Positions 1 through 64,000 of a DNA stretch of 64,000 bases are shown here, in pieces. Under the pieces are notes generated by a model, which saw nothing but the letters and a program-made list of their open reading frames with translations, ran no database searches and was not told the DNA's origin. Both the position numbers and the translations under genes were made by a program. The stretch covers positions 1,132,681 through 1,196,680 of the forward strand of contig NZ_BSTD01000001.1 in NCBI RefSeq assembly GCF_030269325.1, read 5' to 3'. Origin of the DNA: Amycolatopsis sp. NBRC 101858 (GTDB taxonomy: Bacteria > Actinomycetota > Actinomycetes > Mycobacteriales > Pseudonocardiaceae). Position 1 is the first letter of the stretch, and the number at the start of each line of letters is the position of its first letter.

Positions 1-149
1 TCGATCGTCAGCTTCTGCAGCGCGACGTTGACGACCGTGGTGTCCAGGATCGCCATGATGGCGCCCAGGACGACCACGGAGGCCACCTTCAGGACACCGG
101 CGTCGAGCGCGTCACCGTTCGGCGCCGAGCCGGTTCTTTGCGTAGTCAT
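1..149 (-). CDS. MFS transporter, DHA2-type (N-terminal fragment)
   Basis: Only the first 49 residues lie in the window; the gene runs off the left edge. The ATG at 149 is followed by a short soluble leader and the first membrane helix, which ends in LDTTVVNVAL. That string is the first-helix signature of 14-helix DHA2 drug:proton antiporters (EmrB/QacA group), so an efflux role at the cytoplasmic membrane is inferred. A GGGGGA stretch about 12 nt upstream is a mediocre ribosome binding site. The substrate cannot be judged from this fragment. The next gene on this strand, a sulfur transporter, ends 65 nt upstream, so co-transcription is possible. Confidence 0.8.
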   Translation of the reverse strand, partial: MTTQRTGSAPNGDALDAGVLKVASVVVLGAIMAILDTTVVNVALQKLTI

Positions 150-213
150 AAGGAAGAAGTCCCCCAGGTTCGTGGATTCGTCCGCGAGAGTACCGGGGGA
201 CCCCGACAAAAAA

Positions 214-1482
214 TCAGCAGATGCTGTCCGTCGGCACCGGGTTCGCCAGCCCGAACAGCGGCCGCAGCTTCAGCCCGATCCACGTGCCGCCGAGCGCGAA
301 CACGCCCCACAGCCAGCCGTGCAGGCTGCCGGTCGAGATGCCGCCGAGGTACGCGCCGATGTTGCAGCCGCCCGCCATCCGCGCGCCGACGCCCATCATG
401 ATCCCGCCGAGGACCGCGGCCAGCGCCGTGCGCCACGGGATCGAGCTGTGGATCTTCCACGCGCCCGCGGCCGCCGCGGCCACCGCCGCGCCGATCATGA
501 TCCCGATGTCGGTGAGGCTGTTCTTGTCCTTCCAGATCGGGTTGGCCAGCGACGTCGCGTTGGGCTTCTGCTGCCAGAACTCCCAGGACTCCGGGTGCAG
601 CCCGAACACCTGCAGGATCTTGGCGCCCCACAAGGAAAACGCGCTCGTGACGCCCCAGATCCCGCCGGAGACCAGGAACACCGCGCCGGCCAGCACACCC
701 AAGACGACCGCGCCGGCGAGGACCGGCCACGAGCCGCGGAAGATCCGCGCGAGCCCGTGCGCGGTCGGCACGGCGTCCACCGGCGGTGGCGTGCGGCGGC
801 GCTGCACCACGCGGGTGACCAGCACGATCCCGGCGAGCACGGCGATCGTGATCGCCCACGAGCCGAACCAGCCGACGTGGTCGGCCAGCAGCACGCCCTT
901 GAGCTCGGGCCAGCCGCTCAGCACCGGGTACGCCCACGTGTAGAGCACGGACCCGGTGATGAACCCGCCCAGCGTCAGCACGATCGTCGACTGCCCCGAC
1001 CCGACCGCGAACAGCGTGCCGGACGCGCACGCGCCGCCGAGCTGCATGCCGATCGCGAAGAGCGTCGCGCCGACGAAGAGGGCGAGCCCGAGCGGGCTGG
1101 CCGTCGGCGCGGGTTTGCTGCCGAACAGCCCGGCGCCGGTGCCGGCGATGAGCGCGATCAGCGTCGCGGCCGTGCCGAGCAGGAGGGTGTGGGCGCGCAG
1201 GCCCTGGCCGTTGCCGACGGCGATCAGCTGCCGCCACGCCGAGGTGAAGCCGAACCGCGAGTGGAACAGCGCCAGCCCGAGGCCCAGGCCGAGCAGCAGC
1301 AGGACGCCGAACTTGGCGCCGTAGCTCGCCCAGACGTACCAGGTCAGGCCGGCCGCGAGGACGCCCGCGACGGCCAGCGGCACCACGCGGACGGGTTCCT
1401 CCGGCTGCGGGACGGGCGCGGCGCAGGAGGTGGGGAAGTCGAGGAACTTCTTTTCACCGGCAGGGGATTCGGTCGTCGCCAC
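214..1482 (-). CDS. YeeE/YedE family sulfur (thiosulfate) transporter
   Basis: A 422-residue polytopic membrane protein with GTG start at 1482 and GGAG five to six bases upstream. It shows the two-lobe architecture of the YeeE/YedE (DUF395) family: one glycine-rich lobe carries GGACASGTLFAVGSG and the other carries AGGCNIGAYLGGISTGS. Each lobe contains the cysteine that, in the thiosulfate transporter TsuA/YeeE, lies along the substrate path. Thiosulfate or a related sulfur species is the likely cargo. The N-terminal 45 residues are soluble and proline-rich, then about nine to eleven helices follow. No rhodanese or TusA-like partner is present in the window. A 21-bp imperfect palindrome lies 65 nt upstream. 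Confidence 0.85.
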   Translation of the reverse strand: MATTESPAGEKKFLDFPTSCAAPVPQPEEPVRVVPLAVAGVLAAGLTWYVWASYGAKFGVLLLLGLGLGLALFHSRFGFTSAWRQLIAVGNGQGLRAHTLLLGTAATLIALIAGTGAGLFGSKPAPTASPLGLALFVGATLFAIGMQLGGACASGTLFAVGSGQSTIVLTLGGFITGSVLYTWAYPVLSGWPELKGVLLADHVGWFGSWAITIAVLAGIVLVTRVVQRRRTPPPVDAVPTAHGLARIFRGSWPVLAGAVVLGVLAGAVFLVSGGIWGVTSAFSLWGAKILQVFGLHPESWEFWQQKPNATSLANPIWKDKNSLTDIGIMIGAAVAAAAAGAWKIHSSIPWRTALAAVLGGIMMGVGARMAGGCNIGAYLGGISTGSLHGWLWGVFALGGTWIGLKLRPLFGLANPVPTDSIC

Positions 1483-1546
1483 CAGTACTCCAGGCTCGGG
1501 CGGGAAGGACGACCCAAGTTAGGTCCGGTGATCGCTTTTCCGCAGC

Positions 1547-1567
1547 TCGTCGCACAGTGTGGGACGA
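1547..1567. promoter_or_regulatory. Imperfect palindrome upstream of the YeeE/YedE gene
   Basis: The 21 bases read TCGTC, G, CACA, G, TGTG, G, GACGA: two arms of nine matching positions around a single central base with one mismatched pair. It lies 65-85 nt before the transporter start codon, where an operator would be expected. The binding protein is unknown; a sulfur-responsive repressor is a guess. Confidence 0.4.
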
Positions 1568-1598
1568 ACGGAGCAATCCGGGTACCCCTGAACGCGAA

Positions 1599-1633
1599 GA
1601 AGGCCTCCTCGCGAAGCACGCGAGAAGGCCTTC
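1599..1633 (-). terminator. Hairpin terminator after the LppU-like gene
   Basis: Two 15-base arms (GAAGGCCTCCTCGCG and CGCGAGAAGGCCTTC, 14 of 15 paired) enclose the loop AAGCA. It begins 18 nt beyond the stop codon of the leftward gene ending at 1651. There is no long T run, as is common for actinobacterial terminators. Confidence 0.75.
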
Positions 1634-1650
1634 GACGAGGCTGGTGGCCG

Positions 1651-2394
1651 CTAGTTCGTCTTGACGCACATCGTCGTCGGCGGCTGCGGGTAGACCGCGA
1701 CGCGCGTGGCGTCCGTGCCCTCGCAGACGCTGTCGCTCGCCTGGCCCTCGACGACCTTCACGAGCTCGGCGTCCTTCGTCGGGTCGCTGCAGGGAACCTT
1801 CTGGTAGCCCTTGGTCTGCGACGAGAAGTTCGCCAGGCAGTCGCCCTGCTTCGCGTTGATCATCAGGCACAGCTTGTACGAGCTGCGGCCGCTGACCGAG
1901 TAGGTGTCGTAGCCGGCGTCGGAACCACCGGGGCAGTCGTCGCTCGCGCTGTCGAGCTTGGCGGCGATCTTGACGTTGGCCTTCGGGTCGCCGCAGTCGG
2001 CCTTCGCCGGGTCGTCGCCGCCCCGGGTGAACTCGGTGATCGAGAGGCAGTCACCGACGTTGGAGCTGGCCGGCGAGCTCTTGAAGGCGAAGTACCCGGC
2101 GATCACGACGCCGATGAGCACGACGACGCCGATGCCGAGGCCGATGAACCGGCCGGCCTTCGACTTCTTCGGCGGGGCCGGCGGCGCGGGCGGGAAGCCG
2201 GGCTGGCCGGGCGGCGGCGGGTACTGGCCCGGCGGCGGGCCGTACTGGCCGGGCTGGCCCTGCGGCGGGGTGCCGGGCGCGCCGTACTGGCCCTGCTGGC
2301 CGTACTGCTGCGGCTGACCGCCCGGAGGCGGCCCGTAGGGATCGGGCTGACCCACCGGCTGCTGGCCCCCGGGGGCCGGAGGGGGAACGCTCAC
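1651..2394 (-). CDS. LppU-like proline-rich single-pass membrane protein
   Basis: 247 residues from a GTG at 2394 (GAGG seven bases upstream); an in-frame ATG lies 45 nt earlier but has no ribosome binding site. Residues 1 to about 95 are a Pro/Gly/Gln/Tyr-rich cytoplasmic tail with PPGGQPQQYG-type repeats, followed by one strongly hydrophobic helix. The remaining roughly 130 residues are an extracellular domain containing eight cysteines, probably four disulfides. This layout matches the LppU/SCO3897 family of actinobacterial envelope proteins, whose function is not known. It is monocistronic with its own terminator. The Bax-inhibitor gene upstream has a separate terminator. Confidence 0.65.
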   Translation of the reverse strand: MSVPPPAPGGQQPVGQPDPYGPPPGGQPQQYGQQGQYGAPGTPPQGQPGQYGPPPGQYPPPPGQPGFPPAPPAPPKKSKAGRFIGLGIGVVVLIGVVIAGYFAFKSSPASSNVGDCLSITEFTRGGDDPAKADCGDPKANVKIAAKLDSASDDCPGGSDAGYDTYSVSGRSSYKLCLMINAKQGDCLANFSSQTKGYQKVPCSDPTKDAELVKVVEGQASDSVCEGTDATRVAVYPQPPTTMCVKTN

Positions 2395-2498
2395 TGTGAA
2401 CCTCACACATGTGAAATTGAGAACCGACCGGGACATCAAACACGCAGGGTGAGCATGATCCGCACCGGGGTCCCCATATGCACGAATTACCCACAGAA

Positions 2499-2527
2499 AA
2501 GGCGCCCCGTTGATTACGGAGCGCCTT
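2499..2527 (-). terminator. Rho-independent terminator of the Bax-inhibitor gene
   Basis: Twelve-base arms AAGGCGCCCCGT and ACGGAGCGCCTT (11 of 12 paired) flank loop TGATT. Read leftwards the stem is followed by TTTT, giving a classic terminator 33 nt after the stop codon at 2560. Confidence 0.85.
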
Positions 2528-2559
2528 CACTGTGTCGCCTATCGGAACTGTGAGCCAGG

Positions 2560-3393
2560 TTACTCGCGGAGGTAGGACAGCAGCCGCAGGATCTCCAGGT
2601 ACAGCCAGACGAGCGTGGTCATCAGGCCGAACGCGGTGTACCAGGCCCACTTCGACGGCATGCCCTCGCGGATCATCCGGTCGGCCTGGTCGAAGTCGAG
2701 CAGGAAGCTGAACGCCGCGATGCCGATGCACAGGATGCTGAAGGCGATGGCGAGCGGGCTGCCGTCGCGCAGCGGGTTGAAGCCGAAGGCGAACGAGCTG
2801 ATCAGGTTGAACAGCATCAGGATCGCGACGCCGACGACGGCCCCGACGATCCACTTGGTCAGCTTCGGCGTCACCTTGACCGCGCCGGTCTTGTAGACGA
2901 CCAGCATGCCGATGAAGACACCGACGGTGCCGATGATCGCCTGCAGCGCGATGCCCGGGTAGATCACCTCGAACACGCCGCTCAGCGCGCCGAGGAAGAG
3001 ACCTTCGGCGGCCGAGTAGACGAGCGTCAGCGGGCCGCTCGGCTTCTGCTTGAAGATGATCACCAGCGAGATGACGAGCCCGACGATCAGGCCGCCGATC
3101 ATCGCGCCGATCAGGGCACCGGAGAGCCGGCCGGTCTCGGCCAGCTGGTTCTGGGCCCAGATCGCGGTCACGATCCCGACGAGCAGCGCGACGCCGAGGC
3201 TCATGCCGGTCTTGACGACGACGTCGTCGACGGTCATCGGCCGGTCGTCGTCGCCGGAGGTGACCTGCCCGGGTCCGTACCCGGGCACGCCGCCCTGGGT
3301 CTGGTTGAAGCCCACCGGGGGCCCGTACTGCCCGTGAGTCTGGGTTCCGCCGCGGGGCAGGTTGCGGAACGCCGGGTTGCTACTGGAACGCAC
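2560..3393 (-). CDS. Bax inhibitor-1/YccA family membrane protein
   Basis: 277 residues. The GTG at 3393 is preceded by AGGAGG at ideal spacing; the reading frame stays open 51 nt further but without a binding site. The N-terminus RSSSNPAFRNLP is typical of the actinobacterial branch. About 60 soluble residues rich in Gly, Gln and Pro are followed by seven hydrophobic helices. The C-terminal segment carries acidic residues (DFDQADRMI) in the region that forms the pH- and calcium-sensing site in characterised BsYetJ. Bacterial members behave as calcium leak channels or modulate FtsH; the role here is unknown. It is transcribed alone. Confidence 0.85.
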   Translation of the reverse strand: MRSSSNPAFRNLPRGGTQTHGQYGPPVGFNQTQGGVPGYGPGQVTSGDDDRPMTVDDVVVKTGMSLGVALLVGIVTAIWAQNQLAETGRLSGALIGAMIGGLIVGLVISLVIIFKQKPSGPLTLVYSAAEGLFLGALSGVFEVIYPGIALQAIIGTVGVFIGMLVVYKTGAVKVTPKLTKWIVGAVVGVAILMLFNLISSFAFGFNPLRDGSPLAIAFSILCIGIAAFSFLLDFDQADRMIREGMPSKWAWYTAFGLMTTLVWLYLEILRLLSYLRE

Positions 3394-3713
3394 CTGATCC
3401 TCCTGGATCTGCTGCTTCGTGGATCGACGCTGCATCGGGTTCAACGACCGCCGGGTACGTGCGGTTCCCGTCGAGTAAAGACGACTTTACTCGACGGCAG
3501 GCCCGTGGCCACGGCAGACACGGTATGCGACCGAGATCACGACCGTTCGACCACCGCCACCCGAAGGGCGGTAGACAGTCCGGCCCCTTCGGCGCGACGC
3601 TCACCTGGCGTGCCCGGTTGTTCACCGTACGCGCGTCGGGGAGTTGATCAATCGTGTGACCTGCGGCGACGCCGTTGTCGTTGCCGCGCGTCCGACGAAG
3701 GAGCCTACACACC
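3394..3713. other. Divergent intergenic region with strong inverted repeat
   Basis: About 320 bases lie between the leftward Bax-inhibitor gene and the rightward surface-protein gene. The main landmark is the inverted repeat at 3468-3497. The stretch 3640-3710 is less GC-rich and probably holds the rightward promoter, but no -35/-10 pair is convincing. Short open frames here have poor codon usage and no ribosome binding sites, so I call no gene. Confidence 0.5.
3468..3497. repeat. 13-bp perfect inverted repeat
   Basis: CCGTCGAGTAAAG and CTTTACTCGACGG pair perfectly around ACGA. It lies 75 nt upstream of the leftward Bax-inhibitor start and 217 nt upstream of the rightward start. It may be an operator or a leader hairpin of the Bax-inhibitor transcript. 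It does not end in a T run. Confidence 0.7.
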
Positions 3714-5168
3714 ATGAGGTGGTCAACACCTTCGCGCGCGAGCGTCCGCGCGCTCACCGGCCTGGTCGCCGCGGCCTTGCTCGGCACGCTGTCCGTGACC
3801 GTCGGCGCCCCCGCCGCGTCCGCCGCGAGCCAGGAGGGCATCGGCCACGCGGTCGAGCCCGGCCAGGCGGGCACCGGCAGCCGCAACTGGCTGGGGTCCT
3901 ACGTCGTCGGCGGGCAGCAGGTCTTCTGCGTGAGCTTCCAGCTCAAGGCGCCGGACACCGACGAGGTGTACAAACCGGGCGACGAGCTGCTGACGAAGTG
4001 GGGCACGAAGCTCCCCGCCGACCAGGCGGCGAACATCTCGTACCTGCTGCTGCGCTACGGCGACACGAAGAAGCCGGACGAGGCCGCGGCGCTGGCGCAC
4101 CTGCTGCACTCCTGGACGTCGGCGCCGCGCACTCCCGCGGACCTCGACCCGTCGCTGCCCGCCGCGAAGCTCGGCTACGACGCGCCGTTCCACCTCAAGG
4201 GCCTGCCCGCGGGTGCCCAGGCCGCCGTCGAAAAGCTGAAGACGGAGGCCGAGGCCAACCGCGGCCCGTGGACGGCGTCGGTGACCACCCCCGAAGGCGA
4301 CCAGCACGTCGGCGAGCCCGCCGAGTGGACGGTCACCGTGAAGAACGCGAAGGGCAAGGGCGTCCCGGACGTCCCGGTGAAGCTGACGGCGACCGCCGCG
4401 ACGGTCGGCGAGGACGCCGCTGCCACCACCGCGGGGAACGCGAGCCCGCAGGCCGCCGCGAAGGACGTCACGCTCAAGACGGACGCCGACGGCGCGGTGC
4501 GGGTGAAGCTGACCCCGGCCGGCGAGCGGCCGAAGCTGCTGGCGTCGCTGGCCGCGCCGGCCGACCGCCCGTACGTGCGGGCGCCGGTCGACACCGCGAA
4601 GCAGCGCGTCGTCTCCACCGGCGGCGAGAAGGAGCTGACGGCGCAGGGCGTGGTCAACGTCGCGAAGCCGGGGCTGGTGAAGGTGACGAAGACCGACGCG
4701 AACACGGGCAAGGGCGTCGGCGGCGCGGTCCTGCGGATCACGGGCAAGGACAAGAAGTCGGCGGCGCTGGGCCAGGACGGCAAGCCGCTCACCGGCGCCG
4801 ACGGCAAGCCCGCGGTCGTGACGACCGACGGCACGACCGGCGGCGTGACGGTCGAGAACCTCCGCGCGCCGCAGGAGATCTGCGTGGTGGAGGCCGGCCC
4901 GCCGCCGGGGTACACGAACGCGTACGACCCGGAGAACCCGCCGTCGGCGTGCGGCACGGTGAAGCCGGGCGAGACGCTCGCGTTGACGGTGGCGAACAAG
5001 CCGAACGAGGTCCCGCGCGCGATCCCGGCGGGCGACGCACCGGTCGTCCAGGCGCGGGGTGTGGTCGAGACGAGCTATTCGGCGCCGGGGCTGGCCGGAC
5101 TGGGTCTGCTGGTGCTGCTGGGCTCCGGCCTGGTCGGCTTCGCCGCGCGGCGGGCTTCGCGCAGGTAG
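3714..5168 (+). CDS. Secreted surface protein with Ig-like and SpaA/Cna-B domains
   Basis: 484 residues; ATG at 3714 with AAGGAG ten bases upstream. A signal peptide ends near AASA. The N-terminal domain (to about residue 190) holds one cysteine in FCVSFQ and could be a diverged thioester-type adhesin domain. A bacterial Ig-like domain follows (about 190-325) and then a SpaA/Cna-B prealbumin-like domain beginning LVKVTKTDANTGKGVGGA. The C-terminus is a hydrophobic helix plus Arg-rich tail, the shape of a cell-wall sorting signal, yet neither LPxTG nor LAxTG precedes it; the nearest candidate is AIPAGDAP. A class F sortase starts six bases downstream, so the two are probably co-transcribed and may be enzyme and substrate. 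Confidence 0.75.
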   Translation: MRWSTPSRASVRALTGLVAAALLGTLSVTVGAPAASAASQEGIGHAVEPGQAGTGSRNWLGSYVVGGQQVFCVSFQLKAPDTDEVYKPGDELLTKWGTKLPADQAANISYLLLRYGDTKKPDEAAALAHLLHSWTSAPRTPADLDPSLPAAKLGYDAPFHLKGLPAGAQAAVEKLKTEAEANRGPWTASVTTPEGDQHVGEPAEWTVTVKNAKGKGVPDVPVKLTATAATVGEDAAATTAGNASPQAAAKDVTLKTDADGAVRVKLTPAGERPKLLASLAAPADRPYVRAPVDTAKQRVVSTGGEKELTAQGVVNVAKPGLVKVTKTDANTGKGVGGAVLRITGKDKKSAALGQDGKPLTGADGKPAVVTTDGTTGGVTVENLRAPQEICVVEAGPPPGYTNAYDPENPPSACGTVKPGETLALTVANKPNEVPRAIPAGDAPVVQARGVVETSYSAPGLAGLGLLVLLGSGLVGFAARRASRR

Positions 5169-5174
5169 TCCGCG

Positions 5175-6128
5175 ATGGCAGGCAAAGACTGGCAGGACGA
5201 CAGCTGGTTCGTCGACGAGTGGCGAGGCGACCGGCAGAGCGGTGACGCCTGGCAAACCGGCGACGGCGGGCAGAGCACCGACTGGCAGGCCGCCGATCAC
5301 CGGCAAGCCGCCGGCCGACCGGCGAGCGGCAGCCGACCGAGCAGCGAGTGGCCGCCGAGCGCCGACTGGCAAACCGGCGACGCCTGGCAACGCGACACCG
5401 AGCCCGACCCCTGGCAACGCGGCCACCGCACTCGAGCCGCGCCGAAAGCCGGCCGCACCCGCTTGATTGCCGGCTTCGCGCTCGGGGCGGCCACGGTGCT
5501 CGCGGTCCAGTTCGGCTCCACCGTCGTCACCTCGCCGCCGGTTGCCGTCGTGGCCGGGACCGCGCTGCCTGCCGCCGGGGCCGCCGCTCCGGCCGCCCGG
5601 CCGTCCGCTCCCGCGCCACCGCCGCCGGTCACGACGAGTGCCGCGCCGGCCGCGCGGACCTCGACCGCGCCGCCGCCACCTCCGCCACCGCAACAACCCG
5701 GGACCGTCCGGCTGCCCGCCGGCGGCACCGCCGCGCTGGTGCGCAAGGACCTCGGCCCCGGCGGCGAGCTGCCGATCCCGAACGACCTCGGCCAGGCGAC
5801 CTGGTGGGGCGCCGCCCTCGATGCCGCCGGTGGGGCGAGCGTCTTCGCCGGGCACGTGAACTGGCGGGGCGCCACCGGGCCGTTCGCCGAGCTCTGGAAC
5901 GCCGAGATCGGCGCCGCCGTGACCATTGTGGACAGTGCGGGCAAGACCTGGCACTACCGGATCTCCCAGCTGGTCACGGTGCACAAGGACGACCTGCCCG
6001 CCCGCGCCGACGACCTCTTCGGCCAGTCCGGCCCGCACCGCGTCGTGCTGGTCACCTGCGGGGGCCGCTGGGTCGGCGGTTCGGACGGCTACGAGGAGAA
6101 CCGCGTCGTCGTCGCGGACCCCGCCTAA
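5175..6128 (+). CDS. Class F sortase with Trp-rich cytoplasmic tail
   Basis: 317 residues. The C-terminal half is a sortase domain with all three catalytic residues visible: His227 in AGHVNW, Cys295 in LVTCGG and Arg310 in ENRVVV. Short domain length and absence of extra helices fit actinobacterial class F. One membrane helix (about residues 97-118) is followed by a Pro/Ala linker. The first 90 residues are unusual, with about nine tryptophans in repeated DWQ/AWQ units among Asp, Gln and Gly, and look disordered and cytoplasmic. The upstream surface protein ends six bases before the start, so they share an operon. The ribosome binding site is weak, suggesting translational coupling. Confidence 0.85.
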   Translation: MAGKDWQDDSWFVDEWRGDRQSGDAWQTGDGGQSTDWQAADHRQAAGRPASGSRPSSEWPPSADWQTGDAWQRDTEPDPWQRGHRTRAAPKAGRTRLIAGFALGAATVLAVQFGSTVVTSPPVAVVAGTALPAAGAAAPAARPSAPAPPPPVTTSAAPAARTSTAPPPPPPPQQPGTVRLPAGGTAALVRKDLGPGGELPIPNDLGQATWWGAALDAAGGASVFAGHVNWRGATGPFAELWNAEIGAAVTIVDSAGKTWHYRISQLVTVHKDDLPARADDLFGQSGPHRVVLVTCGGRWVGGSDGYEENRVVVADPA

Positions 6129-6228
6129 GTTACTCGTGGGTAACATCACGTCCCGCCACGGTGGTCAGTGACGCCCGCATGCAGCAGAATGCCCAGGGTC
6201 AGGGATGCGGGCGAGAGGTGTGAAGACG

Positions 6229-8223
6229 ATGGCGACGTTCTTGGTGACCGGGGCGACCGGACTGATCGGGCGCCAGTTCACCCGCTTGCTGCTCTCCCGC
6301 CCCGACGACGACCGCGTCGCGCTCGTCGTGCGCGCGTCGAGCAAGCCGAAGCTGGCCGCGCTGGTCGACCAGTGGCCGCACTCCGACCGCGTCACGCTGG
6401 TCACCGGCGACCTCGGCGAGCCGCTGCTCGGCGTGTCCGAAGCGGACCGCGAGGAGCTGCGCGGGCACGTCGACCACGTCGTGCACCTGGCCGCGCTCTA
6501 CGACCTCACCGCCGACGACGAAGAAAGCGTCAAGGCCAATGTGGACGGCACGCGCGCCGTCGTGGACCTCGCCGCGGACCTGCGCGCCGGGTGCCTGCAC
6601 CACGTGTCTTCGGTGGCCGTCGCGGGCGACCACGAAGGCGTCTTCACCGAGGAGATGTTCGACGCCGGGCAGCGGCTGGTCACGCCGTACCACCGGACCA
6701 AGTTCGAGGCCGAGAAGATCGTCCGCGAGCAGGACGAGGTGCCGTGGCGGGTGTACCGGCCCGCGGTCGTCGTCGGGCACTCCGAGACCGGCGAGATGGA
6801 CAAGATCGACGGCCCGTACTACCTCTTCCCCGCGATCAACCGGCTCGCCGGCCTGCCGGACGTCCTGCCGATCGTCGGCCCCGACCTCGGCGACACCAAC
6901 ATCGTGCCGGTCGACTACGTCGCCAAGGCGCTGCTGGAGCTGGTCGTCAAGCCCGGCCTCGACGGCCGCGCCTTCCACCTGGTCAACCCCGAGCCGCAGC
7001 CGGTCGTGTCCGTGTACAACGCCTTCGCGAAGGCCGCGGGCGCGCCGACGATCAGCGTGCAGCTCGGCGAAGGCCTCTCCAAGCGGATCGTCGGGCTGGT
7101 CAAGCTGACCGAGCACATCCCCGGCGTCACCATCGCCCGCGACGCCGTCATGGAGCGGTTCGGCATCCCGCCGGTGCTGCTGGAGACCATGGCGTTCCCG
7201 TCGGTGTTCTCCTCGGCCGAGACGCGCAAGGCGCTGGCCGGCAACGTCGAGGTCCCCCGGCTGGAGGAGTACGCGCCGACGCTGTGGCGCTACTGGCGCG
7301 AGCACCTCGACCCGTTCCGCGCGCGCAAGCACGGCCCGCGCGGTGAGCTGGACGGCCGCCGCGTGATCATCACCGGCGCGTCCTCGGGCATCGGCCGCGC
7401 GACGGCGCTCAAGGTCGCGGCCGCGGGCGGCGTCCCGCTGCTCGTCGCCCGCCGGCAGCACGAGCTCGAAGAGGTCCGCGACGAGATCGTCGCCGCCGGC
7501 GGCACGGCGTCGGTGTACCCGGCCGACCTCACCGACGAGGACTCGGTGCACAAGGCCGTCGACGCGATGCTGGCCGAGCACGGCCGGATCGACATGCTGG
7601 TCAACAACGCCGGCCGGTCGATCCGCCGGTCGATCAAGCTGTCCTACGACCGGATGCACGACTACGAGCGCGCGATGGCGATCAACTACTTCGGCGCGGT
7701 CCGGCTGATCCTCGCGGTGCTGCCGCACATGTCGGAGCGGAAGTTCGGGCACATCGTGAACGTGTCGTCGATCGGCGTCCAGGGCATCGCGCCGCGCTTC
7801 TCGGCGTACGCGGCGTCGAAAGCGGCGCTGGACTACTTCTCGCGGATCGCGGCGACCGAGACGCACGGTGACGGGATCACGTTCACCACCATCCACATGC
7901 CGCTCGTGCGCACGCCGATGATCCGGCCGACGAAGATCTACGACGCGTTCCCGACGAAGTCGCCGGAACAGGCCGCGGACATGGTGATGAAGGCGCTCGT
8001 CGAGCGGCCGAAGCACATCGGCACGCCCGCCGGGCAGGCGATCGGGCTGGCCTACACGCTCACGCCGGGGCTCACCGACGCCGTCGCGTACCAGGGTTTC
8101 CGGATCTTCCCGGATTCGACCGCGGCGGGCGGTTCGGGCCGGCTCAAGATCGGGCGTGGCGAGATTCACCTTTCCCGCGCCGCGATGGCGTTGGCCCGGC
8201 TTTCCCGTGGGTTCCACTGGTAA
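6229..8223 (+). CDS. Two-domain SDR oxidoreductase (fatty acyl-CoA reductase-like)
   Basis: 664 residues from the ATG at 6229 (GAGAGG about 11 bases upstream); an in-frame ATG at 6205 would add eight residues. The N-terminal half is an extended SDR with TGATGLIG at residues 7-14 and the YxxxK pair in YHRTK near 155. The C-terminal half is a classical SDR with TGASSGIG near 382-389, NNAG, VSS and the YAASK active site near 526. This double-Rossmann layout is that of bacterial fatty acyl-CoA reductases such as mycobacterial AcrA1, which reduce acyl-CoA toward aldehyde or alcohol. The substrate here is inferred, not shown. No membrane segments are evident and the gene appears to be transcribed alone. 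Confidence 0.75.
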   Translation: MATFLVTGATGLIGRQFTRLLLSRPDDDRVALVVRASSKPKLAALVDQWPHSDRVTLVTGDLGEPLLGVSEADREELRGHVDHVVHLAALYDLTADDEESVKANVDGTRAVVDLAADLRAGCLHHVSSVAVAGDHEGVFTEEMFDAGQRLVTPYHRTKFEAEKIVREQDEVPWRVYRPAVVVGHSETGEMDKIDGPYYLFPAINRLAGLPDVLPIVGPDLGDTNIVPVDYVAKALLELVVKPGLDGRAFHLVNPEPQPVVSVYNAFAKAAGAPTISVQLGEGLSKRIVGLVKLTEHIPGVTIARDAVMERFGIPPVLLETMAFPSVFSSAETRKALAGNVEVPRLEEYAPTLWRYWREHLDPFRARKHGPRGELDGRRVIITGASSGIGRATALKVAAAGGVPLLVARRQHELEEVRDEIVAAGGTASVYPADLTDEDSVHKAVDAMLAEHGRIDMLVNNAGRSIRRSIKLSYDRMHDYERAMAINYFGAVRLILAVLPHMSERKFGHIVNVSSIGVQGIAPRFSAYAASKAALDYFSRIAATETHGDGITFTTIHMPLVRTPMIRPTKIYDAFPTKSPEQAADMVMKALVERPKHIGTPAGQAIGLAYTLTPGLTDAVAYQGFRIFPDSTAAGGSGRLKIGRGEIHLSRAAMALARLSRGFHW

Positions 8224-8339
8224 CGCTGCGTTTCGGGGGTGCCGCCATTCCGGCGACGCGCCGCCAGGACCGCGACACGTGTTGGTGATTTGTTAAGCCG
8301 ACCGGCGTAAGCGCACCGTGCCCGGGTACGGTCGGGCGC

Positions 8340-9470
8340 ATGGTTCCTGAGCGCGACCCCGCCGCAACCGCCCTCAACGGCCTTCTCCCCCTTCGTCGTG
8401 AATACACGCAGGCCTGGCACGGCTTCGACCGCAACGAAGTCCGGCAGTACCTCGACCACGTCGAGGCCCAGCTGCGCCGCGTCCTCAGCGACCGCGACGC
8501 CGCCGTGGCGCAGGCCGCCGCCGCGACCCGCGAGGCCGAGTCGATCCGTTCGCAGGTGGCTTCGCTGGAAGCGCGCATCGAGGAGCTGAAGAAGCCGCCG
8601 GAGCGGCTCGAGGACCTCGACGAGCGGATGCAGCGGACGGTCACGCTCGCGCAGGCCCGCGCGGACGAGATCATCAAGCGCGCCGAGGCCGCCGCGGAGA
8701 AGACGTGGGCGGGCTCGACCGAGGCGTCGACGAAGCTGCGCGAGCGGTACACGAAGCTCGTCGCGGAGCTGGACAAGCAGGCCGACCTGCTGCACTCGGA
8801 GCACGAAAACGCGCTTGCCGAGACGCGCGCGGAGGTGCAGCGGCTGACCGTCGAGGCGGCACAGCGGCGCGAGCTGCTGGACAACGAGGCCGAGCGGAAG
8901 CGGCGGAAGCTCGAGCGCGAGTTCGAGTCGTCCCAGGCGGCCCAGAAGGCGGCGCTGGAGAAGCACGTCGCCGACCAGCGCACGGCGAGCAAGAACCAGG
9001 CCGAGCGCCGGCTCGCGGAGGCGACGGCGGAGGCCAAGCGCCGGCTCGACGAGGCGACGACCCAGGCGGCCCAGCGCACGACGGCGGCCAACCGCAAGGT
9101 CGAGCGGCTGGCGGAGATCCGCGAGCAGGCCCGCAAGAGCCTGGCGGCGGCGGAGGACATCCTCAACCGCAGCGAGACGCAGCTGGCAACGCTGCCGGAG
9201 GAGGCGGTGATCCCCCAGGCGTCCAAGCTGGTGGGCGGCGACACGGCGGTGGACTCCCCGACGACGCCGGCCGCCCCGGTGGTGCCGGTAGTCCAGCCCT
9301 CGATCCCGGCTTCGGCGAAGCAGGCGGTGAAGGCCGCGGCACCCAAGCCGGTTCAGGCCGCGAAGCCGGCCAACGCCCCGAAGCAGAACGGCCCGGCGAC
9401 CAAGCCGGCGAACGGGAACGGGAACGGCGTGAAGCCGCTCTCGCCGACGGCGAGCAAGCCGGGTTCCTGA
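8340..9470 (+). CDS. DivIVA-domain coiled-coil protein
   Basis: 376 residues, ATG at 8340. The N-terminus LRREYTQAWHGFDRNEVRQY resembles the DivIVA lipid-binding domain, in which a Phe-x-x-x-Glu-Val-x-x-Tyr/Phe-Leu segment anchors to curved membrane. From about residue 45 to 290 the protein is a nearly continuous Ala/Glu/Arg/Lys coiled coil, and the last 85 residues are a low-complexity Pro/Ala/Lys/Asn tail. The family includes Wag31/DivIVA and cytoskeletal scaffolds that organise polar growth. Length exceeds canonical Wag31, so a secondary polarity or filament protein is more likely. It is monocistronic with a terminator immediately downstream. Confidence 0.75.
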   Translation: MVPERDPAATALNGLLPLRREYTQAWHGFDRNEVRQYLDHVEAQLRRVLSDRDAAVAQAAAATREAESIRSQVASLEARIEELKKPPERLEDLDERMQRTVTLAQARADEIIKRAEAAAEKTWAGSTEASTKLRERYTKLVAELDKQADLLHSEHENALAETRAEVQRLTVEAAQRRELLDNEAERKRRKLEREFESSQAAQKAALEKHVADQRTASKNQAERRLAEATAEAKRRLDEATTQAAQRTTAANRKVERLAEIREQARKSLAAAEDILNRSETQLATLPEEAVIPQASKLVGGDTAVDSPTTPAAPVVPVVQPSIPASAKQAVKAAAPKPVQAAKPANAPKQNGPATKPANGNGNGVKPLSPTASKPGS

Positions 9471-9483
9471 CGCTCTTCCGATG

Positions 9484-9515
9484 AAGGCCGCCTCGAGTGA
9501 TCGGGGCGGCCTTTT
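9484..9515 (+). terminator. Rho-independent terminator of the DivIVA-like gene
   Basis: AAGGCCGCC pairs perfectly with GGCGGCCTT across a 12-base loop, and the stem ends in TTTT. It sits 13 nt after the stop codon at 9470. Confidence 0.9.
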
Positions 9516-9521
9516 CGGCGT

Positions 9522-9707
9522 TCAGGGGCGCTTTCGCCGCTTTCGCTTCGCGGCTCTCAGGTTGAGCCGGGTTTCGAGGTACCGGCAGAGATGCGGGTAG
9601 AGACTCCCGAGGTGTGCGCAGTCGATACACCAAGGGACTTTCCAGCTTCCGGCGGGGACGGACCACCGTCGAACGCCAGTTGGCCCCCAGGCCGCGCGTC
9701 TGCGCAC
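9522..9707 (-). CDS. Possible small Cys/Arg-rich protein
   Basis: 61 residues from a GTG at 9707, directly abutting the palindrome at 9708-9736. The middle contains VPWCIDCAHLGSLYPHLC, a CxxC followed by spaced His and Cys that could bind zinc, and the C-terminus ends in a basic run (RAAKRKRRKRP). Codon bias is weaker than in neighbouring genes, no good ribosome binding site is visible, and I do not recognise a family. It may be a small regulator divergent from the helix-turn-helix gene at 9749, or chance. Confidence 0.2.
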   Translation of the reverse strand: MRRRAAWGPTGVRRWSVPAGSWKVPWCIDCAHLGSLYPHLCRYLETRLNLRAAKRKRRKRP

Positions 9708-9736
9708 TGATCTGTCAAAGCAGCCTTGACAGATCA
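9708..9736. promoter_or_regulatory. Perfect 11-bp palindrome, likely operator
   Basis: TGATCTGTCAA and TTGACAGATCA are exact reverse complements separated by seven bases. The right arm ends 12 nt before the ATG at 9749 and the left arm adjoins the possible leftward GTG at 9707. Arm length and spacing are typical of a dimeric helix-turn-helix operator, and the adjacent gene encodes such a protein, so autoregulation is a natural inference. Confidence 0.65.
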
Positions 9737-9748
9737 GGATCAAGAGCA

Positions 9749-10215
9749 ATGGCGAGCGCCTTGTCGGCCAACGAATACAGCGCTCGTTTTGTCAAGGTAA
9801 ACTTTAAAAAGTTCGTCAAGGCCAGCTTGCGCTCACACGCCGAGCACCTGGCCGCGGTGGCTCGCGCGTATTCGGACCTGGCTCGGCGGCATCGCTCGGC
9901 CGCGGACGCGGTCGCCCGGGAAAAGCCAGCACTCACCGCGGAGAACGACTTCACCCCGTGGCTGCTGGAAGTCAGTGAACTCGCCGCCAGCGCGGAACGC
10001 CTGGTCGCGAAGCGCTGGGCGTTAGCCGCCAAGCGGCTTGGGAACGCTTCGCCAAAGCACCTCGCCAAGGCAAGAGCAGGCGTTACTCACAAGCGATGCA
10101 CGCCCGCCGAGCCGAGTGGGTGCGGAGTCTCGACCGCCGTCTGACCCCGGAACAAAGCATGGCGTTCTCCGAGTTCGAACGCCGCATCGCCCGGGAAGCC
10201 GCGGAACCTTCCTGA
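9749..10215 (+). pseudogene. Helix-turn-helix protein gene with internal frameshift
   Basis: The ATG at 9749 opens a frame of good coding character (MASALSANEYSARFVKVN...) that runs into poor codons after about 10010. A different frame becomes convincing from about 10006: it reads ALGVSRQAAWERFA, a textbook recognition helix of DNA-binding proteins, then a basic linker (RQGKSRRYS) and a helical tail to TGA at 10213-10215. The two frames join if one base is restored near 10005-10012 (GCGAAGCG), giving a protein of about 155 residues. This is either a one-base deletion in the genome, a sequencing error, or less likely programmed frameshifting. Base composition around 9780-9820 is AT-rich (AACTTT-AA-AAAGTT) compared with the neighbours. 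Confidence 0.6.
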
Positions 10216-10227
10216 GCGTGGACAGCG

Positions 10228-11553
10228 TCAGCCGCGGGCAGTCCGCGGCCACGGGTTCGCCGCCTCGAGCTGGGCCGCCAGCCCCAGCAGCAACGACTCG
10301 CCGCCCGGCTTGGCCACCAGCTGGACCGATGTCGGCAGCCCCGAGCGGGCCGACCGGCCGATCGGGACCGTGATCGCCGGGTAGCCCGCGAAGTTCCACT
10401 GGCCCGTGAAACCCGCCAGGCGCGTCGACGGCAGGACGTTCGCCAGCCACCGGCGCTCGTGCCAGCGGCCCGCCTTCACCGGCCAGTGCGACAGCGTCGG
10501 CGTCATCAAGACGTCGTGGCTCGTGAAGAACTCCGCGGCCCGCGAGACCCACCGGTCGCGCGTGCCCGAGCGGATCAGGCCCGCTCGCTCGATGGCGCGG
10601 CCCACCCGCACGTGCGTGCGCGTTCGCCGCTGGAACCGCCCGAAGTCGAAGTCCGCGGCCTGCCGCGCCGGGCCCGCGCACCAGCGGGCCGTCATGCCCA
10701 GGACCATCGTGGCCGGGTAGCGCGGGGCGGCCGGGGAGACCGCGTGACCGGCCGACGAAAGCAGCTCGGCCGCCTGCGCAACCGCCGCGACCAGCTCGCG
10801 GGGCACCGGCGTGCGCAGCAGCGGCACCGTCGTCGACATCCCGATCCGCGACGTCGACGGCGGCGAAACCTCACCCAACGAAGGAGCATCGGCCAGCACC
10901 GAGACCAGCAATGCCGCGTCGGCGACCGTCGTGGCCAGCGGGCCGTGCACCGACATGCCGAACCAGCCCCCTTCGGCGAGCAGGTCCGACCCCGGCTTCA
11001 GCCCGACCAGCCCGCACATCGCCGCCGGCAGCCGGACCGAGCCCATGCCGTCCGTGCCGTGCGCCAGCGGGACCAGCCCGGCCGCCACCGCCGCCGCGCT
11101 GCCGCCGGACGAACCGCCCGAGGCATACGTCGGGTCCCAGGGGTTGCGGGCGATGCCGTCCGGGGTGTCGCTCATCGGCCAGACGCACAGCTCCGGCACC
11201 CGCGTCAGCCCGACGAGCACCGCGCCGGCCGCCCGCAGCCGCTCCGCGATGACCCCGTCCTCGGCCGCCTGAGCAGACGGCCCGGCCAGCGAACCGTGCG
11301 ACGCGTACTCGCCCGCGATCTCCGTGATGTCCTTGACCGCGACGGGCACCCCGGCCAGCGGCAGCGAAGCGAGGTCGGGCCGTGCGGCCACCGCCGCGGC
11401 CTCCGCGAGCGCCTCTTCCGCCCGCACCCGGCGGAACGCGCCGACGACGCCGTCCGCCGCGGCGATCCGGTCGAGGGCTTCCTTGGTCACCTGCACCGGA
11501 TCGAGGGTCCCGGCCCGCACCGAAGCCGCGATCTCTGCTGCCGTCGCCACCAT
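10228..11553 (-). CDS. Amidase (amidase signature family)
   Basis: 441 residues, ATG at 11553. The amidase-signature Ser-cisSer-Lys triad is recognisable: Lys in PVAVKDITE, the Gly/Ser loop YASGGSSGGSAAAVA supplying the cis-Ser, and the nucleophile Ser in GTDGMGSVRLPAAMCG. The family hydrolyses amide bonds in small metabolites, and members are also found as GatA; the absence of GatB/GatC neighbours and the divergence from GatA argue for a catabolic or detoxifying amidase. No signal peptide is seen, so it is cytoplasmic. The ribosome binding site is weak. It lies 12 nt from the end of the frameshifted regulator and is convergent with it. Confidence 0.85.
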   Translation of the reverse strand: MVATAAEIAASVRAGTLDPVQVTKEALDRIAAADGVVGAFRRVRAEEALAEAAAVAARPDLASLPLAGVPVAVKDITEIAGEYASHGSLAGPSAQAAEDGVIAERLRAAGAVLVGLTRVPELCVWPMSDTPDGIARNPWDPTYASGGSSGGSAAAVAAGLVPLAHGTDGMGSVRLPAAMCGLVGLKPGSDLLAEGGWFGMSVHGPLATTVADAALLVSVLADAPSLGEVSPPSTSRIGMSTTVPLLRTPVPRELVAAVAQAAELLSSAGHAVSPAAPRYPATMVLGMTARWCAGPARQAADFDFGRFQRRTRTHVRVGRAIERAGLIRSGTRDRWVSRAAEFFTSHDVLMTPTLSHWPVKAGRWHERRWLANVLPSTRLAGFTGQWNFAGYPAITVPIGRSARSGLPTSVQLVAKPGGESLLLGLAAQLEAANPWPRTARG

Positions 11554-11592
11554 GATCGAGACCCTAGCCCACCGGCGTGCGGAGAAACCGGC

Positions 11593-12195
11593 TCAGATTG
11601 CGCCCGCTCGCAGCGCGTAGGCGACGGCGTGGGCGCGGTTGTTGAGGCCGCAGCGCGTCATCAGGCCGTAGAGGACGTTCTTCACCGTCCGCTCCGAGTA
11701 GCACAGCTTCGCGGCGATCTCCTCGGTCCCGAACCCCTCGGCGACCAGCCGCAGCACGTCGCACTCGCGGGCGGCGAGCCCCGACAGCGTCAGCCCGTTC
11801 GGCTCCAGGACGTCCTTGCGCATCCGCTGGACCTGCGAAAGGAGCGCCCCCTGCAGCCGCGGCGGCAGGTTCGCCGTGCCGTCACCCGCGGCGAGCACCG
11901 CCGTCACCAGCTCGGCGCCGCCCGTCTCGCGGCGCGGCAGGATCGCCACGACGCCGCTCTCCAGCACCGACATCAGGTCGCTCTCGCGGAAGTGCTCGAC
12001 CACCAGCACGACGTGCGACGCCTTCGCCGCCCGCACCTCGCCCAGCACCGCCTCGGTGACGTGCTCCTCCATCACCAGCAGCACGTCGGGCACCAGATCG
12101 GTGATCCGGACGTCGGGATGGGCCTCCAGCAGGGTCACCGCGCCGGCGTGCGTGATCGGGTCCGAGGCGAGGACGGTCACTTCGACGGGCTTCAT
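11593..12195 (-). CDS. LuxR-family atypical response regulator (paralog 1)
   Basis: 200 residues. The C-terminal 60 residues are a LuxR/NarL helix-turn-helix (LSGLAARECDVLRLVAEG, then TEEIAAKLCYSERTVKNVLY). The N-terminal region has receiver-like proportions (TVLASDPITHAGAVTLLEA) but, where the phospho-acceptor Asp should follow a hydrophobic strand, it reads VLLVMEEH; the acidic pocket near the start is also reduced to one Asp. It is therefore probably phosphorylation-independent. It is clearly paralogous to the regulator at 24870-25448 (shared KLCYSERTVKNV and RAHAVAYALRAG-type ends). No sensor kinase lies nearby. The upstream CTTCAC...GTGAAG palindrome suggests autoregulation. Confidence 0.85.
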   Translation of the reverse strand: MKPVEVTVLASDPITHAGAVTLLEAHPDVRITDLVPDVLLVMEEHVTEAVLGEVRAAKASHVVLVVEHFRESDLMSVLESGVVAILPRRETGGAELVTAVLAAGDGTANLPPRLQGALLSQVQRMRKDVLEPNGLTLSGLAARECDVLRLVAEGFGTEEIAAKLCYSERTVKNVLYGLMTRCGLNNRAHAVAYALRAGAI

Positions 12196-12217
12196 GGCAG
12201 CAGTGTGGACGGCCGGT

Positions 12218-12255
12218 CTTCACGCCTTCCCTATTCCGTCTTCACGCGCGTGAAG
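12218..12255. promoter_or_regulatory. CTTCAC/GTGAAG operator upstream of LuxR paralog 1
   Basis: The 16-base perfect palindrome CTTCACGCGCGTGAAG occupies 12240-12255 and a further half-site CTTCACG lies at 12218-12224, 22 bases away, about two helical turns. The same motif and an extra half-site occur before the paralogous regulator at 24870-25448. It sits between the regulator start (12195) and the WXG100 stop codon (12259). Confidence 0.6.
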
Positions 12256-12258
12256 AAG

Positions 12259-12513
12259 TCACCGGCCCCCGCGGGTCAGCTCGCCGAACGCCTCGCGCGT
12301 CCGCTCCAGGCACGCCGGCATCCGCTCGGCCGCCCGGCCCCAGTCGCGCTTCGCGCGCAGGTACTCGTCCCGCGCCTCGGCGGTCCAGCCGGCCAGCTCC
12401 GGCTCCACAGTGGACTCCAGCTCGGCCAGCAGGTCGCCCAGCTCGCCGGTGATCTCCCCCATCCGGTCCAGCACCAGATCGGCGAAGCGGAAGTCGAGGT
12501 CGCGGCGCGTCAT
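12259..12513 (-). CDS. WXG100-type protein (second of pair)
   Basis: 84 residues, all helical, beginning MTRRDLDFRFADLVLDRM. The hairpin turn carries Trp in AGWTAEARDEY, the position of the WxG motif, although the third residue is Ala rather than Gly, followed by a Trp in DWGRAAERM. Size and pattern fit the ESAT-6/CFP-10 superfamily of small dimeric proteins exported by type VII secretion. The start overlaps the upstream partner's stop by four bases (ATGA), so the two are translationally coupled and probably heterodimerise. No C-terminal YxxxD/E export signal is evident, and no EccC or other machinery gene is in the window. Confidence 0.7.
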   Translation of the reverse strand: MTRRDLDFRFADLVLDRMGEITGELGDLLAELESTVEPELAGWTAEARDEYLRAKRDWGRAAERMPACLERTREAFGELTRGGR

Positions 12514-12767
12514 GACCGCCGCTGCCTCGGCACGCCGCCGCCGGTCAGCTCGTACAGCCGGACCAGCCGCGAGAGGATCACGTCGAACTCCTGCTCCCAG
12601 TCGCTCATCGCCTGGCCGAACCGCACCGACGCCTCCCCGCGCCACGACGCCTGCACCATCGCCATCTCGCTGTTGACGTCGCGGAAGTGCGCACCGGCCG
12701 CCTCGATGGCGTACGCGAAGCGGGCGGCGGCACGCTTCATGTCCTCCGTCGGCTCGGCTGCGGCCAT
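12510..12767 (-). CDS. WXG100-type protein (first of pair)
   Basis: 85 residues starting MAAAEPTEDMKRAAARF; GGGAG is placed six bases before the ATG at 12767. It is helical with a canonical central WxG motif in QASWRGEASVRF, and near the C-terminus LVRLYELTGGGVP. It precedes and overlaps a second WXG100 gene, reproducing the EsxB-EsxA style tandem. It is divergent from a giant BTAD regulator whose start is 180 nt away, which may control it. Whether the pair is exported or acts as a cytoplasmic complex cannot be told here. Confidence 0.75.
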   Translation of the reverse strand: MAAAEPTEDMKRAAARFAYAIEAAGAHFRDVNSEMAMVQASWRGEASVRFGQAMSDWEQEFDVILSRLVRLYELTGGGVPRQRRS

Positions 12768-12947
12768 TTCGGGCTCCCTCGAGGTCTCGGCCGACCGAGG
12801 GTCGCGCACGCCGCCGCCCCGGCGGAACCCCGCTCGTCCGCCGTTGCCCGAATGTCCGCCATCCTTGCCTGGCGGTTCACGGTGGCCGCGTATGCTCACG
12901 TCAGGCATCCGGCGCGTGACGGTTCGTCAGCGCACGAAGGGAGACCG

Positions 12948-15900
12948 ATGTCGGCTGCGGACGGCTCCGCACCGAGACTCCAGCTCCTCGGCCCGGTCAA
13001 GGCCTGGCACGGGGAAACGGAGCTCGACCTCGGCTCCGCGCACCGGCGGACGGTCCTCGCCGTACTGGCGATGAACCCGAACCGCACGGTTTCGCGTGAG
13101 GAGCTGATCGACGCCGTCTGGGGCGAGGCGCCGCCGCAGAGCGCCCAGGGCTCCATCTACACCTACGTCTCCGGCTTGCGCCGCGCACTCGAACCCGGCC
13201 GCGCGAAGGGCGAGGGCCCGCAGCTGCTCGCGTCGATCGGGTCCGGCTACTCGCTGCGCCTGGACGCCGCTGCGATCGACGTCCACCGGTTCGAAACCCT
13301 GCGCGAACTGGCCCAGCGCAAGCAGTCGGCCGGCGACTCGCGCGGCGCGCGCGAAGTCCTCGACGAGGCCCTCGACCTCTGGCACGGGGTCCCGCTGTCG
13401 GGGCTGCCCGGGCCGTTCGCCGCCGCCCAGCGCGCGCGACTGGCCGAGGTGCGGCTGGCGACGATCGAACGGCGCGCCGAGATCGTGCTGGAATCGGGCG
13501 GGCACGCCGAGCTCATCGCCGAGCTGACCGCGCTGACCCGCGAACACCCCTTCCGCGAGACGCTGCGCGGCCTGCTCATGCGCGCGCTGGCCCGCTCCGA
13601 CCGGCGGACCGAGGCGATCGCGGTCTACGCCGACGTCCGGGACAGGCTCGTCGAGTCCTCGGGCACCGAGCCGGGCCCCGCGCTGCGGCGGCTGCACGAC
13701 GAGCTGCGGGACAAGCCGGCGCCGAAACCGCCGCCGACCGTGCGCGTGCCGCGCTCGCCCGTCACGTCGATGCCGGACCGCGCGGACGTCTTCGTCGGCC
13801 GGGAAGCCGAGCTGGCCCGGCTGCGCGAAGCCGTCGACGAGCTCGGCGCGGGCACCGGGCATTCGCTGTGGCTCGAAGGAGAACCGGGCAGCGGCCGCAC
13901 GGCGCTGCTGGCCGAGCTGCTCGCGATGACCCAGGACTTCCGGCCGGCCTTCGCCGCGGCGGACGCGCTGGACCAGCGGTTCGCGCTGCGGCCGCTGCTC
14001 GACGCGCTGGGCGTGCACCCGCGGGCCACCGACGAGCGCCGCGCGAACCTGGCCGCCCGGCTCGCCGAGCGGTCCGGCGAGGACCCGGTCGACAGCCTGC
14101 TGGGGCTGGTCCGCGAGCTGTGCGCGGAGGCGCCGCTGGTGCTCGTGGTCGACGACCTGCACTGGGCCGACGACACCACGCTGCGCGTCTGGCGGTACCT
14201 GAGCCGGGAGACGCGGGAGCTGCCGCTGCTGCTGGTCGGCGCGAGCCGGCCGGTGCCACGACCGGCCGCGCTCGACGAACTGCGAGCCGAACTCGACAAC
14301 GATGTCACAACCGTGTTCGCGCTACCGCCGCTGGCCGAGGCGGAGACGCACGAGCTGGCCGCCGCATTGGCGGGCGCGCCACCCGGGCCGGGGCTGCGGA
14401 CGCTGGTGTCCTACGGGTCCGGAAACCCGCGCTACGTCAAGGAAATCGTCGAGACGCTGCTGGCGCAGTCGATGATCGTGCTCGACGGCGTCCACGCGCA
14501 TCTCGACGGCAACTCGTGCCAGACCATCCCGGCGCCGCTGGGCTCGCGGATCACGCTGTACCTGAGCTTCCTCTCCAGCGGCACCCGCGACACGCTGCGC
14601 TGGGCCGCGCTGCTGGGCCGCGAGTTCTCGCTGTCGGACATCGCCGTCGCGACCGAGCGGCCGCCGACGGCGCTGGTCGGCGCGGTCGACGAGGCGATCA
14701 CGTCCGGGGTGCTCGTCGAATCGGGCGACCGGCTGGCGTTCCGGCACTCGCTGCTGCGCCGGGTGCTCTACGAAAAGACCCCGGCGGCGATGCGGGTGGC
14801 GCTGCACCGGCAGCTGGCCGAGGCGTTCGCCGCCGCGCGCGCCCCCGCCGACCGCGTCGCCGAGCAGCTCGCGGCCGCGCCCGCGCAGGTCGACCCGTGG
14901 GTGACGACGTGGCTGCTGGACAACATCGGCGCGGTCGCCACCGAGACCCCGCGCGTCGCGGTCGACCTGCTGCGCCACGCCGTCACGCAGGGGACGCTGC
15001 CGCCGGACGCGCGGGAGACGCTGACCGCGACACTCGCGCGGCTGCTGTTCTGGCTCGGCCGCGAGCCCGAGGCGGAGGCGCGCTCGGTCGTCGCGCGGAC
15101 GTCCGACAGCAGGCGCGCGGCCGAGATGCGCTGGATCCTGGCCTACGTCTACTACCGCCGCGGCGACTTCGCCGAGGCGACGGCCGAGCTGAAGCGGACG
15201 CTCGACGACGCCGACGTCCCGGAGATGTGGCGCGGGCGCCACGAGGCGCTGCTGGCCACGCTGGAGCGGCTCGGCGACGAAACAGCCCTCGCGCCGGCCG
15301 GGCTGCACCCGCTGGACGACGCGGCGCTGTCCGTGCCGACCCTCGACAGCCTCGACGAGGCCGCCGAACCCCTCGAAGCCGCCCGGCGCATCGCCGCGAC
15401 GCGCGCGGTGCCGGGCGAGATGCACCTGGCCGGCGCGGTGCACTACTACTGGCTGGGCCGCTGGCCCGAGGCCCTGTCCGAGCTGGACGCGGTGATCCGC
15501 GACGGCGCGGAAACGGCGTCGTACGTCCTGCGCAGCCCCGGTTCGGCGTTGCTGGTGCACGGCGTCGGCGCGCTGATCGCCGGGCACCGCGGCCGGCCGG
15601 CGCTGGCCGGAACGCACCTCGACGCGGCGGGCCGGCAGCAGTGGCCCCCGGGGCTCGAACCCGACGGCGGCGACTTCCTGCTGGCGGCCCGCGCCCTGCT
15701 GGCCGAGCAGGACGGCCGGCCCGAGGCGGCGCTGGCCGCGTTGCTGCCGCTGCTGGAGGAGCACTACCCGCCCGCGGCCCGCCACCAGTGGCTGCCCGAC
15801 CTGGTGCGGCTCGCCCTGCAGCTCGGCAAGTCCGACCTCGCCCAGCAGGCGGTGCGCTTGCTGACCCCGGAGGGCGAGGTCCCGCCGGCCCACGCGGCGG

Positions 15901-16196
15901 CGGCCGCGCACTGCCGCGGGCTGGTCACCGGCGACCCGGAACCGGTGCTGACGGCGGTTTCGCACTACCGGATCGCGGGCCGGGTGCTGAAGCAGGCCAA
16001 GGCGACCGAGGACGCGGCGATCCTGCTGGCGGAGTCGGGCCGCCTGGACGACGCCCGCATCGCGTTCCGCGCGGCGTTGACGAAGTACACGACGATGGGC
16101 GCGGTGTGGGACGTGCGGCGCGCCGAGAGCCGGATGCAGCCGTTCGGGATCCGGCGCGCGGGTTCGGCACGGTCCCGGGCCGTCGCCGGCGAGTGA
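12948..16196 (+). CDS. BTAD-domain (AfsR/SARP-like) transcriptional regulator with ATPase and TPR region
   Basis: 1082 residues; ATG at 12948 with GAAGGGAG five bases upstream, preferred over a much longer open frame lacking one. Domains in order: OmpR-type winged helix (about 8-95; LLGPVKAW, VLAVLAMNPNRTVSREELID), bacterial transcriptional activation domain (about 100-245), AAA/STAND ATPase (about 275-560), and a helical TPR-like tail to the end. The Walker A loop reads GEPGSGRT, with Arg in place of the invariant Lys, while Walker B (LVLVVDDLHWAD) is intact. There is no C-terminal LuxR domain. Such proteins act as nucleotide-gated activators, often of secondary metabolism; the target here is unknown. 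Divergent WXG100 genes lie upstream. Confidence 0.85.
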   Translation: MSAADGSAPRLQLLGPVKAWHGETELDLGSAHRRTVLAVLAMNPNRTVSREELIDAVWGEAPPQSAQGSIYTYVSGLRRALEPGRAKGEGPQLLASIGSGYSLRLDAAAIDVHRFETLRELAQRKQSAGDSRGAREVLDEALDLWHGVPLSGLPGPFAAAQRARLAEVRLATIERRAEIVLESGGHAELIAELTALTREHPFRETLRGLLMRALARSDRRTEAIAVYADVRDRLVESSGTEPGPALRRLHDELRDKPAPKPPPTVRVPRSPVTSMPDRADVFVGREAELARLREAVDELGAGTGHSLWLEGEPGSGRTALLAELLAMTQDFRPAFAAADALDQRFALRPLLDALGVHPRATDERRANLAARLAERSGEDPVDSLLGLVRELCAEAPLVLVVDDLHWADDTTLRVWRYLSRETRELPLLLVGASRPVPRPAALDELRAELDNDVTTVFALPPLAEAETHELAAALAGAPPGPGLRTLVSYGSGNPRYVKEIVETLLAQSMIVLDGVHAHLDGNSCQTIPAPLGSRITLYLSFLSSGTRDTLRWAALLGREFSLSDIAVATERPPTALVGAVDEAITSGVLVESGDRLAFRHSLLRRVLYEKTPAAMRVALHRQLAEAFAAARAPADRVAEQLAAAPAQVDPWVTTWLLDNIGAVATETPRVAVDLLRHAVTQGTLPPDARETLTATLARLLFWLGREPEAEARSVVARTSDSRRAAEMRWILAYVYYRRGDFAEATAELKRTLDDADVPEMWRGRHEALLATLERLGDETALAPAGLHPLDDAALSVPTLDSLDEAAEPLEAARRIAATRAVPGEMHLAGAVHYYWLGRWPEALSELDAVIRDGAETASYVLRSPGSALLVHGVGALIAGHRGRPALAGTHLDAAGRQQWPPGLEPDGGDFLLAARALLAEQDGRPEAALAALLPLLEEHYPPAARHQWLPDLVRLALQLGKSDLAQQAVRLLTPEGEVPPAHAAAAAHCRGLVTGDPEPVLTAVSHYRIAGRVLKQAKATEDAAILLAESGRLDDARIAFRAALTKYTTMGAVWDVRRAESRMQPFGIRRAGSARSRAVAGE

Positions 16197-16460
16197 GCCG
16201 CGGGCGGCGCCGGCGGTTCCGGGCGGTCGCCGACGAGTGAGGCGAGCTCCCCAGGCCGTCGCCGAGCGAAGCACGCTCCCCAAGGCCCGCGCCGGGCCGC
16301 CGCCGCCGCCGAGGGAAGCAGGCTCCCGGGGCCGCACGGCCCCGGGCCGCCGCCGAGCGAAGCACGCTCCCCAAGGCCGCGCCGGGCCGCCGCCGCCGAG
16401 GGAAGCAGGCTCCCAAAGCCGCGCGGCCCGGGCCGCCGCCGGGCGAGCCCAGGGCCGGCG
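16185..16460. repeat. GC-rich degenerate tandem repeats with small hairpins
   Basis: The block repeats a core of GYCGCC followed by GAGNGAAGCANGCTCCC at least four to five times at 30-50 bp spacing. A 67-bp unit at 16261-16327 recurs as a 63-bp copy at 16352-16414, differing by a single-base and a GCC triplet indel. Each unit can fold a short hairpin with AAGCA loop (GAGCG-AAGCA-CGCTC). The first degenerate copy reaches into the last codons of the upstream regulator. No convincing gene is present. Confidence 0.7.
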
Positions 16461-16726
16461 CGCGGGCTCGGTGCGACTCCCGGCATTCGCACGCGGAGCG
16501 GGTGAGCTTCCCTGCCCACCCGCCCCGGCACCGGCGCGCTCAGCCCATACCGGTCGGGCGATCGATACCACCCCCTCCCAAAGTCGTAACCCGTCCCGTG
16601 ACCGGGCAACCCGATCCGGGCTTGCCACGTCAGTAAGCTCGCCGGAGTAATCGGCACCGAAGATGTCCGCCGGGGTCCTGGGGGCCCGCCCCCGGCGGGT
16701 TCGTCCCCCGAGGGAACGGCAGGGAC
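16197..16726. other. Intergenic region between the two BTAD regulators
   Basis: About 530 bases without a supported gene. The first half is the hairpin repeat block; the second half (16461-16726) includes the presumed promoter of the second regulator. Long open frames cross this region on both strands, but they are products of extreme GC content and simple repeats and lack start signals. Confidence 0.6.
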
Positions 16727-19700
16727 ATGCGAGGGGAAGCGGACACCGGTCTGCGAGTGGGCTTGCTGGGCCCCGTACGGGCCTGGCGCGGGACGGCCGA
16801 GATCGGCCTGGGTCCCGCTCGCCAGCGCGCGATCTTCGCCATGCTCGCGGTCAACGCCGGGCGCCCGGTCCCGCGCGCCGAACTGATCGCCGGGGTCTGG
16901 GGCGACTCCGCGCCCGCGAGCGTCGAAGGCAGCGTCCACACCTACGTCTCCGGGCTGCGGCGGGCGCTCGAACCCGACCGGTCGCGCTGGTCGGCCGCCA
17001 GCGTCCTCGTGTCGGACCCCGCCGGGTACTCGCTGCTGCTCGACGAGGACGCGCTCGACGCCGCCGTCTTCGAGCGCCACCGCGAACGCGCGCAGCAGCA
17101 CCTCGACCGCGGTGATCCGCGGGCGGCCGTCACCGAGCTCGACGCCGCCCTCGCGCTCTGGCAGGGGGAAGCGCTCTCCGGCGTGCCCGGCGGGTTCGCC
17201 GAGCGGCACCGCGAATACCTCGCCGAGCTGCGGCTGAACACCCTCGACCGGCGCGCCCAGGCGCTGCTGGCCCTCGGCGGGCACCTCGACCTCGCGCCGG
17301 AGCTGGCCGTGCTGGCCGGCGAGCACCCGCTGCGGGAGTCCCTGCGCGAGTCGCTCATGCTCGCCCTCTACCGCAGCGGACGGCACGCCGACGCCCTCGA
17401 CGTCTTCCGCGACGCCCGCGCCACCCTCGTCGCCGAGCTCGGGGTCGAGCCCGGACCGGCGCTGCAACGCCTCCACCAGCAGATCCTCGCCCAGGACCCG
17501 GGCCTCGACGCGCCCATGGCACCGGTCGAAGCCACCGGGCACCGGCTCTTCGGCCGGGAAGCCGAGACGACGAGGCTCGCCGAGCTCGTCGCCGACGTCC
17601 GGGCCGGGCGCGGCCGGGCCGTGTGGATCGAGGGCGAAGCCGGCATCGGCAAGTCCGAGCTGCTCACCAGCACCCTGCCGGACGGCCCGGGCTTCCAGCG
17701 GCTCTGGGCCGCCGCCGACGAGCTGAGCACCCGCTTCCCGCTGCAGGTGATGCTCGAGTGCCTGGCGATCGACGCGCATTCGGCCGACCCGCGGCGCGCG
17801 AAGGTCGCGAACGAGCTCGCCGGCGAAGGCCCGGTGCGGCGCGGCCTCGGGCCCGCCGACCCGGTGCTCGGCGCCGTCGACCGGCTCCTGGCCCTGGTCG
17901 ACGAGCTGTGCGCGCGCTCGCCGCAGGTGCTGGTGGTCGACGACCTGCAGTGGGCGGACGAGGCGTCCGTGCTGGTCTGGCACCGCCTCTGTGCGGCGAC
18001 CCGGCAGCTGCCGCTGCTGCTGGTGGCCGCGACCCGCCCGGCGCCGGATCGCACCGAGCTCGCCCAGCTGCGTCGCGGTGTCCAGGCGCGCGACGGTGTG
18101 GTGCTCGACCTCGCGCCGTTGACCGGCGAAGACGTCGGACGGCTGATCGAGGACCAGATCGGCGCCGCCCCCGGGCCCGGGCTGCGTGAGCTGGCGGCTC
18201 GTGGTGCCGGGAACCCGTTGTACGTCAAGGAAATGGTCGACGTCCTGTTGCGGGCCGGTGCGGTCGAGGTGAGCGGCGGCCTGGCCAATGTCGACGACCC
18301 GGCGGAGTTCGAGGCGCCGCGTTCGCTGGTCGCCGCGGTCGACCGGCGGCTCGACTTCCTCCCCGCCCGGACGCAGGAAGTGCTGCGCTGGGGCGCGCTG
18401 CTGGGCATGGAGTTCGCCGTCGGGGACATCGCCGCGGTGCTCGGCACGCGGCCGTCGGACCTGCTGGAACCGCTGGAAGAAGCCGTCGCCGCGAACGTCC
18501 TGATCGACACCGGGACCCAGCTCGCGTTCCGGCATCCCCTGCTGCGCCAGGCGCTTTACGACCGGCTGCTCGCCGGGACGCGCGCGGCGCTGCACCGGCA
18601 GGCCGCGGAAGCGCTCGCCGGGATCGGCGCCCCCGTCAAGCGCGTCGCCGAGCAGCTGGTGGCCGCACCGGCCACTGTGGACGAATGGGTGCTGGACTGG
18701 CTCGCCGCGCACCACGCGGCCGTGTCCAACCGGGCGCCGCTGATCGCCGTGGAGCTGCTGGAACGCGCGCTCGCCGCGGGCGCCGGTGAGCGGCGCGAAG
18801 TCCTGCTCGTCGCACTGGTCAAGGTGTTGTTCCGGCTGGAGCGCAACCCGGAATCCCTGGCGCAGCAAGCACTCGACGTCTCCACCGACCCGGAGTCCAC
18901 CGAAGAGATGCGGCACGTCCTCGCGGCGCTCAAGCACCGCCGAGGCGACACCGAAGGCGCGGTCGCGATCCTCGCCGCGTCGGCCGACGACCCGGCCGTT
19001 CCGGAGCTCTGGCGGGTCAAGCACCGGCAGCTGCTGGCGAACTTCCGCCGCGGCGATCTGTCCGATTTGGACACGGCGGAGAAGGCCGCGTACGAGACCA
19101 AGTCGTTCGCCGGCGGCGACCGCTACCTGACCGCGCACGCGCTGCAGTCGTTGTGGCTGGTGGATTCCGTCCGGCGCGAGCACGACTCCGCACTCACGCA
19201 CATCGACGCGGCGATCGAGGCCGTCGGCGACGAACACGAACTGGCCGACCTGCACCTCGACCTGCTCGACAACCGCGTGTTCACGCTCCAGAACCTCGAC
19301 CGGCTCGCCGAGGCGGACGCGGCGTTGCGCGCGGCAGGCGACGTCGCGGCCCGGCACTCGATGCCGGTGGGGCTGCAGGTGTCGGTCGCGGTGCACCGGT
19401 ACTGGGAAGGCCGCTGGGACGAGGCACTGGTCGAGCTGGACACGGTCACCGAGGACGGCCCGGCGATCACGTTCTACGGCCTGCGTGAGCCCGGCCCGGC
19501 CGCGCTGCTGCTGCACGGCGTCGCGGCGCTGATCGCCGGCCGCCGCGACGACCGCGCGCAGGCCGCGGCCCACCTCGACGCGGCGGAGGAGTACGCCCCG
19601 GCGACCGGCGCCGAGCGCGAGAGCTTCGACTTCCTGCTGGTCGCGGACGCCCTCGCGGCCGAGCAGCGCGGCGACCGGGCCCGCGCGATGGCCATCCTCG

Positions 19701-20350
19701 AGCCGATCCTGAACCCGACGTACGCACAGATGATGCTGCGCCACCAGTGGCTTCCGACGTTCGTGCGGCTGGCGGTGGAGCAGGACGACGTCGTCCGCGC
19801 GCGCCGGGCGCTGGAGGTCTGCGAGGAGGAGGCGGCGAAGGAGCGACGGCCGGCGCGGGCGCACGCGGCGGTGTCGTGGTGCCGGGGCCTGATCGAGGGC
19901 GACCCGGCGGCGGTGCTCGCGACGGCGGAGCACTTCCGCGCGGTCGGCCGCCGTCCGGAGCTGGCGTCCGTGCTCGAAGACGCGGCGGAGCTGCTGGCCC
20001 GCGCGGGCCGCCTCGACGCGGCGCACGCGGCGTTCGAGGAGGCGGCGGAGATCTACACGGCGCTGGGGGCGCGCTGGGACCTGCGCCGGGCGGAGACGCG
20101 GCTGCGGCGGCTGGGCGTCCGGCGCGGGGCGTTGTTCTCGGCGGTCCGCCCGGGCCACGGCTGGGAGTCGCTGACGCCGATCGAGGTCCGGATCGCGAGC
20201 CTGGTCGCGGACGGCCGCTCGAACCCGGACATCGCGGCGGAGCTGTCCCTGCCGCGGCGCACGGTGCAGGCCCACGTCACGAGGTTGCTGGGGAAGCTGG
20301 AGACCCCGTCACGCTCGGGCGTCGCCGACGCCTTCCGCCAGCGCCCCTGA
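16727..20350 (+). CDS. BTAD/ATPase/LuxR fusion transcriptional regulator
   Basis: 1207 residues from ATG at 16727 (AGGG just upstream). Order: OmpR-type winged helix (about 8-95), BTAD (about 100-245), STAND ATPase with intact Walker A GEAGIGKS and Walker B LVVDDLQWADEAS, long helical TPR-like region (about 600-1130), and a C-terminal LuxR helix-turn-helix (LTPIEVRIASLVADGRS, then LPRRTVQAHVTRLLGKLE). It is thus a hybrid of SARP/AfsR and LAL-type regulators with DNA-binding modules at both ends. It resembles the preceding regulator over the first 1000 residues, indicating tandem duplication with gain or loss of the LuxR module. It ends three bases before a large inverted repeat block. Confidence 0.85.
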   Translation: MRGEADTGLRVGLLGPVRAWRGTAEIGLGPARQRAIFAMLAVNAGRPVPRAELIAGVWGDSAPASVEGSVHTYVSGLRRALEPDRSRWSAASVLVSDPAGYSLLLDEDALDAAVFERHRERAQQHLDRGDPRAAVTELDAALALWQGEALSGVPGGFAERHREYLAELRLNTLDRRAQALLALGGHLDLAPELAVLAGEHPLRESLRESLMLALYRSGRHADALDVFRDARATLVAELGVEPGPALQRLHQQILAQDPGLDAPMAPVEATGHRLFGREAETTRLAELVADVRAGRGRAVWIEGEAGIGKSELLTSTLPDGPGFQRLWAAADELSTRFPLQVMLECLAIDAHSADPRRAKVANELAGEGPVRRGLGPADPVLGAVDRLLALVDELCARSPQVLVVDDLQWADEASVLVWHRLCAATRQLPLLLVAATRPAPDRTELAQLRRGVQARDGVVLDLAPLTGEDVGRLIEDQIGAAPGPGLRELAARGAGNPLYVKEMVDVLLRAGAVEVSGGLANVDDPAEFEAPRSLVAAVDRRLDFLPARTQEVLRWGALLGMEFAVGDIAAVLGTRPSDLLEPLEEAVAANVLIDTGTQLAFRHPLLRQALYDRLLAGTRAALHRQAAEALAGIGAPVKRVAEQLVAAPATVDEWVLDWLAAHHAAVSNRAPLIAVELLERALAAGAGERREVLLVALVKVLFRLERNPESLAQQALDVSTDPESTEEMRHVLAALKHRRGDTEGAVAILAASADDPAVPELWRVKHRQLLANFRRGDLSDLDTAEKAAYETKSFAGGDRYLTAHALQSLWLVDSVRREHDSALTHIDAAIEAVGDEHELADLHLDLLDNRVFTLQNLDRLAEADAALRAAGDVAARHSMPVGLQVSVAVHRYWEGRWDEALVELDTVTEDGPAITFYGLREPGPAALLLHGVAALIAGRRDDRAQAAAHLDAAEEYAPATGAERESFDFLLVADALAAEQRGDRARAMAILEPILNPTYAQMMLRHQWLPTFVRLAVEQDDVVRARRALEVCEEEAAKERRPARAHAAVSWCRGLIEGDPAAVLATAEHFRAVGRRPELASVLEDAAELLARAGRLDAAHAAFEEAAEIYTALGARWDLRRAETRLRRLGVRRGALFSAVRPGHGWESLTPIEVRIASLVADGRSNPDIAAELSLPRRTVQAHVTRLLGKLETPSRSGVADAFRQRP

Positions 20351-20352
20351 CC

Positions 20353-20506
20353 CGTGTCGACCCTTCAATCACGCGTGTCGACCCTCTGATCACGCGAGTC
20401 GGCGCTCCAATCACGCGCGTCCGGCGACCGGCCGCGGGGCTCACGTGACGGAAGGGTCGACACGCGTGATCAGGAGGTCGACACGCGTGATTGAGGGGTC
20501 GACACG
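20353..20506. repeat. Inverted array of 21-bp tandem repeats filling a convergent gap
   Basis: Three head-to-tail 21-bp units of consensus CGTGTCGACCCTYCAATCACG occupy 20353-20415. After a 28-base centre, three units in the opposite orientation (20444-20506) mirror them. Single units differ at one to six positions. The array begins three bases after the stop of the rightward regulator and ends two bases before the stop codon of the leftward beta-glucosidase. Folded, it gives a stem of over 60 bp and probably acts as a bidirectional transcription terminator, but its modular build is unusual. Confidence 0.9.
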
Positions 20507-20507
20507 G

Positions 20508-21884
20508 CTAGTCCGTCAGCGCGTTCGCCTTGGCGACCCGGCCGAGGAACCGGCCCGAGTCCTTGACCGTCCGCTCCTGCGTCTCGAAGTCGACGTGGAC
20601 CAGGCCGAAGCGTTGCGAATACCCCATCGCCCACTCGAAGTTGTCCAGCAGGGACCACGCGATGTACCCGCGCACGTCGGCACCCTGCCGGATCGCGTCG
20701 TGCACCGCGCGGACGTGCTCCATGAAGTAGTTCACCCGGGCCGCGTCGTGCACCCGGCCGGACGTCACCTTGTCCGCGAAGGACGCGCCGTTCTCCGCCA
20801 CCACCATGGGCAGCCCGCCCGACCGCTCGGAAAGCCGTCCGAGCAGCGAAGTGAGCACGGAAGGCGCCTGCTCCCACCCGAATGCCGTCAGCGGCGGCGG
20901 AGCCGGCAGCACGTCCACGCCCCGCAACCCCGGCAGCGGGCAGTTGCCGTGCACCAGCGGATCCGCCGACGGCGTCACCCGCGCGGGCGCGTAGTAGTTC
21001 ACGCCCAGCCAGTCGATCGCCGCCGCGATGGTGTCCGTGTCGCCGTCGCGGATCGACGCCGCGAACCGGCCGCCGTGGTGAGCCACGTCGGACAGCACGT
21101 CCTCCGGGTAGCCGCGGCCCAGCACCGGGTCGAGGAAGAACCGGTTGTGGATCCCGTCGAACTTCCGCGCCGCCTCGAGGTGGTCCGGCGTCGAACCGTC
21201 CGGGATCGCGGGCGCGAAGTTCAACGCCAGCGAGAACTCGTGCCCCGGCCGGGCCTGCTCGGTCAGCGCCCGCGTCGCCAGCCCGTGGCCCAGCAGCAGG
21301 TGGTGCGCCGCGACCAGCGCCGTGTCGTAGTCCTGGACGCCCGGCGCGTGCACCCCGCTGCCGTACCCCAGGAACGCCGCGCAGAACGGCTCGTTGACCG
21401 TCGTCCACTGGTCGACGCGGTCGCCCAGCGCGTCGTGGACCACCGCGGCGTACTCGGCGAACCGGTGGGCCGTGTCACGCGCCGGCCAGCCGCCCGCGTC
21501 TTCGAGGGCCTGCGGCAGGTCCCAGTGGTAGAGCGTCACCACCGGCACGACGTCGCGGCGCAGCAGCTCGTCCACCAGCCGGTCGTAGAACGCCAGGCCC
21601 GGAGCCGACGGCGTCCGCCCGTCCGGCATGACCCGCGGCCACGCCACCGAAAACCGGTAGGCACCCAGGCCCAGATCGGCCAGCAGCCCGATGTCCTCGG
21701 CGTACCGGTGGTAGTGGTCGCACGCGACCTCGCCGGACGCGCCGCCGAGGACGGCACCCGGGCGGGCCGCGAAAGTGTCCCAGATGGACGGTCCGCGGCC
21801 GCCCTCGGAAACCCCGCCTTCGACCTGGTAGGACGCGGTCGCCGCGCCCCACAGGAAACCGGGCGGGAAGGAAAGACCGGTCAT
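20508..21884 (-). CDS. GH1 beta-glucosidase
   Basis: 458 residues from ATG at 21884 (GAAAGGGG seven bases upstream). Glycoside hydrolase family 1 signatures are complete: N-terminal FLWGAATASYQVEGG, acid/base Glu in TVNEPF near residue 164, and nucleophile Glu in VAENG near residue 363. No signal peptide is seen, so it cleaves imported cellobiose or other beta-glucosides in the cytoplasm. Its start overlaps the stop of the upstream permease by four bases (ATGA), making it the last gene of an uptake operon. Transcription probably ends in the inverted repeat array two bases downstream. Confidence 0.92.
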   Translation of the reverse strand: MTGLSFPPGFLWGAATASYQVEGGVSEGGRGPSIWDTFAARPGAVLGGASGEVACDHYHRYAEDIGLLADLGLGAYRFSVAWPRVMPDGRTPSAPGLAFYDRLVDELLRRDVVPVVTLYHWDLPQALEDAGGWPARDTAHRFAEYAAVVHDALGDRVDQWTTVNEPFCAAFLGYGSGVHAPGVQDYDTALVAAHHLLLGHGLATRALTEQARPGHEFSLALNFAPAIPDGSTPDHLEAARKFDGIHNRFFLDPVLGRGYPEDVLSDVAHHGGRFAASIRDGDTDTIAAAIDWLGVNYYAPARVTPSADPLVHGNCPLPGLRGVDVLPAPPPLTAFGWEQAPSVLTSLLGRLSERSGGLPMVVAENGASFADKVTSGRVHDAARVNYFMEHVRAVHDAIRQGADVRGYIAWSLLDNFEWAMGYSQRFGLVHVDFETQERTVKDSGRFLGRVAKANALTD

Positions 21885-22696
21885 ACTGGCGCCCCTTTCA
21901 GGATTCCCCGGACGATGTGGCGGCCCAGCAGCAGGAACAGCGCGATCACGGGCAGGACGCCCACGGTCGCGCCGGTGAGCATGAGCGCGTAGTCGGTGTA
22001 GTAGCCGCTGGCCAGCTGGGACAGGGCGACCTGCACGGTCGGCGTCTCGTTGGGGTCGAGTACCACCAGCGGCCAGAAGTAGTCGTTCCACGCGGCCATG
22101 AACGTCAGCATCGCCAGCACCGCGGCCGCCGGGCGCAGCGCGGGCACCGCCACGTGCCAGTAGGTGCGCAGGATCGAACAGCCGTCGACGGTCGCCGCGT
22201 CGACGAGCTCGGCGCTGATCGCGTTCTCGCACGCCTGGCGCATCCAGAACACGCTGAACGCGCTGAGCAGCCCCGGCACGATCACCGCTTCGAGCCGCCC
22301 GTACCAGCCGAGCTCGCCGACCACCAGGTAGAGCGGGATGACGCCGAGCTGCGCCGGCACCATCGCCGAGCCGACGACCAGCAGGAACAGCGTGTTGCGG
22401 CCGCGGAACCGCAGCCGCGCGAAGGCGAACCCGGCCAGGCTCGCCAGCACGACGTTGGACACCATGACGGTGCTCGCGACGATCAGCGAGTTGCCCAGCG
22501 CCAGCCAGAAGTCGACGGTGTCGAAGACGCGCCGCACGTTCTCGACGAGGTGCCCGCCCGGCAGCAGCAGTGGAGACGTCTCCCCGATCGCCGAGTTGTC
22601 GCGCGTGGAGACGACGAACGACCAGTACAGCGGGAAGATCGACGCGCCGAGCACGCCGGTCAGCACCGCGTAGACCCAGCCGGCGGGGCGTCTCAC
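21881..22696 (-). CDS. Carbohydrate ABC transporter permease (MalG type)
   Basis: 271 residues, GTG at 22696 overlapping the previous permease's stop codon (GTGA). Six hydrophobic helices are recognisable, and the EAA loop that contacts the ATPase reads ELVDAATVDGCSILRTYWHV. It belongs to the CUT1 family that imports di- and oligosaccharides together with the binding protein and second permease encoded upstream. No ATP-binding subunit is encoded in the operon; CUT1 systems in actinobacteria commonly share MsiK, encoded elsewhere. The downstream beta-glucosidase indicates a beta-linked glucoside as substrate. Confidence 0.9.
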   Translation of the reverse strand: MRRPAGWVYAVLTGVLGASIFPLYWSFVVSTRDNSAIGETSPLLLPGGHLVENVRRVFDTVDFWLALGNSLIVASTVMVSNVVLASLAGFAFARLRFRGRNTLFLLVVGSAMVPAQLGVIPLYLVVGELGWYGRLEAVIVPGLLSAFSVFWMRQACENAISAELVDAATVDGCSILRTYWHVAVPALRPAAAVLAMLTFMAAWNDYFWPLVVLDPNETPTVQVALSQLASGYYTDYALMLTGATVGVLPVIALFLLLGRHIVRGILKGAPV

Positions 22697-23598
22697 GCCG
22701 ACCTCACGAACCGGCGCACCAGCCGGTAGTTGACCAGCGCGAACACCGCGCAGACCACGAACATCACCCAGGTGAGCGCGGCCGCGTACCCGGCGTCGAA
22801 GTGCGTGAACCCCTTCTCGTACAGGTACATCACGAGCGTCTGGAACTGGCGGTCGTTGCCGCCGGTCCCGCCCGACCCGCCGGCGTCGAACAGCTGCGGC
22901 TCGGCGAACAGCTGCAGCCCGTTGACTGTGCCGGCGATGGCGGTGAAGGCCAGCGCGGGCCGGATGCCCGGCACGGTGATCGACCAGAACGTCCGCCAGC
23001 GCGAGGCGCCGTCGATCGCGGCGGCTTCGTAGAGGTCGCCGGGGACGGCCTGCATCGCGGCCAGGTAGATCAGCGCGTTGTAGCCGGTCCAGCGCCAGAG
23101 CACCATCGACGCCACCGCGAAGTGCGACGTCCAGCTCGACGCCTGCCAGTTCACCGGCGCGACGCCGAACCAGCCCAGGACCTCGTTGACCACGCCGTAG
23201 TCCCGGCTGAACAGCTGCCCGAACACGAGCCCGATCGCGACGACGGACACGACGTTCGGCAGCAGGATCCCGGTGCGCCACCAGGTCGCGCCCCGCAGCG
23301 GGCGGTCGAGCAGCGCCGCGATGCCCAGCGCCAGCAGGAACTCCGGGACCGCGGCGAGCACGAAGATGCCGACCGTGTTGGCCAGCGCGTTGTAGAAGTT
23401 CGGGTCCGCGAGCAGCTCGCCGTAGTTCGCCAGGCCGAGGTAGCCCTGGTCGCCCTCCAGCAGGTTCCAGTCGTGCAGCGACACCCACGCCGTGTAGAGC
23501 AGCGGGAAGGCGCCGAAGACGACGAACAGGCCGAAGAAGGGCGCGACGAACAGCAGCGGCGTGGCCTTGCGGTCGAAACGGGCGAGCCGGTGGTGCAC
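22693..23598 (-). CDS. Carbohydrate ABC transporter permease (MalF type)
   Basis: 301 residues from GTG at 23598, five bases after the stop of the binding protein. It has six helices, with LLFVAPFFGLFVVFGAFPLL near the N-terminus and the EAA-type loop DLYEAAAIDGASRWRTFWSI. It pairs with the following MalG-type permease. The ribosome binding site is weak, so translation is probably coupled to the upstream gene. Confidence 0.9.
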   Translation of the reverse strand: MHHRLARFDRKATPLLFVAPFFGLFVVFGAFPLLYTAWVSLHDWNLLEGDQGYLGLANYGELLADPNFYNALANTVGIFVLAAVPEFLLALGIAALLDRPLRGATWWRTGILLPNVVSVVAIGLVFGQLFSRDYGVVNEVLGWFGVAPVNWQASSWTSHFAVASMVLWRWTGYNALIYLAAMQAVPGDLYEAAAIDGASRWRTFWSITVPGIRPALAFTAIAGTVNGLQLFAEPQLFDAGGSGGTGGNDRQFQTLVMYLYEKGFTHFDAGYAAALTWVMFVVCAVFALVNYRLVRRFVRSA

Positions 23599-23603
23599 GT
23601 GCG

Positions 23604-24860
23604 CTACTTCAGGGCGGCTTGCGCCTGCTGGACGGCTTCCGCCCAGGCCGGGTCGACGCCGTCGGTCTTGTCCTCGATCCGGCCGAGGGCACGGCCGAAC
23701 TCGGGGCGGACGTCGGCGTCGCGCAGGCCGCGGTAGTTGGGCCGCAGCTGGTCGGCGGACGCGGCGAAGATCCGGCCGATCGGCGCGTCCCCGAAGTACG
23801 GGTCGGTGTGCGCGACGACCTGCGGGTCGGCGTAGACCGACGGCTCGCTGGGCAGAATGCCGTCGGAGAGGAAGAGCTTCTTCTGCTGCTCCGGCGCGGT
23901 CAGCCACTTGGCGAGCTCGTAGGCCTCCTTCGGGTGCTCGCTCTGCTTCGGCACGGTCAAGAACGAGCCGCCCTGGTTGCCGCTCTTGCCGGGCACGGTC
24001 GTGACGTCCCACTTGCCCTTGGCCGCGTCGCCGCCGGCTTCCTTGATCTGGCTGAGCATCCACGCCGGGCAGGCGACGGTCGCGAAGGAACCCTGCTTGA
24101 TCGCGACGTTCCAGGCCTGCGTGAACGTCGTCGCGGCCGCCGTCTGCCCCTTCGCCGCGATGCCGCCGGCGAGGGTGAAAGCGTTGTGGACGCTGGGGTT
24201 GCGGTCACCGATGAAGGAGTCGTCCTTCGCCGAGAAGTAGTTCTCGGGCGACTGGTTGAGCATCGCCGTGTAGACGGTCCCGGCCGAGTCCGCGAACTTC
24301 ACGTTCGGCGTCTTCTCGGTGAACCGCTCGGCGGCCGCGGCGTAGGCGTCCCAGTCCGGCATCAGCTTCGCGACCTCGTCGCGGTCGGTCGGCAGGCCCG
24401 CGGCCTGGAACAGGTCGCGCCGGTAGCAGAGGGCGAGGCTGCCCATGTCGGTACCGAGGCCGAGGACGAACGCGCCGTCGGTGCCCTGCGCCCACTTCCA
24501 GGGCGCCCACTGCTTTTCGAGCTCTCCCGCGCCGTAGGAGGCGAGGTCGACGAACTTGTCCTTCGCCTTCCGGTACTGCGGGATGTACTGCTCTTCGATC
24601 GCGACGACGTCGGCGGCACCGTGACCGGTGGCGAGCTGCGTCGCGAGGCCCTTGTGGTGGGTGTCGAAGTCGGTGACGCGGTTCTGCACCGTGATGTCCG
24701 GGTGCAGCTTCTGGTACTCGGCGATCAGCGGCGCGTAGCCGAACTCGCCGAAAGTGGCGATGGTGAGCTTCGTCGGGCCGCCGGCGTCACTCGGACTGCA
24801 GGCGGCGAGCGGGATCAACGCGGCGACCGCGACGGCGGTCCGGCGGACGATCGTGCGCAA
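23604..24860 (-). CDS. Extracellular sugar-binding lipoprotein (SBP family 1)
   Basis: 418 residues. The N-terminus MRTIVRRTAVAVAALIPLAAC has a lipoprotein signal with lipobox LAAC, so the mature protein is anchored outside the membrane. The body is a family 1 solute-binding protein (LTIATFGEFGYAPLIAEYQK start and several aromatic residues suited to sugar stacking). It delivers an oligosaccharide, probably cellobiose-like, to the two permeases directly downstream. It starts nine bases after the stop of a LuxR regulator and shares its operon. Confidence 0.9.
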   Translation of the reverse strand: MRTIVRRTAVAVAALIPLAACSPSDAGGPTKLTIATFGEFGYAPLIAEYQKLHPDITVQNRVTDFDTHHKGLATQLATGHGAADVVAIEEQYIPQYRKAKDKFVDLASYGAGELEKQWAPWKWAQGTDGAFVLGLGTDMGSLALCYRRDLFQAAGLPTDRDEVAKLMPDWDAYAAAAERFTEKTPNVKFADSAGTVYTAMLNQSPENYFSAKDDSFIGDRNPSVHNAFTLAGGIAAKGQTAAATTFTQAWNVAIKQGSFATVACPAWMLSQIKEAGGDAAKGKWDVTTVPGKSGNQGGSFLTVPKQSEHPKEAYELAKWLTAPEQQKKLFLSDGILPSEPSVYADPQVVAHTDPYFGDAPIGRIFAASADQLRPNYRGLRDADVRPEFGRALGRIEDKTDGVDPAWAEAVQQAQAALK

Positions 24861-24869
24861 CGGGCTTCC

Positions 24870-25448
24870 TCAGATCACACCGGCCCGCACGGCGTAGGCG
24901 ACCGCGTGCGGCCGGTTGCGCAGGTTGAGCCGGTTGGTCATGGCGTAGATGACGTTCTTCACGGTCCGCTCCGAGTAGCAGAGCTTGCCCGCGATCTCCG
25001 CAGTGTCCCAGCCTTCGGCCATCAGGCGAAGCACATCCACCTCGCGCGGCGTCAGTGCCGCCGGCGAACCCTCGTGGGCCAGGGCCTCGACCTGGTCGCG
25101 CAGCGACGTCGTGCGCCCCCGTGCGGCGGCCAGCACGCTGTCGGTGAGCCGGTCGAGCGCGGTCCGCGGCAGCACGGCCGAGACGTGGCAGTCCGCGAGC
25201 AGGCTCAGGTGCCCGGGGTCGACGTGCCCGGCGACCAGCACGATCGCAGCGGGCGACTCCGCGGAGGCGGCCCGCAGCGCGGCGATCACCTCGCGGTCGA
25301 CCTGCCCGACGGCGAACACGAGCACCGCCGCCTCGCCCCGCCGGGCACGCGGCACGACCAGCAGCTCCGGCCGGGTCTTCAGGTGGTTGGTCAACCCCGT
25401 GAGCGCGATCGGGTCCGACGCCCACGCCGCCACTCGCACCTGGTCCAT
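24870..25448 (-). CDS. LuxR-family atypical response regulator (paralog 2)
   Basis: 192 residues; ATG at 25448 with a strong GGGGAGGGG site. The C-terminus is a LuxR/NarL helix-turn-helix (ALTPREVDVLRLMAEGWDT, then KLCYSERTVKNVIYAM). The N-terminal receiver-like half (VRVAAWASDPIALTGLTNHL) lacks the phospho-acceptor Asp; the equivalent strand reads AVLVFAVGQV. It is a paralog of the regulator at 11593-12195, sharing the KLCYSERTVKNV helix and the VAYAVRAG end. As first gene of the sugar-uptake operon it probably controls it, replacing the LacI-type repressor usual for such loci. A CTTCAC-ATC-GTGAAG palindrome lies 87 nt upstream. Confidence 0.85.
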   Translation of the reverse strand: MDQVRVAAWASDPIALTGLTNHLKTRPELLVVPRARRGEAAVLVFAVGQVDREVIAALRAASAESPAAIVLVAGHVDPGHLSLLADCHVSAVLPRTALDRLTDSVLAAARGRTTSLRDQVEALAHEGSPAALTPREVDVLRLMAEGWDTAEIAGKLCYSERTVKNVIYAMTNRLNLRNRPHAVAYAVRAGVI

Positions 25449-25501
25449 CGAGGCCCCTCCCCACTGTCCGTGTTCTGGTGGTGCCAGTCTGCTGAGGTCG
25501 C

Positions 25502-25549
25502 CTTCACGAAATCTCTAACGGACGTGCAGGCCTTCTTCACATCGTGAAG
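25502..25549. promoter_or_regulatory. CTTCAC/GTGAAG operator upstream of LuxR paralog 2
   Basis: CTTCAC-ATC-GTGAAG is a perfect palindrome at 25535-25549, and an additional half-site CTTCACG lies at 25502-25508, 33 bases away, three helical turns. This mirrors the arrangement before the paralogous regulator. Its position between the leftward sugar operon and the rightward GH3 gene could allow control of both. Confidence 0.6.
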
Positions 25550-25597
25550 CGGGCCGTCGACTACCGTCGTGGGGCACACCGACGAGTGAAGGGACCG

Positions 25598-26782
25598 ATG
25601 AACCACCGACGTCCGGCCGCCTTGGGGGTGGCGCTCTGCATCGCTGTCGTGAGTTCCCTGGTCACGGGCTGTCAATCGGACCCCGTGTCCGGGCTGGCGA
25701 TCCCCCGGTCGCCGCTTCCGCCGCCGCCGTCTTCAGCACGGACCGCCACCCCGGCCACCCCGGCTCCGACGTCGACTCTGAAGCGGCCCGGTGACTGCGC
25801 GTCGCTGGTCACCGGCCTGGACGTCCGCGCCCAGGTCGCGCAGCTGGTCGTCGTGGGGGTGTCCGGCGACAACCCGGGCGCCACGGTGTCGATGGTGCGT
25901 GACAACCAGGTCGGCGGGATCTTCATCGGCGGTAACGCAACAGCGTTGTTGAAAGATCGTTCCCTGGACGCCGTGCAGGCCGCGGCCAAGCTGCCGGTGG
26001 CCGTGTCGGTCGACGAAGAGGGCGGCCGCGTCCAGCGCATCGACGACCTCGACGGCGAAATCCCGTCGGCCCGCGTGATGGCCGCGACGAAGTCGCCGGC
26101 CCAGGTCCGGGCGCTGGCCGCCGACCGCGGCCGCCAGCTGCGCGCCCGCGGCGTGACGGTCGACTTCGCGCCGGACACCGACGTCACCGACGCCCCGGAC
26201 GACGACGTCATCGGCGACCGCTCCTTCAGCCCCGACCCGAACCGCGTGAAGACGTACGCCGCGGCGTTCGCGGCGGGCCTGCGCGACGGCGGTGTCCAGC
26301 CGGTGCTGAAGCACTTCCCCGGCCACGGCCACGGCTCGGGCGACTCGCACAAGGGCACCGTCGTGACGCCGCCGCTCGCGCAGCTGCGGACGCTGGACCT
26401 GGTGCCGTACCGGAACCTCGCGGACTACGGCCCGGTTTCGGTGATGGTCGGCCACCTCGACGTGCCCGACCTGACCGGCGGTGTCCCGGCGTCGATCTCG
26501 CCGGCCGCGTACCAGCTGCTGCGCACCGAGTTCAAGTTCACCGGCCCGGTCGTGACCGACGACCTCGGCGCGATGAAGGCGATCACGGCGCAGTACTCGC
26601 TGCCGGACGCCGTGCTGAAGGCGTTGCAGGCCGGGGCGGACGAGGCGTTGTGGTCGTCCGGGGGCCGCGTCGACGAGGTGCTGAACCGGCTGGTGCAGGC
26701 CGTCCAGTCCGGCGAGCTGCCGAAGACGCGCGTGCAGGAGTCGGTGACGCGGGTGCTGCGCGGCAAGGGCGCGTGCGGCTGA
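25598..26782 (+). CDS. GH3 family lipoprotein (beta-N-acetylhexosaminidase-like)
   Basis: 394 residues; ATG at 25598 with GAAGGGA just upstream, chosen over an upstream in-frame start. A lipoprotein signal ends in LVTGC. After a Pro/Ser/Thr linker the catalytic domain shows the NagZ-type GH3 pattern: KHFPGHGHGSGDSHKG, in which Asp and His form the general acid/base dyad, and the nucleophile Asp in VVTDDLGAMKAI. It is probably anchored outside the membrane and cleaves N-acetylglucosamine or glucosides from cell-wall fragments or chitin oligomers. It is divergent from the beta-glucoside uptake operon and shares its regulatory gap. Confidence 0.85.
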   Translation: MNHRRPAALGVALCIAVVSSLVTGCQSDPVSGLAIPRSPLPPPPSSARTATPATPAPTSTLKRPGDCASLVTGLDVRAQVAQLVVVGVSGDNPGATVSMVRDNQVGGIFIGGNATALLKDRSLDAVQAAAKLPVAVSVDEEGGRVQRIDDLDGEIPSARVMAATKSPAQVRALAADRGRQLRARGVTVDFAPDTDVTDAPDDDVIGDRSFSPDPNRVKTYAAAFAAGLRDGGVQPVLKHFPGHGHGSGDSHKGTVVTPPLAQLRTLDLVPYRNLADYGPVSVMVGHLDVPDLTGGVPASISPAAYQLLRTEFKFTGPVVTDDLGAMKAITAQYSLPDAVLKALQAGADEALWSSGGRVDEVLNRLVQAVQSGELPKTRVQESVTRVLRGKGACG

Positions 26783-26828
26783 TCCTCCCTAGACTCCTCG
26801 GCGGAACGCCACCTACCTGAGGAGCGGA

Positions 26829-27698
26829 ATGGCAAACCTGGGCGGCACTTTCAGCCTCGGCGGGGAAGTCCCCGTGACCCGGATGGGGTACGGGGCCATG
26901 CAGCTGGCCGGCCCCGGTGTCTGGGGACCACCGCGTGACCACGACACCGCGGTCGCCGTGCTGCGCGAAGCCGTCGAAAGCGGCGTCACCCACATCGACA
27001 CCAGCGACTACTACGGGCCGCACACCGTGAACGCGGTGATCAAGGAGGCCCTGCACCCGTACCCGGAGTCGCTGACGATCGTGACGAAGGTCGGCGCGCG
27101 CCGGACGCCCGACAAGGCGTGGCCGCCCGCGTTGTCCGCCGGCGAGCTGACCCAGGCCGTGCACGACAACCTCCGGAACCTCGGCGTCGACGCCATCGAC
27201 GTGGTGAACCTGCGCCTGGGCAACGCCGCCGGCGACTACCCCGTGCAGATGTCGCTGGCCGAGCCCTTCGGCGTGCTCGCCGAACTGCGGCAGCAGGGCC
27301 TGATCAAGCACCTCGGCGTCAGCCACGTCACCGCGGAGCAGCTCGACGAGGCCAAGGCGATCGCGCCCGTCGTCTGCGTGCAGAACCAGTACAACCTGGC
27401 GCACCGCGAAAACGACGACCTCGTCGACAAGTGCGCCGCCGACGGCATCGCCTTCGTGCCGTACTTCCCGCTCGGCGGCTTCAGCCCGCTGCAATCGGGC
27501 ATCCTCGACGACTGCGCCGCCCGGGTCGGCGCGACGCCGCTGCAGGTCGCGCTCGCGTGGCTGCTGCACCGGTCGCCGTCGATGCTGCTCATCCCCGGGA
27601 CGTCGTCGCTCGAGCACCTGCGCGAGAACCTCGCCGCGGCTTCGCTCGCACTGCCGGCCGACGTCCAGGCCGACCTCGACCGGATCGGAGCCGCCTGA
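26829..27698 (+). CDS. Aldo/keto reductase
   Basis: 289 residues; ATG at 26829 preceded by GAGGAG. It is a TIM-barrel AKR with catalytic Asp and Tyr in HIDTSDYYGP and Lys in IVTKVG. The usual catalytic His is replaced: the strand reads DVVNLRLG. The C-terminal cofactor-binding segment includes LLIPGTSS. The family reduces aldehydes and ketones with NADPH; loss of the His suggests altered pH dependence or substrate range. It overlaps the next gene by one base (TGATG), indicating a two-gene operon. Confidence 0.85.
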   Translation: MANLGGTFSLGGEVPVTRMGYGAMQLAGPGVWGPPRDHDTAVAVLREAVESGVTHIDTSDYYGPHTVNAVIKEALHPYPESLTIVTKVGARRTPDKAWPPALSAGELTQAVHDNLRNLGVDAIDVVNLRLGNAAGDYPVQMSLAEPFGVLAELRQQGLIKHLGVSHVTAEQLDEAKAIAPVVCVQNQYNLAHRENDDLVDKCAADGIAFVPYFPLGGFSPLQSGILDDCAARVGATPLQVALAWLLHRSPSMLLIPGTSSLEHLRENLAAASLALPADVQADLDRIGAA

Positions 27699-28105
27699 TG
27701 GCCGAGTGGGGCGATCTGGTCGCTTACATCAGGCAGGAATACCGGGTCGTGCGGGACGACCCCGACGAGATCCGCATCCGGCTGATCTTCGGCGACGAGC
27801 CCGACACCGAGCAGCGGGCCCAGATCATGGTGATCGCGCGCGAAGTCCTCGACCAGCAGGAGGACTGGGTCCAGATCGCGACGCCGTTCGCCCGCCACGA
27901 CGAGGTCGACCTCCTCGACGTGCTGACCGAGGTCGGCAACTCGACGGTCGTCGGCGGGCTCGCGGTGATGGGCGACCACCTCGTGCTGCGCCATTCGCTG
28001 CCACTGATCAACCTGGACATCAACGAGTTCATCGACCCGCTCGAGCTGGTGGCGGGGGCGGCCGAGCTGCTGGAGCAGCAGTTCACCGGGCGCGACGACT
28101 ACTGA
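27698..28105 (+). CDS. Conserved small protein, YbjN/secretion-chaperone-like fold
   Basis: 135 residues, beginning MAEWGDLVAYIRQEYRVVRD at an ATG that overlaps the upstream stop. The alternation of strands and helices (IRIRLIFGDEPDTEQRAQIM, LVLRHSLPLIN) and the acidic character resemble the YbjN/CesT-like chaperone fold, but similarity is structural guesswork. No motifs for catalysis or metal binding are seen. Its last 23 bases overlap the end of the convergent MFS gene. Confidence 0.55.
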   Translation: MAEWGDLVAYIRQEYRVVRDDPDEIRIRLIFGDEPDTEQRAQIMVIAREVLDQQEDWVQIATPFARHDEVDLLDVLTEVGNSTVVGGLAVMGDHLVLRHSLPLINLDINEFIDPLELVAGAAELLEQQFTGRDDY

Positions 28106-29387
28106 GCGGGACGACCGCGACGGCGGCGGCCACGGTCAGCCCGGCGGCGACGCCGAGCGCCGTGGTCGCCGACCCGCTGCTCAGGTAGAGGCCGCCGAGG
28201 AGAGCGACTCCCAGCGTGCCGCCGAGCTGCTGAACCGCGTTGAGCAGCCCGGCGGCCGAGCCGGTCTCGTGCGGCCGGACCCGGTGCAGGGCGGCGGTGA
28301 AGAACGGGACCGTGAACGTGCCCATCCCGAGGCCGCACACGGCGAGCGCCGGTGGCACCCCGGCGGCCACGCCGAGGATCCCGGCCAGCAGCAAGCCCAG
28401 TCCGGCGAACATCACGCGCGCGCCGAACTTCGGCACCAGCCGGGACCCGGCGAACCACGACGACACCGCGAGCCCGGCCGAGAGCGGCAGCAGCGTCAGG
28501 CTCGCGGTGCGGACGTCGGCGCCGTCGCCGAGCTGCAGCCGCATCGGGACGAGGAGCATCAGCCCGGTCATCACCGCGAAGTACAGCAGCGACCCGGCGA
28601 GCGCGGCCGGGAACCCGCGGTGGGCGAACAGGCTCGGCTCGACCAGCGGCGCGGCCGTGCGGCGCTGCTGGAACCCGAACGCGACGAGCAGCGCGGCCCC
28701 GGCCGCGAGCAGCGGCCACGACGTCCCGCCGGGGCTGATGAGCGGGTAGACGAGCAGGCCGGCCCCGGCGACCACGAGCGCGGTGCCGGCCAGGTCGAGC
28801 CTCGGACGCGTAGCGGCTTTGTCCTCGCGCAGGAACCGCGCGGCGAGCAGGACCGCCAGGCCGAGCGGGACGTTCACCAGGAACACCGCCCGCCACGACA
28901 GCGCCTGCGTCAGCAGGCCGCCGAGCAGCGGCCCGGTGACCGCGGACAGGCCCATCACCGGGCCGATGCTGCCGAGTGCCTTCGCGAGTTCGCCGCCGTC
29001 GAAGAGCGCGCGGATGAGGCCGATCGTCTGCGGGATGATCAGCGCCGCCGCCGCGCCCTGCACCGCGCGGGCGCCGATCAGCAGGCCCGCGTCCGGCGCC
29101 GCCGCGCAGGCCGTCGACGCGAGCACGAAGGCCGTGACGCCGATCTTGAATGTCCTCGCCCGGCCGAAGATGTCGCCGAGCCGGCCGCCGGTGATCAGGA
29201 AGGCCGCGAACGGCAGCGTGTAGGCCGCGCTGAACCACGGGATGTCGGCGGCCGGTCCGGGCAGGCCGTCGTGGATCACCGGGCCGGCGACCTGGACGAT
29301 CGTGGCGTCGAGCAGGATCATCGCTTCGGCGGTGAGCAGCACGGCCAGTGCGGCCCAGCGGTGCCGGTAGCGGGTCGTGGTCGGCAA
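28083..29387 (-). CDS. MFS transporter, DHA2-type
   Basis: About 434 residues and 12-14 helices. Motif LDATIVQVAGPVI in the first helix and GRLGDIFGRARTF in the loop between helices 2 and 3 are DHA2/MFS signatures, so a drug or metabolite exporter is likely. I place the start at a TTG (29387) because AAAGGGGG stands six bases before it; a GTG at 29411 or ATG at 29444 are alternatives with poorer sites. An Lrp/AsnC regulator is divergently transcribed and probably controls it. The 3' end overlaps the preceding convergent gene by 23 bases. Confidence 0.8.
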   Translation of the reverse strand: MPTTTRYRHRWAALAVLLTAEAMILLDATIVQVAGPVIHDGLPGPAADIPWFSAAYTLPFAAFLITGGRLGDIFGRARTFKIGVTAFVLASTACAAAPDAGLLIGARAVQGAAAALIIPQTIGLIRALFDGGELAKALGSIGPVMGLSAVTGPLLGGLLTQALSWRAVFLVNVPLGLAVLLAARFLREDKAATRPRLDLAGTALVVAGAGLLVYPLISPGGTSWPLLAAGAALLVAFGFQQRRTAAPLVEPSLFAHRGFPAALAGSLLYFAVMTGLMLLVPMRLQLGDGADVRTASLTLLPLSAGLAVSSWFAGSRLVPKFGARVMFAGLGLLLAGILGVAAGVPPALAVCGLGMGTFTVPFFTAALHRVRPHETGSAAGLLNAVQQLGGTLGVALLGGLYLSSGSATTALGVAAGLTVAAAVAVVPLSSRRAR

Positions 29388-29497
29388 GAGGTGCCCCCTT
29401 TCGTTCGGCACCGACCTTGACCTGCGCGCCGTCGCGGATTCCACTCATCGCGGTCCTCTGGATGATTTCTTCCACGCCGTGCGCTTTGATGAAAGAT

Positions 29498-30445
29498 ATG
29501 ACCATCCTGGATGACGTCGATCGCGCGCTGATCCACGCGCTGCATCTCGACGGCCGGGCGCCGTTCACGAAGATCGGAGACGTTCTCGGCGTCTCGACGC
29601 AGACGGTGGCGCGGCGCTATCGCCGGCTACGCGCCGAAGCCTCGCTTCGCGTCGTCGGTTTGCCGGACCCGCAACGCACCGGGCAGGCGGAGTGGATGGT
29701 CCGGCTGACGGCGACCCCGAACACCGCGCGCGACGTCGCGCTCGCGCTGGCGCGGCGCGCCGACACGGCGTGGGTCAAGCTCGTGTCGGGCGGCACCGAG
29801 ATCTGCGTCAACGTGTCGACGCCGGCCGCGAGCGACCATTCGCTGCTGCTGCGGGACATCCCGCGCTCGGCGAGCATCACGGCGGTGTCGGCGCACCAGC
29901 TGCTGCACCGCTACTTCGGCGGCCCGACGGCGTGGCTCGGCCGGGCCCAGGCACTCGACGCGGCGCAGGTCGCGGCGCTGACGCCGGTGTTCTCCGGCGA
30001 GGGCAAGCCGCTGACCGGCGACGACGCCGCGCTGATGGCCGCGTTGCAGCGCGACGGCCGGGCGAGCCTGGCCGAGCTGGCGACGGCCACCGGCTGGTCC
30101 ACCGCGACCGTCGCGCGCCGGCTGGCCGACCTGCAGGCCGGCGGCACGGTGTTCTTCGACCTGGAGGTCGACCCGGCCCCGCTCGGCGCGACGACGCACG
30201 CGCTGCTCTGGATGTCGGTCGCCCCGGCCCACCTCGACGAGGTCGCCCACGAGCTGGCCACCCACCCGGAACTGGCGCTGGTGGCGGCGACGACCGGGAC
30301 GGCCAACCTGGTCGCGCACGCGCTCTGCCCGGACGCGGCGGCGCTGCACCACTACCTGACCCGGCGACTCGGGGCGCTCGAGGCCGTCCACACCCTGGAG
30401 ACGGCGCCGGTCCTCCGGACGCTCAAGGCGGCCGCGTCCCGCTGA
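29498..30445 (+). CDS. Lrp/AsnC-family regulator with two helix-turn-helix domains
   Basis: 315 residues. It contains two AsnC-type modules: an N-terminal helix-turn-helix (VDRALIHALHLDGRAPFTKI, VSTQTVARRYRRL) with ligand domain, and a second copy beginning DDAALMAALQRDGRASLAEL and WSTATVARRLADL. Such double-headed Lrp proteins are typical of actinobacteria and sense amino acids or related metabolites. ATG at 29498 is used; an in-frame ATG nine bases upstream is equally possible. It is divergent from the MFS gene, the most probable target. Confidence 0.85.
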   Translation: MTILDDVDRALIHALHLDGRAPFTKIGDVLGVSTQTVARRYRRLRAEASLRVVGLPDPQRTGQAEWMVRLTATPNTARDVALALARRADTAWVKLVSGGTEICVNVSTPAASDHSLLLRDIPRSASITAVSAHQLLHRYFGGPTAWLGRAQALDAAQVAALTPVFSGEGKPLTGDDAALMAALQRDGRASLAELATATGWSTATVARRLADLQAGGTVFFDLEVDPAPLGATTHALLWMSVAPAHLDEVAHELATHPELALVAATTGTANLVAHALCPDAAALHHYLTRRLGALEAVHTLETAPVLRTLKAAASR

Positions 30446-30451
30446 AGCGCC

Positions 30452-30491
30452 GTTTCCCGGGAAAGCGGGGGATCCGCGCTTTCCCGGGAAC
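30452..30491. terminator. Inverted repeat between convergent genes
   Basis: TTCCCGGGAAAGCG and CGCTTTCCCGGGAA pair perfectly over 14 bp, with one base missing from the outer extension. Each arm is itself palindromic (TTTCCCGGGAAA), so alternative folds are possible. It fills the 50-base gap between the AsnC stop and the convergent small gene, and is best read as a bidirectional terminator. Confidence 0.7.
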
Positions 30492-30495
30492 GCGA

Positions 30496-30744
30496 TCACC
30501 GCGCCTGCGGGATCCGCACGCGCGCGGCCGGGGCCAGCTGCGCGATCCGCTGCAGCCGGGCCCGGCCCAGCCGGTGGAGCATCTCCCCGAGCTCCTCCGG
30601 CGCGATGCTGCTTTCGAGGTCGAGTCGCGTCACCTTGACGACGCGGTCGATCTCCGCGGCGGGGAGCCGCCCCACGAACTCCCCCGCCAGCCACACACCG
30701 ACTTCTTCGACGACGTGGTCCGCCCGGTGGCTTCGTACGGTCAT
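30496..30744 (-). CDS. Small helical protein, three-helix-bundle type
   Basis: 82 residues from ATG at 30744 with GAGGAG ten bases upstream. The sequence is helical and amphipathic (ADHVVEEVGVWLAGEFVGR, EIDRVVKVTRLDLESSI, EELGEMLHRLGRARLQRI) and resembles the short three-helix-bundle dimerisation proteins annotated in many actinobacteria. I see no DNA-binding or catalytic motif. It is divergent from a small zinc-finger gene across a 319-base gap. Confidence 0.55.
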   Translation of the reverse strand: MTVRSHRADHVVEEVGVWLAGEFVGRLPAAEIDRVVKVTRLDLESSIAPEELGEMLHRLGRARLQRIAQLAPAARVRIPQAR

Positions 30745-31063
30745 CGTTCTCGCTCTCCTCGCTTCGGATCGCCTTCGCCCAGGTCGAGGCCGGAAAATTC
30801 CGGTCTGACGCAGGTCCGACGAGCCCGCCCGCGACCCATGACGCCGAATCGCCGAAATTCGGGGCAGAAAAGCTTTCCGTGTCCGGACCGGTGAGTACCG
30901 TGACGAACCCGGTTCACTCACATGGGCTGTTCGCCGCCCCAAGTTGTCGGCCGATCGGGTGGAAAACGGGAGAACAGTGCCGGGAGCGCGTGTGCGTCAG
31001 GACTCTGGAGACGTCCGGTAGTGCGGGCGTTCCCGTGCGGGACGCGGAACGGAGACGCGATCC
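30745..31063. other. Divergent intergenic region, two GAA/TTC palindromes
   Basis: No convincing gene. Two short inverted repeats of related sequence occur: CCGGAA-AA-TTCCGG (30790-30803) and CCGAA-A-TTCGG (30852-30862). Both could be binding sites for the same regulator. Base composition is lower in GC than surrounding genes, consistent with promoters in both directions, but no clear -35/-10 pair is apparent. Confidence 0.45.
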
Positions 31064-31240
31064 ATGGCCCGGTACGACCGGACCGACCTCGGGGCGTACA
31101 GCCTGGGGTTGCTCGACGCCGCCGACTCGGCCCGGGTGGAGCGGCACCTTTCGGCGTGCCCGGACTGCCGCCAGGAGGTCCGGGAGTTCGAGGCCGTCCG
31201 CTCGATGCTGGACCACCTCGGCCGCCTTGAGTCCACATAG
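31064..31240 (+). CDS. Small zf-HC2 (anti-sigma-type) zinc-finger protein
   Basis: 58 residues; ATG at 31064 with GGAG nine bases upstream. The motif HLSACPDC (His-x3-Cys-x2-Cys) preceded by LGAYSLGLLDAADSARVER is the zinc-binding anti-sigma domain found at the N-terminus of ECF anti-sigma factors. Here it stands alone, with no membrane helix or periplasmic domain, and no sigma factor gene is adjacent. It may be a soluble anti-sigma protein or a truncated one. Confidence 0.7.
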   Translation: MARYDRTDLGAYSLGLLDAADSARVERHLSACPDCRQEVREFEAVRSMLDHLGRLEST

Positions 31241-31285
31241 GACTGATCACGGAAACTGTCGGTGCCCGCCGGTAGCCTCCGCGCC

Positions 31286-31939
31286 GTGACCGACTTCCTG
31301 ACCACGACCCGCCACTCCTACTCGATCGTCGCCGAGACCTACGCCCGGCGCTCCGCCCCCATCGCCGAGGACGTCCAGGACCGCGCGCTGCTCACGGCGT
31401 TCGCCGACCTCGTCCGCGCGGACGGCGGCGGCCCGGTCGCCGACCTCGGCTGCGGCACCGGCCGGGTGACGGCGTTCCTGGCCTCGGCGGGGCTCGACGT
31501 CACGGGCATCGACCTGACGCCGGAAATGCTCGCCGTCGCCCGCCGCGACCACCCGGAGCTGCGGTTTTCCGAGGGGTCGCTGCTCGGGCTGGACCTGCCG
31601 GACGGCGGCCTCGCGGGCGCGGTGGCGTGGTACTCGATCATCCACACACCGCCGGCCCGGCTGCCGGAGGTGGGCGCGGAGCTGTTCCGGGTGCTGCGCC
31701 CGGGAGGCCACCTGCAGCTGGCGTTCCAGGTCGGCGACCAGCGGCAGCACCTGACCGAATGGCACGGCCACGACGGGCTTTCGCTGGACGCCTACCGGCA
31801 GCCGGTGGAGCGGGTGTGCGAGCTGGTGACCGACGCCGGGTTCGAAGTCGTGACACAGGTCCTGCGAGACCCGGCGGCGCGAGTGCCGCAGGGGCGGGTG
31901 CTGGCCCGGAAGCCCGCCGGAGAGTCCGTGGCCGATTGA
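31286..31939 (+). CDS. SAM-dependent methyltransferase (class I)
   Basis: 217 residues from GTG at 31286; a GTG 24 bases upstream is an alternative. The SAM-binding motif I reads VADLGCGTGRVTAFL, followed by the acidic strand-2 end GIDLTPEML and the post-motif LRPGGHLQLAF. It fits Methyltransf_11/25 enzymes acting on small molecules or lipids. The substrate is unknown. The small zinc-finger gene lies 45 nt upstream, possibly in the same transcript. Confidence 0.8.
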   Translation: MTDFLTTTRHSYSIVAETYARRSAPIAEDVQDRALLTAFADLVRADGGGPVADLGCGTGRVTAFLASAGLDVTGIDLTPEMLAVARRDHPELRFSEGSLLGLDLPDGGLAGAVAWYSIIHTPPARLPEVGAELFRVLRPGGHLQLAFQVGDQRQHLTEWHGHDGLSLDAYRQPVERVCELVTDAGFEVVTQVLRDPAARVPQGRVLARKPAGESVAD

Positions 31940-32058
31940 GCCCGAAGCCGAAGGATCACGCGAGCGCGGCGGCCCCCAGCCGCGCCGAAACCCGCTCCCC
32001 CGGGCGGTTCAACGCGGGAGTCGTTCGCGCAGACCCTGTGCCCGCTTCACCAGCTTCC

Positions 32059-32087
32059 TTGACTGGACTAGACCAATCTGCTCTAGT
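32059..32087 (+). promoter_or_regulatory. Promoter with DasR-like (dre) operator
   Basis: TTGACT (32059-32064) and TCTAGT (32082-32087) are 17 bases apart and form a plausible sigma-70-type promoter about 100 nt before the chitinase. The 16 bases from 32062 match the Streptomyces DasR consensus ACTGGTCTAGACCACT at 14 positions and overlap the -35 box and spacer, the expected position for repression relieved by glucosamine-6-phosphate. Confidence 0.7.
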
Positions 32088-32186
32088 GACCGGTGTCACC
32101 CTCGTTCCGGCCGGTCGAGCACACCCCCTCCGACACCGGGCGCCCCCGCGTCCGGACTCCGTCGTGGCCGAAGGAGTGAGCAAGTC

Positions 32187-33260
32187 TTGAGAAGACGTCT
32201 TGTCGCGGTCCTGTCAGCATTCGCCGCCGCCGCCGCACTCGTGCTCGGCGTGCCCGCCGCCACCGGTCAGGTCCCGCAGGCCGCGGCCGCCGCCTGCAGC
32301 GGGCCGAACTGGGTCGCCGGCCAGTGGTACGACGTGGGCGCGGTCGTCAAGTACACCAACGGCAGCTATTACCGCGCCAAGAACGCCAACCCGGGCTACG
32401 ACCCCATCATCAGCACCTGGTACTGGGAGCCCTACAGCTGTGACGGCGGGGGCGGCGGCACCACCTGCAACGCGCCCAACTGGGTCGCGGGCCAGTGGTA
32501 CGACGTCGGCGCCATCGTGAAGTACACCAACGGCGGCTACTACCGCGCCAAGAACGCCAACCCGGGCTACGACCCCATCATCAGCACCTGGTACTGGGAG
32601 CCCTACAGCTGCGGCGGCGGCACCGACCCGGGCAACCCGGGCTCGTTCGTCATCAGCGAAGCCCAGTTCAACCAGATCTTCCCCGGCCGCAACGGCTTCT
32701 ACACCTACAGCGGCCTGACCGCGGCCCTGTCGGCTTACCCCGGCTTCGCCACCACCGGCAGCGACACGGTGAAGAAGCAGGAAGCCGCCGCGTTCCTCGC
32801 GAACGTCAACCACGAAACCGGCGGCCTCGTCTACATCGTCGAGCAGAACACGGCCAACTACCCGCACTACTGCGACTGGAGCCAGTCCTACGGCTGCCCG
32901 GCCGGCCAGTCGGCGTACTACGGCCGCGGCCCGATCCAGCTCAGCTGGAACTTCAACTACAAGGCCGCGGGTGACGCCCTCGGCATCGATCTGCTCGGCA
33001 ACCCCTGGCAGGTCGAGCAGAACGCGGCCGTCGCCTGGAAGACCGGCCTCTGGTACTGGAACACCCAGAGCGGCCCCGGCACGATGACCCCGCACAACGC
33101 GATCGTCAACGGCCGCGGCTTCGGCGAGACCATCCGCAGCATCAACGGCTCGATCGAGTGCAACGGCGGCAACCCGGCCCAGGTCCAGAGCCGCGTCGAC
33201 AAGTACCGCCAGATCACGTCCATCCTCGGCGTCGACCCCGGCGCCAACCTCTACTGCTGA
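32187..33260 (+). CDS. Secreted GH19 chitinase with two CBM5/12 modules
   Basis: 357 residues; TTG start at 32187 with AAGGAG ten bases upstream. A Sec signal peptide ends near AAAAA. Two nearly identical carbohydrate-binding modules (NWVAGQWYDVGA...YWEPYSC, about residues 40-86 and 97-143) precede a GH19 catalytic domain with NVNHETGGL (general acid Glu near 210) and the YYGRGPIQLSWNFNY segment. The enzyme hydrolyses chitin outside the cell. A DasR-like operator overlaps its presumed promoter. The last ten bases overlap the convergent thioesterase gene. Confidence 0.92.
   Translation: MRRRLVAVLSAFAAAAALVLGVPAATGQVPQAAAAACSGPNWVAGQWYDVGAVVKYTNGSYYRAKNANPGYDPIISTWYWEPYSCDGGGGGTTCNAPNWVAGQWYDVGAIVKYTNGGYYRAKNANPGYDPIISTWYWEPYSCGGGTDPGNPGSFVISEAQFNQIFPGRNGFYTYSGLTAALSAYPGFATTGSDTVKKQEAAAFLANVNHETGGLVYIVEQNTANYPHYCDWSQSYGCPAGQSAYYGRGPIQLSWNFNYKAAGDALGIDLLGNPWQVEQNAAVAWKTGLWYWNTQSGPGTMTPHNAIVNGRGFGETIRSINGSIECNGGNPAQVQSRVDKYRQITSILGVDPGANLYC
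32307..32611 (+). repeat. Direct repeat encoding duplicated CBM5/12 modules
   Basis: A 134-base segment (32307-32440) recurs at 32478-32611, period 171 bp, nearly identical at the DNA level including third codon positions. This points to a recent internal duplication or gene conversion in the chitinase gene. Confidence 0.85.
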
Positions 33261-34009
33261 TCCGACGCGAGCGGCTCACTCGTCCACTGGGTGAGCCGCT
33301 CGCCGATCAGCCCGCCCACCTCCTCGAGGTTGTCGTTCAGGTAGAAGTGACCGCCCGGGAACGCCTTCAGCTCGAAGGGCCCGGACGTGTGCTCCCCCCA
33401 CCGCCGCGCCTCGGCCTCCGTGACCCGCGGGTCGCTGTCGCCGAACAGCGCGAGCACCGGGCACTCCACATCGGGTCCCGGCCGGTGGTGGTAGCTCTCC
33501 GCGGCCCGGTAGTCGTTGCGCAGCACCGGTAGCACCACGCGCAGGAGCTCGGGGTGCGCGAGCACCCGGGGGTCGGTCCCGCCGATCCGCCGGACGTCCG
33601 CGAGCAGCTCGTCGTCACTCCGCTCGGGGACCGGCCCGCCGGGGAACGACGACGGGGCACGGCGCCCGGACACGACCAAGCCGGCCGGCCCGAGCCGTCG
33701 CGCGACCTCGAACGCCAGGCTGGCGCCCATGCTGTGCCCGAAGAACACCACCGGCCCGGAGACCTCGGCGGCCAGCACGTCCGCCAGCCGGTCGGCGAGC
33801 ACGAACAGGTCGTCCACCAGCGGTTCGGCGTGCCGCTCCTGCCGCCCCGGGTATTGCACGGCCAGCACGTCGACCGCCGGGGCCAGCACGGCCGAAAGCG
33901 GGTGGAACGCGCTCGCCGCGCCCCCGGCGTGCGGGAAGCACACGAGCCGCGGCGCGCCGGGCGCGGCCGGGTGGAAGCGCTTGAGCCACCGCGTTCGGGA
34001 ATCCGTCAT
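33251..34009 (-). CDS. Type II thioesterase (alpha/beta hydrolase)
   Basis: 252 residues, ATG at 34009. It matches GrsT/TEII enzymes: the N-terminal RLVCFPHAGGAASAFHPL, nucleophile elbow GHSMGASLAFEVAR, acidic residue in LFGDSDPRV and catalytic His in GGHFYL. Such enzymes remove stalled acyl groups from carrier proteins of NRPS or PKS assembly lines. No carrier protein, NRPS or PKS gene lies in the window, so this copy is an orphan. It overlaps the chitinase gene by ten bases, tail to tail. Confidence 0.85.
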   Translation of the reverse strand: MTDSRTRWLKRFHPAAPGAPRLVCFPHAGGAASAFHPLSAVLAPAVDVLAVQYPGRQERHAEPLVDDLFVLADRLADVLAAEVSGPVVFFGHSMGASLAFEVARRLGPAGLVVSGRRAPSSFPGGPVPERSDDELLADVRRIGGTDPRVLAHPELLRVVLPVLRNDYRAAESYHHRPGPDVECPVLALFGDSDPRVTEAEARRWGEHTSGPFELKAFPGGHFYLNDNLEEVGGLIGERLTQWTSEPLASDQQ

Positions 34010-34063
34010 GCCCCCGAATCTCCCAGGCCGCCCCGCGCCGGGGCGACGCCTATCGTGCGGAAC

Positions 34064-34888
34064 TCACCCCACCCGCCACAGCGCCGGGACGGCCGGAGGC
34101 TCCCAGCCCGGCTGGGCGGTGTGCCCCTGCAGGCAGACATAGCCCTGGCCGCCGTAGGTGACCCGGGCGCCCGCCGCGTAGCTCGTGCCCGCCGCCCAGG
34201 TACTGCCCCCGGGCGGGGTCGAGGTCGGCGGCGTGGACGCAGGCGGGGTCGACGTCGGGGTCTGCGGGACGTTCAGCACGAAGTCGAACGCGGCTTCCTT
34301 CGCGGTGCCGTTGTCCCGCACGGTCATCAGCAGCCGCGCGTCGAAGATCGTGTCGGTGTTGTTCCGCGGCTCGTTCGGGAAGTAGAGCTGGGTCGTGAGG
34401 ATCGGCCGGCCGGGCGCCTGGACCTTGACGTGGATGTGCCGGGTGCGGCCGGGGTAGAGGCCGGGCACGATCGTGGAGAGCCGGAACGCGCCCTGTGCGT
34501 CGGTGTACTGGTGGCCGCGGAAGGTGTAGCCGGCGCTGTCGTAGGCGCCGTTGACGTCCGCCTGCCAGAAGTCCAGCAGCGCGCGGTTCACCGGCAGGCA
34601 GGCGCGCCCGAAGACGTAGCCGGACACCGTCAGGCGCGTGCCTTGGGTGCCGGGAGTGACCAGGTCGGTCCGTTCCGGCGAGTTCGGCTTGAAGTAGGGC
34701 CCTTCGGTCTGCTCGATCGTCGGCTCGTCACCGTCGTGGCACGCCGGGGTCAGTTCCGGGGCCTGGCCGCCGGCGACGGTCGTGCGGGCGAGCGCCGGCC
34801 CGCCGATCAGGGCGACCGGCGCGGCGACGCCGGCGGCCAGCGCGGCGCGCAGCACCGTCTTGCGGCTGAGCTTGGTGTCCTCGTCCAT
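34064..34888 (-). CDS. Secreted intradiol ring-cleavage dioxygenase with C-terminal CBM5/12
   Basis: 274 residues from ATG at 34888 (GAGGAG upstream). A twin-arginine-like signal (SRKTVLRAALAAGVAAP) is followed by the intradiol dioxygenase domain: PYFKP, GYVFGRACLPVNRALLDFW, and the iron ligands His in GRTRHIHVKV. A Ser/Thr/Pro linker leads to about 45 residues of CBM5/12 character (WAAGTSYAAGARVTYGGQGY). The same fusion is known from SACTE_2871 of Streptomyces sp. SirexAA-E, a secreted catechol dioxygenase with an aromatic-polymer-binding module. It probably opens catechols released from lignin or plant phenolics. An AraC regulator is encoded just upstream on the same strand. Confidence 0.85.
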   Translation of the reverse strand: MDEDTKLSRKTVLRAALAAGVAAPVALIGGPALARTTVAGGQAPELTPACHDGDEPTIEQTEGPYFKPNSPERTDLVTPGTQGTRLTVSGYVFGRACLPVNRALLDFWQADVNGAYDSAGYTFRGHQYTDAQGAFRLSTIVPGLYPGRTRHIHVKVQAPGRPILTTQLYFPNEPRNNTDTIFDARLLMTVRDNGTAKEAAFDFVLNVPQTPTSTPPASTPPTSTPPGGSTWAAGTSYAAGARVTYGGQGYVCLQGHTAQPGWEPPAVPALWRVG

Positions 34889-34966
34889 GCCTGCTCCTCG
34901 CGGGGGCGTCGGGAATCCCCTCGAACGTAGGCAGCGCACCGGGTCCGCGACGATGGACTGGCTCGG

Positions 34967-35785
34967 TCAGTCGTGGTGATTCTCCCCGCCGCGGCGGAAG
35001 TCGCCGGGGCTCAGCCCGGTTTCGCGGCGGAAGAACCGGCAGAAGTAGGCCGGGTCGGCGAACCCGACGCGGGTCGCGACCTGGCGCACGGTGAGGTCCG
35101 TCCGCAGCAGGAACCGCTGGGCCTCCCGGGTGCGCGCCTCGCGCAGCAACTGCGCGGCGGTGCGGCCGGTCGCGGCCTTCACGGCCTCGGTGAGGTGCCC
35201 CGGCGTGACGCCGATGCGCCGGGCGTGCGCGGACACCGACCACAGCCCGAGGTCCGGGCGGCCGGCGAGCCGGGCGAACTCCGCCGCCACCGCTCCGGCG
35301 GGCGCGGGCGGCGGCGTCCCCAGCAGCCGTCCGGCGCGCACGACCAGGACGTGCACCAGGGCCCGCAGCACGGACTCTTCGCCGTGGCGGTGTTCCTCTT
35401 CGAGGTCGGCGATCACCCGCGTGACGGCCGCGTCGGCGCGCGCGTCCAGCCGGAGCCACGGCTGTTCGCTCAGCCGCCGCAGCAGTTCGCGGTCGGCCGG
35501 GTGGTCGAGGAGGAAGTCGTCGGTGAACAGGACGACGTGGCCGGTCAGGCCGCGCACGCCGGCCCACTGGTGCACCTGCCCCGGCGCGATGACGGCGAGC
35601 TGCGGCGGCCGCAGCGGCCGGCGCGTCAGGTCGAGGACGTGCGCGCCGGTGCCGCCGGTGATGTGGACGAGCTCGTGGAAGGTGTGCCGGTGCGGGAACT
35701 CCGCGCGTGAGAGCGGCCCGATCTCGGCGAACGTGCCGACCGCGAACGGCGGTGCGTGCGGGGCCGGCACCTCCAGCCGGTGCAT
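34967..35785 (-). CDS. AraC-family transcriptional regulator
   Basis: 272 residues from ATG at 35785, with GGGGGAG six bases upstream; an in-frame ATG at 35848 also has a fair site but would add 21 residues of atypical codon use. The N-terminal cupin domain contains FPHRHTFHELVHITGGTGAH, and the C-terminal pair of AraC helix-turn-helices includes LTVRQVATRVGFADPAYFCR and FRRETGLSPGDFR. It probably activates the downstream secreted dioxygenase, 78 nt away. A DasR-like half-operator lies about 100 nt upstream. Confidence 0.85.
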   Translation of the reverse strand: MHRLEVPAPHAPPFAVGTFAEIGPLSRAEFPHRHTFHELVHITGGTGAHVLDLTRRPLRPPQLAVIAPGQVHQWAGVRGLTGHVVLFTDDFLLDHPADRELLRRLSEQPWLRLDARADAAVTRVIADLEEEHRHGEESVLRALVHVLVVRAGRLLGTPPPAPAGAVAAEFARLAGRPDLGLWSVSAHARRIGVTPGHLTEAVKAATGRTAAQLLREARTREAQRFLLRTDLTVRQVATRVGFADPAYFCRFFRRETGLSPGDFRRGGENHHD

Positions 35786-35874
35786 CGGCAGCTCCCCCGC
35801 CCGAGGCCGTTCGCAGGGCGTTCCGGGCGGAACGGTCGTACCGCGCATGGTCTCGTCCCTTCGCCGTCCGGGCG

Positions 35875-35890
35875 AAAAGTCTAGACCAAT
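35875..35890. promoter_or_regulatory. Possible DasR-like site upstream of AraC gene
   Basis: The 16 bases, centred on palindromic GTCTAGAC, match the DasR consensus at 12 positions; the left arm is poor (AAAA) and the right arm (GACCAAT) is good. It lies about 90-105 nt before the AraC start at 35785. It could equally be a chance match. Confidence 0.35.
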
Positions 35891-35947
35891 GTGCGTGCGG
35901 TTCGCCGGGTTTGCCCCGATGGTCGCAATCCGATGGTCGGACGCGAA

Positions 35948-35980
35948 AACGGGGCCGGTCCACTGTGGACCGGCCCCGTT
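35948..35980 (-). terminator. Terminator of the LAxTG surface-protein gene
   Basis: AACGGGGCCGGTCCAC and GTGGACCGGCCCCGTT are perfect 16-base complements with a single base between them. Read leftwards the stem ends in TTTT. It lies 20 nt after the stop codon at 36000. Confidence 0.92.
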
Positions 35981-35999
35981 CCCGGGTGCTTACTGGCGC

Positions 36000-37142
36000 T
36001 TACGCGCGGCTGCGACGCCGGTTCAGCAGCAGCATCAGCGCGCCGCCGCCGAGCAGCAGGCCGCCGACGGTGAACGGAACCGCGGCGTCGACACCGGTGT
36101 TGGCGAGGTCGCCGCCACCGCCGTTCGAACCGGCCGGGGTGCTCGGCGCGGTGCTCGGGGCACCGGCCTCGGTCCAGCTGGCGGCCGCGTTCGCGGTCAC
36201 CTCGGTCTTCTCCGAGTCGGCGACGATCAGCGACTGCGCCGGCTTCTTCGCGTAGTTGTCGGCGACGAACAGGCGGCCGGTGTCCAGCTCGCCGGTGGCC
36301 TTGAGGGTGAAGGCGCCCTTGCCCGGCGTGGTGCCCGCCGGGACGTCGACGAACAGCTTGCTGCCGTCCTTGACGTCCGAGCCCTTCAGCTCCTTGCCGT
36401 CGGCGTCGGTGATCTTGACGCCCTCGGGCAGCTGGCTGGTCAGCGAGGTGACGTCCCCGCTGGTGGCGACGCTGTACGGGCCGATCTTGCCACCGGCCGT
36501 GCCCTCGGTCTTGTCCGCGGCGATGTTCAGCGTCGGCTTCGGCTGCTCGCCGATGCCCTTGTTCTGGTCACCGGTGAAGTACGCGTAGAGCGCGGCGACG
36601 TCGGCGTTCGCGTCGGCCGAGTTCTCCTCGGCCAGCGGCTTGGTGGCGTCCAGGTTCACGCCGTCGCTGAAGTGCCACACGGCGGCCTGCGTCGCGGCGA
36701 TGGCCTCGCGCTCGGAGACGCCGTCGTGGACCTCGACGCCGGCCTTCTTCAGCGCCTTGCCCAGCGCGTCGAGGCCGGTGCCCGGGTAGCCGTTGTGCAG
36801 CACCCAGTTGATCTTCGCGCTGTTGGCCTTGAACGGGCCTTCGGCGGGGTACTTGTTCCACGGCCGCTCGACCATGTCGACGTCGGTGCGCAGGCCGACG
36901 GTGATCTGCACGCAGTAGAGCTTCAGCGTGCTGCCGTTGGAGAGCTTCATCTCGAACAGTTCGGCGATGTAGTCGCCGCCCTTGCCGAGGTTGAGCCGGT
37001 ACCCGACCGTGCCACCGTGCTCGTCGACACGGCCGCGAGCGGCACCATCGTCGGCGAGAGCGGCCGGCGAGCTGATCATCACGGCAGCGGCCGCGGCGAG
37101 AGCCGCGATCCCGCCACGCACGAGAGTGGACCTGACCTGCAT
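36000..37142 (-). CDS. Cell-wall-anchored TQxA thioester-domain protein (LAxTG)
   Basis: 380 residues from ATG at 37142, AGGAG four bases upstream. A signal peptide ends at ALA. The N-terminal domain has the cysteine of an internal thioester in LKLYCVQI and the TQxA signature in AIAATQAAVWHFSDG, as in TQxA adhesins that bond covalently to host or surface amines. A second Ig-like domain (about 215-325) and a Ser/Pro/Gly linker follow. The end is a complete sorting signal: LANTG, hydrophobic helix, RRRSRA. LAxTG is recognised by class E sortases; none is in the window, the nearby enzyme at 5175 being class F. It is monocistronic with its own strong terminator. Confidence 0.88.
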   Translation of the reverse strand: MQVRSTLVRGGIAALAAAAAVMISSPAALADDGAARGRVDEHGGTVGYRLNLGKGGDYIAELFEMKLSNGSTLKLYCVQITVGLRTDVDMVERPWNKYPAEGPFKANSAKINWVLHNGYPGTGLDALGKALKKAGVEVHDGVSEREAIAATQAAVWHFSDGVNLDATKPLAEENSADANADVAALYAYFTGDQNKGIGEQPKPTLNIAADKTEGTAGGKIGPYSVATSGDVTSLTSQLPEGVKITDADGKELKGSDVKDGSKLFVDVPAGTTPGKGAFTLKATGELDTGRLFVADNYAKKPAQSLIVADSEKTEVTANAAASWTEAGAPSTAPSTPAGSNGGGGDLANTGVDAAVPFTVGGLLLGGGALMLLLNRRRSRA

Positions 37143-37355
37143 AAATCTCCTATCCGAGCCCGAACCACGACAGAGGGACCGCACGCCCCCGCCGACGGCC
37201 ACCGATTCGGGTGAGCGATCACCCGGTCAAGCGAGACCGGAGCTTACACGGACCCAACAAGCGCTACGCGCGGTGTCCCCATTAACTCGAATGGGCCGTG
37301 GAACCGCATAAAACGGTCGGAAAGAAAGGTGCAAGTTGCGATTAATCCGGGGCCC

Positions 37356-37976
37356 TCAGGCACCCACTTGGCCTACCGCCGGACGCAGCCCCGACGCCAT
37401 CTTCCCGATGACGGCGGCGTACTCCGCCTTGAGCCGGGGCTTGTCCACTTCGGACGCCTCGGCCAGTGCCATCCCGGCCGTGCCGAGCATGCCGAACACC
37501 AGGCGCGTCGTGGTTTCCAGGGGCTGGTCGTCGATGTCGCCGCCCTCCACCAGGGCCTTGATCAGCTGCTCGACGAGCCCGTAGGCGTACTGCTCCTCGG
37601 CCGCCTGCCAGCGCAGCCAGCCGAGGGCGAGCGGCGCCTCCTGCCAGACGAGCTTGCCGTACACCGGGTCGCAGCAGCGGTCGAGGAACACGTCGAGCGC
37701 CGCGAAAGCCGCCGACCACGGGTCGGCCGCCCGGGCCGCCGCCGTCGCCGACAGTTCCATCGCCTCGGTCTCGAGCTGGGCGAAAACCGCCTCGAACAAT
37801 GCCGTCTTGTTCGCGAAGTGGTGGTAGATCGCGCCGCGCGTGGCCTGGATGTCGGCGGCGATGTCCTCCAGCGCCGCGCCGGTGAAGCCGTGCTCGGCGA
37901 ACCGGCGGGTCGCCGCCGTCAGCAGGGCGGCCCGGGTGGCCTCGGAGTACTGCTCCCGCCGGCTCTTGGTCGACAT
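37356..37976 (-). CDS. TetR-family repressor
   Basis: 206 residues from ATG at 37976. The N-terminal helix-turn-helix reads ALEDIAADIQATRGAIYHHF, canonical for TetR. The C-terminal ligand domain is helical (WSAAFAALDVFLDRCC). An upstream in-frame ATG at 37994 overlaps the operator and is less likely. It is divergent from a cytochrome P450 gene 60 nt away and almost certainly represses it, together with its own promoter, through the paired palindromes between them. Confidence 0.88.
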   Translation of the reverse strand: MSTKSRREQYSEATRAALLTAATRRFAEHGFTGAALEDIAADIQATRGAIYHHFANKTALFEAVFAQLETEAMELSATAAARAADPWSAAFAALDVFLDRCCDPVYGKLVWQEAPLALGWLRWQAAEEQYAYGLVEQLIKALVEGGDIDDQPLETTTRLVFGMLGTAGMALAEASEVDKPRLKAEYAAVIGKMASGLRPAVGQVGA

Positions 37977-37990
37977 GCGCAAAGCATAGG

Positions 37991-38025
37991 ACATACACTG
38001 TGCATGTCACCGACACAGTGCATGT
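37991..38025. promoter_or_regulatory. Tandem TetR operator between tetR and P450
   Basis: ACATACACTGTGCATGT (37991-38007) is a 17-base palindrome with 14 matching positions. The half-site GTGCATGT recurs 18 bases further at 38018-38025. The spacing suggests two dimers side by side on a site covering both promoters. Confidence 0.7.
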
Positions 38026-38035
38026 GGGGGTTGCC

Positions 38036-39247
38036 ATGACCGACGTCAACGAGCTCCTGTTCAACCCGTTCGCGCCCGGCTTCTTCGAGAACCCGTACGA
38101 GCAGTACAAGATGCTGCGTGACGAGGACCCGGTGCAGGAGCACCCGCTGGGGTTCTGGTTCGTCTCGCGCTACGAAGACGTCTCGACGCTGCTTAAGGCC
38201 GGGCTCTCGGTGGAGGTCGGGAACCTGGCCGAGTCGCCGTTCGAGTACTTCGCCGCGGACGAGGACCCGGGCGCGCTGAACCTCTCGATGCTCGACCGCG
38301 ACCCGCCCGACCACACGCGGCTGCGTTCGCTGGTCACGAAGGTCTTCACCCGCCGCGCGATCGCGGCTCTGGAGCCAAAGATCGTCGGCCTCGTGGACGC
38401 GTCCCTGGACCGCATGGCCGAGAAGGGCGACTCGGACCTGGTCGAGGAGCTGGCGTTCCCGCTCCCGTTCGCGGTGATCTCCGAGATGCTCGGCATGCCG
38501 CCGACCGACCACTCGCGGATCCGCGAGCTGAGCGGAACCCTGGTGCGCTCGCTGGAGATCGTCGCCGACGAGGAGACGGCCCGCGCGATCATGGCGGCCG
38601 ACGCCGAGCTGAGCGCGATCACCCGCGAGGTGATCGCGTGGAAGCGCGACCACCCGGCGGACGACCTGCTCACGGCCCTGATCCAAGCCGAGCACGACGG
38701 CCAGGTCCTCGACGGCGACGAGCTGGTCGCCCAGGTGGTCCTGCTGTACGTCGCCGGCCACGAGACGACGGTCAACCTGATCGCGAACGGCGTCAACGCG
38801 CTGCTGCGCGCCCCCGCGCAACTGGCCTTGCTGCGAGCCCAGCCGGATCTCGCGGCGAACGCGGTGGAGGAGTTCTTGCGCTACGACTCCCCGGTCCAGC
38901 AGACCCGTCGCGTCACGACGTCCCCGTACGAGGTGGCGGGGCGCATCATCCCGCCGGGAACATTCGTGCTGGCGTGCTTGGGATCAGCGAACCGCGACGA
39001 GCGTTTCTTCGGCCCGGACGCTGCCGAGCTGCGCCTGGACCGCCCGAACGCCCGCAACCAGGTGTCGTTCGGCGCGGGCCCCCACCATTGTCTGGGGGCG
39101 GCACTGGCCCGCCTCGAAGGCCAGGTAGCCGTCAGCCGGCTGGTGCAGCGGTTCCCGGAGCTGGGTTTCGCGGGCGAGCTGGAGTGGAACGGCCGGATCA
39201 ACCTGCGCGGACCGGCGAAGTTCCCGGTCACGGTGAACGCCGGCTGA
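38036..39247 (+). CDS. Cytochrome P450
   Basis: 403 residues from ATG at 38036. All class hallmarks are present: I-helix AGHETT, the K-helix ExxR in EEFLRYDSP, and the haem loop FGAGPHHCLGAALARLE with the cysteine ligand. Length and features fit soluble actinobacterial CYP enzymes (CYP105/107-like) that hydroxylate small molecules using separate ferredoxin partners; none is adjacent. It is controlled by the divergent TetR gene, which suggests induction by its substrate. Confidence 0.92.
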   Translation: MTDVNELLFNPFAPGFFENPYEQYKMLRDEDPVQEHPLGFWFVSRYEDVSTLLKAGLSVEVGNLAESPFEYFAADEDPGALNLSMLDRDPPDHTRLRSLVTKVFTRRAIAALEPKIVGLVDASLDRMAEKGDSDLVEELAFPLPFAVISEMLGMPPTDHSRIRELSGTLVRSLEIVADEETARAIMAADAELSAITREVIAWKRDHPADDLLTALIQAEHDGQVLDGDELVAQVVLLYVAGHETTVNLIANGVNALLRAPAQLALLRAQPDLAANAVEEFLRYDSPVQQTRRVTTSPYEVAGRIIPPGTFVLACLGSANRDERFFGPDAAELRLDRPNARNQVSFGAGPHHCLGAALARLEGQVAVSRLVQRFPELGFAGELEWNGRINLRGPAKFPVTVNAG

Positions 39248-39250
39248 CCT

Positions 39251-40570
39251 TCAGCCCGCTGTCGGCGCCGCGGTGACCTGGTCCGGCGCGGGCCACCCCG
39301 ACCGGCTTTGGAAGTACTGGGAAGCTTCGGGGCTGTCGTTGAACTCGAGGATGGTCCCGAGCTTCTCCGCCAGGACGGCGCGGACCTCCTGCGGCGTGAT
39401 GAAGAAGAATTCACGCCGCAGGTTCACCCGGTTCAGCCGTCGGTCGGCGAAGATGTCGTGCAGCTCGTTCTCGAGAGCCACCGCGTCCTCCGAGAAGTGC
39501 AGGAGGTGGGTGTCGAAGGGGAACGGCACCGAAGCGTCGCCGAGTTCGAGGATGCGGTCCCTCGGTTCGAGCCGCCGGGTCATCCCGATCTTGACCACCT
39601 TGTCACCGAATGCACCGATGTTGCTGATGACGTACACGTACCCCGCGCGGATGTTCGCGATCCGGTAGTCGTTCTGAGCGATCGCACGGTCGATCGCCGA
39701 CAGCCGGTCTCGAAGGTCTCCGGCTTCCTCGTCTTTGCCCTGTTCCGCGAGTTTCGCCAGGGCGTTGGCGTAGTGATCACGTTCCTTCTCGAGCCGATCG
39801 CGTTCGGCCTGCAACTCCGCTTCGGCTCGTTTCTCCTCGCGCAGACGCTCGCGTTCGGCCCTCGCCGCTTCTCGTTCCTCCTGCACTTTGAACTGGTAAT
39901 CACCAGTCAGCTCGATCTCACGCAGACGGAGGTCGTGGTACTCGGGCGAGACTCGCATCTCCATCATCTTGCCGAGCTTCGCGATCGCCTCGACCGATCT
40001 GTCGAGACGCTGTTTCGCCGAAGCGACGGTTCCGGCGCGCACCGATCGGACACAGTTGTCGGCCTCGGCGTTGTACGTGCGGAGCATCAGCTTCGAGAAA
40101 TCCGCGGTCATCTTCCGCCCTTGGGCCAACGAGTTGTTGTAGGCGAATCGTTCGGCCGCGAGGATGGCGTTGCCATCCTTCACGAAGTCCCTGACGTCCT
40201 GACGGATCGAGGCAAGGGCTTCCTTGTACTGGAGGGCGCTCTCGAGGGGGTGGTGGTACTCGTAGATCCCGACCTGCTGCAGCAGAACTGCGTCATCGAG
40301 CTCGACCAGCTCGCTCCGCGCCCGCGCTATTCGCTGACGGAGTTCCTGCAACTCCTGCTGAGCCGATGCTCGGAGCGCCTCATCCTCGGAAAGGCCTGCC
40401 GGTGCCGCGCGCTCTTCAGTGACCGCCGCCGCCGGTTCGTCGAGCACCCAGAACTGCCAGCCGAAGGGGGCGGGCGGCCACGCCGGAGGAGGCTGCCAAC
40501 CTTGCGGCGGCACCCACCCCGGTTCGGGCAACGGCCATCCCGGCGGCGGAGCGAATCGCAAGCCGTTCAC
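39251..40570 (-). CDS. DUF4041/GIY-YIG (T5orf172-type) nuclease-like protein
   Basis: 439 residues from ATG at 40570. The first 45 residues are Pro/Trp-rich (PPGWP, EPGW, PQGWQ). A helical middle (about 80-260) corresponds to DUF4041, then a coiled coil of Glu/Arg (about 225-290). The C-terminal 110 residues are a T5orf172/Mug113 GIY-YIG domain: GYVYVISNIG, VKIGMTRR, ALENELHDIF and REFFFITPQEV. Catalytic Tyr, Arg and Glu positions appear retained. The family occurs in phages, plasmids and genomic islands; its substrate is uncertain. It is second in a two-gene operon, 25 nt after a coiled-coil partner. Confidence 0.8.
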   Translation of the reverse strand: MNGLRFAPPPGWPLPEPGWVPPQGWQPPPAWPPAPFGWQFWVLDEPAAAVTEERAAPAGLSEDEALRASAQQELQELRQRIARARSELVELDDAVLLQQVGIYEYHHPLESALQYKEALASIRQDVRDFVKDGNAILAAERFAYNNSLAQGRKMTADFSKLMLRTYNAEADNCVRSVRAGTVASAKQRLDRSVEAIAKLGKMMEMRVSPEYHDLRLREIELTGDYQFKVQEEREAARAERERLREEKRAEAELQAERDRLEKERDHYANALAKLAEQGKDEEAGDLRDRLSAIDRAIAQNDYRIANIRAGYVYVISNIGAFGDKVVKIGMTRRLEPRDRILELGDASVPFPFDTHLLHFSEDAVALENELHDIFADRRLNRVNLRREFFFITPQEVRAVLAEKLGTILEFNDSPEASQYFQSRSGWPAPDQVTAAPTAG

Positions 40571-40595
40571 CGGAAACTCCTCCTGGTGACGGCGA

Positions 40596-41864
40596 TCATC
40601 CGCGAACGCCCTTCTTGTCGTCGATCGGCGTCATGCGGTGCGGCGCCTTCGACACCACGGCACGAAGATGCTTCAACGTCTCCGACGGAGTGATCCTGGC
40701 GAGGTCGATCTCCGCGAAGTCCTCGCGGCTGACCGCCAACGCGATGAGCCGGACGAACACGTCCTTGCCGACCGCCGGGTCGACGTGGTTGACCCCGCCG
40801 ACCAGGGAGATGCTGTCGATGTGGCCGGCTCGGTCCGACTCCCACACCTCGTGCACGGTCCGCAGTGTCATGTTGTTGACCAGCTCGGCGTACCGGACAC
40901 TGGTATCCCGCTGCGGCAGCTTGGTTTCCGCGATCTCGTCGCCGGCGCGCACGTAACGGAAGGCCTTGGTCGCCGGGATGACGTCGGGCGGAGGGAACAC
41001 CAGCGTGATGGACAGCTCCCGGAGCTCGGCGTCGTAGGAGAAGTCGACGTCGCTGTGGGCGGCGATCACCTCCGGGTAGATGGAGTTGCCGAAGACGATG
41101 CCGATGTATTCGTCGACCGCCTCGGACTCCCCGGCGGCAAGGTGCGCGATCAGGTCGTCGAGCCGCTGGTTCTCTTCGTCCACGACTCGCTGGCGTTCGT
41201 CACACTCGGCGTCATACTGCTTTCGGTCACCGGCCAGCTTTCGCAGCCGTTCACCCTCCGCCGCTTGGTGCTGCGCGGCGGCGAACTGCTGCTGCTGGGC
41301 AATCTGCGACGCGACGGTGCGCCAAGCCGCGTGAGCTTGCTGGAACTGGGTTTGGGCCGCGGCCACCGCCGCGGCGTGCTTCTTCTTGGCGAAGACGGCC
41401 GAGAAGCCTTCCGGAGCCGCCGGCGGCCGGAAAAAGGGCTCCGGAGGGACGACAATCGGTGGCGGCGGCGGTGTCGGGGCGAGGTGCGCGGACTGGAACG
41501 GCGGATGCTGGGCCACGCGGCGGAGCTTTTCCAAGTCGACATAGTCGTCGACGGCCAAAGTCGACTCGAGCACGGTGTCGATCGCGGCGAGCTCTTCGCG
41601 CAGGTCGGCGTTGAGCGATTCCACCTTGGTTTGCTGGGCCTCGACGTGAAGCCGTTTCGCTTCCCGCTCCGCCTGCGCCGCCGCTTGCGCGGAGGCACGC
41701 GTCATGCGTTCGCGCGCCACCGCGGCAGCGGCTTGGGCACGGTGCATTTCCCGCTCGAGGCGCACCCGTTCGCGCTCCGCCGCGGCGGCCTGCCGTGCCC
41801 GCTCTTTCTGTGCCTTCGCCGCTTGGTACTGCATCTCGGCGAAGAACCCGCGCCGACGCCCCAT
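40596..41864 (-). CDS. Coiled-coil protein of unknown function, partner of GIY-YIG gene
   Basis: 422 residues from ATG at 41864, with GGAGG seven bases upstream. The first 100 residues are an Ala/Glu/Arg/Gln coiled coil (MGRRRGFFAEMQYQAAKAQK start), followed by a Pro-rich linker (APTPPPPPIVVPPEP), a second coiled coil (about 185-265), and a globular C-terminal domain of about 160 residues (SDVDFSYDAELRELSITLVF, ISLVGGVNHVDPAVGKD). I do not recognise the C-terminal domain. Codon bias is slightly less GC-extreme than in neighbours. It leads a two-gene operon whose second gene is a GIY-YIG protein, and lies directly downstream of a tRNA 3' end. Confidence 0.7.
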   Translation of the reverse strand: MGRRRGFFAEMQYQAAKAQKERARQAAAAERERVRLEREMHRAQAAAAVARERMTRASAQAAAQAEREAKRLHVEAQQTKVESLNADLREELAAIDTVLESTLAVDDYVDLEKLRRVAQHPPFQSAHLAPTPPPPPIVVPPEPFFRPPAAPEGFSAVFAKKKHAAAVAAAQTQFQQAHAAWRTVASQIAQQQQFAAAQHQAAEGERLRKLAGDRKQYDAECDERQRVVDEENQRLDDLIAHLAAGESEAVDEYIGIVFGNSIYPEVIAAHSDVDFSYDAELRELSITLVFPPPDVIPATKAFRYVRAGDEIAETKLPQRDTSVRYAELVNNMTLRTVHEVWESDRAGHIDSISLVGGVNHVDPAVGKDVFVRLIALAVSREDFAEIDLARITPSETLKHLRAVVSKAPHRMTPIDDKKGVRG

Positions 41865-42040
41865 CGATATGCCTCCGACCTCAGCGATCCCAGTTCTGTA
41901 GATATCGCTGTGCCGGACTGGATGTTTCACACCCGGGCGATCATCCGGACAATCGGAAACCCAACCGTGATCGTTGGTTTTCCACCGAAGCCGAGTCCAG
42001 TTTGTCGCACCTCGAGGCGTGCGCGGCCGACCAAGGTGAG

Positions 42041-42117
42041 TGGTGCCCCCGACGGGGTTCGAACCCGCACTTTGTCGATTTTAAGTCGACTGCCTCTGCC
42101 AGTTGGGCTACGGGGGC
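42041..42117 (-). tRNA. tRNA with anticodon UAA, short variable loop (encoded CCA)
   Basis: On the minus strand the acceptor arms GCCCCCG and CGGGGGC pair perfectly. The D arm is GCC/GGC with GG in the loop, the anticodon stem is GTCGA/TCGAC around loop CTTAAAA, the variable loop is five bases (AAAGT), and the T arm GCGGG/CCCGT carries TTCGAAC. Discriminator A is followed by CCA. Positions 34-36 read TAA, which would decode the leucine codon UUA, but leucine tRNAs have a long variable arm and this one does not. Amino-acid identity is therefore uncertain. Its 5' end lies 24 bases downstream of the GH18 chitinase stop. Confidence 0.8.
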
Positions 42118-42141
42118 ACCGCACACTCTAGGTGATGGCCG

Positions 42142-43476
42142 TCAGTGCAGCGTCCACGACTGGTTCGCCGCTCCCGTGCACGTCCAGATCTGCAACGGCG
42201 TTCCGTCCGCTGAGCTCGGGCCTGTCGCGTCCAGGCACTTGCCCGAGGCCGGGTTCACCAGCTGGGTGCCCGAGGCCGTCCACTGCTGGGCTCCTGTCCC
42301 GTTGCAGTCGTACAGCTGGACCTTCGACCCGTTCGCCGTTCCCGCCGCGTTGACGTCCAGGCACTTGCCCAACGCCCGCAACGTGCCCGCGGTCGACGTC
42401 CACTGCTGGGCGTTCGTTCCGTTGCACGTGTACAGGTCGACCACCGTTCCGTTGGCCGACGACGCGCCCGCCACGTCCACGCACTTGCCGCCGTAGCCGG
42501 TGATCGTGCCACCGCCGGCGGGCGGTGGGGTCGTCGTGCCGCCGCCCGTGATCGCGTTGAAGATGCGCGAGTACGCGTAGCCCGTCGCGCGGTCGTAGTC
42601 CTGGAGCTCCCAGAACGACAGCTCCGCGACGCCGTTCTGGGCCGCGAACGTCTCCAGTTGCTGGGCGTCCGACTGGCTGAACTGCGCGCCGTCGTCGTTG
42701 CGGCCCGCGATCGGTGTCAAGCCCATCATCGCGTACGCCGCCGACGTCGAAATCCCGTACAGGCTCGCCAGCTGGGACGCCGATGCCCGGGCCGCCGAGA
42801 GGGCGTCACCCAGGACCGGCTGGCCGTCGTAGAAGTCCATCACCATCAGGTTGACCACGCTGACCTTGACGCCCTTGTTCTTCGCGTCGCGCAGGAGGTC
42901 GAGCTCGTTGCCCGGGATGCCCGTCGGGTCGACCGCCAGCGTGTAGTCGACCTGGACCGCGCCGTTCTGCTGCTGCAGCGCGGCCAGCGCCGAGTTGCGG
43001 CGCTGGTTCGACGCGGTGTCGTTCAGGACGCCGCCCTCGATGTCGAAGTCCAGGCGCGGGGTGCCGTACGTGTTGACGACGTTCGCGTACGCCGACGTCA
43101 GGCTCGCGGTGTTCGTGCAGGTCTGGGCCAGCTCACCGCCTTCCGCGCCGCCGAACGACGGGATCACGTTGCCGCCGGCCGCCTGCAGGGCGCTGATCTG
43201 CGACTTGAACGAGCCGACGCCGGTGCCGTTCGCCTCCCACACCGGCGTGCAGCCGGACTGCGGGGTCAGGAACGCCAGCGTGAAGAACTTCGTACCGGTC
43301 GCGTTCATGTCGGCGGCCATCTGACCGGCGTCGCCGTCGCTGATCTGCAGGTACGGCGCCGCGTAGTGGGCGGGGAAGGCGCCACCGGCCGCCTCGGCGG
43401 TGGACGGGGTCAGAGCGAGCGCGGCGACGACCGGCAAGGCCGCGACGAGTGCCGCTTTGGTACGGGAAAAGGGCAT
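42142..43476 (-). CDS. Secreted GH18 chitinase with ricin-type lectin domain
   Basis: 444 residues from ATG at 43476 with GGAG upstream. A Sec signal peptide ends at AEAA. The catalytic domain carries the GH18 signature LDFDIEGG (DxxDxE form, Glu as proton donor) and resembles bacterial chitinases with a short barrel. After a Gly/Thr/Pro linker the C-terminal 130 residues form a ricin B-type beta-trefoil, with three repeats ending in QQW, QQW and QSW, for sugar binding. A DasR-like box lies about 90 nt upstream. It is the second chitinase in the window. Confidence 0.92.
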   Translation of the reverse strand: MPFSRTKAALVAALPVVAALALTPSTAEAAGGAFPAHYAAPYLQISDGDAGQMAADMNATGTKFFTLAFLTPQSGCTPVWEANGTGVGSFKSQISALQAAGGNVIPSFGGAEGGELAQTCTNTASLTSAYANVVNTYGTPRLDFDIEGGVLNDTASNQRRNSALAALQQQNGAVQVDYTLAVDPTGIPGNELDLLRDAKNKGVKVSVVNLMVMDFYDGQPVLGDALSAARASASQLASLYGISTSAAYAMMGLTPIAGRNDDGAQFSQSDAQQLETFAAQNGVAELSFWELQDYDRATGYAYSRIFNAITGGGTTTPPPAGGGTITGYGGKCVDVAGASSANGTVVDLYTCNGTNAQQWTSTAGTLRALGKCLDVNAAGTANGSKVQLYDCNGTGAQQWTASGTQLVNPASGKCLDATGPSSADGTPLQIWTCTGAANQSWTLH

Positions 43477-43564
43477 GGCAGAGCTCCAAGGGGGACCGTG
43501 GGGAGAGGAGCCGGAGCGGACTTATTCCGCGTTGTGAAGAAAGGGTTTACCCGCTCAGCGGCCC

Positions 43565-43580
43565 AGTTGTCCAGACCATG
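43565..43580 (-). promoter_or_regulatory. DasR-like (dre) site upstream of GH18 chitinase
   Basis: Read on the coding strand of the chitinase, CATGGTCTGGACAACT matches the consensus ACTGGTCTAGACCACT at 12 of 16 positions, with the TGGTCT half intact. It lies about 90-105 nt upstream of the start codon. Its co-occurrence with the better site before the GH19 chitinase raises confidence. Confidence 0.5.
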
Positions 43581-43632
43581 TCGCTCACCGGCACACAGCC
43601 GGATTTTCCCTGCCAAAACGGCGAAAAACACC

Positions 43633-43665
43633 AAAAAGGCCTCCCGCACGAGTGCGGGAGGCCTT
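43633..43665 (-). terminator. Rho-independent terminator of the NADH dehydrogenase gene
   Basis: AAGGCCTCCCGCAC and GTGCGGGAGGCCTT are perfect 14-base complements with a two-base loop, followed leftwards by TTTTT. The stem begins 15 nt after the stop at 43680. Confidence 0.95.
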
Positions 43666-43679
43666 CGGGAAACCGACAG

Positions 43680-45014
43680 TCAGGACTTCGAGACGCGCGC
43701 GAACTCGTCCTTCGGGTTGTTGATCTGCCCGAGCGAGATCACCTCACGCCGGAACAGGCCGCCGAGGATCCAGTCGAACAGGATGCGGATCTTGCGGTTC
43801 CACGTCGGCATCGCCTTGAGGTGGTACGCGCGGTGGAAGAGCCACGCCGGGAAGCCCTTGATCTTCAGGTTCAGCGCGTCCGCCACGCCCTTGTGCAGGC
43901 CGAGGCTCGCCACCGCGCCGAGGTTCTTGTGGAAGTAGTCCTTCGGCTTGCCGCCGCGGATCACCTTGATGATGTTCTTCGCCAGCAGCGTCGCCTGGCG
44001 GACCGCGTGCTGCGCGTTCGGCGGGCACGTCGCCGTCGGGTCCTCTTCGGTGCGCGAGAGGTCCGGGATCGCCGCGTTGTCGCCCGCGGTCCACACGTCC
44101 GGGTGACCGACGACCTGCATGGCGGCCGTTGCCTCGAGGCGGCCGCGCTTGTCGAGCGGGAGGTCCGAGTTCGCCAGCACCGGGTTGGCCTTCACGCCGG
44201 CCGTCCAGATGAGCGTGTCGGTGTCGAACTCCGTGCCGTCCGAGAGCACGACGTGGCCGTTCTCGAACGACTTCGCCGCCGTCGACAGGTACACCTCGAT
44301 GCCGCGCTTCTCCAGCTGCTCGACCGTGTACACGCCCAGGGTCTCGCGGACCTCGGGCAGGATGCGCCCGGCGGCCTCGACGAGCACCCAGCGGACGTCG
44401 GCCTGCTGGATGTTCGGGTAGTAGTTCTCGACCGCGAACCGGGTCATGTCCTCGAGCTCGGCCAGCGCCTCGATGCCGGCGAACCCGCCGCCGACGACGG
44501 TGAACGTCAGCAGGCGCTTGCGCAGCTCGGGGTCCAGCGTGCTGGCGGCCTCGTCGAGCTTGGTCATGATGTGGTTGCGGAGGTAGATCGCCTCGCCGAT
44601 GGTCTTGAAGGCGATGCCCTGCTCGACCAGGCCCGGGATCGGCAGGATCCGGGCGACGGCGCCGAGCGCGACGACCAGGATGTCGTAGCCGAGCTGCTCG
44701 ATGTGGCCGTCGGCCGCCTCGACCGTGACGGACTTCTTCTCGTTCTCGATCTTGGTGACGCGCGCGGTCAGCACGTGGCAGCGCTTGAGCACGCGGCGCA
44801 GCGGCACGACCACGTGCCGGGGCTCGATCGCGCCGGCCGCGGCCTCCGGGAGGAACGGCGCGTAGGTCATGTGGGGCTGCGGGTCAACGACGGTCACGGA
44901 GGCCTCGTTGGCCCGGAGCATCTTCTGGAGGCCGTACGCCGTGTAGAGCCCGACGTACCCACCACCGAGGACGAGGATCCGAGTCGGTTCCGACTTCGAC
45001 TTCGCAGCAGCCAT
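43680..45014 (-). CDS. ndh: Type II NADH:quinone oxidoreductase
   Basis: 444 residues from ATG at 45014 (AGGAC upstream). Two dinucleotide-binding motifs are visible, ILVLGGGYVGLYTA for FAD at the N-terminus and TFTVVGGGFAGIEALAEL for NADH near residue 170, plus the FAD-closing motif WTAGDNAAIPDL. The C-terminal amphipathic region (FPAWLFHRAYHLKAMPTWNR) provides membrane attachment. The enzyme transfers electrons from NADH to menaquinone without pumping protons, at the inner face of the membrane. It is monocistronic. Confidence 0.9.
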   Translation of the reverse strand: MAAAKSKSEPTRILVLGGGYVGLYTAYGLQKMLRANEASVTVVDPQPHMTYAPFLPEAAAGAIEPRHVVVPLRRVLKRCHVLTARVTKIENEKKSVTVEAADGHIEQLGYDILVVALGAVARILPIPGLVEQGIAFKTIGEAIYLRNHIMTKLDEAASTLDPELRKRLLTFTVVGGGFAGIEALAELEDMTRFAVENYYPNIQQADVRWVLVEAAGRILPEVRETLGVYTVEQLEKRGIEVYLSTAAKSFENGHVVLSDGTEFDTDTLIWTAGVKANPVLANSDLPLDKRGRLEATAAMQVVGHPDVWTAGDNAAIPDLSRTEEDPTATCPPNAQHAVRQATLLAKNIIKVIRGGKPKDYFHKNLGAVASLGLHKGVADALNLKIKGFPAWLFHRAYHLKAMPTWNRKIRILFDWILGGLFRREVISLGQINNPKDEFARVSKS

Positions 45015-45098
45015 GTCCTCATGGTGACACCTTCGCGGGCGCCTCGCTCGGGGACCCCATCCGGCTGTGACCAGCGTCGCTGCGGTTTCCGTAACGAT

Positions 45099-45782
45099 TC
45101 AGTCCGGCCCTGTCACCGAGGCCGCGGCGCGGAACACGCCGGCCACCATGGCGTGGGTCACGAGCCGGGTCTGGACATTCCGCGGCGACACGTGATAACA
45201 GCCGAAAAGACGCAGGTCGTCCAGTTCCACGACCGATCCGTGCGCGAAGGCCGGACGCGGCCGCGGCACCGGCCAGCCGGCGTCGGCGAGCACGGGCAGT
45301 AACGCCTGCCACCCGAACGCGCCGAGCACGACGATCGCGCGCAGTGTCGGACGTAACAGCGCCAGTTCCTCCGCGAGCCACGGACGGCACGTGTCGCGCT
45401 CCGCCGGCGTCGGCTTGTTGTCCGGCGGGGCACAGCGCACCGGCGAGACGAGCCGCGTGCGGTACAGCTCCAGGCCGTCGCCCAGGCGTTCCGACGTCGG
45501 CTGCGACGCGAGCCCCACCTCGTGCAGCACCCGGAAGAGGAAGTCACCCGAAGGGTCGCCGGTGAACATCCGGCCGGTGCGGTTCGCTCCATGCGCCGAG
45601 GGCGCGAGCCCGACCACGGCGATCGACGCGTCCGGCGGCCCGAAGCCCGGCACCGGCCGAGCCCAGTACTCCTCGCCGCGGAACGCCGCCTTGGTGCCCG
45701 CGACGCCTTCGCGCCAGGTCACCAGCCGCGGGCAGGCGCGGCACCCGGCCACGGCGGCGTCCAGCTCGGCCAGTGACCTCAT
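45099..45782 (-). CDS. Type 5 uracil-DNA glycosylase (UdgB)
   Basis: 227 residues from ATG at 45782. It shows the family 4/5 iron-sulfur cysteines (AGCRACPRLV near the N-terminus and RCAPPDNKPTPAERDTC in the middle), the catalytic loop GLAPSAHGANRTGRMFTGD, and the minor-groove loop CYHVSPRNVQT. The GLAPSAHG form and lack of the motif-I Asp of other families assign it to type 5, which removes uracil, hypoxanthine and other deaminated bases. Its start overlaps the stop of endonuclease V by four bases, so the two form a deamination-repair operon. Confidence 0.88.
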   Translation of the reverse strand: MRSLAELDAAVAGCRACPRLVTWREGVAGTKAAFRGEEYWARPVPGFGPPDASIAVVGLAPSAHGANRTGRMFTGDPSGDFLFRVLHEVGLASQPTSERLGDGLELYRTRLVSPVRCAPPDNKPTPAERDTCRPWLAEELALLRPTLRAIVVLGAFGWQALLPVLADAGWPVPRPRPAFAHGSVVELDDLRLFGCYHVSPRNVQTRLVTHAMVAGVFRAAASVTGPD

Positions 45783-46438
45783 CCCAGCGCCACCCGGGAC
45801 AGCCGGTCGGCCCGCCGCGTCGTCTCGGGCAGCCGGTAGCGCGGGCTCAGCGCCAGGGTCAGCCGGCAGGCGTGCGCCAGGTCGATCCGGTGCCCAGCCG
45901 AGACGTACACCGGCTTGACGCCGTCCTGGGTCCGCAGCACCGCGCCGACCTCCTCCCCGGCGTCCACCAGCGGCTCCGACGAGCCCCGAGCCGCCGCCGG
46001 CGAAGTGTGCGTGCCGACGAACCGCGTCTTGCCGACGCCGAAGGCGGGCAGCCCGGTCAGCACGCCGAGGTGGCACGCGAGGCCGAAGCGCCGCGGGTGG
46101 GCGAGGCCGTGGCCGTCGCAGACCAGGACGTCCGGCTCGTGGTCCAGCTGTTCGAGCGCCGCCAGCAGCGGCGGCAGCTCGCGGAAGGCGAACAGGCCCG
46201 GCTCGTACGGGAAGACGGCCCGCGCGCGGTGCGTCCGCTCCTCCACGACGGTCAGCCCGGCCGTCTCGAGGGTGACGACGGCCGCGGCGATCACGCCGGT
46301 GTCGTCGTAGGCGACGTCGAGACCGGTCACCGTCGGCGGCAGCTCCGGGAGGTCGTCGGTGCGGTCGACCTGGTCGCGCAGCCGTTCCTGCACGGCGAGC
46401 GCGTCCTCGACAGTCGTCGGCCAGTCCCCGGTGTGCAC
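45779..46438 (-). CDS. nfi: Endonuclease V
   Basis: 219 residues from GTG at 46438, preceded by AGGGTGA; a TTG at 46456 would add six residues. Conserved elements are GLDVAYDDTG (metal-binding Asp), PYEPGLFAFRELPPLL (lesion wedge and catalytic Glu region), and CDGHGLAHPRRFGLACHLG. The enzyme cuts DNA or RNA next to inosine. Translationally coupled to the UdgB gene downstream, it gives two routes for removing deaminated adenine. The gene starts 31 bases from the divergent carboxypeptidase gene. Confidence 0.9.
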   Translation of the reverse strand: MHTGDWPTTVEDALAVQERLRDQVDRTDDLPELPPTVTGLDVAYDDTGVIAAAVVTLETAGLTVVEERTHRARAVFPYEPGLFAFRELPPLLAALEQLDHEPDVLVCDGHGLAHPRRFGLACHLGVLTGLPAFGVGKTRFVGTHTSPAAARGSSEPLVDAGEEVGAVLRTQDGVKPVYVSAGHRIDLAHACRLTLALSPRYRLPETTRRADRLSRVALG

Positions 46439-46469
46439 CAAGTCACCCTGCCACAACTAGGTTGGGTCC

Positions 46470-47963
46470 ATGGCGGACACGACCCCCGAAGAGGCCCCCG
46501 AGAAGAAGGCTCCGGAGACGACGGAGATCCCGGCCGAGCCGACCGACGACATCGTCACGACCCAGCACACGATCACCGTGAAGCGGAAGAAGCTTTCGTA
46601 CACGGCGAAGGCGGGCCGGATCGTGCTCCGCAAGGAGATCGTCAAGGACGGCAAGTCGGAGGGGCACAAGGCGAAGGCGGAGGTGTTCCTCACCTCCTAC
46701 ACCCTCGACGACGCCGATCCGGGCTCGCGGCCGGTGACGTTCGCCTTCAACGGCGGCCCCGGCTCGTCGAGCATCTGGCTGCACATGGGCCTGCTGGGCC
46801 CGCGCCGGGTGCTCTCGGGCGACGTCGACGACCTCGTGCCGCCGCCGTACGGGCTGGCCGACAACCCCGAGACGCTGCTGGCGCAGAGCGACCTCGTGTT
46901 CATCGACCCGGTGTCGACCGGCTACTCGCGTGCGTCCGAGGGCGGCGAGACCAAGGACTTCCACGGCTTCAAGGGCGACATCGAGTCGGTCGGCGAGATC
47001 ATCCGGCTGTGGGTGTCGCGCCACCAGCGCTGGCTGTCGCCGAAGTTCCTGGCCGGCGAGTCGTACGGCACGCTGCGCGCCGCCGGGCTGGCCGCGCACC
47101 TGCAGGAGCGGCACGGGCTCTACCTCAACGGCCTGCTGCTGATCTCGTCGGTGCTCGACCTCGGCACGCTGCGGTTCACCGAGGGCAACGACCTGCCGTA
47201 CTCGCTGTACGTGCCGACGTACGCGGCGATCGCGCACTACCACGGCCTGCACGGCGACCGGCCGCTCGACGACGTCCTGGCCGACGCCGAGGACTTCGCG
47301 GCGAAGGACCTGCCGTACGTGCTTTCGCGCGGCGCGCGGCTGTCCACGCAGGACCGCGCGGAGGCGGTCGCCACGCTGGCGTCGCTGACCGGGCTCACCG
47401 AGTCCTATGTGGACCGGGTGAACCTGCGGATCGAGCACGTCCGGTTCTTCACCGAGCTGCTGCGCGACCGCGGCCTGACGGTCGGCCGGATGGACGGCCG
47501 GTTCACGACGTGGGAGCCGGACGGCGGCCGCGAGCACATGAGCGACGACCCGTCGATCTCCCGCGTGATCGGCGCGTACGCGGCGGCGTTCAACCACTAC
47601 GTGCGGGCCGAGCTCGGGTACGAGAACGACCTGCCGTACGAGCTCATCCACGAGGACACGTTCAAGGCGTGGTCGTACGCGGACTTCGAGGGCCGCTCGG
47701 TGTCGGTGGCCGACTCGGTGAGCGCGGCGATGCGCGCGAACCCGCACCTGCAGGTCCACGTGGCGTTCGGGCACTACGACGGCGCGACGGCCTACTTCGC
47801 GGCCGAGCACGTGCTGGCCCACCTGCAGATCCCGGAGGAGCTGCGCGACAACATCGACACGGCGTACTACCCGGCCGGGCACATGATGTACGTCCACGAG
47901 CCGACCCGGGTGCAGCAGGCGAAGGACCTCGCGAAGTTCGTCAAGAAGGCCTCGAACCGCTGA
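46470..47963 (+). CDS. S10 family serine carboxypeptidase-like protein
   Basis: 497 residues. The catalytic set is visible: oxyanion segment FNGGPGSSSIWLH, nucleophile Ser in FLAGESYGTLR, Asp in FGHYDGATAYF, and His in YPAGHMMYV. No signal peptide is seen, in contrast to eukaryotic S10 enzymes; the N-terminal 30 residues are Glu/Pro/Thr-rich and charged, so a cytoplasmic peptidase is likely. The start ATG at 46470 has a weak ribosome binding site. A 15-bp hairpin begins four bases after the stop codon. Confidence 0.85.
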   Translation: MADTTPEEAPEKKAPETTEIPAEPTDDIVTTQHTITVKRKKLSYTAKAGRIVLRKEIVKDGKSEGHKAKAEVFLTSYTLDDADPGSRPVTFAFNGGPGSSSIWLHMGLLGPRRVLSGDVDDLVPPPYGLADNPETLLAQSDLVFIDPVSTGYSRASEGGETKDFHGFKGDIESVGEIIRLWVSRHQRWLSPKFLAGESYGTLRAAGLAAHLQERHGLYLNGLLLISSVLDLGTLRFTEGNDLPYSLYVPTYAAIAHYHGLHGDRPLDDVLADAEDFAAKDLPYVLSRGARLSTQDRAEAVATLASLTGLTESYVDRVNLRIEHVRFFTELLRDRGLTVGRMDGRFTTWEPDGGREHMSDDPSISRVIGAYAAAFNHYVRAELGYENDLPYELIHEDTFKAWSYADFEGRSVSVADSVSAAMRANPHLQVHVAFGHYDGATAYFAAEHVLAHLQIPEELRDNIDTAYYPAGHMMYVHEPTRVQQAKDLAKFVKKASNR

Positions 47964-47966
47964 GCG

Positions 47967-48221
47967 TCACCGGTCCCTGGAGAGGTCTTGCTCCAGGGAC
48001 CGGTGGAGCTCGTCGTGGCGCTCGCGCGTGTCCGCCCAGGCCGGGCTGACGTGCACGATCTCCTTGGCCTCGGCCAGGGAAGCGGCGGTCAGGACGCGGA
48101 CCGCGCGGATGCTGTCCACCGGCGAAGCCCCGCCCTCGCGCAGGTCGGCGAGCACGGCGTCGAGCGGGACGCCGTCAGCCAGGCGCAGCTTGGCGGCTTC
48201 GAGGGCGCTGTCGTCGATCAC
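47967..48221 (-). CDS. Small protein with ribosomal L7/L12 C-terminal-like motif
   Basis: 84 residues from GTG at 48221. The central SIRAVRVLTAASLAEAKEIVH matches the pattern of the L7/L12 C-terminal domain (IKxVRxLTGLGLKEAKxLV), which binds translation factors; the rest is helical and charged. It lacks the N-terminal dimerisation domain, so it is not L7/L12 itself. Its final codons contain half of a strong hairpin (47968-48005) that also serves as terminator for the convergent carboxypeptidase gene. Confidence 0.65.
   Translation of the reverse strand: MIDDSALEAAKLRLADGVPLDAVLADLREGGASPVDSIRAVRVLTAASLAEAKEIVHVSPAWADTRERHDELHRSLEQDLSRDR
47968..48005 (+). terminator. Perfect 15-bp hairpin at the end of the S10 gene
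   Basis: CACCGGTCCCTGGAG and CTCCAGGGACCGGTG flank an eight-base loop. The stem begins four bases after the carboxypeptidase stop and lies entirely within the 3' end of the convergent small gene. There is no T run. Confidence 0.75.
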
Positions 48222-48238
48222 TGCCCCAGTTTGCCTCG

Positions 48239-49018
48239 TCAGCGGGCCTCCGGGGGCGACCAGTCGACCTCGGTCCGCGCCGGCAGCGAGGCGCCGTAGT
48301 GGCCTGGCGGCAGCGGACGGCGGCCCCGGAGGTAGGCGGTCAGCTCGGCGGCCGCGACGAGCCCGGCGTACGCGAACAGCAGCGGCCCGTACCCCGCCGG
48401 CAGCCGGTGGCCGGTGACGGTGTCCAGGATCGGCGGCACCGCCGCCAGTGCGGGCGACGCCGCGTGGAGGTTCTCCGCCAGCAGCTGCCGGTACACCGCG
48501 AACGAGGCCTCGTCCTCGGCGAGCACCGGGCTTCGCAGGAAACTGGTCAGGATCACGGCCGAGCAGAGCGCGCTGACGCCGAGCAGGGTCAGCCAGCCTG
48601 CGGCGTAGGCCGGCGCCGTCGACAGCATCGACAGCGCGAGGGCCACGCCGCCGCCGTAGGCCAGCGCACTGGCCGCGACGAACCAGCCGCCGGGCCGCCC
48701 GCCCTTCGCGCCGGGCCACGGGCGGGTCCGCGCCGCCAGCTGACGCTGCCGGGACCGGATGGTCCGCCACGAAGTCAGCTGGACGACGAAGCAGACGAAG
48801 TACGCGGGCGTGCTCATGGCTTCGCCGAAGAGCAGCAGGTGGCCGAGCGCGCCGGCGAACGCGAGCACGGTGAACAGCAGGAGCCAGGGCAGGCTGCGGG
48901 CGAGGGCGGCGTTGCGCGTGGCCAGCAGCTCGTCGATGTACGGCGTGGGTGTCCACACCGGCCGGCCGCGGCTCGCCAGCCAGCGCAGGCCCGACTCGTG
49001 CTCGGACTTCGTGCTCAT
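48239..49018 (-). CDS. Tandem-paralog membrane protein 3
   Basis: 259 residues from ATG at 49018, overlapping the previous stop by four bases. The N-terminal 35 residues are cytoplasmic (GLRWLASRGRPVWTPTPYID), followed by roughly five or six hydrophobic helices arranged as pairs and a C-terminal soluble tail with PPGHYGASL. A conserved signature ILTSFLRSPVLAEDEASFAV lies between helices. I do not recognise the family. Two similar genes precede it, and the shared motif and length show they arose by duplication. No partner gene suggests function. Confidence 0.6.
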   Translation of the reverse strand: MSTKSEHESGLRWLASRGRPVWTPTPYIDELLATRNAALARSLPWLLLFTVLAFAGALGHLLLFGEAMSTPAYFVCFVVQLTSWRTIRSRQRQLAARTRPWPGAKGGRPGGWFVAASALAYGGGVALALSMLSTAPAYAAGWLTLLGVSALCSAVILTSFLRSPVLAEDEASFAVYRQLLAENLHAASPALAAVPPILDTVTGHRLPAGYGPLLFAYAGLVAAAELTAYLRGRRPLPPGHYGASLPARTEVDWSPPEAR

Positions 49019-49806
49019 GCCGCCTCCCCGTAGCAGCCGTCCGCGGCCAGCGCCGGCGTCCGGCGCCGCTGGGTGACCGCCGCGACGACGTGCGCGCCCA
49101 CCGCGAGCCCGACGTAGCCGGTCAGCCACGGCCAGGCCGGCGCGTCGCCGAACGCGAGGTCCGGAACCACCACCAGCACCGCGAGGAACGACGGCAGGAC
49201 GACCTGGACGTCCTGCAGCCGCGCCACGAAGTCGACGGCCAGTGAACCTTCGTCCTCCGCGAGGACGGGCCGCCGGAGCACGCTGGTCAGGATCACCGCG
49301 TCGACGACGGCGCCCAGCACGAGGGTGCCGAGCCAGAAGAGCGCCCAGACCGAGCCGGCCGCCGCCAGGACGATCCCGAGCACGGCGCCCCCGCCGAAGG
49401 TGATCAGCAGCGTCGCCAGGTGCCAGCCGGTCACGACGTCCCGCCACGGCGGCCGCGGCCGGTCCAGGCGGCGGTCCCCCAGCTGCTCCGCCGCCCGCCG
49501 ATCGGCGGCGCGGGCGTGGAGCCACGTCCGCAGCGACGCCCACGCGGCGAACAAGGACCAGTACCCGCCGGCCGGCAGGTCGCTGCTGCGGTCCACACCG
49601 GGCAGGAGCCGCAGCAGCGGGTAACCGGACATCCCGGTGAACGCCACCGCACCCATGACGAAGACGGCCGTGAAGGCCTCCGGCGCCGGCCGCCCGCGGC
49701 GGACGCTCAGCCGCGTGGTCAGCAGCGTGGTCGGCTCGGCCACCCGGACGCCGCGGCCGGCGAGCCACTTCACCGCCGCCTGCTCGTCCTTCGACAACAC
49801 GATCAT
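49015..49806 (-). CDS. Tandem-paralog membrane protein 2
   Basis: 263 residues, start ATG at 49806. It has the same plan as its neighbours: a short N-terminal segment beginning near AVKWLAGRGVRVAEPTTLL, two helices, a basic loop with several Arg/Asp pairs, then further helices with ILTSVLRRPVLAEDEGSLAV and the end DGCYGEAA. The basic loop and the RxPVLAED motif are predicted to be on the cytoplasmic side. Function unknown. Confidence 0.6.
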   Translation of the reverse strand: MIVLSKDEQAAVKWLAGRGVRVAEPTTLLTTRLSVRRGRPAPEAFTAVFVMGAVAFTGMSGYPLLRLLPGVDRSSDLPAGGYWSLFAAWASLRTWLHARAADRRAAEQLGDRRLDRPRPPWRDVVTGWHLATLLITFGGGAVLGIVLAAAGSVWALFWLGTLVLGAVVDAVILTSVLRRPVLAEDEGSLAVDFVARLQDVQVVLPSFLAVLVVVPDLAFGDAPAWPWLTGYVGLAVGAHVVAAVTQRRRTPALAADGCYGEAA

Positions 49807-49852
49807 CGCGTCTCCCCCTGTCGGCCGTACACGCCCGAAGTGCCGGACGGGT

Positions 49853-50644
49853 TTAGCGGCCGTAGAAACCCGGCGGCAGCTTCCGGTGGCGCGTCACCAG
49901 CCCGCCGATCACCTCGGTCCCGATCGCGACGACCAGGTAGGCGAGCGCGAGCCAGCTCAGCCAGCCGGGCGAGAGCTCGTTGAGCACTGCCACGGGCGTC
50001 GCCGCGAAGGCGAACATCGCCGACGGCGCGTACCGGTGGGCGTCCTGGGCCCGGAGCAGGCCGTCGACCGCCAGCGACGTGCGATCCTCCGCGACGACCG
50101 GGGCACGCAGGATCCGGCCGAGAACCGCCGCGGTGGATCCGGCGCCCACCGCCAGCGCGAACGTCTGCGCGAAGGCGTCGAAGGACGGCGCGACCACGAT
50201 CGTGGCCGCGCACAGCGCCGCTCCCCCGCCGAACGTGATCGTGGTGGTGGCCAGGTACCACCGGCCCACCTGCCGCGCGGCTTCCCGCAGGGCGGGCGGA
50301 GAGCCGGTGCCCACCCAGCGCTCGGCGACCTCGTCGCGGCGGCGGATCTCCCGCGAGCGGACCACCACGAAGACGGCGAGGACGACGAAGATCAGCCCGA
50401 ACCGGCCGGGCACGTCCGCGAACGAGTGGCTCGCCGCGGTCGCCACGCCGAAGCCGACGGCGTACCACGGCACCGTCCGGGCGGCCCACTCCCGGGAGCC
50501 GAGCCGGAGCGAGAGCAGCCGGGTCGGCAGCCACACGCGGACGCCCCGCCGGGCCAGCCACGCCCGGGCGGCCGCCACCTCCCCGGCCGTCGGCTCGCCC
50601 GGCAACCACGGATCGACCGGCAACGCCGGTTCACGCACGTCCAC
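49853..50644 (-). CDS. Tandem-paralog membrane protein 1
   Basis: 263 residues from GTG at 50644 with GGGGGAGG six bases upstream; an in-frame ATG 39 bases earlier has no binding site. It begins VDVREPALPVDPWLPGEP, then AWLARRGVRVWLPTRLLSLR, corresponding to the N-terminal block of the two paralogs downstream. The shared motif reads ILRAPVVAEDRTSLAV and the end LPPGFYGR. About five helices are predicted. As first gene of the three it is preceded by a perfect 15-bp inverted repeat. Function unknown. Confidence 0.6.
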   Translation of the reverse strand: MDVREPALPVDPWLPGEPTAGEVAAARAWLARRGVRVWLPTRLLSLRLGSREWAARTVPWYAVGFGVATAASHSFADVPGRFGLIFVVLAVFVVVRSREIRRRDEVAERWVGTGSPPALREAARQVGRWYLATTTITFGGGAALCAATIVVAPSFDAFAQTFALAVGAGSTAAVLGRILRAPVVAEDRTSLAVDGLLRAQDAHRYAPSAMFAFAATPVAVLNELSPGWLSWLALAYLVVAIGTEVIGGLVTRHRKLPPGFYGR

Positions 50645-50704
50645 CCGGAACCTCCCCCTTGTCCCGTTGTACACGCGGGACACCGGGGCGAGGTTGGCTC
50701 TTCG

Positions 50705-50738
50705 GGGCGATTACTTCGGCCGCCCGAAGTAATCGCCC
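50705..50738. repeat. Perfect 15-bp inverted repeat before the membrane trio
   Basis: GGGCGATTACTTCGG and CCGAAGTAATCGCCC are exact complements around CCGC. It lies 61-94 nt upstream of the GTG at 50644 and 84 nt from the end of the subtilisin gene. No T run follows, and its AT-rich centre differs from nearby terminators, so an operator is plausible. Confidence 0.7.
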
Positions 50739-50778
50739 GGGCTTCCCGTGGCGCCGGTCCTCGGCGATCCCCCGCACG

Positions 50779-50814
50779 AAAACGGCCCACCTCCGGTGAG
50801 AGGTGGGCCGTTTT
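50779..50814 (-). terminator. Rho-independent terminator of the subtilisin gene
   Basis: AAAACGGCCCACCTC and GAGGTGGGCCGTTTT are perfect 15-base complements with loop CGGTGA and T runs on both strands, nine bases after the stop at 50823. Confidence 0.95.
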
Positions 50815-50822
50815 CGCGAACC

Positions 50823-52544
50823 CTACTTCAGGTACTGCGACCCGTGGGTCACCGCCGAGTAGGCGTCGACGGCGCCGTGGCCGTAGAAGCCGTTGAACGA
50901 CGGGTCACCCGCGCACGTCGCCGTGAACTCGGGGCCGCGGCCCTCGTCCACGTAGTCCACCGTCCGCGGGACCGGGCAGGCGATCTTCGACGCCGTGCCC
51001 TCGAGGACGCGCTGGACCTTGTCCGGGTCCAGCCCGAAGCCGGCGCCCGACTTCTTGCCGTACTGCGACACGATCAGCGCCGAGACGCCCGCCGCGTGCG
51101 GCGTCGCCATCGACGTGCCCTGGAGCCACTGGTAGTAGCCGACCCGGCCGTCGGCCGCCGTCGCCTTCTGGACGCCCAGGGCCACGCCGGCCGGGGTCAC
51201 GTTGCCCGCGGCGTCGATGTTGCCCTCGGCAACACCCACGTTCTTCGGGTACGTCGAGAGGATCTCGTTCTCGACCGTGCGGAACCACGGCGTGCCGAAA
51301 CCGTCGCGGAAGTACCCGCCCGGCGCGGAAACCGAGATCTGCTCGGTGCCGTAGTTCGAGTAGTCCGCCTTCGCCTGCGACGGCCCGAACGCGCCGACGC
51401 CGATCGTGTGGTTGCCCTCGACCGGGAGGTTCAGGCAGGAGCTGTTGTCGACCTGACGCGGGTGCGTCGAGTTGGCCGGGTAGTCCGGGCTCGTCGTGTC
51501 CGGCTGCGGCGCGCCGAGGTCGGTGTGCTGGTTGCCCAGCGCGACCACCATCGTGACGCCCTTCTTGTGCGCGTAGTTCAGCGCGCGCTGGGTCGCCTCG
51601 ATGATCGTGCGCTGCTCGGCCTGCTCCGCGGCGGAGTCGGCCGGGTTCGCCTGGCAGTTGTACAGCCAAGGATCCGTGTAGAAGCTCATGTTGACGACGT
51701 CGATGCCCGCGTCGCCGGCGTAGGTCAGCGCGTCGACGGTCGGCTGCAGGAAGAAGTAGCCCGAGTCCTGGCCGGCGCGGATGTTCACCAACGTCACGTT
51801 CGGCGCCACGCCGGAGACGCCGAAGCCGTTGGCCGCGGCGGCGATGGTGCCGGCGACGTGCGTGCCGTGGCCGCCGTCGTCGTGGTTGACCGGGTCGACG
51901 CAGCCGCGGAACTCACACGGGCCGTCGACCTCGACGCCGTTGACGTCGAACGGGATGTCCTTGGTGAAGTTGCGCGAGTCGGCCGCGTCGAAGTTCGGCG
52001 CGATGTCCGGGTGCGTGCCGTCGATGCCGGTGTCGATGACGCCGACCTTGACCTGCTTGCTGCCCGCCTGCTTGGTGCGCGAGAGGTCCGAGCGGACGGA
52101 CTTGAGGCCCCAGAGCTGGTCGTCCAGCGGGTCCATCCCGACGGCCTTGGTCGCGGCGGCCTTCTTGGAAGCGGCGCCGCGGCCTTCCTTCTCGGCGTTG
52201 TCGTTCTTGGCCTTCTTGCCGTTCTTCGGCAGCGAGCCGATGACCTGGGCCTTGGCCGCGCCGTACACGGCCCGGTTCGCCGAGACGCGCTCGGTGAACC
52301 CGGTGGCCGGGGCGCTGGCCTTGATGAGGCCGACGGCGGTGTTGGTCTCCAGCACGGTGCCGCCCGCGGCGCGGATCGCCTGCTGGACGGTGCCGATGCT
52401 CTGCGTGTCCTTGGCGAGCACGGTGAACTCGGTCGCCGGGCCGGCCAGCGCGGGCTGCGCCGACGCGACCGGGACCGCGACGGCCGAGATCGCCCCGAAC
52501 AGCGGGACGGCCATGGCCGCGGCGAGAAGCCTGGGTCTTTTCAC
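50823..52544 (-). CDS. Secreted S8 subtilisin-family protease
   Basis: 573 residues from GTG at 52544, with AGGAGGAG upstream. A Sec signal peptide (ending near SAQPA) is followed by an inhibitor-type propeptide (about 35-150; FTVLAKDTQSIGTVQQAIRA) and a Lys/Ala-rich link. The mature domain shows the catalytic triad in VGVIDTGIDGTHPD, NHDDGGHGTHVAGT and GTSMATPHAAGVSAL. Several cysteines (CEFRGCVD, CQANPAD) probably form disulfides. It degrades extracellular protein. A peptide importer operon follows on the same strand upstream, with 73 nt between, hinting at linked use of the products. Confidence 0.92.
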   Translation of the reverse strand: MKRPRLLAAAMAVPLFGAISAVAVPVASAQPALAGPATEFTVLAKDTQSIGTVQQAIRAAGGTVLETNTAVGLIKASAPATGFTERVSANRAVYGAAKAQVIGSLPKNGKKAKNDNAEKEGRGAASKKAAATKAVGMDPLDDQLWGLKSVRSDLSRTKQAGSKQVKVGVIDTGIDGTHPDIAPNFDAADSRNFTKDIPFDVNGVEVDGPCEFRGCVDPVNHDDGGHGTHVAGTIAAAANGFGVSGVAPNVTLVNIRAGQDSGYFFLQPTVDALTYAGDAGIDVVNMSFYTDPWLYNCQANPADSAAEQAEQRTIIEATQRALNYAHKKGVTMVVALGNQHTDLGAPQPDTTSPDYPANSTHPRQVDNSSCLNLPVEGNHTIGVGAFGPSQAKADYSNYGTEQISVSAPGGYFRDGFGTPWFRTVENEILSTYPKNVGVAEGNIDAAGNVTPAGVALGVQKATAADGRVGYYQWLQGTSMATPHAAGVSALIVSQYGKKSGAGFGLDPDKVQRVLEGTASKIACPVPRTVDYVDEGRGPEFTATCAGDPSFNGFYGHGAVDAYSAVTHGSQYLK

Positions 52545-52617
52545 GTTTCTCCTCCTCGGGAAAGCGGTTCCTGCACCGTATAGACCGGACAATGCGCGTA
52601 CAACGGCCAAACGTACG

Positions 52618-53616
52618 TTATGGAACAACCGACTTCTGCTCCGCGAAGTGACATGCTGACAAGTGACCGTCCGTGCGCGGGACGAGCTCCGGCACCTCGG
52701 TGGCGCACCGGTCCTGCGCTTTCCAGCAGCGCGTGCGGAACCGGCAGCCGGACGGGGGATCCAGGGGACTCGGGACGTCGCCTTCGAGCCGGATGATCTG
52801 CCGCTGCCCGCGCACGGCCGGGTCCGCCACCGGCACCGCCGACAGCAGCGCCTGGGTGTACGGGTGGGACGGTCGCTCGTAGATCTCCTCGTCCGTCCCG
52901 ATTTCGACGATCTTGCCGAGGTACATCACGGCGACCCGGTTGGACAGGTGCCGCACCACGGAAAGGTCGTGGGCGATGAAGACGTACGACAGGCCGAACT
53001 CGTCCTGCAGGTCGCCGAGCAGGTTCATCACCTGCGCCTGGATCGAGACGTCCAAGGCGGACACCGGCTCGTCGCAGATGATCACCTTGGGCCGCAGCGC
53101 GAGCGCCCGCGCGATGCCGATGCGCTGGCGCTGCCCGCCGGAGAACTGGTGCGGGTAGCGGTTGAGGTGCTCGGGGTTGAGCCCGACGACCTCCAGCAGC
53201 TCCTGCACCTTCTTCGCACGCGAGCCCTTGGGCGCGACGTCGGAGTGGATCTCGAACGGCTCGCCGACGATGTCGCCGACGGTCATCCGCGGGTTGAGCG
53301 AGGTGTACGGGTCCTGCAGCACGATCTGGATCTCACGCCGCAGCTTGCGCAGTTCGTTGCCGCGCAACGAGAACATGTCACGGCCTTCGAACTTCGCGGT
53401 GCCGCCCGTCGGTTCCTCCAGCCGCATCAGCACCTGGGCCAGGGTGGACTTGCCGCAACCGGACTCGCCGACGACGCCGAGCGTCTCGCCGGGCATCAGG
53501 TCGAACGAGACGCCGTCGACGGCCTTGACCTGGCCGATCGTGCGCTTGAACAGGACGCCGGTGCGGACCGGGAAGTACTTCTTCAGGTCGACGACCGAGA
53601 GAATGGGCTCAGGCAC
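52618..53616 (-). CDS. Peptide ABC transporter ATP-binding protein (DppF/OppF type)
   Basis: 332 residues. Walker [11 protein letters not shown]-loop [16 protein letters not shown] signature [15 protein letters not shown], and Walker [13 protein letters not shown] are all present. The C-terminal oligopeptide-transporter domain has the cysteine cluster [15 protein letters not shown], typical of an OppF/DppF iron-sulfur-like motif. The start at 53616 overlaps the preceding DppD gene by eight bases. It powers import of di- or oligopeptides with its DppD partner. It is the last gene of a five-gene operon. Confidence 0.92.
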
Positions 53617-54604
53617 GGGAGTTCACCACCTCTTCGGCGAAGTGGCACGCGCTGGTCCGGCCGAAGCCGATCCCGCGGGGCGCCGGGACTTCCGCGGAAC
53701 AGCGGTCCTCGGCCCGCTTGCAGCGCGGGTGGAACGGGCAGCCCGGCGGGATGTCGAGCAGGCTCGGCGGCAGGCCCTTGATGGTTTCCAGCGTCTGTCC
53801 TTTGAGGTCGAGCCGGGGCAGGGAGTCCATCAGCGCGGCGGTGTACGGGTGGGCCGGCGCGCGGAACAGCTCGACGACGTCGGCCTGCTCGACGATCCGG
53901 CCCGCGTACATCACCGCGATCCGGTCGGCGACCTCCGCGACCACCCCGAGGTCGTGGGTGATCAGCACCAGGCCCATCTTGCGTTCGGCCTGGATCTCCC
54001 CCAGGAGGTCCATGATCTGGGCCTGGACGGTGACGTCGAGCGCGGTGGTCGGCTCGTCGGCGATGAGCAGGTCCGGGTCGAGCGCCAGGGACATCGCGAT
54101 CATCGCGCGCTGGCGCATGCCGCCGGAGAACTGGTGCGGGTAGTCCTTGATCCGCCGCTCCGCGGCCGGGATGCGGACGGTGTCGAGCAGCTCGATCGCG
54201 CGCTTGCGGGCGTCCTTCTTGGACATCCCGAGCCGGACCGTCAGCTGTTCCTCGATCTGGAAGCCCACGGTGAACACGGGGTTCAACGCGGAAAGCGCGT
54301 CCTGGAAGATCATCGCGATCTCGCTGCCGCGCACCTCGCGGCGGCGGTCCTCGGACGCGGTCAGCAGGTCCTCGCCGCGCCAGCGCACCGCGCCGCCGGT
54401 GATCACGCCGGGTGGCATGTCGAGGATGCCCATCACCGTCTGCGCCGTGACGCTCTTGCCGGAGCCGGACTCGCCGAGCACCGCCAGCGTCTCCCCGGAG
54501 TGCACGGAGTACCCGACGCCGTTGAGCACGTTCGCCACGCCGTCGGAGGTCCGGAACTCGACGTGCAGATCCTCTACTTCGAGCAGGAGTTCGTTGTCGG
54601 ACAA
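53609..54604 (-). CDS. Peptide ABC transporter ATP-binding protein (DppD/OppD type)
   Basis: 331 residues from a TTG at 54604 (GAGGT about nine bases upstream). Walker [11 protein letters not shown]-loop [15 protein letters not shown], signature [15 protein letters not shown], and Walker [13 protein letters not shown] are complete. The C-terminal cysteine cluster [14 protein letters not shown] is conserved in the family. It forms the ATPase heterodimer with the protein encoded next. Six bases separate it from the DppC stop. Confidence 0.92.
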
Positions 54605-54610
54605 GGGGAT

Positions 54611-55564
54611 CTACCTCGACTTCGGATCGAGCGCGTCGCGGATGCCGTCACCCAGCATCACGAAGGCCAGCACGGTCAGGGTGACGAAGGCACCGGGGAA
54701 CAGCAGCATGTGCGGGTCCACCCGGAAGTAGTCCCGCGAGTCGCTGATCATCACGCCCCACGAGATCACCGGCGGGCGCACGCCGATGCCGAGGTAGGCC
54801 AGCGTCGCCTCGGCGCCGATGAACGCGCCGAGCGCGATGGTGGCGTACACCAGCACCGGCGCGAGCGTGTTCGGCAGCAGGTGCCGGAAGATGATCCGCG
54901 GGGTGCTCGCGCCGAGGCCGCGCGCGGCCTTGACGTAGTCGAGCTGCTTGGCCACCAGCGTCGCCGAGCGCATGATGCGCATCGCCACCGGCCAGCTCAG
55001 CACGGCGATGGAGCAGACCACCTGGACGATGATCGTGACCGCGCCGGGGTTCGAGCCGGGCGCGTTGAACGTCGTGAGGATGACGATCGCGCCGAGCACG
55101 AACGGCAGGCCCGCGAAGATGTCGCCGAAGCGCGACAGGACGCTGTCGACGAACCGCCCGTAGTAGCCGGCGAAGATGCCGACGAGTGATCCGAAGAGGA
55201 CGGTCAGCAGGGTCGAGAACACCCCGACCAGCAGGGACGCGCGGGCGCCGTAGATGGTGCGGGCGTAGACGTCGTAGCCCTGGTTGTCGTAGCCGAACCA
55301 GGCGTCCGCGGACGGGCCTTCGTTGGCGTGCGTCAGGTCGCTGAAGCCCGCTTCCCGCGAGCTGAACAGGCCGGGTGCGATGGCGATCAGCACGATCAGC
55401 AGGATGATCACGGCCGAGATGACGAACGCCGGCTTGCGCCGCAGCTGGCGCCACGCGTCGCTCCACAGGCTGCGGGGCTTCTGCGGCCCGGTGCCGGAGT
55501 CGTCGATGCGGGACAGCTCGGCCGCGTCGGCACCGCCGCCGCCCACCAGGTTCGGGTCAGTCAT
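54611..55564 (-). CDS. Peptide ABC transporter permease (DppC type)
   Basis: 317 residues, ATG at 55564 overlapping the DppB gene by eight bases. A cytoplasmic N-terminus of about 40 residues leads to six helices. The family's periplasmic loop WFGYDNQGYDVYARTIYGAR and the EAA loop DYVKAARGLGASTPRIIFRH are clear. It forms the translocation pore with DppB. Confidence 0.92.
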   Translation of the reverse strand: MTDPNLVGGGGADAAELSRIDDSGTGPQKPRSLWSDAWRQLRRKPAFVISAVIILLIVLIAIAPGLFSSREAGFSDLTHANEGPSADAWFGYDNQGYDVYARTIYGARASLLVGVFSTLLTVLFGSLVGIFAGYYGRFVDSVLSRFGDIFAGLPFVLGAIVILTTFNAPGSNPGAVTIIVQVVCSIAVLSWPVAMRIMRSATLVAKQLDYVKAARGLGASTPRIIFRHLLPNTLAPVLVYATIALGAFIGAEATLAYLGIGVRPPVISWGVMISDSRDYFRVDPHMLLFPGAFVTLTVLAFVMLGDGIRDALDPKSR

Positions 55565-56486
55565 AGCGGATCCTCGGGTCGAGAACGGCGTACAGCAGGT
55601 CGACGATGAGGCTCATCAGCAGGTAGACCAGCACCAGCAGGACGACCACGCCGACGACGGTCGCGCTCTCCCGGTTCTGGATGCCGCGGAAGATGAGCCC
55701 GCCCAGGCCGTTGATGTTGAACACGCCTTCGGTGACGATCGCGCCGCCCATCAGGGCGCCCAGGTCGGTGCCGAGGAAGGTGAGCACCGGGATCACCGAG
55801 TTGCGCAGCAGGTGGACGCCGACGACGCGGCTGTTCGGCTGGCCCTTCGCGATCGCCGTCCGCACGTAGTCGGCGCGGCGGTTTTCGGCGATGCTCGTTC
55901 TCGCCAGCCGGGCCACGTAGGCCATGGACAGGCTGCCGAGCGCGATGCCGGGCACGATCAGCTCGCCCACGCTGGGGTTGTCGGACACACTGGCCTCGAT
56001 CAGGCCGAGGCCGTTGCTGCCCAGCGCCAGCTGCAGCACGATCGCCGTGACGAACACCGGCAGCGAGATCAGGAACGTCGTCGAAACCAGCACGAGGTTG
56101 TCGAGGAAACCCTTGCCGCGCAGGCCGGTCAGCACGCCGGCGGTGAGCCCGATGAGGGCCTCGATGACCACGGCGATCACGGCCAGGCGCAGCGTGATCG
56201 GGTACGACGTGGCGATCAGCTCGCCGACCGAGGTGCCGTTGAAGGTCTCGCCCCAGTCGCCGGTGAACAGGCTCCCGAGGTACTTGAAGTACTGCACGAA
56301 GATGTTGTCGTCCAGGTGGAACTTCTCGGTCATCTGGGCGATGTAGGCCGACGGGCAGGCGGCCTGGCCGCACTTGCCGGAGAACGGGTCGCCGGGCACC
56401 GCCCAGACCAGGACGTAGATGAGGAAGGTGGTGCCGAAGAACACCGGGATCAGCTGGAGCAGCCGTCGCAGGACATAACGGGTCAT
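55557..56486 (-). CDS. Peptide ABC transporter permease (DppB type)
   Basis: 309 residues. It starts MTRYVLRRLLQLIPVFFGTT, the typical DppB N-terminus with first helix, and has the large loop between helices 1 and 2 (PGDPFSGKCGQAACPSAYI) and the EAA loop DYVRTAIAKGQPNSRVVGVH. Two cysteines in the extracellular loop may form a disulfide. It starts 89 nt after the stop of the binding protein, with a strong hairpin between. Confidence 0.92.
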   Translation of the reverse strand: MTRYVLRRLLQLIPVFFGTTFLIYVLVWAVPGDPFSGKCGQAACPSAYIAQMTEKFHLDDNIFVQYFKYLGSLFTGDWGETFNGTSVGELIATSYPITLRLAVIAVVIEALIGLTAGVLTGLRGKGFLDNLVLVSTTFLISLPVFVTAIVLQLALGSNGLGLIEASVSDNPSVGELIVPGIALGSLSMAYVARLARTSIAENRRADYVRTAIAKGQPNSRVVGVHLLRNSVIPVLTFLGTDLGALMGGAIVTEGVFNINGLGGLIFRGIQNRESATVVGVVVLLVLVYLLMSLIVDLLYAVLDPRIRYD

Positions 56487-56506
56487 GACGTTCCTAGTGC
56501 GCGCCG

Positions 56507-56544
56507 GCCGTCGTGAGCGGGAGAAGGCTCCCGCTCACGACGGC
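56507..56544 (-). terminator. Intra-operon 17-bp hairpin after the peptide-binding protein
   Basis: GCCGTCGTGAGCGGGAG and CTCCCGCTCACGACGGC pair perfectly around AAGG. It follows the binding-protein gene and precedes the permease genes. Without a T run it probably acts as a partial terminator or 3' stabiliser, giving more binding protein than permease. Confidence 0.8.
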
Positions 56545-56575
56545 GTGGTGGTGGTTGCGGCGGATCAGCGCGGCA

Positions 56576-58201
56576 CTACTTCTTCAGGACCTCGATGGAC
56601 GGGTAGTCCGGCATGCGCCGGAAGTCCAGGGCCGCCGACTTGAGGTTCTTCGACTTCGCCGCGACGCCCTTCTCGTCCCACACCGGGATCGACGGCAGGT
56701 CCTTCGCGACCAGGTCCTCGGCCTGCTGGTACAGCTTGACCGCCGCGTCCTTGTCGGCGGTGGCGTCGGCCTGCGCGAGGATCGCGTCGACCTGCGGGTT
56801 CGAGTAGCTGGAGTCGTTCGAGGACCCGCCGGTCTTGTAGATCGGGTTGAGGAAGTCCTCGATGGACGGGTAGTCCGCCGACCAGTCGGACCGGCCCATG
56901 CCGGTCAGCTTCTTGCCGGTCACGATGCTGCGCCACTGGCCGAAGTCGGTGGCCGGCACGAAGTCGCACTCGACGCCGAGGGTGTTCTTGATGCTGTTGC
57001 ACGCCGCGGTCAGCGGTTCCTTGCGGCCGCCGTCCGCGTTGGACGCGATGGTCAGCTTGCCCTTGAAGCCGGACTTCGCGAAGGCCTCCTTGGCCGCCGC
57101 CGGGTCGAACTTGCAGAACTGGCAGACGCCGGAGCGGGCACCGGTGATGCCCTGGGCGACGTACCCGTCCAGCGGGACGTAGGTGTCGTTCATGACGGTC
57201 TTGGTGATCTGCGCGCGGTCGATCGCCATCGAGATGGCCTTGCGCAGTTCGAGGTTGTCGTAGCCCGGCACGTAGTACGGCACGGCGATGGTGCTGACGC
57301 CGAGCAGCGAGCCGGTGACGAGCCGGTCACCGAGGTCGGCTTTGTACTTGCCGCCCGCGACCGCCGACGGCGGCAGCGCCTCCATGAAGTCGAGCCGCCC
57401 GCTCAGCAGGTCCTGGTAGGCGGTCTCCTGGCTGGAGTAGATCTTGATGTCCAGGTCCTTGAAGTGGACCTTGTCGTCACCCTTGTAGTCGTCGTTGCGG
57501 GTGAGCTTGATGTCCTGGTTCGGCGTCCGCGAGACGAACTTCATCGGGCCGTTGCCGATCGGGTGCTGCTCGAAGGCCTTGGGGTCCTTGAAGAACGAGT
57601 CGGGCAGCGGCGCGAACGCCTGGTAGCCGACCTTGATGTCGAACACCGAGAACGGCGCGTCCAGCGTCACCTGGAACTCGTAGTCACTCTTCTGCACCAG
57701 GCCGGACATCTTGTCGGTGGTCGGCTTGGCGTTCTCGTCCGCGGGGTGGACGTCCTTGTACCCCTGGATGTTCGAGTAGAAGTCGGTGTTGAGCTGCCCG
57801 TTCGGGGCGTAGGCGCCGTAGTTCCAGGCGTCGATGAAGTTGTGCGCCTTCACCTCGGTGCCGTCGTGGAACTTCCAGCCCTGCTTGATCTTGATGTCGT
57901 AGACCTTGGAGTCGGTCGTCGTGATCGAGTCGGCCACCAGGTTGAACGGCTTGGCGTCCGCACCCTTGAAGCCGACCAGCGTCGCGAACATGACCTGGAT
58001 CGCCTTGGTGCCGCCGAGGTCGTTGATGTTGGTCGGGACCAGCGCGTTCTGCGGTTCGGTGCCGTAGACGCTGACGGTGCCGTCCGGGTCCGTCTCGCCG
58101 GCTCCCGCGGAGCTGCCCGAACCGCCGCCGCACGCGGCGAGCGCGAGCGCCAGCGAGGTCATCACCACCGTGGGTCCCCAGAGCCTGCGCGAACGACGCA
58201 T
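56576..58201 (-). CDS. Peptide-binding lipoprotein (SBP family 5)
   Basis: 541 residues from ATG at 58201 with GGAGGGG two bases upstream. The signal ends in lipobox LAAC, followed by a Gly/Ser linker. The family 5 pattern for dipeptide or oligopeptide binding proteins is seen in the ordered lobes (IKQGWKFHDGTEVKAHNFID, PIGNGPMKFVSRTP, LRKAISMAIDRAQITKTVM). Two close cysteines occur in GVCQFCKFD. It presents peptides to the DppBCDF transporter and is the promoter-proximal gene of that operon. Confidence 0.9.
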   Translation of the reverse strand: MRRSRRLWGPTVVMTSLALALAACGGGSGSSAGAGETDPDGTVSVYGTEPQNALVPTNINDLGGTKAIQVMFATLVGFKGADAKPFNLVADSITTTDSKVYDIKIKQGWKFHDGTEVKAHNFIDAWNYGAYAPNGQLNTDFYSNIQGYKDVHPADENAKPTTDKMSGLVQKSDYEFQVTLDAPFSVFDIKVGYQAFAPLPDSFFKDPKAFEQHPIGNGPMKFVSRTPNQDIKLTRNDDYKGDDKVHFKDLDIKIYSSQETAYQDLLSGRLDFMEALPPSAVAGGKYKADLGDRLVTGSLLGVSTIAVPYYVPGYDNLELRKAISMAIDRAQITKTVMNDTYVPLDGYVAQGITGARSGVCQFCKFDPAAAKEAFAKSGFKGKLTIASNADGGRKEPLTAACNSIKNTLGVECDFVPATDFGQWRSIVTGKKLTGMGRSDWSADYPSIEDFLNPIYKTGGSSNDSSYSNPQVDAILAQADATADKDAAVKLYQQAEDLVAKDLPSIPVWDEKGVAAKSKNLKSAALDFRRMPDYPSIEVLKK

Positions 58202-58488
58202 GTCCCCTCCATCTCCGTCTGTCCGAAAGGTGAGACGCACGCTAGCGGGGGCGGTGAAGGTGATCACAGGACTGCGGTGTTGCAAATCAGTGACGGTCGT
58301 CAGGACCACCTGGTTGGAGCACAACCAACGTAGGAATTCGGGTACTCCGGACGGAGTAGCGCGGACACGTGGTCATCGCGCGCTCACGTTCGGTTCGTTT
58401 TGGATTCTCGTTGCGGCGCAAGCTCTTTCGGATGTCCGAAAGGGTCGGTGGAGTGCTTGTCAAGAGGCCTTTGTGGCCGGAACCGGAC
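58202..58488. other. Intergenic region with several short palindromes
   Basis: No gene is apparent. Three perfect small inverted repeats stand out: TGGTTG-GAGCA-CAACCA (58311-58327), TACTCCG-GA-CGGAGTA (58343-58358) and CTTTCGGA-TG-TCCGAAAG (58435-58452). The half-site TGTCCGAAAGG also appears at 58220-58230, just before the peptide-binding gene. These are candidate operators for the peptide operon promoter. Confidence 0.5.
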
Positions 58489-59442
58489 TCAGGCGAGCGA
58501 GAGGGCGATGCCGTCCAGGATGTCGTGCTCGCTGACCACCAGCCCGGTCGGGCCGCCGCGGGCCGCGAGCTGCTCGGCGAGGGTCTGGACCACCACCGCG
58601 CCCCCGGCGATCACGTCGACGCGGCCCGGGTGGATCACCGGGTTCGCCGCTCGCGTCGCGTGGTTCTCGGCCAGCAGCTTCGTCGCGAGCCGGTCGATGT
58701 CCGCGGGGCCGAGCTTCGACAGGTGGACGCGGTCGCTGTCGTACTCCGTCAGCCCGAGCGCGATCGCCGAGAGCGTGGTCACCGTGCCCGCGACACCCAT
58801 CCACGTGCGGGCGCGGGCGACGTCGACGACGTCGAACGCCTCGGTCAGGACCTTGCCCGCCAGGTCGCGGGCGGCCGCGATCTCCTCTGCCGTCGGCGGG
58901 TCGCTCTTCAGCGCGCGCTCGGTGATCCGGACGCAGCCGATGTCGACCGACTTCGCCGCGCTCACCTCGGCCTGCCGGCCGTCCCAGGTGCCGAGGACGA
59001 GCTCGGTCGAGCCGCCGCCGACGTCGGCCACGACGAACGGGCCGTCGTCCGGGTCCTGCTCGCCGACCGCGCCGGTGAAGGACAGCCGCGCCTCTTCGTC
59101 GCCGGTGATCACCTCGGCCTCGACGCCGAGGGTCTCGCGCGTCATGCGGAAGAAGTCGTCGCGGTTCTTCGCGTCGCGGGTGGCGGAGGTGGCGACCATC
59201 CGCACCTTCTCGACGCCCTTGCGCCGCGCGGCGACCGTGTAGTCGGCGAGCGCGGCGCGGGTGCGTTCGAGTGCCTCGGGAGCCAGCTCGCCGGTGGCGT
59301 CGACGCCTTGGCCGAGCCGCACGATCCGCATCTCGCGGTGCAGGTCGCGCAGGTCGACCGTGCCGTCGTGGCGCGGCGTCAGCTCGGCGACGAGCAGGCG
59401 GATGGAGTTGGTCCCACAGTCGATCGCGGCAACACGAGGCAT
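58489..59442 (-). CDS. ppx: Ppx/GppA family exopolyphosphatase
   Basis: 317 residues from ATG at 59442. The actin-like ATPase fold is recognised by phosphate 1 motif AAIDCGTNSIRLLVAE, MVATSATRDAKN, phosphate 2 motif VADVGGGSTELVLG, and GVAGTVTTLSAIALG. The short length, without the C-terminal HD-like domain of E. coli Ppx, matches mycobacterial Ppx2/Rv1026, which hydrolyses polyphosphate or guanosine pentaphosphate. It is part of the conserved eno-ftsB-DUF501-ppx neighbourhood, here interrupted by a transglycosylase gene. Confidence 0.9.
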   Translation of the reverse strand: MPRVAAIDCGTNSIRLLVAELTPRHDGTVDLRDLHREMRIVRLGQGVDATGELAPEALERTRAALADYTVAARRKGVEKVRMVATSATRDAKNRDDFFRMTRETLGVEAEVITGDEEARLSFTGAVGEQDPDDGPFVVADVGGGSTELVLGTWDGRQAEVSAAKSVDIGCVRITERALKSDPPTAEEIAAARDLAGKVLTEAFDVVDVARARTWMGVAGTVTTLSAIALGLTEYDSDRVHLSKLGPADIDRLATKLLAENHATRAANPVIHPGRVDVIAGGAVVVQTLAEQLAARGGPTGLVVSEHDILDGIALSLA

Positions 59443-59469
59443 GCGATCACCCTAACCGGCGCGAACTCC

Positions 59470-60636
59470 TCAGGTCGGCGGCGGCACGGTGGTCGTGGAC
59501 GGGACGGCCGAGGTGCTGACCGAGGTGACCGTCTGCCCGCACGTCGGCGTCGGCGTCGGCGTAGTGGTCGGATCGGTGGTGGTCGTCGTCGGGGTCGTCG
59601 TCGGCGACGGGCTCGTCACCGTGGTCATGCTCGTGATCGTCGTCGAGATCACGATCGTCTTCGGCGGGGCGCACACCGGCGACTTCGTCGTCGTCGGCGG
59701 CAGGGACGTGCCCGTCGTCGGCGGCGCGCTCGGTGTCGTGGTCGGGACCGGGGGCGGCGGGATCGCCGGCGGGGGCGGACCGGCCGCCGCGTTCGGGGCG
59801 CCGACCGGGACCGTGCTGTCCGGCACCTGCATGATCCCGTTGCGGTAGGCCTCGGCCCACAGGATCACGGTGTTCACGTACGTGTCGGAGTTGTTGTAGC
59901 GGTAGATCGCGCCGCGCAGCTGGTCCGGGTTCGCCAGGTCGAAGCCGCCGGAGCAGAGGTAGCGGCCGGTGGCCAGTGCCGCGTCGAAGATGTTGTTGGG
60001 GTCGGACTTGCCGTCGCCGTTGCCGTCGGAGGCGTACCCGCGCCAGGTCGCCGGGATGAACTGGGTCGGGCCGACCGCGCGGTCCCACACCGGGTCCGTG
60101 TCGAGCTCGCCGTGGTCGGTGTCCGGGATCGCGGCGAACGCGCCCTGGCCGTTGAGCTCCGGGCCGAGGATCGGCTCGCGGGTGGTGCCGTTCGCGTCGA
60201 CGTACCCGCCGCGGGCATGGTTGGACTCGATCCGGCCGATGCTGGCGATCAGGGCCCAGTCGATGTGGCACGCGGCCTGCTCGCGGCCGAGGATGTCGGC
60301 GGCGTTCTTGTACGCGGCGAGCGCGGTGGCGGGGATGCCGAGGGGGCCGTCGGGGAGTTCGTACGCCGGGAGCGGCAGCGGGGTGGGTGCGCCGGGGAGG
60401 GTGCCGTCGACGGCGATCTGCTGGATGGCGGCGTGCCCGGGGTCGTAGCCCTGGCCGAGTGCGGCGTCGCGGGTGTGGTCACCGGTCCCGCCGAGCCAGC
60501 CGAGGGTGATGCCGCCGGCGAGCAACGCCGGGATCACCGCGAAGATGCCGGTGATCAGGGGGTAGGCCGTGCGGTGGCGGAGCCCGAATCTTCGGGTGTG
60601 GCTCCCGACTGCGTCAGGCAGTCGCCGCACGCGCAT
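59470..60636 (-). CDS. Lytic transglycosylase-like wall hydrolase with Thr/Pro-rich tail
   Basis: 388 residues from ATG at 60636, GGAGGG upstream. An N-terminal basic segment and one membrane helix (TAYPLITGIFAVIPALLAGG) precede an SLT2/MltB-like catalytic domain: DWALIASIGRIESNHARGGY (catalytic Glu), GPTQFIPATWRGYASDGNGD, and LRGAIYRYNNSDTYVNTVI. The last 115 residues are a low-complexity Thr/Pro/Ser region, probably spanning the wall or glycosylated. It cleaves peptidoglycan strands to 1,6-anhydro products. Its 150-base leader is long enough for a structured riboswitch. It lies between DUF501 and ppx. Confidence 0.85.
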   Translation of the reverse strand: MRVRRLPDAVGSHTRRFGLRHRTAYPLITGIFAVIPALLAGGITLGWLGGTGDHTRDAALGQGYDPGHAAIQQIAVDGTLPGAPTPLPLPAYELPDGPLGIPATALAAYKNAADILGREQAACHIDWALIASIGRIESNHARGGYVDANGTTREPILGPELNGQGAFAAIPDTDHGELDTDPVWDRAVGPTQFIPATWRGYASDGNGDGKSDPNNIFDAALATGRYLCSGGFDLANPDQLRGAIYRYNNSDTYVNTVILWAEAYRNGIMQVPDSTVPVGAPNAAAGPPPPAIPPPPVPTTTPSAPPTTGTSLPPTTTKSPVCAPPKTIVISTTITSMTTVTSPSPTTTPTTTTTDPTTTPTPTPTCGQTVTSVSTSAVPSTTTVPPPT

Positions 60637-60786
60637 TGCTCTGAGCCCTCCTGGCCGGTTCGGTCCCACCCTCGGGTGACAGCCTGCCGTACCCGGGGCG
60701 CGGTTTCACCCCTTCGGGAGTCTGGATCTCGCCGGACGGGGGTTTTCGCTCACCCAGCCCAGTTATCTGTTTACGACGCGCGAGCG
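60637..60786 (-). ncRNA. Candidate structured 5' leader (possible c-di-AMP riboswitch)
   Basis: About 150 bases between DUF501 and the wall-hydrolase start contain several short complementary segments and GGGGTGAAACCGCG and GGGTACGGCAGGC blocks, reminiscent of the ydaO/yuaA c-di-AMP riboswitch that often precedes actinobacterial wall hydrolases. I cannot fold it reliably by eye, and part of the region may simply be a promoter. Confidence 0.35.
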
Positions 60787-61296
60787 TTACTCGGCACAGT
60801 CTCCCGTGGGCCACCCGTTCGCCTTAAGCAGCTCCAGGGTCTCGTCACCGAACGGATTCACACCCGGACCGACCGCGAGCGAGTGCGCGACGTGCACGTG
60901 CAGGCACTTGACGCGCCCGGGCATGCCGCCGGCGGTGACCTGGTGGCCGAGCGGCTCGATCGCGTCGCGCTCGGCGAGGTAGGTCTCGTGGGTGCGCTGG
61001 TAGTGCGCGGCCAGCTCGGGATCGGTGGAGAGCCGCTCGGTCATCTCCTTCATGATCCCGGACGCCTCGATCGTGCCGATCATCGAGTTCAGCTTCGGGC
61101 AGGTCAGGTAGTAGAGCGTCGGGAACGGCGTGCCGTTCTCCAGCCGCGGGCTGGTCTGCACCACCGACGGGTGGCCGCTCGGGCACCGCGCGGCCACGGC
61201 CCGCAGTGCCCGCGGCGGCCGTCCGAGCTGCTCCGCGATGATCTCGCGGTCGGCGTCGGTGACGGGCTCGAACCGGTGCTGCTGCGTGCTGTTCAC
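60787..61296 (-). CDS. DUF501 family protein
   Basis: 169 residues from a GTG at 61296. The DUF501 pattern is visible: EIIAEQLGRPPRALRAVAAR, the cysteine-containing CPSGHPSVVQTSPRLENGTPFPTLYYLTCP, and VKCLHVHVAHSLAVGPGVNPFGDE. The conserved His and Cys residues suggest metal binding, but no function is established. The gene occupies its usual place between ftsB and ppx in actinobacteria (compare Rv1025). Confidence 0.88.
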   Translation of the reverse strand: MNSTQQHRFEPVTDADREIIAEQLGRPPRALRAVAARCPSGHPSVVQTSPRLENGTPFPTLYYLTCPKLNSMIGTIEASGIMKEMTERLSTDPELAAHYQRTHETYLAERDAIEPLGHQVTAGGMPGRVKCLHVHVAHSLAVGPGVNPFGDETLELLKANGWPTGDCAE

Positions 61297-61323
61297 GCGG
61301 TCCAGGTTAGAGCGTCGGCCCGG

Positions 61324-61932
61324 CTAACCCGCAGAGACCTGGTTCCAGAGGTTCTCGTACCAGGAGCCGTCCGGGATCTGCTGCTGTCCCTGCTGCGGGG
61401 CCGCGTCCGGGGCCTTGTCCTCGGGCAGCTGGACGATGTACGGCGTCTCGCCCGGCTTGACGTACCGCAGCCGGCGCCGGGCCTCGGCCTCGATCTGCGC
61501 CGGGTCGCTCAGCTCCGCCTTGCGGCCCTGGAGCTGGGCGACCGTCTGCTGCAGCTGGGCCTGCTGCGCCTGCTGCTCACGGATCTCGGTCCGCTGGGCG
61601 AGGTACGTGCGCAGGGGCACGGCGATGGTGAACGCCAGCGCGCACACCACGATCGCCACCACCGCCGCGCGGCGGGTGGTGGACATGCCGAGCACCTTCG
61701 CCGCACCCGACGCACGCTTCGCCGCCAGGCTCCGGCGCAGCCGGGCCCGGGTGGTGTCCGCATCGCCGGTGCGGCGCCGCGCCGCCGCCGTGCCGTCCGC
61801 GGGCCGGGGCGGCCGGGAGCCCTGGTTTCCCGCGCGCGCCGCCTCGGGACGGCGGGCCGGCGCGGGCCGGTTGGCCCGCGAAGCCCCGCCGCCGCCTCGG
61901 CGGTTGCGCGTCGTCCTCCCCCGGTCGGCCAT
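61324..61932 (-). CDS. FtsB/DivIC-family septum formation initiator protein
   Basis: 202 residues from ATG at 61932. A long basic, disordered cytoplasmic N-terminus (about 90 residues; RGRTTRNRRGGGGASRA) precedes one membrane helix (AAVVAIVVCALAFTIAVPL) and an extracellular coiled coil (QRTEIREQQAQQAQLQQTV). A conserved end, RRRLRYVKPGETPYIVQLP, is typical of DivIC. It is a divisome component that pairs with FtsL and FtsQ. It starts seven bases after enolase and is probably co-transcribed with it. Confidence 0.88.
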   Translation of the reverse strand: MADRGRTTRNRRGGGGASRANRPAPARRPEAARAGNQGSRPPRPADGTAAARRRTGDADTTRARLRRSLAAKRASGAAKVLGMSTTRRAAVVAIVVCALAFTIAVPLRTYLAQRTEIREQQAQQAQLQQTVAQLQGRKAELSDPAQIEAEARRRLRYVKPGETPYIVQLPEDKAPDAAPQQGQQQIPDGSWYENLWNQVSAG

Positions 61933-61939
61933 GCCCGGC

Positions 61940-63310
<1,371 letters not shown>

Positions 63311-63327
63311 CTAGCCGTCCGGGCAGT

Positions 63328-63789
63328 TCACCCGTTGGAGGACTCACCGCCCGCGCGGATGGCTTGCCAGCCCGGCGGCAGCTCGACGTCGTCGGACGTC
63401 TGCTGCCAGAACGTCCAGCTGTTGCCCCCGAGGTCGGCGACGGTGAACACCCGGGCGCCGTAGGGCTGGTCCTGCGGCGGGTCGAGCTCGCCCTCCTCGC
63501 CGAGCACCGCCTCGATCCGCGCGTAGGCGTCGTCGACGTCGTCGACGTAGAGGATGTTGAGCTGGCCGACCGGCCCCTCGACGCCCTTGGCCGGGAAGTA
63601 GTCGGGCCCGACGCCGGCGATCTGGATCCGCGCGTCGCCCGCGCGCAACGTCGCCTGGAAGACCTCGCCGGCCCCGTCGCAGAACCGGACCTCCTCGGTG
63701 AACCCGAAGACCCTGGTCAGCCAGGCGAGCGCCGCCGTGGCGTCGGAGTAGTACAGGTAGGGCGCCAGGCCCCGGTACGGGCTGCTCAT
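63328..63789 (-). CDS. VOC (glyoxalase/bleomycin-resistance) family protein
   Basis: 153 residues from ATG at 63789. The vicinal-oxygen-chelate fold is suggested by two repeats: GLAPYLYYSDATAALAWLTR with DARIQIAGVG, and LNILYVDDVDDAYARIEAVL with GARVFTVADLGGNSWTFWQ. The metal-binding His of each half is not obvious, so it may be a binding protein rather than a glyoxalase. It is divergent from the partial gene at the right edge by 71 bases. Confidence 0.8.
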   Translation of the reverse strand: MSSPYRGLAPYLYYSDATAALAWLTRVFGFTEEVRFCDGAGEVFQATLRAGDARIQIAGVGPDYFPAKGVEGPVGQLNILYVDDVDDAYARIEAVLGEEGELDPPQDQPYGARVFTVADLGGNSWTFWQQTSDDVELPPGWQAIRAGGESSNG

Positions 63790-63860
63790 GGCGGGACAGT
63801 CCATCACGTCCCGATCGGCGGCGTGTGCAAGCCCCTCTTCCGAGGTAACGTGGGATGACC

Positions 63861-64000
63861 ATGACGGACGCCGCAGCTGCTTCGCAGCCTCCCGAGGAGT
63901 CGCGGTTCCATGCCTTCCGCCAGGCCGAGGATCTGGTCGCCCGCCGCCGTCCGCTGGACGCGCTGAAGGCGCTGCAGCCACTGCTGGATTCCGAAACGGA
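63861..64000 (+). CDS. Partial TPR-like protein (right edge)
   Basis: The first 46 residues are present, from ATG at 63861 (an in-frame ATG at 63855 is an alternative). The segment FRQAEDLVARRRPLDALKAL resembles the first tetratricopeptide helix pair. The gene continues beyond the window, so function cannot be assigned. Confidence 0.45.
   Translation, partial: MTDAAAASQPPEESRFHAFRQAEDLVARRRPLDALKALQPLLDSET

What the first reader, a model, noticed from the sequence alone, without database searches (positions are those of the whole stretch)
39251..41864. Coiled-coil plus DUF4041/GIY-YIG gene pair beside a tRNA: candidate defence or mobile module
Two genes in one operon, an unknown protein with two coiled coils and a novel C-terminal domain, and a nuclease-like DUF4041/T5orf172 protein, sit just past the 3' end of the odd tRNA. 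tRNA 3' ends are integration hotspots and T5orf172 domains are frequent in phages and islands. No integrase or attachment repeat is visible, so if it arrived horizontally it did so long ago or without one. The pair could be a compact anti-phage system or a DNA-maintenance complex.
Basis: inference. Interest (0 to 1): 0.6.

Follow-up and report, generated by a model that had tools for sequence, protein, structure and literature searches.

The report
Two-gene SNIPE-type phage defence unit
Two adjacent genes beside a tRNA look like a mobile two-part bacterial defence unit: a known type of phage-DNA-cutting enzyme plus an undescribed partner protein that, in other bacteria, is built onto a different DNA-cutting enzyme.

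Summary
Gene B (40570..39251, -) is a homologue of the anti-phage nuclease SNIPE/PD-lambda-1: DUF4041 plus GIY-YIG, 31% identical to the E. coli-phage copy, catalytic Glu414 conserved as Glu367, no hydrophobic anchor by hydropathy. Gene A (41864..40596, -) has two long helices and a C-terminal alpha/beta domain without a clear structural match. Its family comes in two arrangements: of 71 A loci in three genome surveys, 20 lie next to a SNIPE-type gene, 44 carry a C-terminal Mrr nuclease (some interrupted), 7 have neither, none has both. In two genomes both proteins carry a TerD domain. A and B co-diverge (r 0.94). The pair is in 9 of 80 genomes of the genus (A broken in two) at four sites, and on a Kocuria plasmid. 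At 5 of 18 chromosomal sites a tRNA 3' end faces it within 1.3 kb. Between tRNA-Leu(taa) and the P450 lie 2.8 to 94 kb of variable DNA in seven genomes; the window copy has no att repeat. Best reading: a two-component SNIPE variant in which A targets or licenses B. Defence and A-B contact are inferred. New variant of a known kind.

The parts
40596..41864 (-). Gene A, 422 aa: partner protein (two long helices and a C-terminal alpha/beta domain)
41577..41852 (-). A residues 5-96, first long helix (predicted)
   Evidence: AlphaFold2 model
41136..41399 (-). A residues 156-243, second long helix (predicted)
   Evidence: AlphaFold2 model
40620..41126 (-). A residues 247-415, alpha/beta domain; in other bacteria the Mrr nuclease follows directly after this domain
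   Evidence: no clear fold match
39251..40570 (-). Gene B, 439 aa: SNIPE/PD-lambda-1 homologue
40445..40570 (-). B residues 1-42, Trp/Pro-rich (PPGW) N-terminus in place of the SNIPE transmembrane segment
39926..40093 (-). B residues 160-215, DUF4041
   Evidence: PF13250, 1e-20
39368..39643 (-). B residues 310-401, GIY-YIG nuclease (T5orf172/MUG113); Glu367 aligns with catalytic Glu414 of SNIPE
42041..42117 (-). tRNA-Leu(taa), whose 3' end faces the pair (hotspot anchor)

Best explanation
The pair is a two-component anti-phage nuclease. B is a SNIPE-family GIY-YIG nuclease that cuts incoming phage DNA, with DUF4041 binding DNA and phage injection proteins (shown for E. coli SNIPE in PMC13190303; for B inferred from homology and the conserved catalytic Glu). 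A, translated just before B, binds B and acts as its targeting or licensing subunit, so that B cuts only foreign or entering DNA. In related bacteria the same A module does this job in cis for an unrelated Mrr nuclease at its C-terminus. The two genes move together as a cassette and here sit in the tRNA-Leu(taa) hotspot. Shown: the homologies, tight linkage, the alternation between two nucleases, co-divergence, several sites. Inferred: A-B contact, the role of A, phage defence.
For: B: PD-Lambda-1 profile 3.4e-106; 116 of 378 aligned residues identical to the PD-lambda-1 protein of phage PhiR26_1, Glu414 = Glu367. A: mREase_IV 9.8e-29 over the N-terminal part of that model; five of six longer A relatives scanned have Mrr_cat at 1e-28 to 1e-31, and one of them matches the same PADLOC model over nearly its full length, 1.3e-103. 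Alternation: 71 loci, 20 paired, 44 with Mrr, 7 neither, 0 both. A and B overlap or lie at most 66 nt apart in the 20 A-B loci printed, by my choice of B start. B-A order with a TerD domain on both proteins in G251 and G191. A and B distances correlate, r 0.94 over 18 loci and 0.97 over 13, 0 of 5000 permutations as high. In the B tree paired genes need two changes and one clade is rejected, p-AU 0.0155. Patchy and mobile: 9 of 80 genomes, different sites, a Kocuria plasmid copy beside HEPN and DUF262 genes.
Against: No phage or binding data. Four of 71 A loci are stand-alone distant A genes without either nuclease, two of them between a glutamine-synthetase-like gene and a kinase gene (gene names by eye). 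The six solo SNIPE-type genes of the genus measured also lack a hydrophobic segment and have no A, so lack of an anchor does not by itself explain A; 33 of 45 full-length B places in the order survey have no A next to them. In G066 gene A is in two frames while B is open: A may be dispensable there, or the assembly wrong. In the A tree a single origin of pairing is not rejected (p-AU 0.135), and the branch that separates the TerD pair in the B tree is long. Of ten neighbour proteins scanned two matched PADLOC, so a defence island is not established.
Confidence: 0.6

Rival explanations
1. A is a restraint (antitoxin-like inhibitor) of B: without a membrane anchor B would cut host DNA, and A keeps it silent until infection.
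For: SNIPE without its transmembrane segment is toxic through its nuclease (PMC13190303, passages); B has no hydrophobic segment; A is translated first and tightly coupled in all but two pair loci.
Against: The six solo SNIPE-type genes of the genus measured lack an anchor too and have no A. G066 keeps an open B with A in two frames. In 44 loci A precedes another nuclease, mostly in one chain, which fits a targeting part better than an inhibitor.
Confidence: 0.2
2. A is a DNA or modification reader of a type IV restriction-like system: the pair cuts modified foreign DNA in the cytoplasm, not DNA at the moment of injection.
For: PADLOC files A-Mrr fusions as type IV methyl-directed enzymes. Type IV nucleases are attached to recognition parts covalently or, for McrC, by protein contact (PMC3874153, passages). 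No membrane segment in A or B by hydropathy.
Against: The PADLOC name is not a test of function; no modified-base reader was among the structural matches listed for A's C-terminal domain, which is inconclusive; that domain is acidic overall (net -9).
Confidence: 0.2
3. Ordinary co-inherited neighbours in a hotspot: B is a stand-alone SNIPE and A an unrelated gene that rides along.
For: Solo B genes are common: in the order survey 12 of 45 full-length B places have A next to them and 33 do not.
Against: 20 of 71 A loci pair with B, mostly at unrelated sites and in many genera; two gene orders and shared TerD domains; co-divergence; no locus with both Mrr and an adjacent B.
Confidence: 0.08

Closest known systems
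SNIPE / PD-lambda-1 (E. coli anti-phage nuclease; PMC13190303, PMC9519451)
   Same: DUF4041 followed by a GIY-YIG nuclease with the catalytic Glu conserved; most of the family profile matched
   Different: No hydrophobic N-terminal anchor but a Trp/Pro-rich N-terminus; next to gene A in all 23 members of its clade in the tree; E. coli SNIPE is described as one protein
Mrr-type enzymes filed as mREase_IV in PADLOC
   Same: Residues 21-414 of A match positions 11-380 of the 544-position model
   Different: A lacks the Mrr nuclease; a separate GIY-YIG nuclease lies next door instead
McrBC, where the nuclease is a separate subunit (PMC3874153, passages)
   Same: Works-like analogy only: recognition part and nuclease on two proteins
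   Different: No NTPase family matched in A, and none in B over its cut-off; no sequence relation was looked for

Membership tests
SNIPE / PD-lambda-1 | DUF4041 domain | tested here: met
   PF13250 1e-20 at residues 160-215
SNIPE / PD-lambda-1 | C-terminal GIY-YIG nuclease with the catalytic Glu (E414 in SNIPE) | tested here: met
   MUG113/T5orf172; E414 aligns with E367, invariant in 21 aligned homologues
SNIPE / PD-lambda-1 | Family profile | tested here: met
   PDLC03976 3.4e-106, residues 64-423 on profile positions 101-470 of 491
SNIPE / PD-lambda-1 | N-terminal transmembrane anchor (in E. coli SNIPE; the paper predicts none in 34% of homologues, so common rather than defining) | tested here: not met
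   Kyte-Doolittle 19-residue maximum 0.98 in B against 3.37 in SNIPE; crude hydropathy, not a topology predictor
SNIPE / PD-lambda-1 | Works as a single gene | not testable with these tools
   All 23 members of the window's clade in the tree are paired with A; dependence on A needs an experiment
SNIPE / PD-lambda-1 | Blocks phage by cutting DNA during injection | not testable with these tools
   Needs phage challenge
Mrr-type (type IV) restriction enzyme, for A | Shared N-terminal module | tested here: met
   mREase_IV 9.8e-29; alignment with fused forms
Mrr-type (type IV) restriction enzyme, for A | Mrr_cat nuclease domain | tested here: not met
   No Pfam match in A; no Mrr match at the window locus (L001); A ends where the Mrr linker begins
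Mrr-type (type IV) restriction enzyme, for A | Cuts modified DNA | not testable with these tools
   Needs a restriction assay
tRNA-borne integrative element | Position at a tRNA 3' end with variable occupancy | tested here: met
   tRNA-Leu to P450 interval 2.8 to 94 kb in 7 genomes
tRNA-borne integrative element | Repeat of the tRNA end on the far side (att) | tested here: not met
   One match only in each of 9 pair genomes, up to 3 mismatches. In at least five other genomes of the genus a 40-46-base partial copy lies 0.3-12 kb downstream (capped list)
tRNA-borne integrative element | Own integrase | tested here: not met
   Only A and B lie between tRNA and P450 in the window; a serine-recombinase-like gene lies at the tRNA end in G041 and G047

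The most novel reading that the evidence does not exclude
A is a portable guide-and-licence module for defence nucleases: one protein architecture that confers target choice on two unrelated nuclease folds, Mrr in cis and SNIPE GIY-YIG in trans, so that a soluble SNIPE discriminates self from phage DNA through a partner rather than through a membrane anchor.
Probability: 0.35. Interest if true: 0.8.

Novelty: new variant of a known kind. Interest (0 to 1): 0.6.

Why it matters
SNIPE is explained as a nuclease that spares host DNA because it is held at the membrane and meets DNA during injection. A branch that shows no hydrophobic anchor and, in all 23 members sampled, sits next to a second gene poses the question of how it spares the host, and names the protein to test. 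The same protein module in front of an unrelated nuclease predicts that A carries the target choice; swapping nucleases on A would test this directly. The literature searches made here (in an open-licence library) listed no paper on the pair or on A that I recognised; of the papers listed I opened four.

Tried and rejected
A conserved housekeeping operon: rejected, 9 of 80 genomes and several sites. DNA-maintenance complex: no match supports it. An att-flanked element at this spot: no repeat. Fold of A's C-terminal domain: Foldseek gave nothing at E <= 0.001 for the whole protein or the domain alone; VIA-align best Z 6.8 and 7.3, the background level stated by the tool; KH-like and prodomain-like rows among them are not claimed. 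Sequence search of solved structures: for A only two ATP synthase b chains (E 0.056 and 0.08), for B nothing up to 0.1. An amphipathic membrane helix at A's N-terminus: hydrophobic moment 0.13-0.41 over windows starting at residues 1-28, not persuasive. A as mere substitute for the anchor: weakened by six anchor-less solo genes. A in phages: no match in 50,697 records at 1e-5. Defence island: two of ten neighbour proteins matched PADLOC; Pfam showed a NACHT, a kinase/NB-ARC, a nucleoside-phosphorylase-like and a transposase-like gene among the ten, the rest ordinary or unmatched; not claimed. One origin of the pairing: not rejected in the A tree, rejected in the B tree.

Rows dropped: the A tree used 43 rows (L075 dropped because its contig has the length of L020's; near-copies, interrupted and partial genes were not given). 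The B tree used 43 rows, one gene entered twice (L045/L074); the partial hits L050-L054 and the solo B genes found later were not in it. The 1.3 kb limit for tRNA proximity was set after seeing the data, and one more ARAGORN call, a tRNA-Gly in G047 about 260 bp from A with its 3' end facing away, is not in the count of five.

Full report
1. Observation. The tRNA-Leu(taa) at 42117..42041 is real and its 3' end faces gene A across 176 bp; downstream, the stop of B is 3 bp from the convergent end of a P450 gene.

2. Gene B is a SNIPE homologue. It matches DUF4041 and T5orf172/MUG113, the PADLOC PD-Lambda-1 model at 3.4e-106 and PHROG 1847 at 6.6e-110. Against the protein annotated PD-lambda-1 in phage PhiR26_1 it has 116 of 378 aligned residues identical, and catalytic Glu414 (residue named in PMC13190303, passages read) aligns with Glu367; Glu223, where the paper's E223K enhances defence, is Lys186 here. 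SNIPE's anchor shows as a hydropathy peak of 3.37 at residue 6; B peaks at 0.98. Its N-terminus is a Trp/Pro-rich stretch, also present in some solo SNIPE-type genes of the genus and absent from the Rhodococcus pair. The paper (section 9) reports variable N-termini and no predicted transmembrane segment in 34% of homologues, so this alone is not new.

3. Gene A is a module that alternates between two nucleases. A has no Pfam match and no NCBIfam match over its cut-off but matches the N-terminal part of PADLOC mREase_IV. Five of six longer A relatives scanned carry Mrr_cat at 1e-28 to 1e-31; in the sixth, L064, the reading frame is broken before it. Paired A proteins end where the linker to Mrr starts. 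Surveys: 14 of 80 genomes of the genus have A, 43 of 397 drawn from the order, 18 of 396 drawn from the phylum. The union is 71 distinct loci: 20 with an adjacent SNIPE-type B, 44 with a C-terminal Mrr, 7 with neither, 0 with both within the 1.5 to 3 kb of flank looked at. Some of the 44 are interrupted by stops or frame changes (for example G071, G004, G160, G641, G709), and two of the 20 have A in pieces (G066, G021). Of the 7, four are stand-alone distant A genes (G087 second copy, G101, G314, G259), one stops before a transposase-like gene (G711; by eye) and two are fragments (G597, G687). Outside the surveys: pairs in two Kribbella, Georgenia and Rhodococcus and one Nocardia A-Mrr, and a pair on a Kocuria rosea plasmid beside HEPN and DUF262 genes. 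From B's side, 12 of 45 full-length B places in the order survey adjoin A.

4. Signs that A and B act together. Tight coupling: overlap of 4 nt to a gap of 66 nt in the 20 loci printed, by my choice of B start. Two genomes have B before A, with a TerD domain at B's N-terminus and at A's C-terminus. Distances of A and B correlate (r 0.94 over 18 loci, 0.97 over 13). In the B tree the TerD-bearing pair falls apart from the other paired genes and one clade is rejected (p-AU 0.0155), which suggests two associations or repeated loss of A; that branch is long, and not all solo genes were sampled. The A tree also needs two changes but does not reject one clade (p-AU 0.135).

5. Structure of A. AlphaFold2 on a 44-row alignment gave mean pLDDT 92.7, pTM 0.70: helices 5-96 and 156-243, then an alpha/beta domain. 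The domain alone gave pLDDT 93.3, pTM 0.87. No confident relative among solved structures, which does not show that the fold is new.

6. Mobility. In the genus the pair lies at four sites: the tRNA-Leu site (window, G066; G041 and G047 share its P450 flank), tRNA-Ala(ggc) (G079, G070), a site shared by G018 and G045, and a site in G021, the last two without a facing tRNA in view. In the 7 of 20 examined genomes that have the P450 orthologue, the tRNA-Leu to P450 interval is 2.8 kb (window, only the pair), 8.8, 17, 26 and 30 kb without the pair, and 53 and 94 kb with the pair at the P450 end (pair absence). In G041 and G047 the gene next to the tRNA is a serine-recombinase-like gene. After merging shared sites, 5 of 18 chromosomal sites (Leu, Ala, Pro, Pro, His) have a tRNA within 1.3 kb whose 3' end faces the pair; one further tRNA-Gly call, in G047, faces away. 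With 57 tRNAs in 11.16 Mb the chance is 0.7% per site, giving about 1e-7 for five or more of 18, or 4e-6 at 1.4% per site. The distance limit was chosen afterwards, and some contigs are short (G087, G121, G251).

7. Mechanism. Best reading: A targets or licenses B. Rivals: A restrains B; the pair is a modification reader with nuclease; A is a passenger. The six solo SNIPE-type genes of the genus measured also lack an anchor, so A is not simply an anchor substitute. G066 has B open with A in two frames, and G021 has A in three pieces with a shortened B; assembly errors are possible.

8. Literature. Read: PMC13190303 (abstract, sections 9 and 10, passages), PMC9519451 (passages), PMC12904381 (passages) and PMC3874153 (passages). 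Searches listed no paper that I recognised as describing the pair or A; the library holds open-licence papers only. Novelty is a claim about those searches.

Noticed in passing
42041-42117 (-): tRNA-Leu(taa) is 77 nt, without the long variable arm usual for tRNA-Leu (recalled); 80 of 80 genomes of the genus have a match to it. A tRNA-Leu(caa) of G041 is 75 nt, while Leu(gag) and Leu(cag) of the window's genome are 85 and 84 nt.
   Followed up: partly
36094-36176 (+): The tRNA-Ser(cga) call lies antisense inside the thioester-domain gene and is not among the 57 RF00005 matches of the genome: probably false.
   Followed up: yes
L149:3172-5427 and L150:3117-4601: In G041 and G047 a serine-recombinase-like gene lies at the 3' end of the same tRNA-Leu, with 94 and 53 kb before the P450.
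   Followed up: partly
G005:C41:131280-131320, G071:C1:7020592-7020632, G007:C13:250766-250805, G022:C1:6303008-6303047, G003:C1:5119215-5119260: Partial copies of the 3' part of tRNA-Leu(taa) 0.3 to 12 kb downstream of the gene in five genomes: att-like scars or ends of integrated elements.
   Followed up: no
L060:11247-18490: In G066 about 7.2 kb of extra DNA lies between tRNA-Leu and the GH18 gene that adjoins it in the window.
   Followed up: no
L160:2026-3156 and L162:1936-3081: Stand-alone A-like genes in two genomes of one genus lie between a glutamine-synthetase-like gene and a kinase gene (identified by eye), without a nuclease.
   Followed up: partly
L171:832-6101: In Agrobacterium pusense an A-related restriction endonuclease gene starts where a 3.6 kb AAA-domain gene ends: perhaps another two-gene version.
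   Followed up: no
L134:2050-10718: In G019 the tRNA-Leu to P450 slot holds other genes, among them an AAA_16, a radical SAM (weak viperin match) and a StiP-like gene.
   Followed up: partly
L183:1925-3601: Mycobacterium phage Mask carries a solo SNIPE-type gene, 51% identical to B, near its integrase and a RelB-like antitoxin gene.
   Followed up: no
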